Assembly: GCA_963575645.1 (NCBI GenBank)
Contig: OY754469.1
Coordinates: forward strand, 39,328,753-39,392,752
Source: Xanthostigma xanthostigma
Lineage: Eukaryota > Arthropoda > Insecta > Raphidioptera > Raphidiidae
Direction: 5' to 3'
DNA: 64,000 nt
In this document: piece by piece, positions 1 through 64,000 of the stretch
Layout: the number at the start of each line of letters is the position of its first letter
How positions within the stretch are numbered: position 1 is the stretch's first letter
Position numbers and translations under genes: made by a program
Notes under the pieces: model-generated
What the model saw: the letters and a program-made list of their open reading frames with translations, nothing else
Told to the model about the DNA's origin: nothing
Database searches by the model: none

Positions 1-228
1 TACGAAATCTATGTAAAATGTTCTCCTCTTTCGTTTAAGACTGGTTTCAAACCGATCTGATTTAAATTGAGCGAGAAATTAGTAAAAAGCACGCACAGGG
101 TCAGGCGGAACGTTACGCGTTACGCGTTACGAACGTTACGTTACACTTTTTCGTGCATGCAGTCGGTGTTTTATCAATTTATAAGATTGGTGATTCATCA
201 ATTTATAAGACGTTATCACGTCAAAAAT
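1..228 (-). mobile_element. TTTTGACGTGATAACG element, copy 1, cut by window start
   Basis: This is the reverse complement of 15583-15816, ending at TATCACGTCAAAA. A short variable tandem (GTTACGC-like units) sits at 111-147, at the place where other copies carry GGAACGTTA-like units. The other end lies outside the window. Confidence 0.8.
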
Positions 229-883
229 TAAGACGTTAATATTCAAGTTTTCACTTCTGCCGGCACTCCCGGAGTGCAACCCGGAGTTTTTTCATCTCCC
301 AATTATAATAGCTATTTGTCGTGTCTGTAAAGCGGAAGTAAAATGTAGGTTGTTACTTTTCGCAAACAAACCAAATGAAATGTAACATGGTCGCACGCAG
401 CGACGACACCAACTGTCAGAAGTATTATTATGAAATCAGCTATTTTTTATAGGTGGTACGTGCAAATGTAGGTTAACAGGCGATTTTATCCGGAAATTTC
501 GGGGTTCCTTTTTCTTCGAGACTATTATCAACAACAATTATGTAAATGACGACAATGCATGATGAGATTTTCTTAATGGACGATTTTATTCCATATGTCT
601 TGTTAACTTACGGATCATTCCGTATATAATATGCCAGGTGCCAGAAACTTTCTCTCATCCTAATGTACACAGAGCGGGTACATAGAGAAAGCTTCTCTTA
701 TCCTCTGACAGTTCAGGGCCAAGCTTCGGCTCTTCGCCAGATATCGATCTCAAGTTTTCCGCGTGTCTCAGGGCTGGTTGGAAGATTTGAAGGAGTTTGA
801 GGCTAGGAGGTCGTAGCCTCCCATAAGGTACTGACCGCAGTTTTTGTTCTCAGTGCATACCTACATATTAGTTAGAAGTAGTT
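229..883. other. Unassigned AT-rich sequence
   Basis: I see no coding exon, tRNA or clear terminal repeat here. CCGGCACTCCCGGAGTGC near 259 is a small GC-rich palindromic patch. Confidence 0.4.
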
Positions 884-895
884 TTATAAAACTCA

Positions 896-1239
896 AATAT
901 TTGATTAACGTCTGATTAGAACTTTTCAATAAATAAAATTATCGACCACAATTTTTCTGACAGATATATTAACAAAAAATATACCAATTCAATACATTAA
1001 CGTTTCGGTCCGGATTTGGACCTGCTTCATAACTGATCTATATAATATAAAAATTAATTAATATTTCAATATTAAAATACTTTAAACGAATTTTATTAAA
1101 GACTAAATATTAATTAATTTTTATATTTTTAGATCAATTCTGAAGAAGGTCCAAACCCGGACCGAAACGTTAATGTATTGAATTTATATATTTTTTGTTA
1201 ATATATTTGTCTGAAAAATTGGTCGATAATTTTATTTAT
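896..1239. mobile_element. Penelope-like inverted-arm repeat with hammerhead-like cores
   Basis: Two inverted arms (about 900-1040 and 1110-1239) surround an AT-rich loop. A perfect 12-bp TSD TTATAAAACTCA stands at 884-895 and 1240-1251. Right arm, plus strand, 1140-1169: CTGAAGA, stem GGTCC/GGACC, GAAAC. The left arm carries the same stem and GAAAC on the minus strand (997-1031). The interior has no coding frame. Confidence 0.75.
1140..1169 (+). ncRNA. Hammerhead-ribozyme-like core motif
   Basis: CTGAAGA fits the CUGANGA box, GGTCC pairs with GGACC as helix II around AAACCC, and GAAAC then GTT fits the GAAA box with a minimal helix III. Such short helix III ribozymes are known from Penelope-like elements and act as dimers. 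Catalytic activity is inferred only from these boxes. Confidence 0.5.
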
Positions 1240-1353
1240 TTATAAAACTCAGCCACTTTGGGGGGGGGGGGTAGAGTAAATTGGCTGTACCCGCATTTAT
1301 GTATGATAATAATATTTAAAAATCAGCGGTCTTTATTGCGTTTACTGCATATA

Positions 1354-1870
1354 CAGTGTAACCTCTTTATAACGTCCTTCGTTATAACGAAAAACTCCCT
1401 ATAACGTAGAAAATTTTACAGTTTGGTTGGTTTACCTTAAAACCCATACATTAATACCCTCTTTATAGCGTAACAACCATTCTCTATTACGATGAAATAT
1501 GTTCATATTTAGGCGTATTTAACAGTGTAATTGTTTTTATACAACAAAATGAAGATGATAAAGAGGACGATTTTTAACCATCATCAACTATTCAACAAGC
1601 ACTTGATGCCGCTAAACTTATCGAAACATTCCTATTGTTTAATGAAGGTGATTCCACCACATCCCAAGAGTCAAGGCATGCATAATACTTAATAAAATAC
1701 AAAACAAATATTGGCATAGCAAAAACGCCAAGCAAAGTTAACAGACTACGTGGAATAAATTAATTAGGTGAAATTTGGTTATTTTTCTTTCTTCCCTCCA
1801 TATAACGAAAACTCTTTATAACGAAAAAAATGCTCGGTCCCTTGAGATTCGTTATAAAGAGGTTACACTG
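1354..1870. mobile_element. Tigger/pogo-like deletion derivative, copy 1
   Basis: TA-flanked ends CAGTGTAACCTCTTTATAAC and its complement lie 517 bp apart. Inside, 1548-1680 retains a transposase-C-terminus-like stretch: an acidic run, then QQALDAAKLIETFLLFNEGD. A near-identical 520-bp copy is at 26466-26985. The DDE core has been deleted. Confidence 0.85.
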
Positions 1871-2021
1871 TACTTTAATTATATACCGAGCATAGGAATA
1901 AAATCGCAATCGAACCAACTATAGGTACCTATATAAAAATAATTTTCCTACAGTGTTTTCAATTAAATATTTATTATATTTTATTAATTCCAGTAATTAT
2001 TGATTTAAAAGAAATGTATTG

Positions 2022-2194
2022 TCTATACTTATAAAAAGTATAATTACTGCTTTTTATCGACACAAACTTTTGAACGGTAACTCCAATCATCATGAAATGT
2101 CATCTCGGTAAACTAAGATGAATGTGCGTACTCATGTCCTTCCCTTTCCCCATTCGTCCTTTTGCACCCGGCTGAAACCGGGCGGGACCGCTAG
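2022..2194 (+). mobile_element. Short non-autonomous Helitron (Lep1-like)
   Basis: It starts TCTATACTTATAAAAAG. It ends with a 3' hairpin (CCCGG-loop-CCGGG), ten bases, then CTAG followed by T. It shares AACTTTTGAACGGTAACT and ATCTCGGTAAACTAAGATGA with the copies at 17546 and 31582, but lacks their 5' third. Confidence 0.75.
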
Positions 2195-2659
2195 TATTAT
2201 ATAAATTGTATAATGCATTAGCTTGAGTTTGATTTAATTCCGAGTTTATTTTCTTCTTTTAAGTTACATTTATATAAAAGCTTGTCTTTAAAAATGTTTT
2301 TTACTATAATTATATTTTTTTTAAATATGTAAGTATAGCCACAAGGAAGTAGGTATATGGAATTAGCAAAGTTCACTAATTATAAACACTTTAACTCGTT
2401 TCAAGTGTACACTGCAAATATTTACATTTCAACTATATATAAAAAGTCACGTTTATGACCAGATGTTTTCATTTGCGCAAATCGCTAATAACATGACTGA
2501 AAATGATTAAAAAAAAACGCACACATAACTAGACTCAGTGAAATATCTTCTGTTGTAACAGAACCGTACTTCATTTGTTTTTATAACAGGCCCCGTTAAG
2601 CCAGGGCAAACTTTGGGTGAGCCCGTGAGCAACGAAATAATCAAAAGATTCAAAAGCTA
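2195..2659. other. Unassigned AT-rich sequence
   Basis: No gene or clear repeat end seen. Confidence 0.4.
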
Positions 2660-2870
2660 ATGGGTGTTCCATTAGAGATTTTTTTTTTGACAGCTGTCAA
2701 TTCAGCCATATTGACCTCCATTTATTTTCTGTTTTAACATTTGGAAATAGGAAGGTTTGACATTCGTTAAAATGTCATCGTGTAGTACCAAATTTTCCAA
2801 GAAAAATCAGCTTCATCAATGAACCACATTTCCATCTCAACGGCTATGTAAACAATAACATTTTTTTTTT
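2660..2870 (+). mobile_element. IS630/Tc1/mariner relic with transposase fragment
   Basis: GGGTGTTCCATTAGAGAT at 2662 resembles a mariner-type end. Bases 2803-2862 encode KISFINEPHFHLNGYVNNNI, matching the region around the first catalytic residue (consensus like F-S-D-E-A-H-F-x-L-N-G-Y-V-N) of a widespread insect group. The catalytic D is N here. The element is a fragment; its other end is not found. Confidence 0.65.
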
Positions 2871-3685
2871 AATTTTTGTGGCGTGAATTAATGAATATTG
2901 ATCTGCCAAAATTAATTACTGTAATAAGGTCAGAGACCAGCTAAAAAACCCAACCACCTACCACACGAACAATACAAAATAAACAAAAATCCTTTTCCAA
3001 CAACAAAAACAATAAAGGGATCACTGCAGTCGTTAATAAAAATGATCAGAGCGTAAACCGACTAAACGAATAAATTTTGGACGCCAGGATCACTTAACGC
3101 TCTGATCAAAGATCAGCCTCTAGGTCCAACAAGGTGTGCCAATACTGCAGCAGTCACAAACTCCAAAAAAGCTGATAATATAAAACAAAATGAAATAGAA
3201 CCAAAAGAATACAATCCGACAACAATCTAGACAAAAGAAAATCCAAATAGTTCCCAAAACGATCGACTTTATCGTCGCATCCAAAAAACCATCATACATC
3301 TATCTCCTATCCGTCTTTTTCTATGTCCCCGTGCCGTCTGTCGTTATCAGATCAATTTCAAAATCACGAGCCTAGTCAAACACGCTGTCAAACGTTTGCT
3401 CTCTCGTACACAGACCGGTCACAATAGCTGCCTCTTCGTCGGCCAAACTACACGTCAAAAAATCCTGTCTCGTACTTGTTTTTGAAATGACAATATTCAA
3501 ACACATTAATTATATATAAAAGTTCACATAGACTCGTAATGAATTTTTTATTTCAGGGTAACAAAATTTTGAAATGCTATAGTAGATAATGTAGAACTTT
3601 GAAGTATAGCGTAAACTTTGTTATTTTTAAAGATCTTATAAACATTATATCGTCGTTGATATTGTAATTTTTAGAATAATCTTTA
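2871..3685. other. Unassigned stretch with strong A/C strand bias
   Basis: From about 2930 to 3480 the plus strand is rich in A and C with short CAA and CCA runs, unlike its neighbours. This is reminiscent of a decayed LINE ORF1 or 5' region, but no domain is recognisable and stops occur in all frames. Confidence 0.35.
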
Positions 3686-4084
3686 TGTAATATAAAAATC
3701 TCGTGTGACGATGTTCGACCGCGCTAATCTCCGAAACCACTTAAACCGATTTTAATATAATATTGTAAATGTGTCTCGATTGGTGCAACTTCGCTATAGG
3801 ATAATTTTTATTAAAGGTTGTGTACAAAATTACGATTTTTTGTCAAAAAAAACTGTTTTAATAACATACCTGATAGAATTTGCTAAAAGCTATTAGTTCA
3901 GAAGCAAACAAAAACTGTTTTAGTACCAAATAGCGACATCCGATAATATTTGATCAACGCTGTTAGTTCAGAAGCAAATCCGGTAGAATTTGCTCAAAGC
4001 TATTAGTTCGGACGCCGGGCCACAAACGAAATACGTTTTGCAGAATATCTATCGCACCCGGGTGAAACCGGGCAAGACCGCTAG
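3686..4084 (+). mobile_element. Helitron-like element, second family
   Basis: TATAAAAATCTCGTGTGACG begins a sequence shared with 44690-45080. It contains CGCTAATCTCCGAAACCACT and repeated GCTATTAGTTCAGAAGCAAA-like units. It ends with the hairpin CCCGGGTGAAACCGGG, ten bases and CTAG, followed by T, as in Helitron 3' ends. Confidence 0.7.
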
Positions 4085-4979
4085 TATAGATATAATTTTT
4101 AACTTTCGCCTAATCCTCATAACATATTCTTAATGAAGCGGGAATGGTTGGGTTATATCAAAGTATTACCAGACGGGTAAATTTTAATTGAACTATACAA
4201 AATTGCAGTCGTAAAAGACGCCATCCAAAGATAATCTTCGACATTCCAATTTTTTTGTTACCAAATCCACCATCTTGTTTTCAGATCCGCACGAACAAAC
4301 GCACTTCAATTGATTCTTTAAGATTTCAAAGGTATCGCAATAATGCGGTGGGGTCTTGTCTTCTAAGTAAACTACTTTTAGAAACAATAAAAAATAATAA
4401 TACACGGGTCGAATAGATAACATCCATTTTCGAAGTCAATTAAAAAGTAAAAAAAAATTGTGAAACGTTACAAGAGACGTGAATTTTATTTTTCGGAATT
4501 GAACAGTAAAAAGTTCAACTTTAAAAATGAAGTGCCACCCTGGCACAGACATTATAGTGTTTTTTATGAACCCTGCGCATGTGTAGGATGTAAACGACAT
4601 GTTATAATTATATTATGCAAAATTATGTAAATATTTGTATGACATCACAACATAATAATGGCTTAGGATTTTTTTAAGTTAAAATCTGCTTAAATTATTT
4701 AGTCCCAAACAATATTAAAATTACAAAACATTTAAAAAAACAAAACAATGCACAATACACTAGATTTATAATTGCAATATTTATATAATCCGAGACAATA
4801 TGGTGGGTAGTGGGCGCTATATTGGATTTTTATAGTCTGTGATACTCTTGATATTGTGACGAATTCAACGACATCGGATTTATCAAAATCGGTTCATCTC
4901 TAGAAGAAAACATCTATATCAAGTATCTATGCATATAGGTTGCTAAAATCATAACCATTCCTTTTGGCTTTGCCGTAAT
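4085..4979. other. Unassigned AT-rich sequence
   Basis: No credible exon. A 76-codon minus-strand frame at 4193-4423 has no recognisable feature. Confidence 0.35.
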
Positions 4980-5060
4980 AACATGAACCATTTAAAATGT
5001 CTGACACCTCGAATATGTTCGACACATTCGATGTGTCAGACAGTTTAAATGGTTCATGTT
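4980..5060. repeat. Long near-perfect hairpin
   Basis: AACATGAACCATTTAAAATG and CTGACAC on the left pair with GTGTCAGACAGTTTAAATGG and TTCATGTT on the right. A second palindrome (TCGAATATGTTCGA) sits in the loop. Possibly a tiny foldback element; no TSD seen. From 5061 to 5447 I see nothing further. Confidence 0.6.
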
Positions 5061-5447
5061 ATTTGTCAGAGAACATTATTTTAGCGTTTTGGTTGAAGTT
5101 TTTAAGCTATCCAACTAAAAAAACAAACAGTATAAATTTTTACATGTCGTCAAAACGACATCTTTCGGAAAATTTAGAGGGAAAACGCCCCAAAATCAAG
5201 AAAAGTCATAGAGGAAATAGGTGTCAGACTAGGCCTAATGAAGCCATATACAAAGTTTGGAGAGAGTATGTGTCAGTAAAATTATTGCCGACGGGCACTC
5301 TGATTATTAGCTTGACTCCGTAGATTTCTTTATTTATATCTTTTTTATAAATAAAAAAAAAATATATAGTTTGATGACAAGCATGCTTAGGTTATTTTTT
5401 AGAAGTCAAATCATATTAAGTATGTAACCATGCAAACGAAAAGCAAT

Positions 5448-5607
5448 CAAAATTCGTCAGTCCGACAAAAACTTTTGAACGGTAAGTTTGATCATCATGA
5501 AATTTGGACACAATATTCATCTCGGTAAATTAAGATGAACGTGCGTACTTATGCACCCCCGTCTCATTCGTTCTTTTGCACCCGGGCGAAACCGGGACGG
5601 ACCGCTA
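5448..5607 (+). mobile_element. Helitron 3' fragment (Lep1-like)
   Basis: It covers the 3' half only: CCGACAAAAACTTTTGAACG through the hairpin CCCGGGCGAAACCGGG to CTAG at 5604-5607. It closely matches 17700-17848. Confidence 0.72.
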
Positions 5608-6168
5608 GTTTATTTATATACGCCACTAAGCCCAATTGACTAGATTCTTTTTAATTTATTTTGAAACATTTGAGACATGAGAGCATTCACTGTCCGAAAT
5701 TGATCTGAAATTTTTCAGAATTATTTTGGAACATTAATTTCATGCAGATGATTCTCCATTCCGATATTTTGTCTTCTTTATCCCAGCTATAAAATCAGAC
5801 AAAAATATGTTTTCTATTGACAATATTATTACAGAACAATAATAATCGAAAATTATTTCCGTTCGTATTAAAAAAAGAGAACAATGGAAGTATACAAAAA
5901 TAGCTACCACGTGTCGTAATCCACCTCATAATAAAAATTAAATGAATCATAAAAAAACATCTGTTAATAGCAAGTCATTGTTAACTCAGTTCATTTGTTA
6001 TTCTCTACGGTTTATTTTTGTTTTATGTTTGAAAAAAAGTTTAATGTTGCGATATATTATTATTTTGTTTTGTATGAAATAAGGCCAATTCTCACGTGGC
6101 GACACAAGACGACGCAACTGCTTCCAAAAAATTTACCTGACTTCAAATGTTGCTATCTTCGCATAGTA

Positions 6169-7062
6169 GGGGAGGGAGGGGGAATGGCGCTTACTGGCTA
6201 ATGGCGCTCACCTCAGTAACTCTGTCAAAAAGAAACGTAGCGACACGTCACGTCGCGTGAAGCGCGAGGGGAGGGGGCCTCTAATAGCCAGCGTTGCAAA
6301 CGGACAGTCAGCTCGCGTCATGTGACCGTGAAGAGCGTTTCTTCGTTTGCGGCCGCACTGATCTAATTTTTATTTGGTGTTTTTTGTCGGTAAGTCCAAA
6401 ACTTTAATGCTTATTTAATTACTAATTTTACTTTTCTGCCAATAAACTATTCTATTTTGTGATATTGCAGGCAATTTTCAACAATCGTTTATGATTTTTT
6501 TAATTAATTACAAAACGACCGGTTGGGGTTATACCGCTCATCTGAGCGCCATTACCCCTTAGTGACTTATTTTTTTATTGTTTTAGATAGATATGCCAAG
6601 AAATCGTCAAAGGACCACCGCTAAAGTGGCTTGGACCGAAAGAAGCCCGTTTTCCACCCAACAGCAAGAAACTGAAATTGCTGAACAAGTTAAGTTGCTG
6701 GGCTCGCTATATTTTGGACTCAATGTTGCAGATTTGCGTAAACTTGTTTATAAATTTGCAGAGCGCAACAATATCAAAAACAGTTTTGATCAAAGCAGCA
6801 AAACAGTCAGATTAGATTGGGTACACTTCTTTATGAGACCCTGAGCGGCATTACCCAAAGTCAGGGGAAATGCCGCTCAAACATGTTTTTTTAATAATGT
6901 TTTCCTACTACTAGTAGGTGAAAGATATATGCTTTTGTTGTTAAATTGTTGATTACTCGATAATTAAAGACTTTGTTACTCTTGTTAACTTTGATTCATA
7001 ATAAATAATTTAAAAAATACACCATGTTTTCCTTAAGTGAACGCCATTCCCCCGTCCTACCC
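6169..7062 (+). mobile_element. pogo-like element carrying a DNA-binding-only ORF
   Basis: Imperfect TIRs GGGGAGGGAGGGGGAATGGCG and, at the right, CGCCATTCCCCCGTCCTACCC are flanked by TA on both sides. The motif AATGGCGCTCA or a near variant recurs near 6183, 6201, 6540, 6845, 6870 and 7042. A possible 5' UTR intron (about 6391-6585, GTAAGT to TTTTAG) precedes the ORF at 6593-6844. The catalytic domain is absent. Confidence 0.75.
6593..6844 (+). CDS. CENP-B-type helix-turn-helix ORF from pogo-like transposase
   Basis: The 83-residue ORF starts MPRNRQRTTAKVAW. Residues 24-83 (ETEIAEQVKLLGSLYFGLNV, then LRKLVYKFAERNNI, then LDWVHFFMRP) match the CENP-B-type HTH of Tigger/pogo and related transposases, where the pattern is E-x-E-L-V-x-x-L, F-G-L, R-x-L-x-Y-x-x-A, N-x-I and W-x-x-x-F-x-x-R. 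That domain binds the element's own ends. The ORF stops exactly after the domain, with no DDE region behind it. It could be a product of the internally deleted element acting as a repressor, or a passive remnant; the open frame favours some recent activity. It lies inside the TIR-bounded element at 6169-7062. Confidence 0.7.
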   Translation: MPRNRQRTTAKVAWTERSPFSTQQQETEIAEQVKLLGSLYFGLNVADLRKLVYKFAERNNIKNSFDQSSKTVRLDWVHFFMRP

Positions 7063-7180
7063 TAATCAATTTTAGTGTCGCATAACCTAGAAACTTAAAA
7101 GAACGACTTAAAAATCTGTATATATTTCGCATATAATCGAACCCGCAAATTTGGAAACCAATTTAGTGTGTCAAACCATT

Positions 7181-7532
7181 AGTTATGAAAATTTCAATTG
7201 ATTTTAGAAACACAGACGTGTTTATTGAGGGTCATTTTTTTTAGTAAAAAGTTTTATTAAGAATTAAGAATTGACCTTGAATCCCAGCTCTGAAGTTAGG
7301 CGGAGCACTACGAAACGAGAGTATGAGAGGAAAACACGTGAACCAGTTGTCAACCAAGTTATGAAAATTTAAATTGATTTTAGAAATACAGACGGACTTA
7401 ATGAGGGTCATTTTTTTAATAAAAAGTTTTATTAACTATATAAAGAATTGACCTTGAATCCCTACTCTGAAGTTAGGCGGAGCACTACGAAACGAAAGTA
7501 TGAGTGGAAAACACGTGAACCAGTGGAGTACA
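7181..7532. repeat. Direct tandem duplication, 176-bp period
   Basis: AGTTATGAAAATTT starts the units at 7181 and 7357. Both run through AGGCGGAGCACTACGAAACG to AAAACACGTGAACCAGT. Identity is high apart from a few substitutions and an 8-base indel. No function evident. Confidence 0.8.
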
Positions 7533-8990
7533 CAAAATAATGTAATAGTATAATGAATAGATAAACTATTTTAACGATAGCTTATCTGTCGTAGGTACGG
7601 AATGTGTTTATTAATGACCTGACATTACGTAAAGTATGGTAGTAGGCGCAGTGATTTTCTAGTGTACACACTAATACTCTCAAATCCTTTGATCCTATAT
7701 CTATTATTTGTATTTATCTGGCTTGGCTTATTTTCATTTAATTATGCACTATAATAAAAATGGATTAATGAATACCATAAAATTAAAAATAAAATTACAG
7801 ATCGATGTTTAAACAAACGATCACGACTTTAACGTTAATTAATTAATAAAATAACAGATGGAATATACAGATGTAAAAATTCAAGACACGATTATTTTGT
7901 TTGTACAGCAACGTGTAAAATATTAATTATACAGTACAGGTATATTCGAAAATAAATATACCGAGTGAATTTCATATATGTAAATAAGAATTTTACGTGC
8001 AAAATCATTATAATTCCTGTTCTCCTGATTTTTTAGAGTAAAAATGTGTTGAAATAACATTGAGCCCGATTTAAACCGTCTATACAATCTACATGATGCA
8101 TTTACTTAGTTATAAAAATGTTTACATGGTTTGGAGTATATAGGTATAGACCATAATTGAGGTTATTATTTTACGAATAGAGACAATTTATATAGAAAAA
8201 CGAGTTAGCGAGTTTTAACAATCACACGAACCATATCATTCCGTTCGAGATGGAAACTACATTTTTTGGCACGTACCTAATCCTATAAAATCGCTGGCTT
8301 TCACTTAATTTTCAGTTTTAATATTTATTTGATTGTTTATGAAAATTACGCCTACTTTGGGGGAGAGAGAGATTGTAAATTATAGACGCTCAACAGCTGA
8401 GGTCATCAGCGTCACGCCTACTTTGGATCGTCATGGTAACTGAAATATCGTTTATGGAAATTATACTGTTGAACTGGTTAGATCACAATGTGCTATATGG
8501 GCTATTTGTTGGCCGCTATGCAGACATGAATCTATTTTTTTATAAGGAGATATTAGCAAAAAATATAAATTTTCTTCCTACAATATATTCGGTATTTGGT
8601 AAAAATCGATGTTTATCCACTACTGTACTATAAAACCCATATCTACCCTACTCATCATTGCGCCCGATTTAACATAATTAATGTTTCTTAATTGGACAAT
8701 TAACAACGCCACTCCTGTAAACCATACACCGCTGGTAAAATTATATTATTACCAGACTGAACAGGTACAATTTATTAAATTTGAATTTAAGGTTCCTTTT
8801 TTTATGACAAGAATGATTATTTTTTTTAAAGTTGAGTTAATATAATACTTAATTTGTTGATTATTATTGACACTGCTTGTAATATTTAAATTTTATTGAA
8901 TTGCGTAGGGTATTTCAGTGATTTGTATTGTGATTAAACTTCTTCAAAACTATTTCCAACATTTTAATTCACGCACAACAAGCATTTAAC
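7533..8990. other. Unassigned AT-rich sequence
   Basis: About 1.4 kb without recognisable gene or repeat boundary. The 66-codon frame at 8433-8633 shows no family motif. Confidence 0.35.
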
Positions 8991-9100
8991 ACATTTTTTC
9001 TATAGTACCGAAATTATCGAATTTCTCGGTACTGGATCTCCTCTAGTACCGGGAAATACAAATTCGATTTCAGTACCGATACTGCAAACCCTAATAGACG
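8991..9100 (-). mobile_element. hAT-like terminal fragment
   Basis: On the minus strand, TAGGGTTTGCAGTATCGGTA is followed by repeated GGTACT/TACCGA motifs. This resembles one end of a hAT element; the partner end is not found, and the adjoining palindrome may have interrupted it. Confidence 0.35.
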
Positions 9101-9101
9101 G

Positions 9102-9817
9102 AGAGCTGGCTACGGAGAAAATGGGTGACTCGGTGCAGAGCTGAAAATTTGCAGAATAATAGGAGATAGTACAAGTAAGTAGGGAAAAAATTGCCAGAAG
9201 GCTAGGCGGAAGATAAAGAGCCGCCTGAAGGCGCTAATGTTGCAAAAAATCAGTGCACTTCTGGCAATTTCTATACTTATTCTGTAATTCAAAACTAGAT
9301 TATATATTATAATATATTATACATTATTTATAGTTATAAGGGCATACTGAAAATTCAAACATGATAAATAATAATTACATTCGACAAATATTCAAAATTA
9401 TTAATGTCATTTTGATAGAAATAAAATTAAATAAATTAATAAAATAACGTTGTTATAACAACGTAATTTTATTAATGAAAATATATGACGATTAATTTTA
9501 TTTCTATCAAAATGACATTAATAGTTTTGAATATTTGTCGAATGTAATTATTATATCATGTTTGAATTTTCAGTATGCCCTTATAACTATAATATAATGT
9601 ATAATACATATAATATACAATCTAGTTTTGAATTACAGAATAATTATAGAAATTGCCAGAAGTGCACTGATTTTTCGCAACATTAGCACCTTCTGGCGGC
9701 TCTTTATCTTCCGCCTAGCCTTCTGGCAATTTTTCCCTATTTACTTGTACTATCTCCTATTATTCTGCAAATTTTCAGCTCTGCACCGAGTCACCCATTT
9801 TCTCCGTAGCCAGCTCT
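9102..9817. mobile_element. 716-bp near-perfect palindrome (foldback element)
   Basis: The whole segment folds on itself: AGAGCTGGCTACGGAGAAAA at 9102 is complemented at 9817, and pairing continues to TAACGTTGTTATAACAACGT at the centre (about 9450). The arms differ at only a small number of positions by eye. Mirror-image reading frames on the two strands are a by-product. The element family is unknown. Confidence 0.85.
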
Positions 9818-10301
9818 AATTAGTCCATAAGCACAATATTTAGCTTCTGTGCATGCGTCGATGTCCCTTAAAAACTATAAATCACTTCCAACCGATGCGC
9901 CAAACATCCCATCTAAAATTTTGTTTCGATTCTTTTAACCGTTTGACCAAAACAAACAGACATTTTCAACAATCATCTCAGAAACATCTCGAAACGTTTG
10001 GTTTTCTGTCTGTGTATCCTAACTGGCCATCCAATCGAATTTTTACGAATAACTTTGTCCGTGAGTGTACAACAGGTAAGCGTTGTCATTACATATGCAT
10101 TTACATAGAGACAACGTGACGTGGATTCAGACGCTGGCAGGTAAACACGCGGCACGGTGGATCGCTCGGTTAGACAACACGGTAGCAGCTAACTCCGCAC
10201 TCACGGTGGCCAATCGGATTCTATCGAAGCACGATTAACCCTCGGTCACTTACTCTAAACGTGATCATTTATACAGGCTCTCTCAAATATTATAATATAA
10301 T
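9818..10301. other. Unassigned, less AT-rich sequence
   Basis: About 480 bases of more balanced composition. An 88-codon frame lacks known motifs. No splice-supported exon recognised. Confidence 0.35.
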
Positions 10302-10609
10302 ACGCGCCACGAATCTAAAAGGCTCGGAGGCTAGATGCGAATGCGGGCTTGCGCTTGTACAGTCTGTTGAAAAACTACAAACTCGCAACTCAACAAAACT
10401 AAAATAACAGTAACATCTTTACAATGGCATACTCGACTGTACTTTAAATCAAGAAAGTGACAAAGGCAACGAGCGATCACGGCCAATCATCGACGAGCGC
10501 ACGTTCTGTGCAGGTAGCTGGGAGGTGGTCGCAGTGTCAACGGCTCTAAAATGTGCCTTTGCGTCGCTGTTTGTGACTAACGTCCGAACCTTTTAGATCC
10601 GTGGCACGT
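10302..10609 (+). mobile_element. GCGCCACG-type miniature element, copy 1
   Basis: TIRs ACGCGCCACGAATCTAAAAG and CTTTTAGATCCGTGGCACGT are flanked by short AT palindromes (TATAATATAAT and ATTATACTAAT). About 308 bp. Interior shared with 42495-42776 and 63353-63667. Superfamily undetermined. Confidence 0.82.
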
Positions 10610-10620
10610 ATTATACTAAT

Positions 10621-10770
10621 GGCCTGGTCCGGCTTCACCCAGGTGCAATACTCCTCCGTGAAAACTAAAAATTTTCTTTCAGACTAATTTATATCTACAC
10701 CAATCTGTACTAATTATATAATTGTAATAATATTCCAAAATACAAAATGTCAGGGACGGAGTTTTACCGG
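10621..10770 (-). mobile_element. Helitron-like end, degraded
   Basis: GGTCCGGCTTCACCCAGGTG is the complement of a Helitron 3' hairpin region. The expected terminal CTAG is not intact and the rest is unrecognisable. Confidence 0.35.
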
Positions 10771-10775
10771 TAGGG

Positions 10776-10870
10776 GGCCATTCATTAATTACGTACGGGT
10801 ACCTAGGGGAGGGGTCCTCAAAGTCTTTATATGCCCTTATCTCGGGGGGAGGAGAAGCAAAGCCAATCTC
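10776..10870. mobile_element. End of a GGGGGCCATTC miniature element
   Basis: TAGGGGGCCATTCATTAATT followed by ACGTACGGG is a common insect MITE end. The complementary end type (ATTGAATGGCC-like) appears at 43728. Only one end is seen here. Confidence 0.4.
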
Positions 10871-11041
10871 ACGTAATATTTTTTAAGTCGAAATGTGTGA
10901 TTTCTAACATAGAATGATGGATATTTGAGAAAAAAGTGTTGTTAAAAATGTGCATTGCGTATTAAGTTTTCAAAACCTTAAGTGTTCATTTTGACACATT
11001 TTGAAGCTTATAGAAATAATAGTATATTGTGCGACTAGTGA

Positions 11042-11125
11042 GAGAAGGAGAAGATTCCATGAGCGTGAAATTTGCCGCACGAGCGTAGCGAGCGCGGTAA
11101 CACGCAAGTGGAATATTCTCCTTCG
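11042..11125. repeat. Imperfect hairpin
   Basis: GAAGGAGAAGATTCCATGAG and the segment ending GTGGAATATTCTCCTTCG are inverted copies around GTGAAATTTGCCGC / GCGGTAACACGC. Confidence 0.5.
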
Positions 11126-11370
11126 ACAATCTAGTCATCAATCTTCTGGAGTTCACGAGAAGATCCAAACTATTGGAGGACCATCTTTGGATACATTGAT
11201 GCGAGCGGAGTAATTCCTCAGGACAATCTAATCACCAATCTTCTGGAGTTCACGAGAAGATCCAAACTATTGGAGGACCATCTTTGGATACATTGATGAG
11301 AGCGGAGGACAATCTAGTCACCAATCTTCTGGAGTTCATGAGATCCGGACTATTGGAGGACTAGATCCAG
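11125..11370. repeat. Tandem repeat, about 86-97 bp period, 2.6 units
   Basis: GACAATCTAGTCACCAATCT-type units start at 11125, 11222 and 11308 and share CTGGAGTTCACGAGAAGATC. The third unit is shorter. The local reading frame is a product of the repeat, with no known family. Confidence 0.75.
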
Positions 11371-12204
11371 GACAAGGAGGAGCACAAAACTTCTTTTAAG
11401 ATGACGTGCATAACGGGCTATTAAGCCATAACCTTTAATTTATTCATTCATTCAGTGTCCACGATGCACACAGTTCTGTCCAGGTTGGATACTAGTGTTC
11501 ACAGTGGACACAGTTATGTCCGCAGTTACTTCCACGGTGAGCACTATGTCCACGGTGTAAAGGTTCGTATAACGCGTATGATGCCGCGGGTAACGACTAG
11601 TTTTTTTTATATTTTGCAAATGGTTGTTATAGTCTATTAAAGATATTACGAACGTTAATGCAATATCGGAGTCTATGACATCGATAATAAAAAGTGTTTT
11701 TATGTCATCATGGCGTATAAAAACAATTTTATGATCTAATTTAATAATGTCTAGTAGACTATTATGCCCATGGAAAACATAATATTATGTATAATCAAAA
11801 CAATATACCAGCATCGTTTATTAACGACCTTGCGCAGACCAATAAAGTTTTCACGTGTTGGCTAATAAAATAGCATTTCAGTTCTGTAAACATCTTTCAG
11901 AATTGAAGTGCATAGAATGCGTTCCGAAAATAAAACACATCGCGCATATTCCAAATATTTTTTACTTACTCCCCAACCTTATCATTCATTTTTGTAAGCC
12001 CTCTATGCTTACGTTTTTTCGTGTTAAAAATCAATAATTCAATTTTAATAATTCCAGACATTTTTTATATTCTTTCTCCCTCGCCAAACATTTTTGTAAC
12101 TCCCCCTGAGAACATTTTAATAATACATATTTATTTACATTACCAAAAGAAAAATGGATACAAAACGTCACTTACATTTACTTACATCAAGTCGCAAAGA
12201 TCAT
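11371..12204. other. Unassigned sequence
   Basis: A cluster of GTCCAC and CACAGTT.TGTCC-like short repeats lies at 11455-11565. The remainder is AT-rich and unrecognised. Confidence 0.35.
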
Positions 12205-13235
12205 AAGGCACAGATCTAAGGAAATATTGTTTTAATTCTTTTTGGAACTTCTTCGAATTCTTTTCTTTTTTAGTCCTTTCTGGCAGCCTTCCGTAAATTT
12301 TGTAACCTATATATGTAGGGCATTTTTCATAAAATGCAGTTTTATGGCAATATTATTGCTGGGTCGTGTATTATAGTGCCTCAAATTGTAATCTTTATTA
12401 ACGAAATAATTTAATTTGCACATTTCAGTAATAAGTTCATAACCAGAAACCCCGTAGTATGTTAAAATCATATTTTTTTCAAAAACTGGTCAGCAAGAGT
12501 CCATATATTTCAAATTAAATATTGATCTAAAAATTTTCTTCTGAATTTTAAAAACTCTATTTCGGTCTATTGATGAACCCCAGATAATTATATTGTATTT
12601 GATAGTTGTCAAAATAAAAGTAGAGTCTTTTGGTCGTATACATTCTTCAGTTGTCTTATCTGATAATAATAATAATTAAGTTTCTTGCAAATATTATTGA
12701 TCTGCAATACCCATCTAAAGTTTTCATCTGTATACGATTTTTTACTGTATATATTTTCTGTACAGGGCTTCTGATTTTAAACTGAACTGAAGATGTTTTA
12801 TCTAGATTTACAATTAGTTGGTTTTATAAAAATACTCAGCAAATTGAATGGTCACTATTTTGATTTGATTTTCTACTTCGATTATTGTCGAGGCCGCTAT
12901 CAATACGGTAATATCATCAGCATACATAATTAATTTACCTACTGTAATGAAATTTGGCATGCCGTTTATAAAACACAGGAATAATAATGGGCCTAGGTTA
13001 CTACCTTGGGGAACACCTATTGATATATTTTTCTCAGTTGATTTGTAATTTCCAATGTTGATGTACATAAAATGATTTAGTTGATATGATTTTATAAGAT
13101 CATTTACCTGACCTCTTACGCCCATTTCATGAAGTTTCTTCAACAAAAATGAATGATTTACCGTATCGAAAGCGGCAAATCAAAGAATAAACCAACAACA
13201 ATGTTGCCATAATCTAAATTTCTACATACATATTC
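12205..13235 (-). mobile_element. Non-LTR retrotransposon (LINE) 3' fragment
   Basis: Minus-strand reverse-transcriptase remnants appear in order: a DLSKAFDTVNH-like stretch (about 13200-13150, frame-disrupted), GVPQGSNLGPLLFLCFIN (RT motif B region), MYADDITVL (catalytic box). Further downstream, in shifting frames, come IIWGSS-like and NLRHYNTRPS-like pieces typical of the C-terminus of CR1/Jockey-type LINEs. The longest intact piece is 12814-13146. The copy is 5'-truncated, has several frameshifts and stops, and lacks ORF1, endonuclease and a visible poly-A tail. Confidence 0.8.
12814..13146 (-). pseudogene. LINE reverse transcriptase, central domain fragment
   Basis: This 110-residue open stretch holds the conserved GVPQGSNLGPLLF and YADD boxes of non-LTR reverse transcriptases (palm domain). 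It is one open segment of the larger frame-disrupted LINE and not a host gene. Confidence 0.85.
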
Positions 13236-13357
13236 ATTCGATGGCTTTTTTGATAACTTCATGAAATTTAGGTTGTTTACACGTCTATGCGTTTAAGAGA
13301 GAAAAATTCCACGGAAACAAATAAACAACCTAAATTTCATGAAGCTATAAAACCATC
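13236..13357. mobile_element. Small TIR element next to the LINE
   Basis: CGATGGCTTTTTTGATAAC followed by TTCATGAAATTTAGGTTGTT is repeated inverted at 13322-13357 (AACAACCTAAATTTCATGAA and CCATCG). About 120 bp. It abuts the truncated 5' side of the LINE. Confidence 0.6.
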
Positions 13358-13543
13358 GCGTTCATACAGCGGACGTTCTATTGTGTCTGTTGGGATGTTA
13401 CAACCGGAGAAAATGTCTGCCATCATAAATATAGGCTTATAATATTACTATAGATAACATATAAAAATTTCAGGTTTATTAAAATCTGTGTTGTCTGCCG
13501 GCCACTCGCTCTTAGCTATTGCGAGACTTTTACTAAAATTAAC

Positions 13544-14373
13544 CAGGGCTGCCAGATTTCTCTCCTCAGAAATCCGTCGGTAAGGCGAAAAGTGGTGGGG
13601 GAAGTGGTCTGAAAAATCCGTTTCCATCCGTTCGCCCGGTTCACCCATTAATGCAATGAGTGTGAGAGAGATAGAGAGTAAAGTGAAGTATGCGGTACCA
13701 TAAACGACACATCGACGTGTTTCCACCTTCATTATGGCTTTATTATTAACATTATTAAATGAATTTCGTATAAGACGTTGAATTTACTTTTACTTACAAA
13801 CAGACTTTAAATGGAATAGAAATGATTCATTTTTTCACATCCAATGAATCGATTATTTCGTAGATTTTTCACATTTTTATGAAATAAAAATATTATATTG
13901 ACTGTTAGAATGTTGCGATAGTAACAAACGCGGCAGTACAATCAGTTAAATCCTCAATGTGTTCCGTAAATCCGTGTAACTCGAAACACTTGACTCCAGT
14001 TGTGTGAAAAAAACGCATCAGACAAAGATAGCGAGTCGATATTCATCGATATAGGTGTGTGTTTCGCGAACACATTGTTTCATACACTCTCTTATCTTTT
14101 TCTACCCAAATAGAGAGAGGAGTAGGGCAGAGGTAGTGAAAGAAACGTGCTCAGATATGCTCGAATGTGCTAAAAATACCCGAATGTCCCCAAATTATCG
14201 ATTATCGAGTGAAGTTTGAATTTATATGTAGTAAAAAAGGTAAAACATTCGGAAAAGTTAGAAAATCCGTTAAATCCGTTCAGATCATGAAATCCGTTCC
14301 ATTATCCGTTCAAATTTATTTCTACTCGAAAAATCCGTTTGGAACGGAAAAATCCGTTCATCTGGCAGCCTTG
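13544..14373. mobile_element. hAT element, non-autonomous, with AATCCGTT arrays
   Basis: TIRs CAGGGCTGCCAGAT and ATCTGGCAGCCTTG are flanked by perfect 8-bp TSDs AAATTAAC (13536-13543 and 14374-14381). AAATCCGTT or close variants occur at least nine times, clustered at both ends. No transposase; an antisense 94-codon frame crossing the left end is spurious. Confidence 0.88.
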
Positions 14374-14381
14374 AAATTAAC

Positions 14382-14994
14382 CGGTTTATGCTGATCTAGT
14401 GTGCAAAATTCTACCAGGACCGTCTACTAAGGGTTTAGGTGGAAGGGGTGAGCTAGAACGCTCTTGACGATAAATAAAAGTAGCTATACGAATCGAAGAT
14501 CTTCTCGATTACGCAAATGCATATTAAAAGTGTGCATGAAAAGATAAAGACAATAATGATCACGATAAACTTGTACAACTCCCCGAAGACCTTTGCACCC
14601 CATCTCTTTTCATACCTCATCTACTCGCTTTCTTACATGCATTATACGCATATCGTTTAATGTCCGCTTACTAACTGCAATCAGTCTAAACTAAATTTTA
14701 ATGCATGTGACTTTGACTACAACAGTATATTTCATATAATGTATTTGACAGAGACAGATATAGTGCAAACATGGCTGACAATTTTTAATCAGCATTTTCC
14801 CACAATTTTACCTGGAAACACATTTTTTTACCACGTTTTTATTAATTCACTTTTTTGTGTCTCTTGTATGTCTGTCCGAGTGGAACTTTGTAATTGATTT
14901 TTAACTAACTTCCTGATGAGATAGAGATTTGAAATATTTTTAACTCTGAATTAGATGACAATACAAGAAAATACTAAAAGAATTTAAAAAAAAT
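14382..14994. other. Unassigned AT-rich sequence
   Basis: Nothing recognisable beyond simple AT-rich sequence. Confidence 0.35.
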
Positions 14995-15395
14995 TCATAT
15001 ACCACGTTTTTAAAACGAACTAAAAAGTATAAAATAATTTGTTTACATTCAAATTTTTAACTTGTAGGATTTGAAACGAAAAACGTGGGGCGCACGCGAC
15101 AGTTATATAAGAAGTGTAGAGAGTACCTATCAGCTTTTTATTTTTTTTTTATTTTTATTTATTTATTCTTTATTCCTTTAAATGTGTATACATTTTTATC
15201 CGATTACAAAAACGTTAAGAATTTTCCCACCCAACTTGGCAAGCCAGTGCTAGGGTGGGAGCTCAACATGAAAAATCTATTTATGAGATAAAACGAATTA
15301 ATGCGCCCCACGTTTTTTTTTCAACTCCTACAAGTTAAAAATCTGTCTGTAAAGAAATTATTTTTTACTTTTTACTTCGTTTTAAAAAGCGGTAA
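14995..15395. mobile_element. Foldback element with GTGGGGCGC arms
   Basis: Arms of about 100 bp begin ATACCACGTTTTTAAAACGA and end in its approximate complement. The inner landmark GTGGGGCGCA pairs with GCGCCCCACG. AACTAAAAAGTA and GTGGGGCGC are shared with the hairpin elements near 20000 and 28300, suggesting one superfamily. Confidence 0.7.
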
Positions 15396-15582
15396 TTAAA
15401 TTTTATTAAGGATTAAATTTTCGAATAATCAGTTTTTCATATTTACGCCGAATGAATGAAATTGACTACAAAGTAGTCTACTAAAAAAAACATTATTATG
15501 AGTCATCGATCTGAGATTTTTTTAAAAATTATTTTTTCCGTATTAGTACATTTCAAATAAATATTTCTGTACTTAATATTTT

Positions 15583-16233
15583 TGACGTGATAACGTCTTA
15601 TAAATTGATGAATCATCAATCTTATAAATTGATAAAACACCGGCTGCATGCACGAAAAAGTGTAACGTTCCTAAATCCTAACGTTCGTAACGCGGAACGC
15701 GTAACGTTCCGCCTGACCCTGTGCGTGCTTTTTGCTAATTTCTCGCTCAATTTAAATCAGATCGGTTTGAAACCAGTCTTAAACGAAAGAGGAGAACATT
15801 TTACATAGATTTCGTATAACAGAATTTGCCTAAACAGTTTTTTTATACAAATTTATATAGAAAAATAGCTGTATAAATGCAATGTTGTCTAATGCATGGC
15901 GCGACGAGGTCGGTCGTCTTTGTTTGCCGTACATGGAAATTAGAAAATAACGTATGTCTTGAAAACGGCTGCATTTCTAATGTTTAATTCAATTTTTTGA
16001 CATTAGTATTTTGTGAAATGCAACGCCTTCTAAGTTAAGTATTGGAATAACTAATTATTATTAGAACATAATACTTTGACAGTTGCAAACGTCACTTTTG
16101 ACATTTCTTATCATTCCGACACCAAGGATAAGCGGATTGAAACCAAATTTTGGGAGGTTTATGTTATGTATTACGGAATACGTTATCACGTAAAACTATC
16201 GTCCGTAAACCGACTTTACAGACAACCAATTTT
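15583..16233 (+). mobile_element. TTTTGACGTGATAACG element, copy 2 (about 650 bp)
   Basis: It runs from TTTTTGACGTGATAACGTC to GACAACCAATTTTTTTTT. Near each end is ACGTGATAACG or its complement ACGTTATCACGT. The same two ends in the same relation occur at 22302-23129, 38452-39037 and 50284-50425. Reading frames in it recur in the other copies and have no protein-family support. Superfamily undetermined. Confidence 0.72.
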
Positions 16234-16289
16234 TTTTTGTTCTTATCAATCTTCAATTTTTTTTACTAAAAAAAGTGTCTCTAATGCAG

Positions 16290-16620
16290 TAAAGAATACC
16301 CTCAGAATAATAATAATAGGTAGGTACATAAAATATAATCGCCTAAGATGCGACTCGAACCCACGACCCTGCGCTACGCTCCACGCTAGACACTATCGCT
16401 CGATATTACTGTATACCAGTTTCGTATGCGTTCATCAATTAAAAAAAAAACATTATATCATTAAAATTAAATGATTACTTAATTCCAATAAAATCGTTAG
16501 TGTCTTTGAAATTACACGTGTATTCAAAATTTCAACCCAATCGGATAAGTAGAAGTACGTTCAAACCGACTTGCAAGGTTTGTAGCAGACAGACCTGTAT
16601 TTCAATTGCAGCTGAAGATA
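16290..16620 (-). mobile_element. Possible SINE-like segment with tRNA-like B box
   Basis: On the minus strand 16341-16395 reads GGGTCGTGGGTTCGAGTCGC, a good pol III B box in a T-arm. A plausible A box is weak (TAGTGTCTAGCG). The cloverleaf is incomplete, so this is a relic or a SINE head, not a tRNA gene. Confidence 0.4.
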
Positions 16621-17170
16621 GTTCGGCGACCGAAATTTGTACCACACGCTGTTGTGAAATGAAGTTCAGATTGTGCAAACACGAAATCTCATTATTTTGC
16701 TATTTATGTTTTTAAGTGCAAGGCGCAGAACCCCACCGTTTGTTGAATCGAATGCACGCAACCCACGCCTACAGACCAATTCGAAAAGACTTTTCATTAT
16801 TAGTGTATTTGTTTTATACACATTGTATGATTGTATGACACTGCGCCACGTACACCATCGGTGTTGGTCGGATGGCGGAACTCAGAAACTAGAAAGAGGA
16901 ACATAAAATCTTGAAGTCTCACAACAGTTGCGGTTCCTCTAAAAGCTCTGCAGAGCAAAATCTTAGGTACTTCGTAATTTTAGAAAGAAATAAATTTTCC
17001 GTATCATCATCATAATTAATACGCTAAGGTTAAAGATGTTTGCCTCTCTTTTTAGAAAAAACCTCACAATTTCTCCACATAAATTATATATCATTTTACA
17101 GATAATTGCTTGCTCTACTGACATCGACAACTAAAAAATTTATTATTGCTTTTGTTTTTGAAAATTAATT
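16621..17170. other. Unassigned sequence
   Basis: No supported gene. Overlapping short frames at 16500-16906 have no family similarity I can see. Confidence 0.3.
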
Positions 17171-17176
17171 AAAATA

Positions 17177-17395
17177 CAGCAACGCTGAACAACGTCTGCC
17201 ATCTGACGGCTTTAATTTTGAAACAACGTCAACACTTAGATCTGTCATCTGACCTTCATATTGTAATACAACAGACACAATACTGCATACTGCCATCTGA
17301 CGGTTTTAATTTTGAAACAGCGAGCAACGCTGAACAACCTCACAGCAATGCTGCATGATGCCATCTGACGGCTTAGCTCAACGCTTTTGCTAATT
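17177..17395. repeat. Clustered degenerate direct repeats
   Basis: TGCCATCTGACGGCTTTAAT followed by TTTGAAACAACG recurs near 17195, 17288 and 17356, and GCAACGCTGAACAAC at 17178 and 17325. Looks like a decayed tandem array with about a 90-bp period. Confidence 0.55.
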
Positions 17396-17545
17396 CCGCT
17401 TCTATAGGACAATTTTAGTAAAATATTTCTTCGATCTGTCATGCTCCGCCACTGTTTCATTACGAAACACTTGACGTTACTCAAGTTAGTACAATAACTC
17501 TGAAAAGATCGATTGAAACTAAATTTGTATACACGTTGCAACCAA

Positions 17546-17848
17546 TCTATACTAAAAAGCTGAAGAGTTTTTTTGTTTGTTTGGCTGAACGCGCTAATCT
17601 CAGGAACTACTGGTCCGAATTGAAATTTTTTTTTGTTGAATAGCCCATTTATCGAGGAAGGCTATAGGCTATATAGCTGAAAAATGTTGCAAAATGTAAC
17701 TCAAAATTTGTCCGTCCGACAAAAACTTTTGAACGGTAACTTTGATCATCATGTTTGGACACAACATTCATCTCGGTAAACTAAGATGAACGTGTGTACT
17801 CATGTCCCTCCCTCCCATTCGTTCTTTTGCACCCGGCGGGATCGCTAG
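17546..17848 (+). mobile_element. Non-autonomous Helitron (Lep1-like), near full length
   Basis: It starts TCTATACTAAAAAGCTGAAG, contains CGCGCTAATCTCAGGAACTA and the TCGAGGAAGGCTATAGGCTA segment, then ATCTCGGTAAACTAAGATGA, and ends GCACCCGGCGGGATCGCTAG followed by T. The 5' TC and 3' CTAG fit Helitron ends. The terminal hairpin is shortened compared with other copies. Confidence 0.75.
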
Positions 17849-18650
17849 TTTAATATAAGTGAGTGGATAAGGATAGTTTGCGTGATTCGGTAATCCGAAA
17901 TTTTGCATTTTCTTTTTATTTTCAGTTTAATTAATTCAGTTTAACAAGACTAATCGATTTCGCCGTTATTCTTCGATAACAGTTACTGTTATTTTCCAAA
18001 AACGGTTCTTGAACTGTTATTGCTATAACTTCTTAGACCCTACCTTTCAAAGTGTACACAATACATGTATGCATTTAGCACTAAGTATATAAAAAAAAAT
18101 GTTGTAGGATAAATGTTATATGTTGTGCGTTGTACATGCAAGTATATGGATTATGTACATGAATAGAGATAGAATAGCTGCGGCGAAAGATGAAGCCACC
18201 GACGTGAATGCATTGCGCCTGCCTTCTAGCTTGCTATTGGCTGTTTCGGAGATCCATGTGCGTCGAGTGTTTATTTTTATTATTCTACCGCTATAAATGG
18301 ATATGTCGAATTAATTCCACACGTCACTGTTCGCGGGCAAGTAGGCGTTCACTACCATATTATTGATGACGTGCCTGGCTTCAACTCTCACCGCAGGCAC
18401 GATACCAACGTAATATTAAATATAAATTCCCCACATAGCTGTGCATGCACTGATACTACACATATTATAAACCCCAGTGGCTTGAGTTGCACGGTGCAAC
18501 TATCTCATTCTGTGAGTGACTGATTGGATGGTGTCAGTCAATACGGAACAACTTTAGTGAGATTTTACCATTCCAACACAACAAGTGGGAAAAATGCCTA
18601 CTAATTTAGGTCAATATTCACTTTTCAAAATCTTCAGTATAAAATAGTGT
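17849..18650. other. Unassigned sequence, partly GC-richer
   Basis: 18180-18560 is less AT-rich than its surroundings. I see no ORF, tRNA or terminal repeat. Confidence 0.35.
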
Positions 18651-19060
18651 TGATCCAATAGAATGTTACGATGAAGGAAGGTTTTGGTTGAGGATCATAA
18701 ATAAGCTTTACCAATGTTACACTAGTGGCCAACGTTTCGAAAAATTTATTTTCACCTCAGGGCCTCAAGCTGGTCAAATGGTAGTAAATTGTTCTAACTA
18801 ATAATAATCAAAACGTTACAATTTTTTTTTCGTTTTGGGGTCTCCCGAGTTCAAAAAACACATTTTTGGAAAAAGTCTGTGCGTCTGCTTGTCTGTGAAC
18901 CCGATACAGGTCGAACGGATCAGCGGATTGAAACAACATTTTGGGAGAATGTTTGATATGCTAGTATTAAAAGTTCTATTGATTTTGGGGAAAATCGGCG
19001 CATGCGCAGAAGAGATATAGGTCATAACGTTGTTTTTTATACTTTTGAAAACGGTGTATT
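18651..19060. repeat. Two dispersed repeat fragments
   Basis: 18660-18745 (GGTTGAGGATC, AAGCTTTACCA, GGCCAACGTTTCGAAAAAT) resembles 61938-61995 in inverted form. 18820-19060 contains a GGGTCTCCCGAGTTCAAAAA, TGTCTGTGAACCCGATA and CATAACGTTGTTTTTTATAC pattern also seen, in part, at 37810-37960 and 50490-50540. Confidence 0.4.
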
Positions 19061-19150
19061 ATTATTCTATTTATTTTTACAAAAAAAGCTTCACCAATTT
19101 TTTGTTATGTCAAAATATCTGATTATTTGATCTAAATAAATTATTTAAAT

Positions 19151-19426
19151 CAGTGATGCCAAAGACACGGCCCACGGGCCGCATTTGGCCCTCAAGTCAT
19201 GTCAATATGCCACACGACCAGAATCTATCCAGTGACGATTTTAGACACCCGACATAAATGAGCTTATCGAAAACAAGAGACCTCAGGTGTCGGGATCCTC
19301 AAGCTCAAAATAAATAAATAAAGATTTTAATTTAGTATGTGTTTAGTTTTTAATGTAGAGTCTGGCCCACTAACACACCCTAAATCTTATAAAAGGCCCT
19401 TTAGAAAACTCAGTCTGACACCCCTG
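19151..19426. mobile_element. hAT (Charlie-like) miniature element
   Basis: The ends CAGTGATGCCAAAGACACGG and GTCTGACACCCCTG, with the adjacent GGCCCACGGGCCGCATTTGG, match the terminal style of hAT-Charlie-type elements. The flanking 8-bp sequences do not match, so either the TSD has decayed or an end is mis-set. Confidence 0.6.
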
Positions 19427-19639
19427 AAACAGGACAAATGTATGCATGGAAAAATAATATAAAAAAAATTGTTAAACAATGACCTCGTAGCTTTGTAAAA
19501 AAATCAAACGTCTAACTCAGTGCAACAAAAAGTTACGGCCACAATTCGTCTTTGAAAAACGTGCAACAATGAAAGTGTGGAAAGTAAGTGAAAGTGGTGC
19601 CATCCTACGCAATGACTGTGAACTATATTCGCTTATTAC

Positions 19640-20200
19640 ACACTTTATATTAACTTCACTTGTAAGTTTGTATGTATGTATGTTTGTTTGTAACTTTCGT
19701 TTGGACTAAGCAAGTGGCTTATTATTGTTAGTATGTTATGCCACTACCGTAAGAGCAATCGTTGACCAAGCGGTCTAAGGCGCGGGTCTTCGCTGACGTC
19801 AACTCTTGGATTCACCGGTCGTGGGTTCTAATCCCGTCCACGCGGAAATAAAAAATTTGTTTTTTTTCGGCAAATTTTTGACAATATATCGAACTAAAAA
19901 GTGGAAAATAAATATAGTTAAAAAAAAACTAAAAAACACGCTTTATATCGAACTAAAAAGTAAAAAATATTTTTTTTTAAAATAAGCTTAAAACAATAAT
20001 GAATAAAAAATACAAGTATTATTGTGAAAAAAGCATGGGGCGCTTTGTTCCACATTTTCGTACATCGAGCGCCCCACGCTTTTTTCACAATAATACTTGT
20101 ACCTATTTTTTATTCATTATTGTTTTAAGCTTATTTTAAAAAAAATATTTTTTACTTTTTAGTTCGATATAAAGCGTGTGTTTTAGTTTTTTTTAAACTA
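19640..20200 (+). mobile_element. Hairpin element with internal tRNA-like sequence, copy 1
   Basis: The left end ACACTTTATATTAACTTCAC resembles the right end GATATAAAGCGTGT in inverted form. After a GTATGTATGTATGTTTGTTT simple repeat come a tRNA-like region (19758-19843) and then a hairpin (19930-20180) whose centre reads GTGGGGCGC...GCGCCCCACG. Copy 2 at 28120-28695 is the same structure in reverse. Confidence 0.65.
19758..19843 (+). ncRNA. tRNA-like (class II, Leu-like) sequence in hairpin element
   Basis: TGACCAAGCGGTCTAAGGCG is an A box/D arm much like tRNA-Leu, and GGGTTCTAATCCC is a B box/T arm. The spacing (about 43 bases) fits a tRNA with a long variable arm. The anticodon arm and acceptor stem do not pair properly, so a functional tRNA is unlikely; a pol III promoter is possible. 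Confidence 0.6.
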
Positions 20201-21060
20201 TATTTATTTTTTGTTTGAAAAACTGTTGTTTTCTGTACTATCGCAACCTTTTTGTAGTACACTAGCCTCCCCTGTATAATGCATGCTAGTTTTATGTACA
20301 TGTATTTCATATGTATGTATGTGGATCCCTAAGTGCGTTCATTAAATGCTGTCGGTGTATTTGCTTATTAAAGCCCCCACCTCACCGCCCCTCGCTCTAC
20401 GCCGCGCGCGCACAAGCCTCCGGGGATAGGGGAACTACTAACCGTATCGAAAATGTCGATCGCAATTCATTAAGTTAAAAATATCAACGTTTGTATCTCT
20501 CAAATATACAGAAAGTACTTGTTAATGCGACAGCCGACAAGGAATGAATTTTAACGGAATTCCATGAAATTTACAGTTTCTATGAAACTTTTTTTGCACT
20601 ACCCCTATTAAAAAGCTCCTCCTCTACATTGTACAGACATGTAAAGTGACCCATTCCGCACTAGTGCTGTAATGAAAAACTCTCCGCTTTTCGGAATGGC
20701 GTACATTTTCAACGATATCAACAATAGAACGGATATTGATATTTTTGAGGATACTCTAAAAAATTTTACAAGACAAATTTCTATTTTTTTGAAGTGAAAA
20801 TTATATCTTTTCGATTCTCTAAGTTCTATATTATTAAATTATGTTTCTTATTTTATTGCTTTTTTTTCTTTCTTTTATATAATATATAGTTTGTAAAGCA
20901 CAGTGCTGCAAATGTATAATAATTATTGTATAATATTGAGAGCAGGCTTGTTACTGGACACTCATTGTCTGTTAGCCTGCCAGATTTACAAATAAAATAA
21001 AAAAAATAATATAAAATAAAAGTATGCGATCTAAACAATTCAACATTAATTTTCATAAAC
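20200..21060. other. Unassigned; includes a GC-rich patch
   Basis: 20390-20440 is GC-rich (CTCACCGCCCCTCGCTCTAC, then GCCGCGCGCGC). No ORF or RNA gene recognised. Confidence 0.35.
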
Positions 21061-21065
21061 TACCT

Positions 21066-21225
21066 ATGAAAAGTAGCTTTTTTTGGAGTTATGTACAAAA
21101 AATACCATATATAAATCATACATAATGGTATTACGACTTGTGTAAAACTTGCTGACGCTCGTTTTAAACATAATGTCACATCTGGTCGTAATATAACCCA
21201 TTACGACACTTGTGAAAGCGTTGTC
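21066..21225. repeat. Dispersed repeat, uninterrupted copy
   Basis: It has the same landmarks as 53143-53185 plus 53849-53955 (AAAAAATACCATA, ATGGTATTACGAC, CTCGTTTTAAACATAATGTC, CCCATTACGACAC) but no insertion. A third partial copy lies at 29705-29785. Confidence 0.65.
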
Positions 21226-21357
21226 AAAACTCATAATTTGACAATGACCTTAGATTATGATCACACATATTTTTCTATAAGAAAAGGATTATAGAACTTT
21301 AAATCGATTTTACCCGAAAAATAAATGATCTATTAAAATGATATTTTGTTTAAACTG

Positions 21358-21732
21358 TCTACGTTCATGTGTTGATACAGCGCCAGTGCGTTGTGACATA
21401 AATCATTAAGTGCAGTTATATAAATCTGGTTTAACATAAATAACTTTTTGTAAATAATCGTGTGTATATAGTTAATAGACAAGGGTGCTAATAAACTTTA
21501 GTGTGTTCCTGTATTGTAAATATTTTGTGTACATAATTAGTGACTCTATACTCTTCTGTTACTTAGTTTCAATTTTATTATTTGGAACTGTCGTTATTTT
21601 GTTTTGGTTAACGTTATTATTACTGTTACGTAAGTTTGAGAAGTACGCTTTCGTTTGTGTGTAACTATTTTGTTAAACGTTTATTATTGTAAATAAATAA
21701 TTTTCACCACAAACTAGAACAGTTTTGTTACA
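21358..21732 (+). mobile_element. Ty3/gypsy-type LTR fossil, truncated
   Basis: It matches the downstream half of the solo LTRs at 41235-41900 and 45907-46526 (reverse), ending GTTTTGTTACA. It is clearly more diverged than those two, so probably older. No internal retroviral-type region is present. Confidence 0.72.
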
Positions 21733-22301
21733 CTGGTGCAGTATAATGCAGCATAATTTTTTGTACATTTTTCAATTTGAAACAACATTTTTCAACGCAC
21801 ATTGATCAAAATTTTGCAGTGTATATCAATCATTTGTTTTTCTGGGAGTACAATCTGACAGGGAGTTTCACGACATTATAGATTGCTCCTGCATGTATAA
21901 AGATTGTTTTCATATGATGAGACTCTAAAGGCTTTGTAAAATCAAAAAATTTGATAATGCTTTCTGTAACCCAGCATAGGCATACTATAAGCTTGTATCA
22001 ACAATTCGCTCCATCAGTTTTATGGACAGAATAATTTCAAACAGACATTTTGTTTTTATACATTACGCGGTTCTTCTTTTTACCTTCACCGTGTATATTT
22101 GCGTGTAGGTCGTAGGAAGGCATGGAAATTGGTATTTAAAAGCATTTTTCTCATCTTTCAATATTTAAATAATTAATGCTCCCTTTAAATGACGTTTAGA
22201 ATTAAATAACGTTTTAAATTCACGAACGTGCAAAAAAACCGTCTAAAACACGATCACTGATCAATAAAACCAAAACAACTTCCTTTCAAAATGGAGTCAA
22301 T

Positions 22302-23129
22302 TTTGACGTGATAACGTCTTATAAATTGAGGAAACACCAGCTGCACGCACGAAAAAGTGTAACGTTCCGCGTGATCCTGTGCGTGCAAGCGAGAGCGCAG
22401 TATAAGCGATAGAGAAGCACGATTGGCTTAAGCGTCGGCTTGTACGCATTTCTCACTCTTCTCGCGTGACGTCAGAGAGTAGTGTGCGTTCAACATTTTT
22501 TTCGGCTGTTCCAGCGAAAGCTACATCTGACAGATGGCCTTTGTTTTATAAACCGTGGAAATTAAGACTTAAAATCCAGATATCTAATAAAAATGTCATA
22601 AATTATTTGTTCGTTTTTGCACGGATATTTTTTGTGTCACATAATTATTACCGATTCATCCAAGCCAAAGTATAACTGAACGCACGATAATGGCAATATG
22701 GCGCTAATAATAATTAATAAATGTCATTTTATTTTGTTAAAAATAACTGATCGCCGTCATTATGGATAAAATATGATATTATTCACAACGAATGGAAATG
22801 TATTGATCAATTGATAGTTTGTACACAAACGCAGCTACATTTTGTATCAAAAACAAATCTTGGGAGATATCTGCATTTCATAACAGCAGATAAATTATAC
22901 GGTTTGTTAACAAATATATACCTAATATATATACATTATTTTAAATGTCTTTTATAATTGCTTAAAAATATGTATTTTGCTTTGGTTGATCAAATTATTA
23001 GTCGGTAAAAATATAGTTTGACAGCTACTAAAATTTAGGTTATGTATTATTAAATATGATATTCGAGCGGAATACGTTATCACGTAAAACTATCGTCCGT
23101 AAACCGACTTTACAGACAACCAATTTTTT
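22302..23129 (+). mobile_element. TTTTGACGTGATAACG element, copy 3 (828 bp)
   Basis: It runs from TTTTGACGTGATAACGTCTT to CAGACAACCAATTTTTT. The interior differs from the other copies and includes a GC-richer patch (22380-22470). A 69-codon frame inside has no family support. Confidence 0.72.
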
Positions 23130-23640
23130 GTGATACATTTTCTCTTATCACCTTCCTTATTGAACTTCACAATTTAATAAAAAACATTATAATATGTACA
23201 TCTCGATCACTGATGAAAATGAACAAATGTTCCTGAAGAAGACACAGAGCTTAACAAATAGATACTGTTATTTTTTAACTTCTAAAGTACAATTAAAGTC
23301 ATCTCATCGCAAAATCCAAAACAAACTACGAGGTAAACTTTTTCAGTGTCATTTTTCACCCCATCTCCCCTACTGAAGAGCGCAAGTTAAAAGCATGGAA
23401 CTATCTGCGATTTTTAATCACCGTTTACTAAAACTGAAGCAGTCTATCACAAAACGCGAAATTACCTATCTATGGAGTACATTTTTATAGCATTTTCCAT
23501 TGTCATTTTGTAAGTTGAATTGGGGAAAAGTGCGAAAAACGAAAAGTGTGATTTGCAATCGCTGAAACGCCAAGAATATTAACTGGAGGAGTTGGCAGTA
23601 TGGTAGTTCGAAGGATACTTTGTGTAACACAATATTTTTA
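23130..23640. other. Unassigned sequence
   Basis: A CATCTCCCCTACTGAAGA motif with nearby CCATTGTCATTTTGT recurs at 24885-24915, so a small unclassified repeat may be present in both. Confidence 0.35.
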
Positions 23641-23920
23641 AAATAAATAAAATTGTTGACCAATTTTTTTCAGACAATATACCTATTGACAAAAATAAAA
23701 TATTATAAATCAATAAAACAATATATGACGTTTAGATCTAAATATAAAAAAATAATTAGTAAAATCTACTTATCTACTTATAACCCAGATCGAAACGTCA
23801 TATACTGTTTTATTGATTTATAATATTTTATTTTTGTCAATAGGTATATTGTCTGAAAAAAATTGGTCGACATTTTTAATTATTTAAAGAGTTCTATTCA
23901 GACGTTAATCAAAGATTTGG
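23641..23920. mobile_element. Penelope-like inverted-arm repeat, degraded copy
   Basis: Left arm TTGACCAATTTTTTTCAGAC and right arm GTCTGAAAAAAATTGGTCGA are followed by ATTCAGACGTTAATCAAAGA. GATCGAAACGTC near 23791 is the residue of the hammerhead-like core. A TSD is only partial (ACAATAT). Confidence 0.65.
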
Positions 23921-24203
23921 ACAATATCGATTAAGTTCTGTTTTATTTTTATTTTGATCCACGCACTTGCCCGTTCTAAAATATTGCTTTGAACAAAATA
24001 CTGTGAATAAGAAACGAAGCTAGTGCAGTAAACAAAAAACTATTAATTTACAAGACATAGAAACTATTAAGTAACTTTTAGCTGCTGTGATATTTATCCC
24101 AAATTATCACCAATTCTTTTACCAATCGAAGTGCAAAATTTCACACATGTCTTTCCAGAATAATAATGCAAATGGCAATTACCAGCGGTTAAAATACGAA
24201 ACA

Positions 24204-24374
24204 CAGTGGATTTCGGTTATAGCGACAAGGAGGGGCCACATAATTCCGTCGCTATATCCGGAAATCGCTATGTAGAAAGAAAAGTAGGTATACTTTAAAT
24301 TAAGGGACTTAAGTGTTACATCGCTATAACTGAAAAGTCGTTACAACCGAGGTCGTTATAAATGAAATCCACTG
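24204..24374. mobile_element. Small pogo/Tc1-like miniature element
   Basis: Ends CAGTGGATTTCGGTTATAGC and GGTCGTTATAAATGAAATCC then ACTG are inverted and related in style to the CAGTGTAACC Tigger-like family. 171 bp. The right side has TA; the left is CA, so the TSD is imperfect. Confidence 0.65.
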
Positions 24375-25447
24375 TAATATTGTTAGATCTATTTGAGTCA
24401 ACATCAATAGCCCACATTGTCGATCACATTGTTTTGTAAGTAGATACTAATGCACAGAGATTTTTACTTCAATAATATGATTGTTTTCGCTTGCCTATCT
24501 AAGTACTAAATAAAATCATATTTCACGGTTTTACCCTGTATCATAAGTCCAGTATGTGTTGCGAAATGAGACGAGGCGATGTTGGAGCGAGACATCGCAA
24601 TAAAAGTGTACGCCCACAGTATGCTTTTCGGCTACCTCGTCTCTCACCGCGGGACCCCTGTAAAACTTGAGGAAAGTGATCCAACAGCGTTAAGAGACAA
24701 CCAAGTTTAATAAAATTTTTAAACTCAAAAAGATTCAACAATATGTTAATCAGCTGTCTAATTCAGTGTAATATTATGCGAGTCTGTGAAATATAATGGC
24801 CCCATCTTATCTTACCTCATTTTACTTACTGAAGAGCATTTGTAAAAAAACACGGGAATATACTTTGTAAAGCAATTGCCATTGTCATTTTGTGCTCCAT
24901 CTCCCCTACTGAAGAACACGTAATTTATGTCATCAATAAAATTTACAAATAAAACGCCTTTTCAAATCGTTTGATCTGTTATATGCATGTAAAGTTATTG
25001 AAACGTTTGGTAAATAATTTTAAAGGCAGTATTTCGACCGCCGACAAAAAGCGTCAGGAAAAACGTTATAAAATTCATTTATGTTTGACGGCCTGAAACA
25101 GCTGCTGAAACAGATGCTTCGTGTTATTATTTCATGAATAAGTTAATACATTCAGAAATATTAATTTATATATCAGCGGCGTTTTATACAGTGAATTTAT
25201 TTTATTTCTATAACTAAGTACCCGGCCCAGCTTCGTCAGACTACAAATAGACAATTCGATTCCCCAGTCGCTAAAGGTACAATTCCCTCAAAGTTTCCAA
25301 TTTCGAATTCAAAATTCAGTGTTTTATACAAACTGTCTGGAACGGTTTACTGAAGAGTAAGATATCGCAACCTACAAATACCCCATGTACTCATGTAAGA
25401 ACGGTTACAGCTCTCCCGACGCTATTCGTAAAGCTAGAGGGTTCGCG
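24375..25447. other. Unassigned sequence
   Basis: About 1 kb with no clear gene. A minus-strand 66-codon frame at 24541-24741 has no recognisable domain. Confidence 0.3.
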
Positions 25448-25451
25448 TTAA

Positions 25452-25985
25452 GGACGTAGTCCTATGTTCAGGCTCGTTTTCAACCTTTATTTCAGAATTT
25501 TTTTTAAATAATGTACAATCATTTCAATTATGTTACATGTTTTTACTGACATCGTAAACTAAGAAAAAAAAATTTTTTTGCTTAATTTTACGCCATTTTA
25601 TAATTGCTTTTTTAACCTAAAGTCGACAACTTTAAATGAAGGTAGGTGGGTAGCGCGGGTGATAACGTCACTTGGAGTCATCTGAATTACAAGAAATAAA
25701 AATGAATATTTACACTAATCAGCTATGCCTTCCGTTTCTTCAAAGGCATCGTTTGTTCTACTCTGCGAGAGTATAAGGGTAACGTGATAACAATTGAGAG
25801 GTAAGAGCATGTAAGAGTCTTACCGTAAGACCGTTGCTGCTCTCGACTATAATATGCTATACCTTTGTAAATATTTAATATTTCGGTCTAAAATTTTTAC
25901 AGTATTTTCTCAATATATTATATTTACTAAAAATGTAAAAAAATAAATTCGATTTTCCGAAACCCGAACACCAGACGTTACGCCC
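25452..25985 (+). mobile_element. TTAA-flanked element, copy 1 (534 bp)
   Basis: TTAA stands on both sides (25448-25451 and 25986-25989). The left end is GGACGTAGTCCTATGTTCAG; the right end corresponds to the GGACTACGTCC-type end of copy 2 but is altered. Relative to 49325-50194 about 330 internal bases are missing. TTAA targets are typical of piggyBac-type mobilisation, but the TIR does not begin CCC. Confidence 0.72.
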
Positions 25986-26465
25986 TTAAATGTTAAATTA
26001 TACGTAATCTTACACAAGTAACCAAAACTTTTTTCAAATGAAAAATGTACGTTAGGTGTAACGAAAGTATCAATTTGAACTTAAGAAAACCGTTGGAAAA
26101 AGTCGCTCTATAAACAAAAAAATCATGTAAATCGGAGCGGTGGCTTTTGAATTATACGCGTACAAATGGACAAGCACAGAAACCTTGTATTTTATAGTAT
26201 ACACAGAGATTGACAATGTTCATTACAAAAAAATATTCAAGTTAAAATATAGTTTGACAGAAAAATGAAACTTTTAACTTATATAACATGAACATCGAAC
26301 AAGTTGTTTTTGTCAGTTCAATAATTGAACGAACGTCAGCCTATATCGACCAAACGTCAGTAAAACTTAATATAAAAACGTTACAGGATATTTTTTGTGG
26401 AATATTTTACGAATGTAGTCATATAAGAACGGATAGAGATATCAAGTTGAAAACAATATCAAATA

Positions 26466-26985
26466 CAGTGTAACCTCTTTATAACGTCCTTCGTTATAAC
26501 GAAAAACTCCCTATAACGTAGAAAATTTTACAGTTTGGTTGGTTTACCTTAAAACCCATACATTAATACCCTCTTTATAGCGTAACAACCATTCTCTATT
26601 ACGATGAAATATGTTCATATTAAGGCGTATTTAACAGTGTAATTGTTTTTATACAATAAAATGAAGATGAAGAAGACGATAAAGAGGATGATTTTTAACC
26701 ATCATCAACTATATTCAACAAGCACTTGATGCCGCTAAACTTATCGAAACATTCCTATTGTTTAATGAAGGTGATTCCACTACATCCCAAGAGTCAAGAC
26801 ATGCATAATACTTAATAAAATACAAAACAAATATTGGCATAGCAAAACCGCCAAGCAAAGTTATTAGTTAACAGACTACATGGAATAAATTAATTGGGTG
26901 AAATTTGGTTATTTTTCTTTCTTCCCTCCATATAACGAAAAAAAATGCTCGGTCCCTTGAGATTCGTTGTAAAGAGGTTACACTG
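26466..26985. mobile_element. Tigger/pogo-like deletion derivative, copy 2
   Basis: TA-flanked, 520 bp, nearly identical to 1354-1870 except for a few substitutions and three small indels. It shares the same transposase-tail remnant with the acidic run and QQALDAAKLIETFLLFN. Confidence 0.85.
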
Positions 26986-26989
26986 TACA

Positions 26990-27775
26990 GTATATTAAAA
27001 AAATCGGCCTAGCGCATGCTGGGCATACAAATAATAGGGTTCCGTAGTGTTCGTAAGACGTATTTATGAGCTATTTATGGGTCACAATCGTTGCTTGATC
27101 CTAACCTAGAAATGCATCATTGCAATATGTTGATACTGTTTTGTAGATTATTAACGAAAAAGAAGTATTCATGAGTGCACAACTAAAATCACTTTGGGAC
27201 CTTCCAAAAACCAAGTACCTAGTTCTAACAAAATATATTGACAAGCACAGTGGTGACATCGGACGGCCTTTTTATAACTTTGAGTCGTAGTTTTTGTTAA
27301 TAGAAATATGACAGCCATAAAGAGTACTGTAAGGAAAGATAAGTTGAACTCATATAACTTGTTCAAAATAATTTTCGTTTTAAGTATTTACAAAATGCTA
27401 GTCCCTTGATTTTTTTTAGATTTTTTAATCACATGTATTAAAAAGTAAGAGAGAGTAGGGCATATTATTTGTGACATTACTTGTTTATATCTCGAGAAAT
27501 ATTCACCTAAGAAAAAAAGTTAATTACAAATTTTTATTGCATTTTCAAAGATCTGTCCAACGCAAAAATAAAAATGTTCACACATCAGTTTTATGTATGG
27601 AAAGGTTTCTCTAAATAATTTTTTTTTGCAATTTCATTACAAAATTACATGGCGGTTCACATCGATGAAAGATGGCGGAGTTATAAGGCTGATATATACG
27701 GACAGACAGACAGACGGACATGACGAAACTATAGCGGTTCCGTTTTTTGCCATAAAAAAATCAATATTGTAACGT
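26990..27775. repeat. Dispersed GGGTTCCGTA / GGACAGACAGACAGACGGAC repeat
   Basis: The segment opens near AATAGGGTTCCGTAG and closes with a GACAGACAGACAGACGGACA run and GGTTCCGTTTTTTGCC. These are the two ends of a repeat type common in insect genomes, here in a diverged copy. A related segment lies at 39338-40070. Confidence 0.45.
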
Positions 27776-28119
27776 TCCCGTTAACGGCGATATCGGCTAT
27801 TTTATTAGTGACACGTAGGCATATTGTTTATCACCGTTACATAATACGAATGAGATTAATACAAAGACAAGGGGTGGGTGTCTAAACAGGGGTAGGTAAA
27901 CATTGGGAGATGATTAGCATGTTTGATGATGACAGGGACGGCAGACGAGGGTCGTTTGCTTACGTCACGGACGAGCACTAATTACAACATACTAACTAGA
28001 GCGCAGCTACATAACAAGGACGTTTGGATTAGCAGTGCGGATTTACCTGTCCTATACGCCAGCTGTATGGATTCACAACACTATTGCGTGATAAGGTACA
28101 GAACTATGTCAATTCTAAA

Positions 28120-28695
28120 ATAAAAAATATAGTTTAAAAAAAACTAAAAAACACGCTTTATATCGAACTAAAAAGTAAAAAAAATTTTTTTTTAAATAAG
28201 CTTAAAACAACAATGAATAAAAAATACAAGTATTATTGTGAAAAAAGCGTGGGGCGCTTTGTTCCACATTTTCGTACATCGAGCGCCGCACGCTTTTTTC
28301 ACAATAATACTTGTATTTTTTATTCATTATTGTTTTAAGCTTATTTAAAAAAAAATATTTTTTACTTTTTACTTCGATATAAAGCGTGTTTTTTAGTTTT
28401 TTTTTAAACTATATTTATGTTCCACTTTTTAGTTCGATTTATTGTCAAAAATTTGCCGAAAAAAAAACAATTTTTTTTTCGGCGTGGACGGGATTAGAAC
28501 CCACGACCCGTGATTCCGAGAGTTGACGTCAGCGAAAACCCGTGCCTTAGACCGCACGGCTAACCACTGTAGTTACAGTGCTGGCATATTATACTACAGT
28601 AATAAACCACTTGCTGTAGTCCAAAGGAAGGTTACAAACAAACAAACATACATACATACAAACTTACAAGTGAAGTTAATATAAAGCGTGTAAAA
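28120..28695 (-). mobile_element. Hairpin element with internal tRNA-like sequence, copy 2
   Basis: Reverse-oriented copy of 19640-20200. The hairpin occupies 28138-28400, the tRNA-like region 28490-28568, then the AACAAACATACATACATACA simple repeat, ending TATAAAGCGTGT at 28681-28692. Confidence 0.68.
28490..28568 (-). ncRNA. tRNA-like (class II, Leu-like) sequence in hairpin element
   Basis: On the minus strand: A box TTAGCCGTGCGGTCTAAGG, B box GGGTTCTAATCCC, long-variable-arm spacing. Both boxes are preserved in both copies, while other parts of the cloverleaf do not pair. Likely a pol III promoter-like module within the element. Confidence 0.6.
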
Positions 28696-29240
28696 AAAAA
28701 CGAGTGTGCTTTAGACCACACGACTGAAGTAAAACTTCTTCCTGCCATAATTTGTTATTATTCACCCGAAAATTCACAAAATATGAACTTTAAAATGATT
28801 TTACAATTTTATTATTCAATCATATATTAATTTATAAAATTGTTCAAGAACGAAATGAACAGACTAATAAATGTAAGAAGAAAGAAATATAAACATAAAG
28901 ATAATGAAAACAAAAGTAATACATTGCATTTACTCTCGTTGGATTTTAAGCGTAAATCTTTATGAAATATTATTTCAAGTAGGTTTACAAAACTTGTTTC
29001 TGTCACCCGATAGCGCCACTAGCAAGTATAGTATGTGTCATTCTATTGTTAGTACTGCTTATAATTTCAGTCACCTGATGGCGCCACTAGCCAGTGAAGT
29101 ATTTGTCATCCTCTTTCTATCTTCACTAACTTATATCTCCCTCTTACGTTCGCCTCGCCCGATCACACTTCCATAAATCTCTCGTCACGCATATACCAGC
29201 TTACTCCCCAAGTCAAGCGTGCGTAAAGAAGTTTTACTTC
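28692..29240 (+). mobile_element. GAAGTAAAACTTCTT element, copy 1
   Basis: GAAGTAAAACTTCTT stands near the left end (28726) and its complement ends at 29240. Sequence similarity to copy 2 (47178-47757, reverse) extends left through ACCACACGACT to a poly-A-like run. The interior carries two related units (CACCTGATGGCGCCACTAGC and CACCCGATAGCGCCACTAGC). No TSD found. Confidence 0.7.
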
Positions 29241-29772
29241 AAAAAAAAACTCAAGTCGCTGTTAGGGTTGCCAGGCCCTAAAATACAAAAGCCGGACTCG
29301 GCGCTATATTAGGCCGGATATTTTGCTCTAAAAGCCGGACATATTATCTTTTTTAAAAGCTTATATAATTCACGCACTTGATACATAACCTACAATTTTT
29401 GCACACCCCTATAAGACATCTACAATACATGGCTGTATAGCGGTTGTAAATTGATTCCTTTAACACTAGTGCTGTAAAATAAAAATAAAAAATACAATCT
29501 AACCAATTCAACAGTCATATATTACTATAAATGATCGATCAGTTATCATTAAAAGTAAATATGACGATCCATATTAGACGTAATTTTCATAAACAATCAA
29601 ATAGATCTATAAAGTTGAAACTGTCAAAAATATTGAAAACTGAAAATTATGTGAAAACCAGCAATTTTATAAGTGACACATTAAAAAAATGTAGTATGTA
29701 TCTCTAACCGCAAACGTAATGATATAATAACTTGTGTGACTCTTAAAACTCGTTGACACTCGTTTTTAACCT
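29241..29772. other. Fragmentary repeats
   Basis: TAGGGTTGCCAGGCCCTAAA with repeated AAAGCCGGAC motifs (29266-29345) looks like one end of a hAT element. 29705-29785 is a partial copy of the 21066-21225 repeat, interrupted by the hAT at 29781. Confidence 0.4.
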
Positions 29773-29780
29773 ATTGTCAC

Positions 29781-29974
29781 CAGGGCCCGATCCAGCTATT
29801 TCGCCGCTCCGGGCAAAATAATATTTGCCGCCTTTTACCCATGCGTTGTTCCATAGATGATGTAATTTTTATTTGTTTAACCATCTTTCAAATTTTCGCC
29901 GCCAACGCCGCGCCGCCCTCAATTTTGCATCCCCGGGCAATTGCTCGGTTTGTCCCCCCCTAGATCGGGCCCCG
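29781..29974. mobile_element. hAT miniature element (194 bp)
   Basis: The ends CAGGGCCCGATCCAG and CTAGATCGGGCCCCG are flanked by perfect 8-bp TSDs ATTGTCAC (29773-29780 and 29975-29982). It is GC-rich inside. It interrupts a copy of the 21066-type repeat. Confidence 0.88.
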
Positions 29975-30025
29975 ATTGTCACTTACTTATTTGGGTGCGA
30001 GCGAAGCCGGATATACAGTGGATAG

Positions 30026-30665
30026 TAGAGATGTCGACAAAGTAACGATACGATACAAAACTACTCGTTACTCTAGAATACCCGAAGTAACGATTACCGA
30101 TTTGAAAAGTAAATCGTTACTTTTACTTGAATGATTACTATTGATTATTGATTACTATTGATTATTGATTACTATTGATTATTTTATTATGCGAGTATAA
30201 GGATATTCATTGAGTTCCTGCGAACCTTAAGATTTCGGAGCACTACAAAGGAGCCGCTGATAGTTGATACGTATAATATAAATATGCCGCCGATATCAAT
30301 AGCCCTTAGCAAAATTAATTGTGTATTATTGTATTGTTGATATGTTGATATTTCGCGGTCAGTAATCGTCTTGTGTCGATATTTATTTTATTCAGTACGT
30401 TTTTGTACGCAATATTATTTGTTGGTTCAGACACTACATACTACATTTTATGTATGTAACTTAAGTAATCAAAGTAACCAGAAGTTGAAATGATTACTTA
30501 ATACCCAAGTACCTATAGTAGTAACGAATACATAAAAGTAACGATAATCGACATCACTAGTATGTAACCTAAGTAATCAAAGTAACGAGTAGTTAAAATG
30601 ATTACTTAATACCAAAGTACCGAATAGTAACGAATACTTAAAAGTAACGATAATCGACATCACTA
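30026..30665. mobile_element. hAT element with duplicated right end
   Basis: TAGAGATGTCGA and TCGACATCACTA are inverted ends flanked by perfect 8-bp TSDs GTGGATAG (30018-30025 and 30666-30673). The last 108-110 bp (about 30447-30665) are present twice in tandem, each ending ATCGACATCACTAG. A TGATTACTATTGATTAT-type tandem lies at 30131-30182. AGTAACGA motifs are abundant throughout. Confidence 0.85.
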
Positions 30666-30673
30666 GTGGATAG

Positions 30674-31581
30674 TTGTATCGAATTTCATTGAAATCGTAT
30701 TACAGCTTTAAGAGAGTTATGGCGGAACAGACGGACAAACAAACGATATACATTTATAGTTTTATTATTAGTATTGTTATTAATAGATAGACATAGTTCT
30801 GTACAGTGCAACTTCTTAATTACTGGATTTCAGAAGAACACCTGTACTAATTGTTCTCTGTGGAAATTAATTAGTCTCACATTGAAATGACCTTCGGAAT
30901 TGTTCAGTTATTGTAATGTAATAATAATTGAAATTGGTTCAAACATTGTTTGAAATTTGTAGTGCTGCATTCGAAGATAAAAAATTGTCGCGATACTCGA
31001 AGGAAACGTGACGTCTGATGCAATACTCAAAGGTTAGACCGTCAAATTTAGTTTATTATAAGACCGTGTAGTTTGCACTACACACAACAGAAATGAAACT
31101 TATGCACTGAACCAAACTGACACTGACAGTCGGTGATCTAAAAAGTGTCAACTATAGAAGACAGACAGCATTATTTAATTAATTCAAATTGCTTTAACGA
31201 AGTGGGAACAATTTTAAACAGGCGCCTGCGTTCCACTGTTCCGTGAACGATTCCTTTGTTTCCATACAAACATTTATGCCCGTTATCCCGCTAGAGTAAC
31301 TTCACGACGTAAGAATTGAATTAAAACGAGGGTGTCAATGGGTAGATTCGTGGAGGGGTGTAAACTGTCTCTGTAAATGAAAATACCTCTAGATTTAGTT
31401 TTGTATGGAGGAAAAGGGGTTATACTGGCCAGGGGGTAAAAATCGAAAGAGGTAGTACACAGAGCGCGTTTTTCTGTCTAATCGATTTATCTATATTCTA
31501 TGCCCTATGGTATAGAATAGCACAAGTTTGCCCCTCATAACTTGCATCGTAACTGTAACGGTTACCGATTTATATCCGACA
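30674..31581. other. Unassigned sequence
   Basis: 30674-30770 continues the host repeat into which the hAT at 30026 inserted (AAACAAACGATATACATTTA region). The remaining 0.8 kb shows no gene or repeat end I can support. Confidence 0.35.
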
Positions 31582-31942
31582 CTAGAGGGTCCCGCCCGGT
31601 TTCACCCAGGTGCAAAAGAACGAATAGGACTAGGGACATGAGTACGCACGTTCATCTTACTTTACCGAGATGAATGTTGTGTCCAAATTTCATTACGATC
31701 GGAGTTATTGTTCAAAAGTTTTCGTCGGACGGAAAATTTTGAGTTATATTTTACAACAGTTTTCATTGATGCTCTGCTTCTACTGGTCGCAGCGTGATAT
31801 TATATAGCCTATAGTCTTCCTCGATAAGTGGGTTATCCAACAAAAAAAAATGTTTCAATTCGAACCAGTAGTTCCTGAGATTAGCGCGTTCAACCAATCA
31901 AACAAACAAACTCTTCAGCTTTATGTATTAAATTAGTATAGA
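31582..31942 (-). mobile_element. Non-autonomous Helitron (Lep1-like), longest simple copy
   Basis: Reverse orientation: CTAG at 31582-31585, hairpin region CCCGGTTTCACCCAGG, the middle TCATCTTACTTTACCGAGAT, the segment AGCCTATAGTCTTCCTCGAT, and the 5' end ATTAGTATAGA at 31932-31942. 361 bp, the best representative of the family here. Confidence 0.78.
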
Positions 31943-32108
31943 TTTCGAACGATGTTTTAAGTTATTTTCAGAATAACAACATTCAATTTTCGTGCGTAGT
32001 AGCTAAGGAAAAGTAATTTTGACAATATTACATAAGAGAGAGAGAGAGAAGTAACAATACTTAAAATACTTGTGTATTCGTAGAACCATTGCATTTACGA
32101 CGACAGTC

Positions 32109-32306
32109 ATGAGGGGCAAAGCTCGGAGCGCCCTCTACATTTGTATAATTATTTTTGTCGTAGCTATAATACAAGCCGACATCATTAGAAAACCAATTTT
32201 GTACCTTCCAGCCTCTCCCTTGCCCCCCTTATGCAAAAATTGTAGATTTTTGTGCATATTTGGGACATTTGGGCCTGAAAGCATATGCAAAAATTCAGCG
32301 AGATAG
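32109..32306 (+). CDS. Possible small secreted cysteine-containing peptide
   Basis: The 65-residue frame from the second ATG begins MRGKARSALYICIIIFVVAI, then IQA|DII: a basic start, hydrophobic core and small residue before a plausible cleavage after A24. The mature part is proline-rich (LYLPASPLPP) with four cysteines (C-x2-C-x3-C, then one C near the end) and finishes KNSAR. An AATAAA lies at 32345-32350, 39 bases after the stop. It precedes the MITE at 32412 and overlaps no repeat I recognise. An upstream in-frame ATG at 32070 would hide the signal peptide, so 32109 is preferred. I know no family match; a chance ORF cannot be excluded. Confidence 0.35.
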   Translation: MRGKARSALYICIIIFVVAIIQADIIRKPILYLPASPLPPLCKNCRFLCIFGTFGPESICKNSAR

Positions 32307-32411
32307 AGTATGTTTCCAGCTCAAACTCCCTACCGCCTGGACTAAATAAACAACAAACAGAAGTGATTCCCCAGAGTGCTTATTTTGCTGATATTCGAAT
32401 TCTAATTCTTA

Positions 32412-32914
32412 AGGTGGCACTTCACATGGCTATTTATGTTCGCTATTGGGTGTTTGTTATATTTGACAAAATATATGACGTTCAAGGCAAACATGCAAAT
32501 AGAGGCAAATACGACCATCCACACATGGCAGTCAAATAGCAAACACACAAACATTTGGCAGCAGAACGCAAGATTCAAAATTCCAGGAATTTTAGCACTG
32601 TTTCATTGTCCCAATTCATTTTCAATAGTAATTGTTCCAGTTCTCGATCACAGCACAGACACAAAAATACTGCACGTCCGTACAAGTTCACGGCGCGTGC
32701 GCTTCTGAATATGGCCATTGTGTGGACGGTTTATTTGCGTATTTGCCTATTTGACTCCTTTGATGTGCCTCGAAAAACCGACGGTAACGCGTATTTGGTA
32801 TTGGCCTTATTTGTCAAATAGGCAAATAAGGCCAACACTTTGTCAAATAGACTGTCCACACTTGGTAATTGTTTGCCAAATACACAAATGCAAATAGCCA
32901 TGTGAAGTGCCGGC
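32412..32914. mobile_element. TIR miniature element (GGCACTTCACATGGCTATTT)
   Basis: GGTGGCACTTCACATGGCTA at the left and TAGCCATGTGAAGTGCCGGC at the right, about 500 bp apart. CTATTTG/CAAATAG motifs recur inside (around 32745-32850). Four overlapping short reading frames here are spurious. Superfamily unresolved. Confidence 0.78.
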
Positions 32915-33159
32915 ATTAGATTGTTGAGAAACACTGGAGCACACAAACAATAATAACAGAAATATCCAAGGTGACAATTATTATTACGTGGAACATAAGT
33001 AGACAGCCTTCATCCAATATTCATTGGAAGGCTTTTGTGTGGTTTCATTGTGACCAGTAAAGCCACTGAAAATAACAGAAACATTTTATTTTGCGTATTA
33101 GTTTTATTATTAGCTATGTCTACTAGAGTTTCTGTTGACAATAGGCTAGAAAAACAAGT

Positions 33160-33419
33160 TCAATAAATAAAATTATCGACCAATTTTTCAGACAATATAT
33201 TAACAAAAAAATATATAATTAATAAATCTTTCACGAATTTCATTAAAAATAAATAGAAACTAAATATTGATTATTTTTTATATTTTTAGTTCAGTTCTGA
33301 AGAAGCTCCGAATCCCGATCGAAACGTATTAATTATATATTTTTTGTTAATATATTGGCTGAAAAATTGGTCGATAATGTTATTTATTGAAGAGGTCTAA
33401 TCAGACGTTAATCAAAGAT
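33160..33419. mobile_element. Penelope-like inverted-arm repeat with perfect 13-bp TSD
   Basis: TSD TAGAAAAACAAGT at 33147-33159 and 33420-33432. Left arm TCAATAAATAAAATTATCGA; right arm ATTTATTGAAGAGGTCTAAT then CAGACGTTAATCAAAGA. Hammerhead-like boxes CTGAAGA (33297), GAAAC (33321). No coding capacity. Confidence 0.82.
33297..33327 (+). ncRNA. Hammerhead-like core, partly decayed
   Basis: CTGAAGA and CGAAACGTA are kept, but the helix II strands (GCTCC and CGATC) no longer pair fully. It corresponds in position to the intact core at 1140-1169. Confidence 0.4.
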
Positions 33420-33702
33420 TAGAAAAACAAGTCATATATATAAATACGGGAAGGAAAGAAGTTGTGGTTCCGATTTGAGTGTGTTAAATCGTACACACCG
33501 TGATAAAACATGCATCGTTCCCTTCGTTTTTGTAAGGAGAAGTGCACAATATATGTTTCATCACGGTGTGTACGAATTAACATCGCTAAAAGCAATTCAG
33601 AAGAAATCCATATAATGACAAAAGACCTCAATAACGTTCTAACTTAAAAGTTTAAAGAATTACGGTGGAGTTTCGACCACTTGGCGTCCACTATGTAAGC
33701 AA

Positions 33703-34153
33703 CTAGCTGCTACCCGCGGCTCTGCACGCAATTGAGATGAAACAGCGTCAACAGCTCCACCGTATTGTAGTACCACTTTAAAAAACATTGTTTATACACT
33801 TTGACAATTTTGCCAGCAGTCTTTGCGTGCTATACCTATGTACCTATATAGGTATATTACGTGTGAATTTTAAAATCATCCCCAATTTTACCCTCTTGAG
33901 GGATGATTTTACAAAAATACTGTGACACGTAATTCTTTACTTCTTACCAAAAGCCCAAATATGAATTTTCATATCCCTAACTTAAGAAATGATCAGTTCT
34001 CCATACAAACTTTCATCCCCTATTCCATCCCTTCAGAGTTGTTTTTTGAGACAAACAGTAGCCTATGCCCTTCCTCAGGATGCAATCAATCTCCTTGCCA
34101 AATTTTATCGAAATCTGTTCAGCGGTTTACGCGTGAAAGCGCAACAAACAAAC
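33703..34153 (-). mobile_element. Helitron-like / dispersed insect repeat
   Basis: CTAGCTGCTACCCGCGGCTC at the left resembles a reversed 3' end with hairpin-like CCGCGG. The right side carries GCCAAATTTTATCGAAATCT, GTTCAGCGGTTTACGCGTGA and AACAAACAAAC, a pattern common to many non-autonomous insect elements. Boundaries approximate. A 117-codon frame at 33922-34275 runs out of it into the next element and is not credible. Confidence 0.45.
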
Positions 34154-34167
34154 AAACAACAAACGAA

Positions 34168-34693
34168 TCAATAAATAAATTTATCGACGAATTTTTCAGA
34201 CAATATATTAACAAACAATATAAAATTAATATTATATATATACAGGGTGAAAAGTATAATTATGTCATGCTCTAGAGGGTGGATAGAGATCGCGGAGACA
34301 AGCATTTTTAGTATAAGAACCCATGTCCGGAAATGCACCGTTACGGAGTTAGTGCGCCGGGTGTCGGGAAGACAAAGGTGATGGAAAACGGGCTCTGAAA
34401 CGTTTGGCCTGTACAGTTTACTGTAATAAATGTTAACAAAACATTAGAGTACACTGGCAGGCTACAAAACTAAACAATTACAACTTTGAAAAGAACGATA
34501 CGGCGAAAAACTCCGTAACGGTGCATTTCCGGACATGGGTTCTTATACTAAAAATGCTTGTCTCCGCGATCTCTATCCACCCTCTAGAGCATGACATAAT
34601 TATACTTTTCACCCTGTATATATATATTGTCTGAAAAATTGGTCGATAATTTTATTTATTGAAGAGTTCTAATCAGACGTTAATCAAAGATTT
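34168..34693. mobile_element. Penelope-like inverted-arm repeat, interrupted
   Basis: Perfect 14-bp TSD AAACAACAAACGAA at 34154-34167 and 34694-34707. Outer arms are TCAATAAATAAATTTATCGA and the GAAGAGTTCTAATCAGACGT end. The loop contains the CAGGGTG element at 34243-34616. Confidence 0.82.
34243..34616. mobile_element. CAGGGTGAAAAG foldback element (374 bp)
   Basis: TIRs of at least 105 bp, nearly perfect, begin CAGGGTGAAAAGTATAATTA. TATA flanks both sides. Different in interior sequence from the CAGGGTGAG elements at 44200 and 60886. No transposase. Confidence 0.82.
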
Positions 34694-34707
34694 AAACAAC
34701 AAACGAA

Positions 34708-35109
34708 CTTGCATTTGCATTTATAGTATTAGAATTACGACACTATGTATACAATTTGTTATGATAACCTATCGATACCCCTGTATATTATTAATAGTTA
34801 AAAGTATAGGCGGAAACATAAAATGTCTGCAAAATAAAGTCGTTAAAATTGCTAATTGACTCGTTAAAAATGACATTTACTTCCCTTCAAAATGAGTTGT
34901 TGAGGTGTTTAGCCATCTCGCGGTACAATTATTAACTGCTTTAAAACAGAACAGGTTTGCAAAGAATGTGACAGTAATTAATGATTTCAGATCAGCGAAG
35001 AATTTTACACTGAAGACGTTAAAGATCAACATTTACACTCCATTTTTTTTTATAATATAAAATTTCAACAAGCGAACATTCCAAATAAAAACAATAATCT
35101 ATACTAATA
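34708..35109. other. Unassigned AT-rich sequence
   Basis: No gene or repeat boundary recognised. Confidence 0.35.
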
Positions 35110-35275
35110 CTAGCGGCCCGGCCCGGTTTCATCCGGGTGCGATAGATATAATTCTGCAAAATGTATTTCGTTTGCGGCCCGGCGTCTGGACTAATAGTTT
35201 TGAGCAAATTCTACCAGATTCGCTTCTGAACTAACAGCTTTGAGCAAATTATATCAGATGTCGCTACTTGACAGT
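35110..35275 (-). mobile_element. Helitron-like element, second family, truncated
   Basis: Reverse CTAG at 35110, then CCCGGTTTCATCCGGG, GAATTATATCTATCGCACCC-complement sequence, and the AGTTTTGAGCAAATTCTACC units seen at 3686-4084 and 44690-45080. The 5' half is missing. Confidence 0.65.
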
Positions 35276-35550
35276 TGGTGTCACTTAACAATGTCAATGT
35301 TTTCGATTCCATCGACTGAATTATTTTGATCTAGACACGGATTACTTCTCACATGGACAATTATTTGTTGCGTGTTTTAGACACTATAATATCTGCACAG
35401 ACAATGGATCAACAAAAAATATTGTGTAGGTACCCACAAGCAAAGTGAAATTAAACATATTATAGAAACGTGTGTTCTCTCTTTTCTTTCTTTTTCATTA
35501 AACCAGACTGAGCAGCAACGAGTGGCCGGGTACAGCTAGTATATAATATA

Positions 35551-36158
35551 CTAGCGGTCCCGTCCGGTTTCACCCGGGTGTAAAAGAACGAATGGGGAAG
35601 GGAGGAACATGAGTACACACATTCATCTTAGTTTACCGAGATGAATGTTATGTCCAAATTTCATGATGATCGGAGCTACCGTTCAAAAGTTTTTGTCGAT
35701 AAAAAGGAGTACCTATTTAATTTTTTTTTAACTAATAATTTTTTTGAAATTAATTAAATAAAACTAAAATAAATTTAAATGTAAGCCTTAGAAGAAAGCA
35801 ATGTAAAAAATAAAAAAAAATTCGCCCAACGTGGGGCTCGAACCCACGACCCTGATATTGACAGTCGCATGCTCTACCGATTGATCCACCTGAGGTTGTG
35901 TTCTCACATCGCTAGTATGAGTATATCTAGTTAGTGCATTTCACATGAATAGAAGCTTATTTTTGAGATACATTTTGCAACATTTTTCATTAAAGCTCCG
36001 CTCCTAATGGTCGTAGCGTAATATTATATAGCCTATAGCCTTCCTCGTTCCTCGATAAATAGGCTATCCAATAAATTTTTTTTTTTCAATTTGAACCAGT
36101 AGTTCCTGAGATTAGCGCGTTCAAACAAACAAACTCTTCAGCTTTATATTAGTATAGA
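35551..36158 (-). mobile_element. Helitron (Lep1-like) with internal tRNA-Lys-like insertion
   Basis: CTAG at 35551-35554 with hairpin CCCGGTTTCACCCGGG, and the 5' end ATTAGTATAGA near 36149-36158. Compared with 31582-31942, about 260 extra bases (35700-35960) lie in the middle, containing the tRNA-like sequence. Confidence 0.72.
35823..35895 (-). pseudogene. tRNA-Lys-derived pseudogene or SINE head
   Basis: The 3' half (GGGTCGTGGGTTCGAGCCCC, then ACGTTGGGCG) is essentially identical to animal tRNA-Lys(CUU). The D arm (ATCAATCGGTAGAGCATG) is close to it. The 5' acceptor strand CCTCAGG cannot pair with the 3' strand, the anticodon stem has mismatches and the loop reads CTGTCAA (GTC). Not a working tRNA. 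Confidence 0.75.
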
Positions 36159-36717
36159 TTTACATATATGTATCGATAAATACAAGCATGAATGTATAAC
36201 AATTAAAACTACTGAATAGATTTCAATAAGATTTCAATTATGTCAGTAAACAAAACTTAAATAAAAAATATATCATGTCGATCGACAAGAATTGCAACCT
36301 GTACAGTTCGGACGTACGTACAGGCCAACCGACAACTGCGGTTCGCGAATTTCAATTAAAATTTTAAGAGTTATTATGAATCGATCTTTAAAGCGTTTCT
36401 ATTTTATAGAACATAATCTCCCTTTTTCAAAATGCTACAAATTAAATCAATTTCTTGTGAAATTAACCTAGATGCAAAGCTATTAATAGAACACATGCCG
36501 TTGGCAAGTGTGCGCAATAAAAAAATAATCAAACAATAGTAATTGACATGACTAACTAGATTCATAACATATTAACGGGACAAGTTGACAGCTTAATATG
36601 CCTACAAGAAACTGCAGTTAAGTAGCTGCATTATTAATAATTAATCGTCAAGGTCGGACAATGGACAGGCCAACTGTTGATAAGATATAACAACACATGT
36701 TTCACAGTTATACAATA
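36159..36717. other. Unassigned sequence
   Basis: No gene or repeat end recognised. Confidence 0.35.
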
Positions 36718-37800
36718 CTAGATTTTGCCCGCGGCTTCGCTCGCGCCAAGTTTGATTTTGATTGGTATAAGATTTAGTTTTAGCCTTTTAGTTTTAGTGT
36801 TCAAAGAACATAGTCGTATACTAAAAGCGCGGGTCACACTAGGCTGGTTGCCAGCCGCGAGTTGTGGAAGCCGCTACTGTCAGCCATCAATCAGCTTGGT
36901 GTGAGCATAAAATTCGCCGCTGGCGCCGCCGGCCAGCAAGTATATATCAGCGGCTGGTGAAATTGGACATGTTCTATTTTGGTAGCCAGGCAGCGGCGAC
37001 TAGCAGGTCACGTGACTCACTCGCACCCGCTACCATCAGCGAGCAGCGCAGCCTGACCGAAGCATTGCATTATAGACGAGTAAACCATCACGTACCACGT
37101 GGTTAATGTTCGATGATGTAGTGACCGGATTGGCAGCCACTACTCACGGTAGACTAGCGAGTAGCAGCCGTAGTGTGACCGGGCTGCCCGCCGCTGCTTG
37201 CTGGTGCTACTGTCCGCAACTGATCAGCAGCGGCTGACAAGCAGCCTAGTGTGACCCACGCTTAATAGAAAAAATATTATCTACAAAACTTCTTTATAGA
37301 CAATATTCTATACACTAATCTATTTATTGGTGCCAAAATCAACTACTGGATAAGCTTACGTGTGAGCAATAATAATAAATTATGACTTTTTAGGAGTTTT
37401 TGTTGTTCAAGTGTAATAAATTTCAAAATTGATGACATTTACATGATCAACGTCCTGATAAACCTTGAAAATGACACCCATGTTATTTTTAGACTATTTA
37501 CCTCTTTTTACCCTCTGAAGGGGTTGTTTTTGAAAAAGCAAGAAACACGTACTTATTTATTTGTTGACTGGAGTAATCCTGCGCATTTTAAAATACACCT
37601 ACATTATATGATTTCTCCATGCAAATTTTGAACCTCCGTTACACCCTTTTAGGAGTTGAATTTTCAAAAATCTGTTCTTAGAGGATGCCTACGTCATATA
37701 ATAACTATCTGTGTGCCAAATTTCAGCTCAATCCGTCCAGTGGTTTGAGCTGTGTGTTGATAGATCAGTCAGTCAGTTAATTAATCGCAATGCTTCTTAA
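36718..37800 (-). mobile_element. Helitron-like dispersed repeat, interrupted
   Basis: CTAGATTTTGCCCGCGGCTT followed by CGCTCGCG at the left is a well-known type of insect element end. GTGTGCCAAATTTCAGCTCA, ATCCGTCCAGTGGTTTGAGC and CAGTCAGTCAGTT near 37710-37790 form the other side. The MITE at 36827 interrupts it. Boundaries approximate. Confidence 0.45.
36827..37261. mobile_element. GC-rich TIR miniature element (435 bp)
   Basis: GCGCGGGTCACACTAGGCTG and CAGCCTAGTGTGACCCACGC are inverted ends. The interior repeats GCCGCTG/CAGCGGC and GCCAGC/GCTGGC motifs, giving many internal palindromes, and is much richer in GC than its surroundings. No clear TSD. The 80-codon frame inside is spurious. 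Confidence 0.8.
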
Positions 37801-38121
37801 CATTTCTTAAGCTTAAAAAAACATTTTGTGAAAAAACTTTTTTGCAGAAATGAATAGAATTATGAATCGTTATGAAAAGTATACCATTACGAAACTAAAA
37901 CAACGTTATAGGCATATCTCTTCTGTGCATACGTAGATTTTCCTGAAAATCAATAGTCCTTAATCATATATACATGTCAAATATCAGAACAAAATTTTGA
38001 TTCGACTTGTGCAGCTGTTTAACCTCCATGTAGACGAGCAAACTTTTTTTTCAAAAATATGTATTTACATTCCAGAGACATCAAATAAAGACACTGTTGT
38101 AAAATCGTGAAAAGTGCTTTT

Positions 38122-38274
38122 CAGGGTCGGTCTGGGACTGAGAAAATTGTCAAAAGCTTCTACGAGACCGTGTAACTAAGAAGAAAAAAATCCAGATCGG
38201 ACTGAACCGGCCCACGGAGGATCGAAGGCCCACCGGGAAAAGTCCTGGTATTCCCTGAGGCCAGAGCGACGCTG
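38122..38274. mobile_element. hAT miniature element (153 bp)
   Basis: CAGGGTCGGTCTGG and CCAGAGCGACGCTG ends are flanked by perfect 8-bp TSDs GTGCTTTT (38114-38121 and 38275-38282). A half copy is at 43716-43787. Confidence 0.88.
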
Positions 38275-38305
38275 GTGCTTTTTGATCTAAATTAATAACA
38301 TTTCC

Positions 38306-38396
38306 TTCAATAAATAAAATTATCGACCAATTATCTGAAAAATTGGTCGATAATTTTATTTATTGAAGAGTTCTAATCAGATGTTAATCAAAGATT
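38306..38396. mobile_element. Penelope-like inverted-arm repeat, minimal copy (91 bp)
   Basis: TTCAATAAATAAAATTATCG is followed almost directly by its complement and the GTTCTAATCAGATGTTAATC end. TSD TTAATAACATTTCC / TTAATACCATTTCC (one mismatch). The hammerhead-like region is absent. Confidence 0.8.
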
Positions 38397-38451
38397 TTAA
38401 TACCATTTCCATTCATACTTGTGGAGTTGGAATGATAAAAAATCAACAAAA

Positions 38452-39037
38452 AAATTGGTTGTTTGTAAAGTCGGTTTACGGACGATAGTTTTACGTGATA
38501 ACGTATTCCGTAATACATAACCTAAATTTATATAATAATTCGAATCTATGATATTGCATCTTTTGCTTCAAATTTAGGTTAATTTTATTTATTTAAATTA
38601 CTCACCACCTATAATATAATTGTTTTTTTTTTAACTTTCTTTCTTTTGTATTTATTTTAAGTCCCAAAGATTAACTGTCATAATATTTTGAAAACAATTG
38701 TTTCATTGTTTATATAAAATTCCAAAACCTACTTACAATAATTAAGTATTTTCATACGTCAAAAAATTGATTTTTATAATGATAAAATTTGTATGAAAAC
38801 GATTTTTTCGAGAGATGAGACCTAGCTAAAACGATTTTTTGCCGCCCAAAATCCCTTCTCAGTAAATTTCATCCAAATCGTTAGGGCCGTTTGCGAGAAA
38901 AGCACGCACAGGGTCAGGCGGAACGTTAGGAACGCTAGGAACGTTAGGAACGTTACACTTTTTCGTGCATGCAGCCGGTGTTTTATCAATTTATAAGATT
39001 GGTGATTCATCAATTTATAAGACGTTATCACGTCAAA
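38452..39037 (-). mobile_element. TTTTGACGTGATAACG element, copy 4 (about 586 bp)
   Basis: AAAAAAATTGGTTGTTTGTA at the left and GACGTTATCACGTCAAAA at the right are the two family ends, reversed. The variable tandem (GGAACGTTA-like units, 38921-38952) is longest here. The minus-strand reading frame extending to 39205 is a by-product of the element. Confidence 0.75.
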
Positions 39038-39337
39038 ACTGTTGTTGTTTACGAAATCATGAATTCGTTCTTTCAGTGCTGTTAAGATAATCAAATAATA
39101 TAAACAGTGCGTTATATGTATAAATGACTGCTCTATTATAGACAACACTTCGGAAATGTGTAACCACATAAAAAAATCCTCTTCAACTAAAAAAAACAGA
39201 CACAAAAAACTTCAAACATCTGTGATTTAAAGTCTTTTTTTTCCATTCATGACATATGGTTTGTATATCAGACAGCAAATATACCGTTTAAAATCAACTG
39301 TTGATTTCTGCACACGAAAAAATGATTAAAAAAAAGA

Positions 39338-40070
39338 CGGACAAGTGCGAGCAGAACTCGCGCCCCGAGGGTCCCGTACTGCTATAACATTTTGTAACTT
39401 CCACATAGCGAAGAAAAAAATTAGGAGTCGTCGTGGGACGCCTGGTAGATGTGAAACATACATTTAAGCAAAATCTTAGTAACTAACAAAATTCTAGTGA
39501 CTGAATATAGCCCTGTAAATAAATTTCACCCTGTAATTAATACAAAGTGTATATGTATACAAGCGGAGAACGTGTAAAGCATACTATAGTCGCACACGCA
39601 GTACGCAACTTCTCTGTGTGAGTTGTGACAGCTCACACAGCGAAGTAAGGAGTGTACAGTATCTGCGCGAGCACACACAAGGAAGTCGAGAGCGGCGACG
39701 TAGAGGGAGCATAAAAGAGCGTGATCCCGTTTCTGTCACGGCATGATTTTGCTGTCAAACGCGCCAATAGATGTTTCACATAAAAAATCAATATTTTCGG
39801 CCTTTTTCGTTACTTGTATTATGAAACCTTCTTTCGTCCCAAATTTCAAGATTCTGCGTCAACGGTAAAAGTATATATAGGTGGCAGTATAGAAAAGTAC
39901 ATGTTTTTTGCGAATTCCAATGCGAAGGTAAAAAATTATACTCGGATACTAATGTTGCAGTTCCTGAAAAAATCGAGTTTGATAAATCGAAATCTTATCG
40001 AAACAGTTCAGTTTTTAGTCATTTTAGTACGAAAAGAAGAACAGAACTTTTGACTGGACTTGTATACGAT
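39338..40070. repeat. Dispersed GACAAGTGCGAGC repeat and flanking copy of a second repeat
   Basis: GACGGACAAGTGCGAGCAGA then ACTCGCGCCCCGAGGGTCCC is a widespread insect repeat start. 39580-39800 matches 42835-43030 (GTCGAGAGCGGCGACGTAGA, GGCATGATTTTGCTGTCAAA, CGCGCCAATAGATGTTT). Boundaries approximate. Confidence 0.5.
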
Positions 40071-40860
40071 ATAAGCTGAATAAAATAGAACGTATTTTAT
40101 GTCTACGAAATTCGGAATTATTATAATATTTAATATTTACAGCCAACTAAATTACAAAACAAAATAATTTGGCACAGCTTCAAGGTTGAAACACATCAAA
40201 TATATAATAAAATATGTAATATGAAAAGAAAAACCGCACCAGCTATTTTAATTAATGTTTCTAATCTTACGTACTTCTGTCACACTATAAGTTCAAAACT
40301 TTAAACTCTAGATTCTGGACACTGTAATGGTGCATTTGTAGACTAAATATTAGACGTGTTTGGGCTACGGGCAAGTGGGTGGAGCTAAACTGTTTCCGAA
40401 TGTCACGCTCGCGGTGGCAAAATTTGAAAACTTGTGCATAATTCGTTACTATAGTTTGTAGCGTCTATGTTTGTTGCATTTGTCAACACGATTCATGTCA
40501 TTACTTAAAAAAAAAAAAAAACGTTTATCGGGGGGAAACCAAAGAGATATTTCTTACGCGAGTGAGCCATGAAAGTGTCTGCAATTCAGAGAGAGAAAAG
40601 TTCCTTATCTCTGTGGTACCTAATGATACAAAACAATGCTGGTTTGAGTAAACATATATCTGGTTTTCTGGACCCGCTGCAGCGTTCTCTCTCTCAACTG
40701 AGGACACTTACACTTATGGCAAGCATACGAACTAGCGAACTCTAGTTACTTATAATATCTCTATGGAGGAAACACTTTAATAACTCTACTCAGTGCCTTG
40801 TCAACAAAATAAAAAATTCTAACCATTAATACACTCCATAAAACATTATTTCTTCTTAGT
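40071..40860. other. Unassigned sequence
   Basis: A run of 16 A at about 40506-40521 is present. A minus-strand 60-codon frame at 40525-40707 has no family support. Confidence 0.3.
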
Positions 40861-40869
40861 TGCATATTA

Positions 40870-41170
40870 TTATCAATGCAACATCTGCACCAAATTAGAT
40901 ACCTACACCCTTCAGTAAATAAAGTCGTATCAACAAACTATAGCGTTTTCAATAAATTCGGTCCCGTCGGGCCAATTTTATTAAAATTTTGGAAGCACAT
41001 TTCAATCTTTACTGAAGGGTTCAATATTAAATTTGAAACGATTCTAACAACTTTGTCGGCATTTTTGGGCCCAAAACATATTACATTTTAAACATAGTTT
41101 TCTTGTTATATTTTGTCTTACAGTTCGATCGTCGCCAGCCGAACTATACAGCTTTTCCCAATTACACTAA
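40870..41170. repeat. Partial copy of the intron 6 dispersed repeat
   Basis: It shares CAACATCTGCACCAAATTAG, AATAAATTCGGTCCCGTCGG and CATTTTTGGGCCCAAAACAT landmarks with 56988-57620 and 59658-60545. Confidence 0.5.
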
Positions 41171-41234
41171 AGTACGGACCCTTCAGTTAATGTTCAGGAA
41201 ACTTTGTGGTATATAAAGTAATAATTATTTATAT

Positions 41235-41900
41235 TGTAACAAAACTGCTGTAGTCCGTAGCGGAAATTATTTATTTACAAGAATAAATGTTTAACAAACA
41301 GTAAAACACACAAAGCAGACATCTTTAGCTTAACAGAAATAATAACGTTAACAGAGACAAAACGAATAGTTCTAAATTATGTACAAAGAAATATTTACAA
41401 CACACAGGAACACAACACAAAGTTTATCAGTACACTTGTCTATTAACTATAAGTCATTTATTTAAAACCACTCACTAGAGTGATAATTTATTTCCACAGT
41501 ATAATTTATGTCGTAATAATTATGTCGAAATGCCAGAGCACTGTATCACGGACAGCTCGAATACTGACTAATTTATGTAATAATGCCAGAGCACTGTGTC
41601 AACACAACGAACAGCTCCAATAACTGACTGACTGACTTGTTCACTCTGCCCGCCTTTTATAGTTTTTCGGTCCAATCTCTAGAATGTTCTCCACGCATCG
41701 AGATCCTTTCCTTTACATGTGTGTGGGTCTCCAAGGTCGGATGTTCGTTACCTGTTTCCATTGTTGTTGGTTGACCTTCGAGTATTGTATAGACTTTTCT
41801 ACTTTATTCTAGAAACTCCATAGGCGCATCACTGGATGGGGGGGGGATGCGTAACATAATTCTTTAGAGTTCATAGTCGTCCCAACTGGGGGGCGCAACA
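41235..41900 (-). mobile_element. Solo LTR, Ty3/gypsy-type fossil
   Basis: A 666-bp LTR in reverse orientation, with TG...CA ends and a perfect 4-bp TSD ATAT (41231-41234 and 41901-41904). On the minus strand it holds a TATAAAAGG-type promoter box and AATAAA near its end. No internal region remains, as after recombination between two LTRs. The 4-bp TSD fits Ty3/gypsy. Intact TSD suggests a moderately young insertion. Confidence 0.85.
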
Positions 41901-41904
41901 ATAT

Positions 41905-42494
41905 TTTATCAAGCATTGTTACCTTCGTCCTAATTATTTGTAAAATTTTAACTTGATAAACGAGGTGTTTGTGATTTTTTTCGGGATTAACTAAAAAAAA
42001 AAACTACCGAACCAATTTCGATCGACATTTCACTGCAGTGATAGTTCACTAGAGAAGGCGCATCTACTGAAGAGTGGGGGGGGGGTACAATTGTAACAAA
42101 AAATCGACATTTACGAAGCTGTGGGAAAAATTATGTTTTGAATTGTATGTTCAAAAAAAAAAAAAAAATTGACAAGACTTCATTATGCCAAACTTGTCAA
42201 TATCATATTATTTTTTTATGAAACGTTTTCCACTTCAGAGTTGAAATCATTTGTGTTCAGAGAGACGCGTCCCCCGGGGGGGCGCTGCTACGGACGTGGA
42301 TAGATGAAGGCAATTTACAGTACTGCGTGAAAAACGAACCGCGCGGGGGTTGGAGTACGTCGACTGTCTGTGCCCTGTGGTACGGAGAGGTAGCCCCTAT
42401 TTAAGAGAATATCTCGCAGGTTTGAAAACATCCGTTATCCATAAAGCATTCGATTTGTATTTCATAACATTCTTTCCCAACTACTATGTATAAT
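41905..42494. other. Unassigned sequence with poly-G runs
   Basis: Two G runs (about 42080, 42276) and a GC-rich stretch 42270-42390 are present. No terminal repeats or genes recognised. Confidence 0.35.
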
Positions 42495-42776
42495 ACACGC
42501 CACGGATCTAAAAGGTTCGGAAGTTAGTCACAAACAGCTTCGCAAAGACACATTTTAGAGCCGTTGATACTCCCACCACCTCCCAGCTACCTGCACGGAA
42601 CGTGCGCTCGTCGGTGATTGACCGTGATCGCTCGTTGCCTTTGTCATTTGTCGCTTTCCTGCTTTAAAGTACAGTCGAGTACGCTATTGTCAAGTTGTTA
42701 TTGCTATTTTAATCTTGTTGAGTTGCGAGTTTGTAGTTTTTCAACAGACTGTACAAGCGCAAGCCCGCATTCGCAT
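42495..42776 (-). mobile_element. GCGCCACG-type miniature element, copy 2, truncated
   Basis: It starts ACACGCCACGGATCTAAAAG and follows the family to AAGCCCGCATTCGCAT, then stops short of the second TIR. The reading frame inside is nearly the same as the minus-strand one at 63212-63544, because both are the same repeat. Confidence 0.8.
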
Positions 42777-42834
42777 GGCATAACTTACCATATTTTTGCA
42801 ATTAGTGAACGTGTCAAGTATACTATTAGTCGGA

Positions 42835-43030
42835 TAGAAAGGCACACGCAGTACACAGCTCACACAGTGATGCAACAAAGTTTATAGTATACACACAAAG
42901 GTGTCGAGAGCGGTGGCATAGAAGGGACATGACGGCATAAGAGAGCGTCATGCCGTTTGTCGTCATATTGTCGTTTGGCATGATTTTACTGCCAAGGCGC
43001 GCCAATGATGTTTAACATCAAAAATTAATC
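42835..43030. repeat. Dispersed repeat, shared with 39580-39800
   Basis: GGCACACGCAGTACACAGCT, GTGTCGAGAGCGGTGGCATA and GGCATGATTTTACTGCCAAG are shared landmarks. Family unknown. Confidence 0.5.
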
Positions 43031-43290
43031 TTATCCAGAGAAAGCATTTTTACGCATTGTTTATAATCCCATTTTTAAAGTGTTTTATTTTTTAAAATAT
43101 AAAGAACTTTACTTTAAGTTAGTTTTAACTGCTAATTATATTGATTTTATTAATGAATCAAACAACTGCGGTTTATAAACCAACTACGGACGTCATTTAT
43201 ATAGAGTCCGGTTTTATCGACCAGTAATTAAAAATACGTCAAATGCATTGTTAATTGTTATTCTATTCCTATTAATATTTATACATGATA

Positions 43291-43420
43291 CTAGCGACCC
43301 GGTCCGGCTTCGCCCGTAAAGAATAAGTTGAAATTTGAATATGTTGTTTAATTGCCAATTCTCACTCACTTCGTTCGGCCGTTCCAATTAATACCTTATT
43401 CCCTTCGCTCGTTCGCTAAA
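43291..43420 (-). mobile_element. Helitron-like 3' end fragment
   Basis: CTAGCGACCCGGTCCGGCTT followed by CGCCCG is a reversed Helitron end. The rest of the element is not recognisable. Confidence 0.45.
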
Positions 43421-43599
43421 ATTAAACACTTATTTATTATGTTACTGCTGTCATTTAGCGACCCTTTTTGGGAGGAAGTTACATTTTTTTTAAAGATTTT
43501 TATTTTTAAGTTTTTAGTGTCCAATGAAACCGAAGAGCAACGTCCACGACGGCAACAATTACTTGAAAACTTGGACAGATTTTAAAAAAATATATACCT

Positions 43600-43787
43600 A
43601 CCAATGTTTACGTAAGCATATAGGAGGGGAGTAAGCGCTTTGCTTACTTTTGCTGACAGGGGGAAGGGGGGGGGGGTCAAAAATCACTAACATTCTGCTT
43701 ACGTAATACTTGAATGGCCTCTTACACGGTCTCGTAGAGGCGTTTGACAATTTTTCCGGTAATTTTTTAGTTCCCAGACCGACTCTG
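43600..43787. mobile_element. Fragments of a GGCCATTC MITE and a hAT MITE, abutting
   Basis: 43600-43738 carries an end of the TAGGGGGCCATTC type (ACGTAATACTTGAATGGCC). 43716-43787 is a reversed half copy of the hAT at 38122-38274, ending CCAGACCGACTCTG. Confidence 0.5.
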
Positions 43788-44199
43788 GTTTCCCCTGACG
43801 GTGGGGTACAGTTAAGACGGTAATGACCCACGTTGTCGAGCGTCTATAATCTAGGATAATATGGCTTTCGAGAATCCGAAAAAGGAAGTATAGTAGCGCG
43901 ACGTGTAAGTATAGAGGAAAAGAAAACGGCACCTTTCCCAGTAAATGCAATTCTGTTTGAATCATTAGCATTAACATAGAAGCGTCTCAGGTCAAGGCTG
44001 AACACAAAAGAGTCCATTGAATTCTACTAACGCGTTACACACATTCAGACATACAGGGTCGAATCTAGGTTTTTCGGGATCTAGGGCTTATTGAAGCTCA
44101 ACGGGGCCCAAACTTCTGTTTGACTATGTTTAAAATTCATTTTTAATGACATCAAAATCACAATTGAAACCTGGTGACCTGACCAAACAAATCTATATA

Positions 44200-44678
44200 C
44201 AGGTGAGTTTTAAGTTGATGCTTTTTTTTACAGCGTGTAAAAATCAAATAAACGAGCAAATATTTCAAATAGTTTTTTTATCAAAACTCAAAAATAAGAG
44301 AGAAACAGCCTTTCGAAGTTTAAATAAATTTTATTAAATATTCTTTAATTTTGAGGTCGGTCCTGGGGTTATATTATGTCACTATGGAAATATGTTATTA
44401 TTATCAAGTATTCACAAAAATAATTGAGGCACTCACAATTCTTTCAAAAACAGAACAATACACATACTTGATAATAACAACTTACCTATTTCCATAGTGA
44501 CATAATATAACCCCAGGACCGACCTCAAAATTAAAGAAAATTTAATAAAATTTATTTAAACTTCGAAAGGCTGTTTCTCTCTTATTTTTGTTTTGATAAA
44601 AAAACTATTTGAAATATTTGCCCGTCTATTTGATTTTTACACGCTGTAAAAAAAATCATCAACTTAAAACTCACCCTG
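44200..44678. mobile_element. CAGGGTGAG foldback element, second copy (479 bp)
   Basis: Almost the same sequence and exactly the same length as 60886-61364. Ends CAGGTGAGTTTTAAGTTGAT and its complement are flanked by TA. A 63-codon frame in the left arm is a by-product. Confidence 0.82.
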
Positions 44679-44689
44679 TATAGTGTATA

Positions 44690-45080
44690 TAAAATTCTCG
44701 TGTCACAATTTTGGCCGCGCTAATCTCCGAAACCACTGAACCGATTTTAATTAAATTTTGTAAATGTGTCTTGTTTGGTCCAACTTAAGCTATAGGATAG
44801 TTTACATTAAATATTTTGTACAAAATTACAGTGTTTTGTAAAAAAGAAACTGTAGCGACATCTAATAGAATTTACTCAAAGCTATTAGTTTAGAAGCAAA
44901 CAAAATACTGTTTTAGTATCAAGTAGCGAGATCTGATAGAATTCGATCAAAGCTGTTAGTTCAGAAGCAAATCTGGTAGAATTTGTTCAAATCTATTAGT
45001 TCAGACGCCGGGCCGCAAACGAAATACGTTTTGCAGAATTACATCTATCACACCCGGGTTAAACCGGGACGGGTCGCTAG
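44690..45080 (+). mobile_element. Helitron-like element, second family, near full length
   Basis: It starts TATAAAATTCTCGTGTCACA, contains GCTAATCTCCGAAACCACTG and three GCTATTAGTT-AGAAGCAAA-like units, and ends CACCCGGGTTAAACCGGGAC, then GGGTCG, then CTAG and T. Confidence 0.72.
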
Positions 45081-45902
45081 TATTAGTATAGATTATTGTT
45101 TTATTAACTAGTAATATATTATTCTTGTGGTAATTAATACTATTATAAAATCACTGAGCAAGAGTTACAATTTACACAAAAAGTTGTCAAAATTCATCCA
45201 ACATATTATTCATTGTTTGAAAGTCTGTAGCTTGCCGAGTATCACAGTTATTATTACTTTACGACAAATTAGGGATGAGCAATGAGCGAAAATAGCAATG
45301 AGCATCAGAAGAAGCCGGACCTAGTTGCTAGTATTTTACAATTTTGTTTAACCTTTTTCTACCTTACAATACGCCACTGTTTGTAAATAAATCTGCATTT
45401 CAAATCAACATTTGCATAATATGGTATGTACTATAAAACTTTAACCTAGTACACACATCGATACAAAAAAGAAGAGTTAGTGTAAAAACAAACCTTTTAT
45501 AGAGCAACTGTGTAGCAAACCAACATGATATAGGTATCTAGAAATATATTTAGCGATAGGACAAACCTTTCCTACAGCAACAGTAGATTACTAACAATGA
45601 CACATATTCAGGGTTGAGTAATATGTGTATTTAAAGACCGCGCACGTTTGTCAAGCATAAACCTGGATGACCTGCACAACACAAACCTGCAACCAGTACA
45701 ATGTCGCACACTAGACCAGTATAACCCAGAACAGACCTGCACAAAACCAGTCAATTTTGCAGTTTTCGAAAAGTTTTACCATTGCAAATTAATTAATGAA
45801 AACGACACACTAGATCGGTTCAGCACGCTGCACGGCTAGAAAAAAATTGCAGACGACACTATCGTTGGTGCAAGTCTAATGTGCGCTACTCCATTAAATA
45901 AC
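45081..45902. other. Unassigned sequence
   Basis: The right part has short repeats of ACCAGT and ACACAAACCTG-like motifs (45660-45730). No supported gene. Confidence 0.35.
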
Positions 45903-45906
45903 ATAG

Positions 45907-46526
45907 TGTAACAAAACTGCTGTAGTCCGTGGCGGAAATTATTTATTAACAATAATAAATGTTTAATAAAACAGTAAAACACACAAACGAAAGCGTACTT
46001 CTTTAACTTAACAGAAATAATAACGTTAACAGAAACAAAACTAATAGTTCTAGATAATAAAATAAAAACTAAGTAACAGAGAATAAAGAGTCACCAAATT
46101 ATGTACACAAAATATTTAAAACACAGGACCACAACACAAAAATTATCAGCACACTTGTCTATTAACTATAAATCATTTATGTAAAACCACTCACTAAAGT
46201 TTGTTTATTTTCACAGTATAACTGAATAATTTATGTCGTAATGCCAGAGCACTGTGTCAATACATGAACAACACGAATAACTGACTAACTTACTTTCCCA
46301 CTCTGCTCGCCTTTTATAGTTTCGGCCCACGTTCAGTCGAACGTTCTAGAAGAACCTTTTTCTTTTCCGGCAAATTCTCAGAAGGTCAGTCCAGAACCTT
46401 TTCTTTACATGCATTGTTCTCTCCAAGCGATTGTCTAAAGGTCGGATGTTTTACCTGTTTTCCATTGTTGTCGTTTCTAGTAGTTTCTACAAATTCCAGA
46501 GTCGTCCCATCAAGGAGAACGCAACA
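45907..46526 (-). mobile_element. Solo LTR, Ty3/gypsy-type fossil, second copy
   Basis: 620 bp, same family as 41235-41900, with a perfect 4-bp TSD ATAG (45903-45906 and 46527-46530). It has a minus-strand TATAAAAGG box and terminal AATAAA. No internal region. The two solo LTRs differ at many positions by eye, so they are separate, not recent, insertions. Confidence 0.86.
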
Positions 46527-46689
46527 ATAGGTACTTTCACGAACAGGGTTTTTTTCTCCGTGGTGTGCAGGTCGTGCTGGTTTATGCTTGACAAGTGTGC
46601 GCGGTCTTTTTATAATCTTTCGAGAATTATAAAAACAGTCAATTAAATATCTATTTATAGTTAAATGTGAAATTGGTATAAGGTAAAAT

Positions 46690-46756
46690 AAAAAGAACCG
46701 CCGGGATCAAACCTAAGAGGTTACGAGGCAAAGTGCTCTACCTCGCCGCCAATTTA
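46690..46756 (-). pseudogene. tRNA-like relic (Thr-like)
   Basis: On the minus strand GGCGGCGAGGTAGAGCAC resembles a D arm/A box, CTCGTAA an anticodon loop with CGT, and GGTTTGATCCCGGCGG a T arm/B box. The stems pair poorly. Probably a SINE head or dead tRNA copy. Confidence 0.5.
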
Positions 46757-47177
46757 ATGTTATATAGCCGGCTTTTATAGTATACAGTATACGTACATTG
46801 CGACACGTTTATTACATTTTCAGTTTCATGAATCAATTTGACCTTATACAGTGCCAAAAACTTCAAAAACCTTTTAAAGAAATAAGGAAGTATCACTTCT
46901 TATGCTGTGCTCAAACGTTACACCAAAATTTTTAAATTCAGTTTACTGATAAGATTGTGTAATTTACACAAGTGGAAACTGGAAAATACTTTCGATAGAT
47001 GTATACAGTGTGTTCATCGAAAGTGGTAACAATAATAATTCGTGTATCCCTACTATATATACAAAAAGAAGATTTTTTTTAATAATAATAATAATATATT
47101 TATTCCTTAAAAACTGCTCCTAAAATTAACATTAACTCTATAGATTTACTATCGGAAACTGCTGACGAATAATTTTG
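46757..47177. other. Unassigned sequence
   Basis: Nothing recognisable; AATAATAATAATAATA simple repeat near 47082. Confidence 0.35.
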
Positions 47178-47757
47178 GAAGTAAAACTTCTTTACGCACG
47201 CTTGACTTGGAGAGTAAGCTGGTGGATGCGTGACGAGAGATTTACGGAAGTGTGATCGGGCGAGGCGAACGGAAGATGAGAGGGAGATATAAGTTATAGT
47301 GAAGATAGAAAGAAAATGACAAATACTTCACTGGCTAGTGGCGTCATCAGTGTAAGCAGTACTAACAATAGAATGACACATACTGTACTTGCCAGTGGCG
47401 CTATCGGGTGACAGAAAACAGTTTTGTAAACCTACTTAACTTGCAGAGCTAAATAATAATATTTCATAAAGATTTACGTTTAAAAACCAACAAGAACTAA
47501 GTAATTGCAATGTATTACTTTTGTTTTCATTATCTTTATGTTTATATTTCTTTCTTCTTATATTAGACTGTCCATTTCCTTCTTGAACAATTTTGTAAAT
47601 TAACATTTTGTTCAATACATTAAATATTCTACGTTTAAAGTGAATAAAATTGTAAATTTATATTAAAGTTCATATTTTCGGGTGAATAATAACAAATTAT
47701 GACAGAAAGAAGTTTTACTTCAGTCGTGTGGTTTAAAGTACACTCGTCTTTTTTTTG
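47178..47757 (-). mobile_element. GAAGTAAAACTTCTT element, copy 2
   Basis: Reverse copy of 28692-29240, with GAAGTAAAACTTCTT at 47178 and its complement ending at 47721, followed by the shared AGTCGTGTGGTTTAAAGTAC tail. Interior blocks (GATCGGGCGAGGCGAACG, GCCAGTGGCGCTATCGGGTG) agree. Confidence 0.7.
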
Positions 47758-48838
47758 TACTTCAAACTCAACCGGAAGTGTAAAATTAAATGATTTTTTT
47801 TTCAAATGGCAACATATAATCTTTTTTACATTTTTTTGTCTCTACAAATTCATATAAAATTTGCATAGGGTTACATAAGAAATAATTCGAAAAAAACGTT
47901 ATCGTTTCATGGTTACACCGGCAGCGTTAAATATTTAACGCAAATATAAATCGACTCGACCTCACATAAGAAATTTTATTTTATTTATTTTTTTTTTATT
48001 TATTTATTTTTTTATTTATTGTTTTTTGGCCTGACTCTTGTCTTTGGCCAGTAGAAGAAATTTTATATTTCCAGCGATACCAAGTTTGCGTCTAAATTGG
48101 ATGAAATGAGTTACAATAATTGTGCTAGCCCTGTCTGTAGACAGTTTAGTTTCTTGGGCAACGCTTATAAATATCACTCGCGATGAATTTTTACCACGAT
48201 CATGCCCTTCCTCTGTCAAGGATTACGTCACATACGTGTTTATGTAGCTTCTAAAGTTTAAAAGTTCGTTGTTTTAGTAAAAAAATGGCCCAATTCATTC
48301 TGTTTTTAAAATATTACTGTTATAGCAGTGACATTCCACGGCACACATGTCATACTATACACTTATTAATCTTAGTGAGCACTAGAGGACTCTATTATAA
48401 AATATCAATATGAAATTAGTTTCCTATTTATCAATGAAACATTCGAAAGACGGTATATGTAAAATTAGTTTTAATTTAAAATCAATAATCATTTCAACAA
48501 TGATATTAAATTGACAGCGTAAAAAAACAATAATTAAACGATTAGCTCTAATTGTTCGATGGGTTGTTGTTCCAGAATCCAGACTTAGTGATGTAACGAA
48601 TGTCAAATCTTAAACATTGCGAATATCTGTCGCCGATATTCGAGACTGCGAATATTCAGATTTCAAATTGGCGTCATTTATCCACGCCCCACGGTTAAAA
48701 TTTGACAGCGTAAGTCGAACGCATACATTTGTAGTAGTTCTGGGTGCTAGGTTGGTTATTAATACTCAGCCTAAAGCTTTATTAGCTAATGTTAAAGTAA
48801 AGGCTGATAAAATCTTAGCAAAAGAGATATATGCTATA
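47758..48838. other. Unassigned sequence
   Basis: About 1 kb with AT-rich low-complexity tracts near 47970-48020. Short frames at 48016-48219 and 48617-48874 have no domain I recognise. Confidence 0.3.
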
Positions 48839-49040
48839 TACAGGGTGTTCTACAAGCTCTATGACAAACTTTGACAGATGGCAGGTCACTTGATTTTAAG
48901 CATATTTTTTTTAATAAACATGGGTCCGATTCGTTTTTGTTTATAAGTGACAAGCATTAAAAGAATCAAAAACGTAGGCTGATAAATAGTAACATCGGTT
49001 GTTATGACAATAATTATTGTTAGTGTCATTTTAATGGATA

Positions 49041-49298
49041 GGTCAAGGAGGTCCAATATCATGGCCACCTCGTTCACCCGATCTGAATCCTCTGGATTTT
49101 TATTTATGGGGACACATGAAGCAGCTGGTCTACCATGTTGAAATCGCTACCCATCAGCAGTTACTTGAAAGAATTCAAGATGCAGCTAGCCAAATAAGAA
49201 ATGATCCAAATCTCATTCTTCGAGTGACCGAATCTTTAGTTCGTCGATGTGAGGCTTGCATTCAAGCTGAGGGTGGACATTTCGAACAATTTTTATAG
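49041..49298 (+). pseudogene. Mariner-type transposase, C-terminal fragment
   Basis: The open stretch starts GQGGPISWPPRSPDLNPLDF and continues YLWGHMKQL. The PRSPDLNPLDF box holds the third catalytic acidic residue of the IS630/Tc1/mariner DDE/D domain. The C-terminus RRCEACIQAEGGHFEQFL is also typical of this insect group. An in-frame stop lies just upstream (49032), and the first two catalytic regions are absent. The fragment at 2803-2862 looks like a more N-terminal part of a related transposase. Confidence 0.82.
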
Positions 49299-49324
49299 TC
49301 TTAAGTTTTGTGATTATCATTTAA

Positions 49325-50194
49325 GGACGTAGTCCTATGTTCAAGCTCGTTTTCAACCGTTATTTCAGAATTTTTTTTAATATCAAAATAATGTACGATG
49401 TTTTCAATTTTGTTACATGTTTTTACTGACATCGTAAACTAAGAAAAAAAATTTTTTTTTGCTTAATTTTACGCCATTTTATAATTGTTTTTTTAACCTA
49501 AAGTAGACAACTTTAAATTGAGGTAGGTGGGTAGCGCGGGTGATAACGTCACTTGGAGTCAACTGAATTATAAAAATTAAATTCGTTATTGTTTCGTAGG
49601 CTTATGGCTCTATCCCGTACTAGAAATAAACATTTTTATTGATAAATAATAAAATGGCGGGTTTTAGAAAAAAAAACAACGAGAAAATCGTGATTTTTTC
49701 GTTGAAAATCGGTTAAAAAAATAGAAATAATTTTTATAATTAAGTAATTCTAGTACCGGACGGAGCTATTGTTGTGTAGAATACCCTGTGAAAAACTGAA
49801 AGCAATCGGTTGTATACAATTGTTTCAATCACCCGCGCCGCTTAAAAAAACGTAGTTTTGAGAAAAACGCGTTTAAAGTTTTAATTTCAGATTTCTTACA
49901 AAAAAATAAAAATGAATATTTACACTAATCAGTTATGCCTGGTGTATAGTAAACCTTCCGTTTGCTCTACTCTGCGAGAGTATAAGGGTAACGTGATAAC
50001 AATTGAGAGGTAAGAGCAGGTAAGAGTTTTACCGTAAGACCGTTGCTGCTCTCGACTATATGCTATGGCTTTGTAAATATTTAATATTTCGGTCTAACAT
50101 TTTTACAGTATTTTCTCAATATAATATAGGTACTTACTTAAAATGTAAAAAAAATAAATTCGTTTTTTCAAAACCCGAACACCAGACTACGTCC
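49325..50194 (+). mobile_element. TTAA-flanked element, copy 2 (870 bp), nested
   Basis: TTAA stands at 49321-49324 and 50195-50198. Ends GGACGTAGTCCTATG and ACCAGACTACGTCC are short inverted repeats. It sits within the mariner-type element. The longest copy of the family here; no transposase. Confidence 0.8.
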
Positions 50195-50283
50195 TTAAAT
50201 TAAATATTTATTGTTAATTGTTAATAAAGGTTAAATGCTTGTAACTTCTAAACAAAAACGAATCGAACAAATGTTTATTAAAA

Positions 50284-50425
50284 AAATTGGTTTACGGACG
50301 ATAGTTTTACGTGATAACGTATTCCGCTCGAAGGTCAGGCGGAACGTGACACATTTCGGAACGTGACACTTTTTCGTGCATGCAGCCGGTGTTTCATCAA
50401 TTTATAAGACGTTATCACGTCAAAA
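50284..50425 (-). mobile_element. TTTTGACGTGATAACG element, compact copy 5 (about 142 bp)
   Basis: Only the two end regions are kept: AAAATTGGTTTACGGACGAT, then AGTTTTACGTGATAACGTAT, and GACGTTATCACGTCAAAA. About 45 bases of GGAACGTGACAC-type sequence lie between. It is nested within the mariner-type element. Confidence 0.78.
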
Positions 50426-50495
50426 AATATGTTTAAAATCAAGCAGCCTACCATCTGTCAAAGTTTGTCATAGAGCTTGTAGAACACTCTGTATA

Positions 50496-50985
50496 ACGTT
50501 GTTTTTCATATAATAATGGTATACTTTTCATAACGGTTTATTAATCTCTTTTTTTGTCATGAAAGTTTTGTTGAAAAATGTTTTTTTAAAACTTTATAGT
50601 TTCGGAAATATTTTGAAAATAAAAAAAAATCTGCTGTTGTTTTGCTTTGTAGATCTGTCAGAAAGAAAAAAATTGGTCGATAATTTTATTTAAATATGTA
50701 GGTGACCATGCCAACGAATAGCAAATATCATAATATTTAATACTAGCCGTTACCCGTGTCTTCGCGCGCGATTTCTTTATTACACTATATCAAATGTTAA
50801 TATTTTTGAAGTTGGAATGGTTCCGTTGCCCAATTGGCTGGAATTTTTCCTTTAACATATGTTTTCTATTAACCGCGCTACGTAGTTAACTGCTGCAGCG
50901 AAGTAATTATATTTTATTAATTTAATGAAGTTGTTTGTGTCATTTTTTTCACGCGCAAAAGTACGGATATAAAATTTCTCTATAA
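50496..50985. mobile_element. Repeat fragments between mariner-type element and mthl
   Basis: 50655-50695 (CAGAAAGAAAAAAATTGGTC, then GATAATTTTATTTA) is a scrap of the Penelope-like arm. 50741-50985 begins ACTAGCCGTTACCCGTGTCT, then TCGCGCGCG, a reversed Helitron-like end. Confidence 0.45.
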
Positions 50986-51255
50986 AAAAGGATATGACGC
51001 TGTTTTCCAACCGTATTTCTAACAAAAATGCATTTCCTTCACTGTGAGCTCTCTGCAGAACTATTTTAAAGTCAGTTGGCTTTGATTCTTTGAATTGAAT
51101 TGAATTTCAATTGTTTCTTTCTTATTGTATAACACATTTATTAAAACTAATATTTCTTTACAATAAATAAAACATAGAATCTATTTTGAAAGGATCAACA
51201 AGAGTGCATCATAATTGATATTTATAAAAAAACAGTTTGTGACCATTTTAAAAAA
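50986..51255. other. Region upstream of the mthl start codon
   Basis: I see no convincing TATA-Inr or DPE arrangement. The 5' UTR and promoter probably lie here or in an upstream exon. No repeat recognised. Confidence 0.35.
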
Positions 51256-51369
51256 ATGTGCAAAAATACAGTTTGCTTTATTATTTGGTTCATAATTTGT
51301 TTTATTACGTTAAAAAAAGATGTCAGTTGTAAAAAATGTGTTTCAAATACGTTTTTAAACAATTCAGAG
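51256..51369 (+). CDS. mthl: mthl exon 1: signal peptide and start of ectodomain
   Basis: This exon encodes residues 1-38. A hydrophobic core (FIIWFIICFITL) is followed by KKDVSCKKC, as in a secretory signal peptide and the first ectodomain cysteines. It ends in phase 0 before the donor GTAAAT at 51370. The assignment rests on position, phase and the signal-peptide character, since Mth N-termini are poorly conserved. Confidence 0.75.
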
Positions 51370-54300
51370 GTAAATATTTTTTTTTTCACATTAGTACTTT
51401 GTATCCCTACCACGAAGACTGTAACTAGGAAACCCAGCTCGAGGATAGCGTTGATATATGTCGCATGAACCAATATGGCGTCAGCTACTGGGTAACGTAC
51501 ACACGTTCATGGCTTATATGTGTGTAGTGTCTGTGAAGTTAAACAACTTTGGTAACTATGGCGAAAACAGGTGGAAAGAACCGAAGTTTTCCCAGGTAGT
51601 GATAACAGCACCATCTCGCGTGCGCCAGAAAACGGTCCGTCTAGAAACACGGCAAGCTAGGTCTCCTGGTTACAGACTTTGTGATCCCTACAAATAGGCG
51701 TCAGTTTTTTAAAACCTTTGTGGATACTCCAGGAGTATTTGTCAATATACAGTGCGCATCGAACCTGCCCCCCCATCGTATTAATTTAAATAGTTCGGTA
51801 CAAATAAAATTTATTTTTAGTACCTAATTAAAAAATGTGGATTTCCAAAAAGAAGTTTATTTACGAAAGATATTTAGGCTCGTACTGTACAGGCTTCTTT
51901 TCAGTGCCGGATTAATCATTAGGCAGAGTAGGCAACTGCCTAGGGGCCCCGCATCGACTAGAGGCCCGTGCACGCACCAAGAAAAAAAACTTTTCATGGA
52001 ACGAAAATTTTATTTGAAAATTTGTATGAAATTTCCCAACAACAATATTATTTTCCTTCGTTGTTTATTGTAATTTATTGCATTTAATAATATAAAATTT
52101 AAAATAACTACGTCACGTCTCATTTCTCTTTCCTGACCCATCAAAAAACCTGGATCATCAATTATCTATAACCTATTCATGAAGACCATTTCAATAAAGT
52201 TAACGAGTCAGGTAAGGTGATGCTGCAGCATCTAGTCAAAGTAATCATGTTGTTACAATATCACATAAGACATTGAAGTAACAGGATGCCTGGAGTCGAT
52301 CATCTGGAAGTTACTCACATCCCTTCATCAACTTGAAAAGACATGATTGCATTGTCTAGAGGCTTAAACCGGCACTGCTTCTTTTACGAAACTTTACACC
52401 ACTAGTGTAAAATGTGACATTTCACAAACGCTATACAGACACGAAAATCGGGGTTGTGCTAAATAAAATTGCATTTTATTTTTTCACAATGTAAAATGTT
52501 TGCTGTTTTAGTATAATCCAGAAAACAAAGTAACGGCGATACCAAAATGTTGTGGGAAATTCGAAAAATTAGTGAGAGAATTCAACAAGACTTTCTGCAA
52601 AAGTGACGAAACTATAAATTATTTTAAAAAATCAATCTATAGACACAACGGAACGGGCCATCGTCCCGTAGCGATCGGTGATTGTTCGAAACTTGTGATT
52701 TTGGTCAACAATAACTGCAAAAAGTAAGTTTCTCAATATTTTAGATCAGAAACGTAACCATGACAAATTAGTAGTTAGATAAGATAAGATTTTATTGTCA
52801 CATTATAAAAGTAAGTTACAATTTTACATATATACTGGTTCCTGATTAATTACCCAGTGGAATAAACTTAATGCTAACTTGAATATTGTTTATTGGTAGT
52901 CTTATGCGTTACAATTATTATTTTTTTGTATATAGGAAAAAGTTTTAAAAAAACCTACGCTCGAAAATTAGTAGTTTATTTATCTAGACTGTAATGCAAT
53001 GTTTTATGTACCAGTTGTGACATTATTAGAAAAATGGTCAATGTGTTTTAACTGCCATACGAGTTATAAAAGCATTTAGCATCGAGTTAAATACTACATT
53101 ATTTGAACATACCTTCATTAAAATCACTGAGTTTTTTTTAAAATGAAGTGAAAAGTAGCTAATTTATAAGATGTAGGCCAAAAAATACCATAGACCAGTA
53201 ATTGCTTGTGTTCCTCTCGGGGGAAGAAACTCAGACTAATTTGTAATGATTTAACCTCTATCACTTGGGGTTCGGAAATGCGTCATTTTCGAGAAAATTT
53301 ACTTCGGTTTTCTTTTTACAAAAATTCGACTTATTGAATTTTTCCATGACCTTACTAATTGGCCAACAGTCCTAAAGCGAAAAACCACGAAATTTACTGT
53401 TATATTTTATATTGTGTGTTAAAACTTACAATAAACATAGGCGTAGAATCGATTTCATCCTAGGGGGGGGGGCAAATTTTCAACTCTATCTACCAGCTGC
53501 CACTTACACATAATTTGAAAACTGTTCCTAGATGCGAAATCGATCAATACAACTTTCTGGAGAAATTTCACGATAAAGAAAATATGTATAAAATTGTAGA
53601 TTTATCTTGTTATTTTTACGTGGTCTATTAATATTATAGGGTAGGCCAGGCCCACCTGGCCCCCCTTCTTGCTACGCCAATGACAATAAATATAAAAAAT
53701 AAAATGAAAAATTTTCACAGAAGTGACATTATCATAAAAAAATTACGCATTTCCGATCCTCAAGTGACAAGATAAAATCATTCCAAATTAGTCATTATTT
53801 CAATTATTCCGAGAGGAATACAAGCAATTACCGGTCCCTTATATATCTCATGCGTAATGGTATTACAGTGCGGTGTAACATTATGTTAAAACTCGCTAGC
53901 GCTCGTTTTAATATAATGTCACAGGTCCACGCAATATAACCCATTACGACACATGCTATACAATATACTATTGCAGACAAATGTTAAATCGAAATGTCAA
54001 AGATGACACCAGTCTGGTAATCGAAAATGGAATCCATCTATACATGCCTTTTAAAAATAAGCACTTCCATATCGGTGAATATTGCTTAGATTTTTATGAA
54101 AAAAATAATTCAACCGGAATCAACACGTTTCTGTGTGTCCCAAAACCCCCCGAACCTATCGCATTGGCCGGTTTTGACTTGCATTCGCTTGGTAAGTTGT
54201 TTTTTGGTTAAATTTCGATATTTTTAAGTGAAACTTGTAACAGGTCTCTATAATAACCGATTCCAAAATTATCAAATCATTACTCAAAAACACTTCCTTT

Positions 54301-57300
54301 TAAATATCGTCGTTGGTTCTGTAATAGCTCATATGTGCATAGTTGGCAGGTTTTACGTTTTTTAGATAAAAAGATTCAGGAAACGGAGCTCTATACACTA
54401 TATAGTAATACCTCATATGTGCAAAAACTGAATTAAAATACTTTAATTTATTATATTGCAAACCTCCTAATCAAATAATTCCTCCCATGTGCCAATAAAT
54501 CCGAAATTTACGTTAAATATTTTTTAAGAAAATACCTCGTCTTAATTGAACATGTTATAGTGAAGATAAGTATGAATTAGAAATACACCTCTGAAATTGC
54601 TAGTTTCTTACATCCATTATTGAAATAAACACTTATTGGCCTTTCCTGCAAATATTTACTTTTTGCACATAGAAGGTATTACAGAACCAACGACGATATT
54701 CTATTTTCAAATATATTTTCTAACACTTTCCAAGCCTCCTTTTCCTAACAACCACTCCGTCCTAGATCTAAAGTTTCGCAGATATTAACTTTAAATTTAT
54801 ACCTCCGGTCATCCTGAGAAGACGGAACCCCGTCTTCCACATTAGTTGCACTTGCACAATAATAATAAATTTGCCAAATGACGCACAAAAAATTTGGCAA
54901 ATTTCTTAACTCAGATCCGTTCTTTTTTTAGGTCTTATTATATCAGTGCCGTTTTTGATTATCACGATTGTAATTTATGTAAAACTTCCTGAATTAAACG
55001 ACCTTCAAGGGAAATGTCTTTCGTTATATTCCGGATGTCTAGCCGTCGCGTTTTCGGCTCTTGCTTTTAACAAGATGGCTCCGGTCACGTTGCCAGATAG
55101 AATTTGCGTCACAGTGGGTAAGTCCTAAATACAGTACGGTCCCTTTCACAGATCCTTTTTTCGCGCGTGCACTCAAGTATCAATCGTTGCCGGTTGAGAT
55201 TTCGACCGGTCGAACGTGTCTCGGCCGGATCGCTGGCCATACTTGTCATTGTAAAATGCGTTGTATGATATCAGTTTGGTTCACTCTAAAAGAGTGCAGA
55301 GTAATAAATCATTTTTGACAGATTGCCGTGGTACCATGGATCAGGTATCCTAACCTTCTTTTAAATAATTCCTAAATTCAGGTTAACTTTAAGGCTATTC
55401 GGAACGTTGTCTATTTCGCCCGGGTGCAAATTTTATATATTATAGATAAGTTGTTCTCATGTTTTTGGCGGACACAGAGATAAACACTCACGTGAGAAAC
55501 TTGTATTATATAATTATGTTCAGTAAAGGGGATTCATTACGATTTGCACCCGGCCAAAGACAGGACGGACAGTTATTATAGCCCCAAACCATCCCTAAGA
55601 AATAAGCTATCAAATGGTAAAAAACGCATTCAGTATAGTTCTCTTGTTTAGCAGTCACATAGATGGGAACGAAAATTTAGCTTGACGTTCAAAGTTTATT
55701 GGTTATTTTAGCTGAATTTGGGAATGATTGAAAAAAAGGCTTCGACTCCTTTGTACCATTGGAATCGGCACAAAAACTTCAAGTCAAAATGATTTTTTAC
55801 TCTTCTACATTATTTTAGGATGGACTATAAAAATAGGCCGGTTGCAGTATCGTAAAGAACGACAAAACTATGACATTGACAAAAAATGAATAAAAAACGC
55901 GTTATACATGAAAAAAAAGTGATACGTCTTTTTTTTTTCAGCGAGAATAATTCAATTTTCCTTCGTTTCCTGTTTCTTCTGGTTAAATTCGATGTGCATA
56001 GAAACCTGGTTAAATGTCAAGTAAGTTAGAGCTTACACAAGGCGTTACAGTTCAAATACTTTTTGAGTCTATCGGTACCAAGTTTAAGTGCCTGATTGTT
56101 AAAAGACCACGCACAACCCTTATGGGATTTGGTTCTCGGTTAAATTGATCGTAAATGGTTTTATTTTGAGTTTTAAAAGTCGCTAAGAAAAAGTGTCCAT
56201 GGGCGCATAGTCTAAAAACCAATAGATTTTTAGCTACAGATATGTTTAGCGAGATTTTAGATATAGGGATATCCATTGAATTTACAATCTTAAAAAATCC
56301 TAAGCTCTAGAAATATGTTTTCGAGTGCACTAAATCCGGATTATTTTATACAGGATGACATCTTCCAACATCACCTAGTTTTTGACTATTTTTCTATTTC
56401 TAAACAAAAAACCCAAAAGTTGAACATGAACATGTTTGTGAATTCAATGGATATTCCTATATCTAAAATCTCGCTAAACATATCTGTAGCTAAAAATCTA
56501 TTGGTTTTTAGGCTATGGGTCCATGGACACTTCTTCTTAGTGACCTTTAAACTACAAAATAAAACAATTTTCGATCAATTTAAGCGAGTACCAGTTCGAT
56601 AAGGTTTGTGTGAAGTCCTTTACGCAGTGCAGTGTTTGTTGATAAAAGGATATTTTTAATTCTTGTAGATATTATTTGAAAAAGGACTCGACGCCGGAAG
56701 AACAAAGAAGACGATTTTTTTGGTATTCGATTTGCTCATGGTCCTTTCCGTTATTATTGATTATCGTTACGTTAATTTTGGAGCACTGTCCGTTTCTTCC
56801 AGAGTCGATAACTAAACCCCACATTTGTGGTCAAAAAAAATGTTGGTTTGATTGTAAGTGTGCATCGTTTCCATAATATTGGTGGTTTTAAAAAAATTAG
56901 CATTCTGTCAAAACTACACTGTTATTCATTAAGGATATTTTTGATCGCTAGGTCGTGATGTTTGACATAAAATAAAAAAAAAAAACGGGTCGCAGTGCCA
57001 AACCCTGCCGACGATATAGTGTATTTGCTAATTACTGCCTGTATTATTATGTGACCTTAAGTTTGTTTTCGGACAAAATAAAAAATTTACTCAAATACAT
57101 CCCTTAGGATAATTTTTTTTCTAAATTTCTATATTATTACCAACTCAACATTGGTACCAAATTAAATACACCATTCAGTAAGTAATTCACTATCAGGAAA
57201 CTATAGTAGGTATACCTACGTGTTCATAAAATTTGTAAGTACGGTCCTGTCATTATTTTTTTCAATAATGTTACCAATTCAACATCAGCTGCGCCAAATT

Positions 57301-60300
57301 ATATATAGTATCCTTCAGAAAGTAAATTCTTGGTATCAGAAATTTGTTTTTTCGTAAAATTTGTAAATCCGGTTCTGTCAGGCCGATTTTATTAAAATTG
57401 TGGTAGCACATTTTAATAATTAATAAAAGGTTACATTTCAATTTTGAAACGATTCGGAGAAATTTTGCAGTATTTTTGGGCCCAAAAACATTTTCAACTC
57501 CTAAAAACCACCCTTAATGTGATCCGATTGGGCCCATTTTAAACAGGTCCTGTTCAATTTTGAAACGATTTTTTAGAATTTTTTCAACCCCTAAAAATTA
57601 CCTTTAAAATTAAACGATTGACCCCAAAATCTAATCAGATCTAAGTCTCAATAAACCCTTTCGAATGCCGCAAACCTGATCTCAATCCCGCGCGTTGCTT
57701 GATACTTCGTTCTAAAGATATATCGTACGACAAAAATCTGTTTAAATACACTGCACACATAGCTACGAACGTGCATTCAAAAATAATCAGAATAGCTTCT
57801 TAGTACCTCAAAACGTCGAGATTCTATGAAATATTTTTGAATTATTATTTTTAAATTTTGCACCCATGATTCTATCATACAAACATCACATAATATTAAG
57901 GTAAGTAACCCAAATATGGGCACCCCTAAACATTTTGTTGATTAATAGCTTTGTTATTCAAGATTAAACTAAAAAAAAAAAATACGTTTGTTCTTGAGGT
58001 CATAACGAATACAGAATCATAGACAAAATTTGCAAAAACCATTTTTATATTTTCAAAAAATCACACATAAAAAAATTAATCAGGTGTCCATATTAAGAGC
58101 ATCATGTTCTAAATAGGGGCACCATAAAAAAATTTAAAAAGAAACAATTTAATACCGAAAACGATATTAATATTAATTAAAAGAAACTTGAAAACTTGCG
58201 ATATTAAAAAAAAAGTTTAAGTTGCACAATTAAATTTTAGTCATCTTCGGCTCAGTCCACAGCATTCTTCGTGAACCCAAGTCTGGCAAACGGCACACTG
58301 CCTCATGTCTTTCTGATCATCTTCCTTGCAAAGGGTACAGTACAAAGATTCTTTCTGAGGAATTGAAATGCCACTGCACGTTGCTTTATTTAATTTGACG
58401 CTTTGTTGTTTGGACTGAGGTGCTTTTTGCTTGGTAATTGAGGCACTGCCCATATTTAGAAGTCACTCTAGTGCCCATATTTTGGACATGCCATTACTTA
58501 AAAGTTTCGAAGCACACATTCATAATACAGAAATAAATTTAAATGTCTATAGGACCACTTCAAAGTAGAGCTCCTCAGTTTCAATTTCGTGTATAGTAAC
58601 AATTAATTTTGGTACAAATTCCTTACAAAATAAATTAAAACCTACTTATCGAAAATTACAACCTCACTTTTAACATGTGACATCTTCCGATTAAAAATAT
58701 TTCTGATTGCCTTCTAGCGAGTAATGGCGGAATTTTTTGTATATTCGCAGTTGTCTGAGATCCCTGCTAAGACGCATGATGCCATCTTTTGCATAAGGTA
58801 CCTTATATTATTATAAAAAACGATAATACGTAGATATATAAAATAGAATATAATAATAAAAAAAATAATAAAATAGATTTACCTTATGTATGCAGATGAA
58901 CCTGACACATAACAGTACACAGCTGTTAGCTCCAACCACTTTAAATTATTAGAAAAACGAAGATATATATTAACAGGCAAAATCAATATATAAGAATCTG
59001 TTAGAGATTTAGCACAGAAAAGAATCTCTAACGAGATTCTTCGATATAAATAAAATATAGTTGTTCATAAAACGAAACTCGATGTGCCCAAATTTTGACG
59101 TAGAAAACGCTAAATTTTGACGTCAAAAAAAAAAAACTTTGCGGACTATTCACAAATTTCCTCAAAAATGCGTAAAAAAAATGGAACTACTTTTCGTCTT
59201 TCACTGTCATTTTTTTAATCTAACCAATCAGAAATCACATATACACGTCATAGCAACTGGTGTAGAATTACCATATATTACTATCCCACTTTGTATACAC
59301 GACCCCTAAATTGAATTTTTAAGAACTACCCCCAAACGCCTTCCCCTTTTCACTGTACAAAAAAAAACCGCCACTGCATCGACACGACCCCGTAATTGTT
59401 TTTTAAAGAACTCCCCCCAAACGCCTCCCCCTTTTCACTGCGCAAATAAAAATTATTTATGAAAAAAATCCGCATTTAAAATGGCTAATAACACTGTTAA
59501 GTTATATAAAATAATAATTGTGTATTTCCAATGGATATTTTGCACACCGAGTTATTCTATTCTAACCTTATCTAAGATGTTTAAATAAGAAATAAAAGAA
59601 ATACGATTTTATTTAAGACGAAACAATATTTTTTAATCACAAAACAATAATAACTCACGTCGCAGTGCCAAGCCCTGCCGACAATATAGTGTGACTTTTG
59701 TAGGAAATTTCAAAATCAGGTGATATGAAATGATATACAAAATTCTCAAATCAAACAATTAATATATTTATTACAATAACCGATCGCGTACACATTTTAA
59801 TAAATTCTGATAGTCTTTTACAAAAATATCTACGAATTTATAAATCGTGTTGCGTAACATTACTTCATTAGATTTGGGTGTCATAAACAGGGCAGTTTCA
59901 ACATGTAGATACAGCAGTTCGAAATAAATGGATTTCCCACACTTTCTTGTGTAAACTTGACTTTGTTTTTGGCCAAAGTAAAAAAAAAATTTTTTTCAAT
60001 TGCAATATTATGTCAATCCAACATCTGCACCAAATTAAATACACTTCAATAAAAAAATTCATATTCGCGCAAACTAGCGTTTTTTTTAGAAATTTGTAAG
60101 TCTGGTCCTGCCTAGTAAATTTTTGTTTAAATTTTAGCAGCACATTTTAATCTATACTGAAGCGTAAAATTTCAAATTTAATAATAATAATAATAAATAA
60201 TAAATTTAATATTCAATTAAAACATACATAAAATAAAATTATCGTAATCTTACTTAAGTTCTTAAAAACAACTAGTCCGTAAGAAACAATACCTTAAATT

Positions 60301-62916
60301 AAGTACGAAACTGTAGAGTGAAGTAAGAAAGTAATTAATTATTTATTATTTTTATACAACTATAGATTGTCAATTACTCCTTTTATAGTGTTGTAATTAA
60401 ATTGTACCCAATTGTTTAAATTAGCTTTATTTAAGGTCTCTTTGAAACGATTATGAAATTTTTTTCGGTATTTTTGGGCCCAAAAACTTTTTCAATCGCT
60501 AAATTCCACCCTTAAAATAATCCGATCGGGCTCATTTTAAATTAGCTTCGTGCGGTAATGAATCCTAACATGTGGACCAAATTTAATTTAAATCGATTCA
60601 GTCTGTCGAGAAAATAGTGCCAAATTGTCCGACTGACGCCAATAGTGTAAATGCAATAATATGGCAAATACACTAAAAAGTATTGTGCAGCCGTCTTTAG
60701 TGCTCGACGAAAAAATCCAATGACATTTTTACGCGGATCGCTGGGTGATCGTTTTACCATTATGTCATAAAAGAATAATAATTCACGCAATAGATACATA
60801 TAGCCTACTGTCGTGTTCTCATTTATTTTAATGGAAATAGTATGTCAAATAAATAAAATTGTCGACCAATTTTTTTTAGACTATACAGGGTGAGTTTTAA
60901 ATTGATGCTTTTTTTTACAGCGTGTAAAAATCAAATAGACGAGCAAATATTTCAAATAGTTTTTTTATCAAAACTCAAAAATAAGAGAGAAACAGCCTTT
61001 CGAAGTTTAAATAAATTTTATTAAATTTTCTTTAATTTTGAGGTCGGTCCTGGGGTTATATTATGTCACTAATCACTATGGAAATAAGTTGTTATTATCA
61101 AGTATGTGTATTGTTCTGTTTTTGACAACTTCGAACAATTTCTGTGAATACTTGATAATAATAACATATTTCCATAGTGACATAATAATATAACCCCAGG
61201 ACCGACCTCAAAATTAAAGAAAATTTAATAAAATTTATTTAAACTTCGAAAGGCTGTTTCTCTCTTATTTTTGAGTTTTGATAAAAAAACTATTTGAAAT
61301 ATTTGCTCGTCTATTTGATTTTTACACGCTGTAAAAAAAAAGCATCAACTTAAAACTCATCCTGTATAGGTATATTGACAAAAAACAATTTTATTTATTT
61401 GAAGGGTTCTATTCAGACGTTAATCAAAGATTTGGAAATATTATGTATTATAAAAATTAATAAATGTATTTTTATATAGCTGTACGCAAGGCTCATTTAA
61501 TATTTGGTACGTATTTAAAATATCCTAGGTGCCCTTCATTTGTTACGTAAGAGCTTAAGCCGTGTTCACACGTGGCAGTTAAAATGTTCATTATGACTGG
61601 TTCATTTTTTCTGACTGCTTTTCACTGAACAAATCGTTCACACAGTTCAATGAAAATATGAACTGAAACTGAAAATGAATCGGTAGTAGACAAGTAACAC
61701 TCGTGTTGTCTATATTGGTCCAAAAATGGTTCAATATAATCATCACGCCACTTAAAAACCATTTAAAAAAATGTAGGAGTAAAAAAAAATGAACTATATC
61801 GACACCCGACACGAGTTCACACGTTTAAATGACAAAAAGTAGAAATATTTTCTAAATGACTGAAAACAAATATTAATGTTTCATTGTTAGTAGAAGTTTT
61901 ATTCCAAAAATATATTTATTTATATATTTATTTTTCGAAACGTTGGCCACAAGCGATACACTGGTAAAGCTTATTTTCAATTGTTCCTCAACCAAATAAA
62001 TCTCCTTCAATTAATGTTTCAGTCATACTGAAACAGGTGTTCACAGTCACACGTTCATAACTTGTTCAGTGTTGATGAATCAGTCATAATGAACATTTTA
62101 ACTGACGCTTGTGAATACGGGCTTTAGTAAGAGGAGAGAAGAGTCTTGAAAACTGATTACGTAAAATTTTATTTTTTCTAAATTGTCCACGACTATTGCC
62201 TTAATCACTCGTAATTAATTAATAACGATCGGATTTTTTTCAATGATTTTCTTTAATTCAAAATCCTGCCAGAAAGAGGCAAATTTAAATATTGTTAGAT
62301 CCATTTCCTGTTAACGTTCTAAGTGCATTTTTCAGCCACAAAAGATGAGCTGCCTTATTTTTATGCACCAATAGCAACGATAATTTGCGTAAATATGATA
62401 CTATTTATATTGACGGCTAAGGAATTGGCTGGTACCATAACAAACACAAAGGAAATCGTCAGAGATGCCGGCAACCAGCCAGAACGGTTTATTGACAGTT
62501 TGGATTTCAAATTCAGATGGAGGAAGTATAAAAAACTGTAAGTAAATAATACATGGCGAGGCCGATCGGATCAGACCAAACTGATACAGTTTGGTCTGAT
62601 TGGCCGGAATTTTTTTTTTATTTCCAGATTCCGTCTGTACAGCCTTCTCTTCACTGTGATGGGACTTAACTGGTCAGTGGAAATCTTGTCCTGCATGGTC
62701 GAAAACAAACAGAAGGCCATTTGGACAGTGTTCGACATTATTAATGCGATGCAAGGCGTCATCATTTTTGGCATATTTGTGTGTCAGAGGAGCGTCAGGA
62801 AGTTAGTCATCCACAGAGTGAGAAGGGTTGTCAACAAAAAAGAGGAACACAAGAACATGGCGTGTTTTTCATGCAGGAGGAACACTTCTGCCAAAATACT
62901 CGGCTTGACCGACTAA
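51256..62916 (+). CDS. mthl: Methuselah-like G-protein-coupled receptor (8 exons, 493 aa)
   Basis: Exons are 51256-51369, 52512-52723, 53977-54191, 54932-55117, 55942-56020, 56669-56853, 62336-62537 and 62628-62916. All junctions are GT-AG and the phases join without a break into 493 residues, within the usual 450-550 of the Mth/Mthl family. Residues 1-24 look like a signal peptide. The ectodomain to about residue 180 has the family-like CC pair (51-52), further cysteines and three N-glycosylation sequons. Seven hydrophobic segments lie near 182-200, 209-230, 243-266, 285-306, 340-363, 400-422 and 432-455. Family landmarks are GKCLSLYSG after TM1, CFFWLNSMC in TM3, RFFWYS before TM4, CWFD in the second extracellular loop, MGLNW in TM6 and DIINAMQGV in TM7. 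Known members are plasma-membrane receptors tied to lifespan, stress and development in Drosophila; the ligand here cannot be inferred. The subfamily number is unresolved. The start is the only ATG giving a signal peptide with an in-phase donor; a 5' UTR exon further upstream remains possible. Confidence 0.93.
51411..51683. mobile_element. hAT-type miniature element in mthl intron 1
   Basis: Inverted ends CACGAAGACTGTAAC and CACAAAGTCTGTAAC enclose 273 bp. Perfect 8-bp TSDs ATCCCTAC stand at 51403-51410 and 51684-51691. An 8-bp TSD fits the hAT superfamily. A 79-codon reading frame running through it has no family resemblance and is taken as chance. Confidence 0.8.
51902..52377. mobile_element. 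hAT miniature element in mthl intron 1
   Basis: The ends CAGTGCCGG and CCGGCACTG are inverted repeats, flanked by perfect 8-bp TSDs CTTCTTTT (51894-51901 and 52378-52385). After the left end comes a GGCAACTGCCTAGGGGCCCC tract typical of a widespread animal hAT group. No transposase is present. Confidence 0.88.
52512..52723 (+). CDS. mthl: mthl exon 2: Methuselah-type ectodomain
   Basis: This exon encodes residues 39-108 plus two bases of codon 109, between the acceptor TTTTAG and the donor GTAAGT. It contains IPKCCGKFEKLV and FNKTFCK, the CC-then-C pattern seen at the start of Mth/Mthl ectodomains, and sequons at N63 and N84. No stop falls in this frame. Confidence 0.88.
53186..53848. mobile_element. 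Long-TIR element nested in the intron 2 repeat
   Basis: Inverted arms of about 100 bp begin GACCAGTAATTGCTTGTG and end as its approximate complement (CAAGCAATTACCGGTC). The arms match through CCTCTCGG and CGCATTTCCGA. Its point of entry is visible by comparison with the copy at 21066-21225, which lacks it. A hAT element interrupts its centre. Superfamily undetermined. Confidence 0.65.
53436..53682. mobile_element. hAT miniature element, innermost of three nested repeats
   Basis: The ends CATAGGCGTAG and CTACGCCAATG are near-inverted. Perfect 8-bp TSDs ACAATAAA lie at 53428-53435 and 53683-53690. A poly-G tract follows the left end and a CCCCCC tract precedes the right end, a pattern common in short hAT elements. 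Confidence 0.87.
53977..54191 (+). CDS. mthl: mthl exon 3: distal ectodomain
   Basis: This exon encodes residues 109-180 and the first base of codon 181. It carries YCLDF and FLCVPKPPEP, which resemble the membrane-proximal end of the Mth ectodomain, and an NST sequon. The acceptor is TTGCAG and the donor GTAAGT. The upstream intron is filled with three nested repeats. Confidence 0.9.
54303..54700. mobile_element. TIR miniature element in mthl intron 3
   Basis: AATATCGTCGTTGGTTCTGT at the left end is repeated in inverted orientation at the right end (54681-54700). Inside, a short motif like CCTCATATGTGCAAA recurs near 54328, 54411, 54482 and, inverted, 54660. No coding sequence. Superfamily not determined. 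Confidence 0.72.
54932..55117 (+). CDS. mthl: mthl exon 4: TM1 and TM2
   Basis: This exon encodes residues 181-242. TM1 (LIISVPFLIITIVIYV) is followed by the family-typical LNDLQGKCLSLYSGCLAVAF leading into TM2, then an extracellular loop ending DRICVTVG. It lies between a TTTTTTTAG acceptor and a GTAAGT donor. Confidence 0.95.
55399..55576. repeat. Short inverted repeat with CCCGGGTGCAAAT-type ends, intron 4
   Basis: GTCTATTTCGCCCGGGTGCA at the left is answered by TGCACCCGGCCAAAGAC at the right. The CCCGGGTGCA element resembles the 3' hairpin of the local Helitrons, so this may be two opposed Helitron ends. The rest of intron 4 shows nothing I recognise. Confidence 0.45.
55942..56020 (+). 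CDS. mthl: mthl exon 5: TM3
   Basis: This 79-base exon encodes residues 243-268: ARIIQFSFVSCFFWLNSMC, then IETWLNVK. The FFWLNSMC stretch is a strong signature of Mth-family TM3. The exon lies between a polypyrimidine acceptor ending TTTCAG and a GTAAGT donor. Confidence 0.94.
56052..56602. repeat. Foldback repeat in mthl intron 5
   Basis: The left arm (about 56100-56285) and right arm (about 56445-56600) are imperfect inverted copies. Reading frames on opposite strands therefore encode almost the same peptide (DIPISKISLNISVAKNLL). It fills nearly the whole 648-base intron. The peptide matches no family I know, so I treat it as a foldback transposon remnant. Confidence 0.7.
56669..56853 (+). 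CDS. mthl: mthl exon 6: TM4 and second extracellular loop
   Basis: This exon encodes residues 269-330. The basic second intracellular loop (EEQRRRFFWYS) is followed by TM4 (SFPLLLIIVTLIL) and an extracellular loop ending CGQKKCWFD, matching the Mth-family CWF motif. The donor GTAAGT opens the 5.5-kb intron 6. Confidence 0.95.
56988..57620. repeat. Dispersed repeat copy 1 in mthl intron 6
   Basis: It begins with GTCGCAGTGCCAAACCCTGC and contains CCAAATTAAATACAC and TTTTTGGGCCCAAAAAC landmarks. A second copy lies at 59658-60545 in the same orientation and a partial one at 40870-41170. No TIRs or coding frame seen. Confidence 0.55.
57890..59100 (-). mobile_element. Probable transposon remnant with PHD-like finger ORF, intron 6
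   Basis: The motif GTGCCCATATTT or a close variant recurs on both strands near 57912, 58118, 58448, 58470 and 59085, resembling subterminal binding sites. A cysteine-rich ORF lies inside. Ends and TSD are not defined. I infer a pogo-like element because PHD-type fingers are common C-terminal additions to insect pogo-like transposases. Confidence 0.4.
58241..58453 (-). CDS. Short PHD-type zinc-finger ORF, probably transposase tail
   Basis: The 70-residue frame ends in YCTLCKEDD then MRQCAVC then WVHEECCG. The spacing C-x2-C-x8-C-x2-C-x4-H-x2-C matches the first two-thirds of a PHD finger; the final C-x2-C pair is missing before the stop. The upstream half (GSASITKQKAPQSKQQ) is a polar linker. 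It lies antisense within intron 6 of the receptor gene. The apparent start codon falls inside one of the repeated GTGCCCATATTT motifs, so it is doubtful. Most likely a remnant of a transposase C-terminus; an independent small gene is less likely. Confidence 0.45.
   Translation of the reverse strand: MGSASITKQKAPQSKQQSVKLNKATCSGISIPQKESLYCTLCKEDDQKDMRQCAVCQTWVHEECCGLSRR
59658..60545. repeat. Dispersed repeat copy 2 in mthl intron 6
   Basis: It starts GTCGCAGTGCCAAGCCCTGC and ends near TTTTTGGGCCCAAAAAC, like the copy at 56988-57620. It is longer by several hundred bases of AT-rich sequence, so it is either interrupted or the other copy is internally deleted. Confidence 0.5.
60846..61433. mobile_element. 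Penelope-like inverted-arm repeat, interrupted, intron 6
   Basis: Arms AATAAATAAAATTGTCGACC and the inverted GGTTCTATTCAGACGTTAATC end are those of the family at 33160-33419. TSDs GGAAATAGTATGT (60833-60845) and GGAAATATTATGT (61434-61446) differ by one base. The loop has been replaced by a CAGGGTG element. Confidence 0.72.
60886..61364. mobile_element. CAGGGTG foldback element (Tc1/mariner-like ends)
   Basis: This 479-bp element begins CAGGGTGAGTTTTAA and ends with its complement. Arms of roughly 200 bp are nearly perfect, and TA dinucleotides flank both sides. Its twin at 44200-44678 is also 479 bp. No transposase. TA target and CAGGGTG-type ends suggest IS630/Tc1/mariner mobilisation. Confidence 0.75.
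61558..62123. mobile_element. TIR element with TTA target site, mthl intron 6
   Basis: The left end AGCCGTGTTCACACG and the right end CGTATTCACAAGC-type complement (566 bp apart) are flanked by TTA on both sides. A longer shared inverted stretch, CAGTTAAAATGTTCATTATG, lies just inside. A 3-bp TTA duplication suggests PIF/Harbinger. The piece 61938-61995 also resembles, in inverted form, 18660-18740. Confidence 0.65.
62336..62537 (+). CDS. mthl: mthl exon 7: TM5 and third intracellular loop
   Basis: This exon encodes residues 331-397. ELPYFYAPIATIICVNMILFILTA forms TM5. The remainder is a charged third intracellular loop containing DFKFRWRKYKKL. It is separated from exon 8 by an intron of only 90 bases that contains a perfect hairpin. 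Confidence 0.95.
62571..62599. promoter_or_regulatory. Perfect hairpin inside the 90-base intron 7 of mthl
   Basis: TCAGACCAAACTG, loop ATA, CAGTTTGGTCTGA: a 13-bp perfect stem. GGCC on each side could extend it. It lies between the donor (62538) and the polypyrimidine tract, so it would form in the pre-mRNA and could influence splicing. Confidence 0.6.
62628..62916 (+). CDS. mthl: mthl exon 8: TM6, TM7 and C-terminal tail
   Basis: This exon encodes residues 398-493 and the stop TAA. It carries FRLYSLLFTVMGLNWSVEIL (TM6) and FDIINAMQGVIIFGIFV (TM7), then a basic cytoplasmic tail with a CFSCRR cysteine pair and end GLTD. The conserved GLNW and NAMQG motifs are those of the Mth family. Confidence 0.95.
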
Positions 62917-62971
62917 TTTAGTCATAATTATTATTGTAACTATAGTTTATATATGTTTTTGTAAAACGTGC

Positions 62972-62977
62972 ATTAAA
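62972..62977 (+). promoter_or_regulatory. Probable ATTAAA polyadenylation signal of the mthl gene
   Basis: ATTAAA occurs 56 bases after the stop codon. It is the commonest variant of AATAAA and would give a very short 3' UTR. No AATAAA is nearer. Position is the only support. Confidence 0.45.
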
Positions 62978-63030
62978 AATGAATCATTACATTCAAGGAA
63001 AGTTGACTTTTTCATGCCAGTGACGGCACA

Positions 63031-63107
63031 AGGGCAGAAAGTTTGAGGTTCTTGCACGGCGCGTCATGATGCGCAGTTCAAGGCTCTCAAACTTTCTGCC
63101 AATGTGC
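63031..63107. repeat. Small inverted repeat downstream of mthl
   Basis: GGGCAGAAAGTTTGAG and CTCAAACTTTCTGCC flank about 45 bases. The same GGCAGAAAGT motif recurs at 63338 and, inverted, at 63699-63707 around the next MITE. Possibly a very short TIR element. Confidence 0.55.
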
Positions 63108-63352
63108 AGTGTGTACTATTTTTCTTCATACCTCGATCCAAAGTACGCTTATTAATTACATTAATTAATTACATAAAAACACGTATAAATTCGAAGCAAG
63201 CAGCTTTAAGATTATATGTAAAAACACGAATGACAGCTGTTCGCGACTATTGGCTGGCGGCAGTAGCAGCAGGTATCGGTGTACTTGATAACTATTTTTT
63301 CTTTATAGCCGGTACGTACATCTGACATCAATTTTAGGGCAGAAAGTCTAGC

Positions 63353-63667
63353 GTGCGCCACGAATCTAAAAGGCTCGAAAGTTAGATGAAATGCAGGCTT
63401 GCGCTTGTACAGTCTGTTGAAAAACAAACAAACTCGCAACTCAACAAAACTAAAATAACAATAACAACTTGACAATAGCGTACTCGACTGTACTTTAAAG
63501 CAGGAAAGCGACAAATGACAAAGGCAACGAGCGATCACGACCAATCACCGACGAGCGCACGTTTCGTGCACGTAGCTGCGAGGTGGTGGGAGTATCAACG
63601 GCTCTAAAATGTGCCTTTGCGACGCTGGTTGTGGCTAACTTCAGAACGTTTTAGATCCGTGGCGTGT
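63353..63667 (+). mobile_element. GCGCCACG-type miniature element, copy 3
   Basis: It has TIRs of the form GTGCGCCACGAATCTAAAAG and its approximate complement. The interior matches the elements at 10302-10609 (same orientation) and 42495-42776 (reverse). The apparent 110-residue reading frame on the minus strand exists only because the repeat interior is conserved. Confidence 0.8.
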
Positions 63668-63711
63668 ACTATAATCCCACCAATGCATAAATGTTACACT
63701 TTCTGCCTTAA

Positions 63712-64000
63712 GGACGTAGTCCTATATTCAGGCTCGTTTTCAACCGTTATTTCAGAATTTTTTTTAATAACAAAATAGTGTACAATGTTTTCAATTTTGT
63801 TACATGTTTTTACTGACATCGTAAACTAAGAAAAAAAATTTTTTTTTGCTTACTTTTACGCCATTTTATAATTGTTTTTTTAACCTAAAGTAGACAACTT
63901 TAAATGGATGTAGGTGGGTAGCGCGGGTGATAACGTCACTTGGAGTCAACTGAATTATAAAATTAAATTGGTTATTGTTTCGTAGGCTTGTGGCTCTATC
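63712..64000 (+). mobile_element. TTAA-flanked element copy 3, cut by window end
   Basis: TTAA at 63708-63711 is followed by GGACGTAGTCCTATATTCAG. The sequence then follows the copy at 49325-50194 to the last base of the window. Confidence 0.75.

What the first reader, a model, noticed from the sequence alone, without database searches (positions are those of the whole stretch)
896..1239. Inverted-arm repeat family with hammerhead-ribozyme-like core and 12-14 bp TSDs
Seen: six copies (896, 23641, 33160, 34168, 38306, 60846) share inverted arms. Five have TSDs of 12-14 bp (TTATAAAACTCA, TAGAAAAACAAGT, AAACAACAAACGAA, TTAATAACATTTCC with one mismatch, GGAAATAGTATGT with one mismatch). The best arm carries CTGAAGA, a GGTCC/GGACC stem and GAAACGTT. 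Known: Penelope-like elements carry minimal hammerhead ribozymes in their terminal repeats and make variable-length TSDs. Inference: these are non-coding Penelope-like derivatives with ribozymes on opposed arms, a structure that could self-cleave on either strand.
Basis: partly seen in the sequence, partly recalled or inferred. Interest (0 to 1): 0.78.

Follow-up and report, generated by a model that had tools for sequence, protein, structure and literature searches.

The report
Two-ended Penelope retroelement insertions with ribozyme
These inverted-arm repeats look like short fossils of Penelope-type retroelements, each apparently built by copying element RNA into both cut ends of a chromosome site, one end from each of two neighbouring start points, which gives a concrete test of how this poorly understood class of jumping genes inserts.

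Summary
In detail: six inverted-arm copies, five with 12-14 bp TSDs, and a hammerhead-like core in the best copies. They are non-coding, head-to-head terminal-repeat (pLTR) insertions of Penelope-like type (PLE), abundant in this 623 Mb genome (14,710 arm-end matches). A covariance model built from hammerheads of seven other PLE or PLE-like loci finds the window arm (rough E 3.4e-5); Rfam models miss it, and also miss PLE hammerheads in six control loci. In the listings seen this is close to a rule: one end with tail (T), one without (S). In a sister family that encodes RT plus GIY-YIG, 37 of 37 listed head-to-head pairs are T/S; in the window family 20 of 24, plus two T/X and two exceptions without a recognised TSD. 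Junctions differ copy by copy, either arm may be the longer, and some private variants are shared by both arms. Best reading: both cut target strands prime reverse transcription of the same RNA, each using one of two adjacent PLE start sites. Self-cleavage on either strand is not shown.

The parts
884..895 (.). copy 1, TSD TTATAAAACTCA (left)
896..927 (-). copy 1, tail (T end): reverse complement of the ~30-nt extension beyond the short end
928..1043 (-). copy 1, T arm (5'-truncated pLTR copy, sense on -)
   Evidence: inverted repeat 949-1040/1130-1221, 91%
987..1042 (-). copy 1, hammerhead-like motif in T arm (CTGA changed to ATGA)
   Evidence: PLE hammerhead model R1, 17.6 bits, E 0.11
1044..1127 (.). 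copy 1, head-to-head centre; inner arms 1044-1066/1105-1127
1128..1183 (+). copy 1, hammerhead motif in S arm; core 1140-1171, predicted cut GUU|AAUG after 1171
   Evidence: R1, 31.9 bits, E 3.4e-5
1130..1239 (+). copy 1, S arm (no tail) to the short end
1240..1251 (.). copy 1, TSD (right)
23641..23917 (-). copy 2: S arm at left, tail 23889-23917 at right; arms 94% complementary, hammerhead not found by R1; 7-bp TSD at best
33147..33432 (-). copy 3: TSDs 33147-33159 and 33420-33432, S end at 33160, tail 33392-33419
33288..33337 (+). copy 3, hammerhead-like motif (core 33297-33328)
   Evidence: R1, 17.8 bits, E 0.099
34154..34707 (-). copy 4: TSDs 34154-34167 and 34694-34707, tail 34664-34693; interior holds a nested CAGGGTG inverted-repeat insertion between about 34232 and 34624
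38292..38410 (-). copy 5: ends only (28 + 8 + 28 bp), TSDs 38292-38305 and 38397-38410 (1 mismatch), tail 38368-38397
60833..61446 (-). copy 6: TSDs 60833-60845 and 61434-61446 (1 mismatch), tail 61404-61433; nested inverted-repeat insertion about 60882-61368
50671..50692 (+). isolated 22-bp arm-end fragment

Best explanation
The window repeats are non-autonomous Penelope-like (PLE) insertions: two 5'-truncated copies of the same PLE terminal region (pLTR with hammerhead) joined head to head between TSDs. Proposed mechanism: the PLE enzyme cuts both target strands about 11-16 bp apart. Each 3' end primes reverse transcription inside the element RNA, one at the downstream start site (leaving the ~30-36-nt tail, T end), one at the adjacent upstream site (S end). 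Both cDNAs copy the same RNA or RNAs of one source, stop at the RNA 5' end or earlier, and are joined in the middle by end joining. SHOWN in the copies examined: PLE-type anatomy, TSDs, near-strict T/S pairing in two families, copy-specific junctions, unequal arms in both directions, private variants shared by the arms of some copies. INFERRED: simultaneous priming from both cut strands, one RNA per event, a dimeric enzyme, the RNA 5' end. The hammerhead is a PLE hallmark and probably not needed for insertion: in 20 coding-family palindromes 26 of 40 arms contain its whole core.
For: Coding PLE family in the same genome: frame with RVT_1 (5.5e-12) and GIY-YIG (1.1e-5), hammerhead near the 3' end, S end ...CTCTATTTTTTAT and a ~36-nt tail. 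T/S pairing: 37 of 37 head-to-head pairs among the 100 listed of 921 ends, P = 8e-11 under random pairing of ends, and no other orientation among neighbours within 6 kb in that list; of 12 fetched 'unpaired' ends (of 26) 9 also proved T/S (by reading); 6 of 6 palindromic copies reaching into the ORF with both ends in view (a seventh, L052, has only one end in view); window family 20 of 24 T/S plus 2 T/X and 6 of 6 in the window. TSDs in 20 of 20 fetched palindromes (20 of the 37 pairs). Junctions: 19 distinct coordinate pairs of 20, the repeated pair differing in sequence; T arm longer by more than 5 nt in 6, S arm in 5 (leaving out two ambiguous). 13 of 20 T arms and 10 of 20 S arms start within 5 nt of one 5' boundary. 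Four private variants, not seen in the arms of the other 19 copies, are in both arms of their copy. Window family: a subfamily marker readable in both arms of 35 of 48 copies is concordant in 32 (16 + 16), with no mixture of the two states; 3 differ by odd values. Single-arm copies with 9- and 12-bp TSDs (L034, L035). TSD AT about 84% against 66% in the window. Literature: two adjacent internal start sites that define the tail, and cutting and extension of both strands in vitro (PMC11167929, main text).
Against: Exceptions in the window family: L084 (borderline T/T) and L115 (S/S), neither with a recognised TSD. A palindromic copy of a third PLE lineage (L048/L050) looks alike at both ends, no TSD seen (by reading). 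Seven private variants lie in one arm only: later mutation, or different RNAs. Gene conversion between arms could also make arms alike. Two T arms (L097, L100) align 5 nt beyond the 5' boundary, ambiguously. PMC11167929 reports no strand difference in start-site choice in vitro, so a strict one-each rule is not predicted by it. In the window family 18 of 42 copies have near-symmetric centres (15 nt or less by a gapped alignment), which self-priming would also give. Arms were not found as the termini of the 30 fetched GIY-YIG loci; partial arms lie near 4 of them (L041, L062, L064, L067), apparently as separate fragments. T/S was scored on capped lists, not genome-wide.
Confidence: 0.72

Rival explanations
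1. Self-priming: a cDNA (or antisense RNA) folds back on itself and copies itself, giving head-to-head palindromes. This is the explanation offered for Adineta vaga Penelope palindromes.
For: Many symmetric centres (18 of 42 with 15 nt or less; L056/57 symmetric at 578/578). Proposed in PMC3846280 (Discussion read).
Against: Copying one arm from the other gives two equal ends, but T/S is 37 of 37 and 20 of 24 in the listed pairs. Arms are unequal in both directions, so in such copies neither arm is just a copy of the other. TSDs are normal.
Confidence: 0.1
2. Heritable foldback unit: a master palindromic element with one tail transposes as a whole (by RNA or as a DNA foldback element), and unstable palindrome centres are eroded afterwards.
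For: Explains T/S asymmetry by descent and the high copy number. Similar arm lengths recur in subfamily B, and spans of 185-230 bp recur in the coding family.
Against: No two of 20 near-identical coding-family copies share a junction sequence. Copies running into the ORF have six different junctions. Single-arm TSD-flanked copies exist. TSD matches vary in length, about 11-16 bp. Four private variants are shared by both arms of one copy only.
Confidence: 0.13
3. Ordinary DNA-transposon MITE (hAT, Mutator or similar) with chance hammerhead-like letters.
For: Inverted ends and abundance look MITE-like at first sight.
Against: TSD about 11-16 bp and variable; asymmetric ends; variable centre; PLE hammerhead model E 3.4e-5; the same anatomy in an RT plus GIY-YIG family.
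Confidence: 0.03
4. Functional device: the two opposed hammerheads are maintained so that transcripts of either strand self-cleave (retrozyme-like RNA processing).
For: Core kept in 3,637 matches to a 35-place pattern. In the window family 24 varied genome matches (37 less 13 identical copies of one AT-rich 26-mer) begin at the predicted cut GUU|AAUG, against 0 four bases upstream and 4 four bases downstream (reversed-pattern control 2 for the last). The three patterns are not equally permissive (by my base-frequency estimate about 0.20, 0.12 and 0.16), and some of the 24 may be small deletions.
Against: The whole transcript is predicted to fold arm to arm. In the coding family 0 of 40 arm ends lies at the predicted cut. 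In PMC11167929 hammerhead mutants still insert in vitro, uncleaved RNA is the main substrate, and cleavage needed the protein. The kept sequence may only reflect recent copying.
Confidence: 0.12

Closest known systems
Penelope elements of Adineta vaga with inverted pLTRs (Pen2a_Av and others, PMC3846280)
   Same: Head-to-head inverted pLTRs, short TSD (8-10 bp in the passages seen), a 31-bp tail optionally at the 3' end of one inverted pLTR (passages; Discussion).
   Different: Low copy number there, tail described as optional, self-priming on an antisense template proposed; here thousands of short non-coding arm ends and, in the listed pairs, one tail per copy nearly always.
PAc, Poseidon PLE of Anolis carolinensis (PMC11167929)
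   Same: Two adjacent internal RT start sites define the tail; both target strands are cut and extended; hammerhead near the start sites; AT-rich targets (main text).
   Different: Its genomic copies are described as tandem; in the main text I saw no palindromic insertions and no one-site-per-end rule.
LINE-1 twin priming
   Same: Two primers, one on each target strand, on one RNA, giving inverted pieces between TSDs (recalled; start of the abstract of PMC2837659 seen in a listing only).
   Different: In L1 the second primer lands at variable internal places, so the two pieces are different parts of the RNA (recalled); here the start sites lie about 30-36 nt apart, so arms are near-identical and form a palindrome.
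Retrozymes with type I hammerheads (PMC7229834, abstract and passages)
   Same: Short, non-coding repeats of low GC with hammerheads; that paper names PLEs as candidate movers.
   Different: Direct tandem repeats with canonical type I hammerheads; here inverted arms and the minimal PLE type.

Membership tests
Penelope-like elements (as non-autonomous derivatives) | Telomerase-like RT plus GIY-YIG ORF in the element | tested here: not met
   No stop-to-stop frame of 150 aa or more inside the window. Arms not found as the termini of the 30 fetched GIY-YIG loci. So it is a non-coding derivative at most; a sister family with the same anatomy encodes both domains.
Penelope-like elements (as non-autonomous derivatives) | Minimal hammerhead in the terminal repeat | tested here: met
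   Model R1, made from 7 hammerheads of other PLE or PLE-like loci, hits 1128-1183 at E 3.4e-5; of its 7 window matches at E up to 10 three are in these copies. It hits 26 of the 27 related loci given to it at E up to 1 (a few of its 43 matches lie outside the element). E-values are rough. Rfam: no hit here nor in six loci with PLE hammerheads, so Rfam does not discriminate.
Penelope-like elements (as non-autonomous derivatives) | Head-to-head pLTRs with a 30-40 bp tail on one of them | tested here: met
   6 of 6 window copies; 20 of 24 listed pairs.
Penelope-like elements (as non-autonomous derivatives) | Short variable TSD at AT-rich targets, 5' truncation | tested here: met
   32 of 47, one counted twice; single-arm truncated copies L034, L035; AT about 84% in 20 coding-family TSDs (strings may include a few element bases).
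Hammerhead ribozyme (active) | Self-cleavage at NUH | not testable with these tools
   Motif and cut-site register consistent; genomic trace of cleavage mixed.
DNA transposon or MITE | Fixed-length TSD and symmetric terminal inverted repeats | tested here: not met
   TSD variable, ends asymmetric.
Retrozyme | Direct tandem repeat with a hammerhead in each unit | tested here: not met
   Close neighbours in the capped lists are head-to-head: 24 of 28 within 1.5 kb in the window family, 37 of 37 within 6 kb in the coding family.

The most novel reading that the evidence does not exclude
PLE integration is a programmed two-ended event: one RNA with two adjacent start sites serves both cut target strands, each site once, so palindromic insertions are the normal product when reverse transcription starts near the 5' end of the mRNA. 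The T/S rule would then be the in vivo signature of a dimeric PLE enzyme, possibly recorded thousands of times in one genome.
Probability: 0.55. Interest if true: 0.85.

Novelty: new variant of a known kind. Interest (0 to 1): 0.7.

Why it matters
How Penelope-like elements insert is open: the 2013 A. vaga paper prefers self-priming but calls for experiments, and the 2024 in vitro work leaves the later steps unvalidated. The near-strict one-tail-per-insertion pattern links the two in vitro start sites to the two ends of real insertions and disfavours self-priming. It can be checked in any PLE-rich genome and in the existing in vitro assay. It also offers an origin for abundant 'MITE-like' palindromes with hammerhead motifs.

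Tried and rejected
Rfam at gathering level on the window gave no hit. At E up to 10 on ten loci, six of which (L060, L039, L049, L048, L045, L046) carry PLE hammerheads beside GIY-YIG matches, there was still no hammerhead hit, so absence of an Rfam hit was rejected as a refutation. A first hammerhead scan without an extra core nucleotide found only the 12920 place; allowing one nucleotide between CTGANGA and stem II found the rest. A first automatic palindrome finder was unusable and was replaced. The idea that the S-primed cDNA leads and is always longer was dropped: T is longer in 6, S in 5. A search for sequence upstream of CATGACTACTT returned one place and led nowhere. No parent of the window family was found by comparing its arms with 30 GIY-YIG loci. 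The arm-distance test (within 0.169, between 0.274) is confounded by subfamilies and truncated arms (own S arm closest in only 11 of 36) and is not leaned on.

Rows dropped before counts: duplicates L005, L009, L019, L022, L028; copies without a second arm or longer than 900 bp were not in the 49-copy set; L024, L027, L030, L032 and the duplicate Wc1 left out and L023, L029 not anchored; L023 and L029 not scored; window copies 4-6 not in these tests; 13 identical 26-mers of 37; variants within 3 nt of an arm start were not counted. The 20 palindromes and the 12 unpaired ends were picked by me from the list, largely in order.

Full report
What is there. The six copies, their inverted arms and five TSDs are as described. 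Oriented copies read: TSD, a tail of about 30 bp (rc of GAAGAGTTCTAATCAGACGTTAATCAAAGATTTG, less its first bases), a T arm, a centre, an S arm without tail, TSD. Window copies at 34168 and 60846 hold nested inverted-repeat insertions; the 38306 copy is ends only. Genome-wide the 17-base arm end with open flank occurs 7,331 + 7,379 times (reversed-pattern control 2 + 1), the hammerhead core pattern 1,822 + 1,815 times (control 0). Flanks match as TSDs in 32 of 47 copies (31 of 46 without one duplicate) against 1.0% of 921 mismatched pairs.

Why Penelope. The genome has at least 37 GIY-YIG matches (150 of 521 candidates scored). The commonest family among them (L051-L068) encodes RVT_1 and GIY-YIG (L060) and ends in a hammerhead, a short end and in some copies a ~36-nt tail TAGATTCAAACCACAGTGCTCTTAATATTTTTGTTA. 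Hammerheads from seven loci, six beside GIY-YIG matches and L071 not shown to be, share CTGANGAN-stem II-GAAA. A model from those seven, none of the window family, gives 7 window matches at E up to 10: 1128-1183 (+) at 3.4e-5, 18720-18772 (-) at 0.014 (another PLE-like hammerhead), 33288-33337 (+) at 0.099, 987-1042 (-) at 0.11, and three weaker, probably chance. It hits 26 of 27 related loci given to it at E up to 1. PLE hammerheads are described as minimal forms lacking helix III (PMC6155905, passages), which fits GAAACGUU|. That one extra nucleotide before stem II is tolerated by a viroid hammerhead is recalled, from no call.

The tail rule. In the first 100 listed arm ends of the window family, 24 head-to-head pairs within 1.5 kb are 20 T/S, 2 T/X (X is another repeat abutting the short end), 1 borderline T/T (L084) and 1 S/S (L115); neither exception has a recognised TSD. 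In the coding family, of the first 100 of 921 ends, 37 pairs are all T/S. Of 12 fetched among the 26 unpaired ends, 9 are T/S with a partner end that the exact pattern missed, 2 single-arm (L120, L121), 1 a fragment (L126) (by reading; partners beyond about 700 bp would be missed). Six palindromic copies that reach into the ORF and show both ends are T/S as well. Against: the L048/L050 palindrome of a third lineage.

Independent formation. Twenty short coding-family palindromes, 20 of the 37 pairs, all have TSDs. Their T and S arms stop at different places: 19 distinct coordinate pairs, the repeated pair (L097, L100) differing in sequence, with overlaps up to 6 nt or filler up to 11 nt. T is longer by more than 5 nt in 6, S in 5, so in those neither arm is simply copied from the other. 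13 T arms and 10 S arms start within 5 nt of AGTTTAGTG, about 14 nt upstream of the hammerhead, which I read as the RNA 5' end (inference; L097 and L100 align 5 nt further, ambiguously). Copies joined inside the ORF have T/S junctions 2017/1019, 1207/988, 2034/157, 578/578, 1227/1223 and 788/796.

Same RNA. Four private variants are in both arms of their copy and in no arm of the other 19 copies; seven are in one arm only. In the window family a 2-versus-3 A marker, readable in both arms of 35 of 48 copies, agrees in 32 (16 + 16) with no 2/3 mixture; three have odd values. By reading, L075 and L084 share a deletion and L090 an insertion between arms. Gene conversion between arms could mimic this.

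Mechanism. The Anolis PLE enzyme cuts and extends both target strands and starts reverse transcription at two adjacent internal sites that bound the tail (PMC11167929, abstract and main text). If each cut strand uses one site on the same RNA, the product is what is seen: an inverted pair with one tailed and one short end, TSDs, and a private junction. Self-priming, offered for A. vaga (PMC3846280, passages and Discussion), predicts equal ends. A heritable unit predicts shared junctions. I found no statement of a one-tail-per-insertion rule in the listings (open-licence PMC only) or in what I read of PMC11167929, PMC3846280 and PMC12910113 (passages); PMC3846280 calls the tail optional on one of the inverted pLTRs. 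Older subscription papers on Penelope were not available.

Hammerhead activity. Arm starts at the predicted cut in the window family number 37 (24 after removing one repeated AT-rich 26-mer), against 0 and 4 at control positions four bases either side (patterns not equally permissive). This is suggestive, but in the coding family 0 of 40 arm ends is at its cut and 26 of 40 arms contain the whole core, and a whole-element transcript is predicted to bury the motif in an arm-arm hairpin. Not shown either way.

Limits.

Noticed in passing
window 18720-18772 (-): A second PLE-like hammerhead (GAAACGUUGGCC, GGCC stem I by reading), like the one at L071 2914; R1 E 0.014. Its element was not traced.
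   Followed up: partly
L004, L018, L033, L079, L080; 5 of 100 ends: A repeat starting CAACACGCGTGAGTAATA (or a close variant) directly abuts the short end at the same base in 5 of 100 listed ends, with different flanks on the tail side in five loci. Insertion preference or composite element, unexplained.
   Followed up: partly
window 34232-34624 and 60882-61368: Nested inverted-repeat insertions with CAGGGTG-like ends; inner arms of 118 and 116 bp, 100% complementary.
   Followed up: no
L048 / L050: Palindromic copy of a third PLE lineage (two GIY-YIG matches) whose two ends look alike, with no TSD seen: a possible exception to the tail rule.
   Followed up: partly
L061, L062: Tail-side arms of two ORF-reaching palindromes carry internal jumps (808 to 1800; about 500 bp of other sequence), as if the enzyme switched template.
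   Followed up: no
C1:5634237-5634284 and C1:13363524: At these places the arm end reads as if two arms meet at the self-complementary AACGTT of the hammerhead, as if two equal cDNA ends had annealed there.
   Followed up: no
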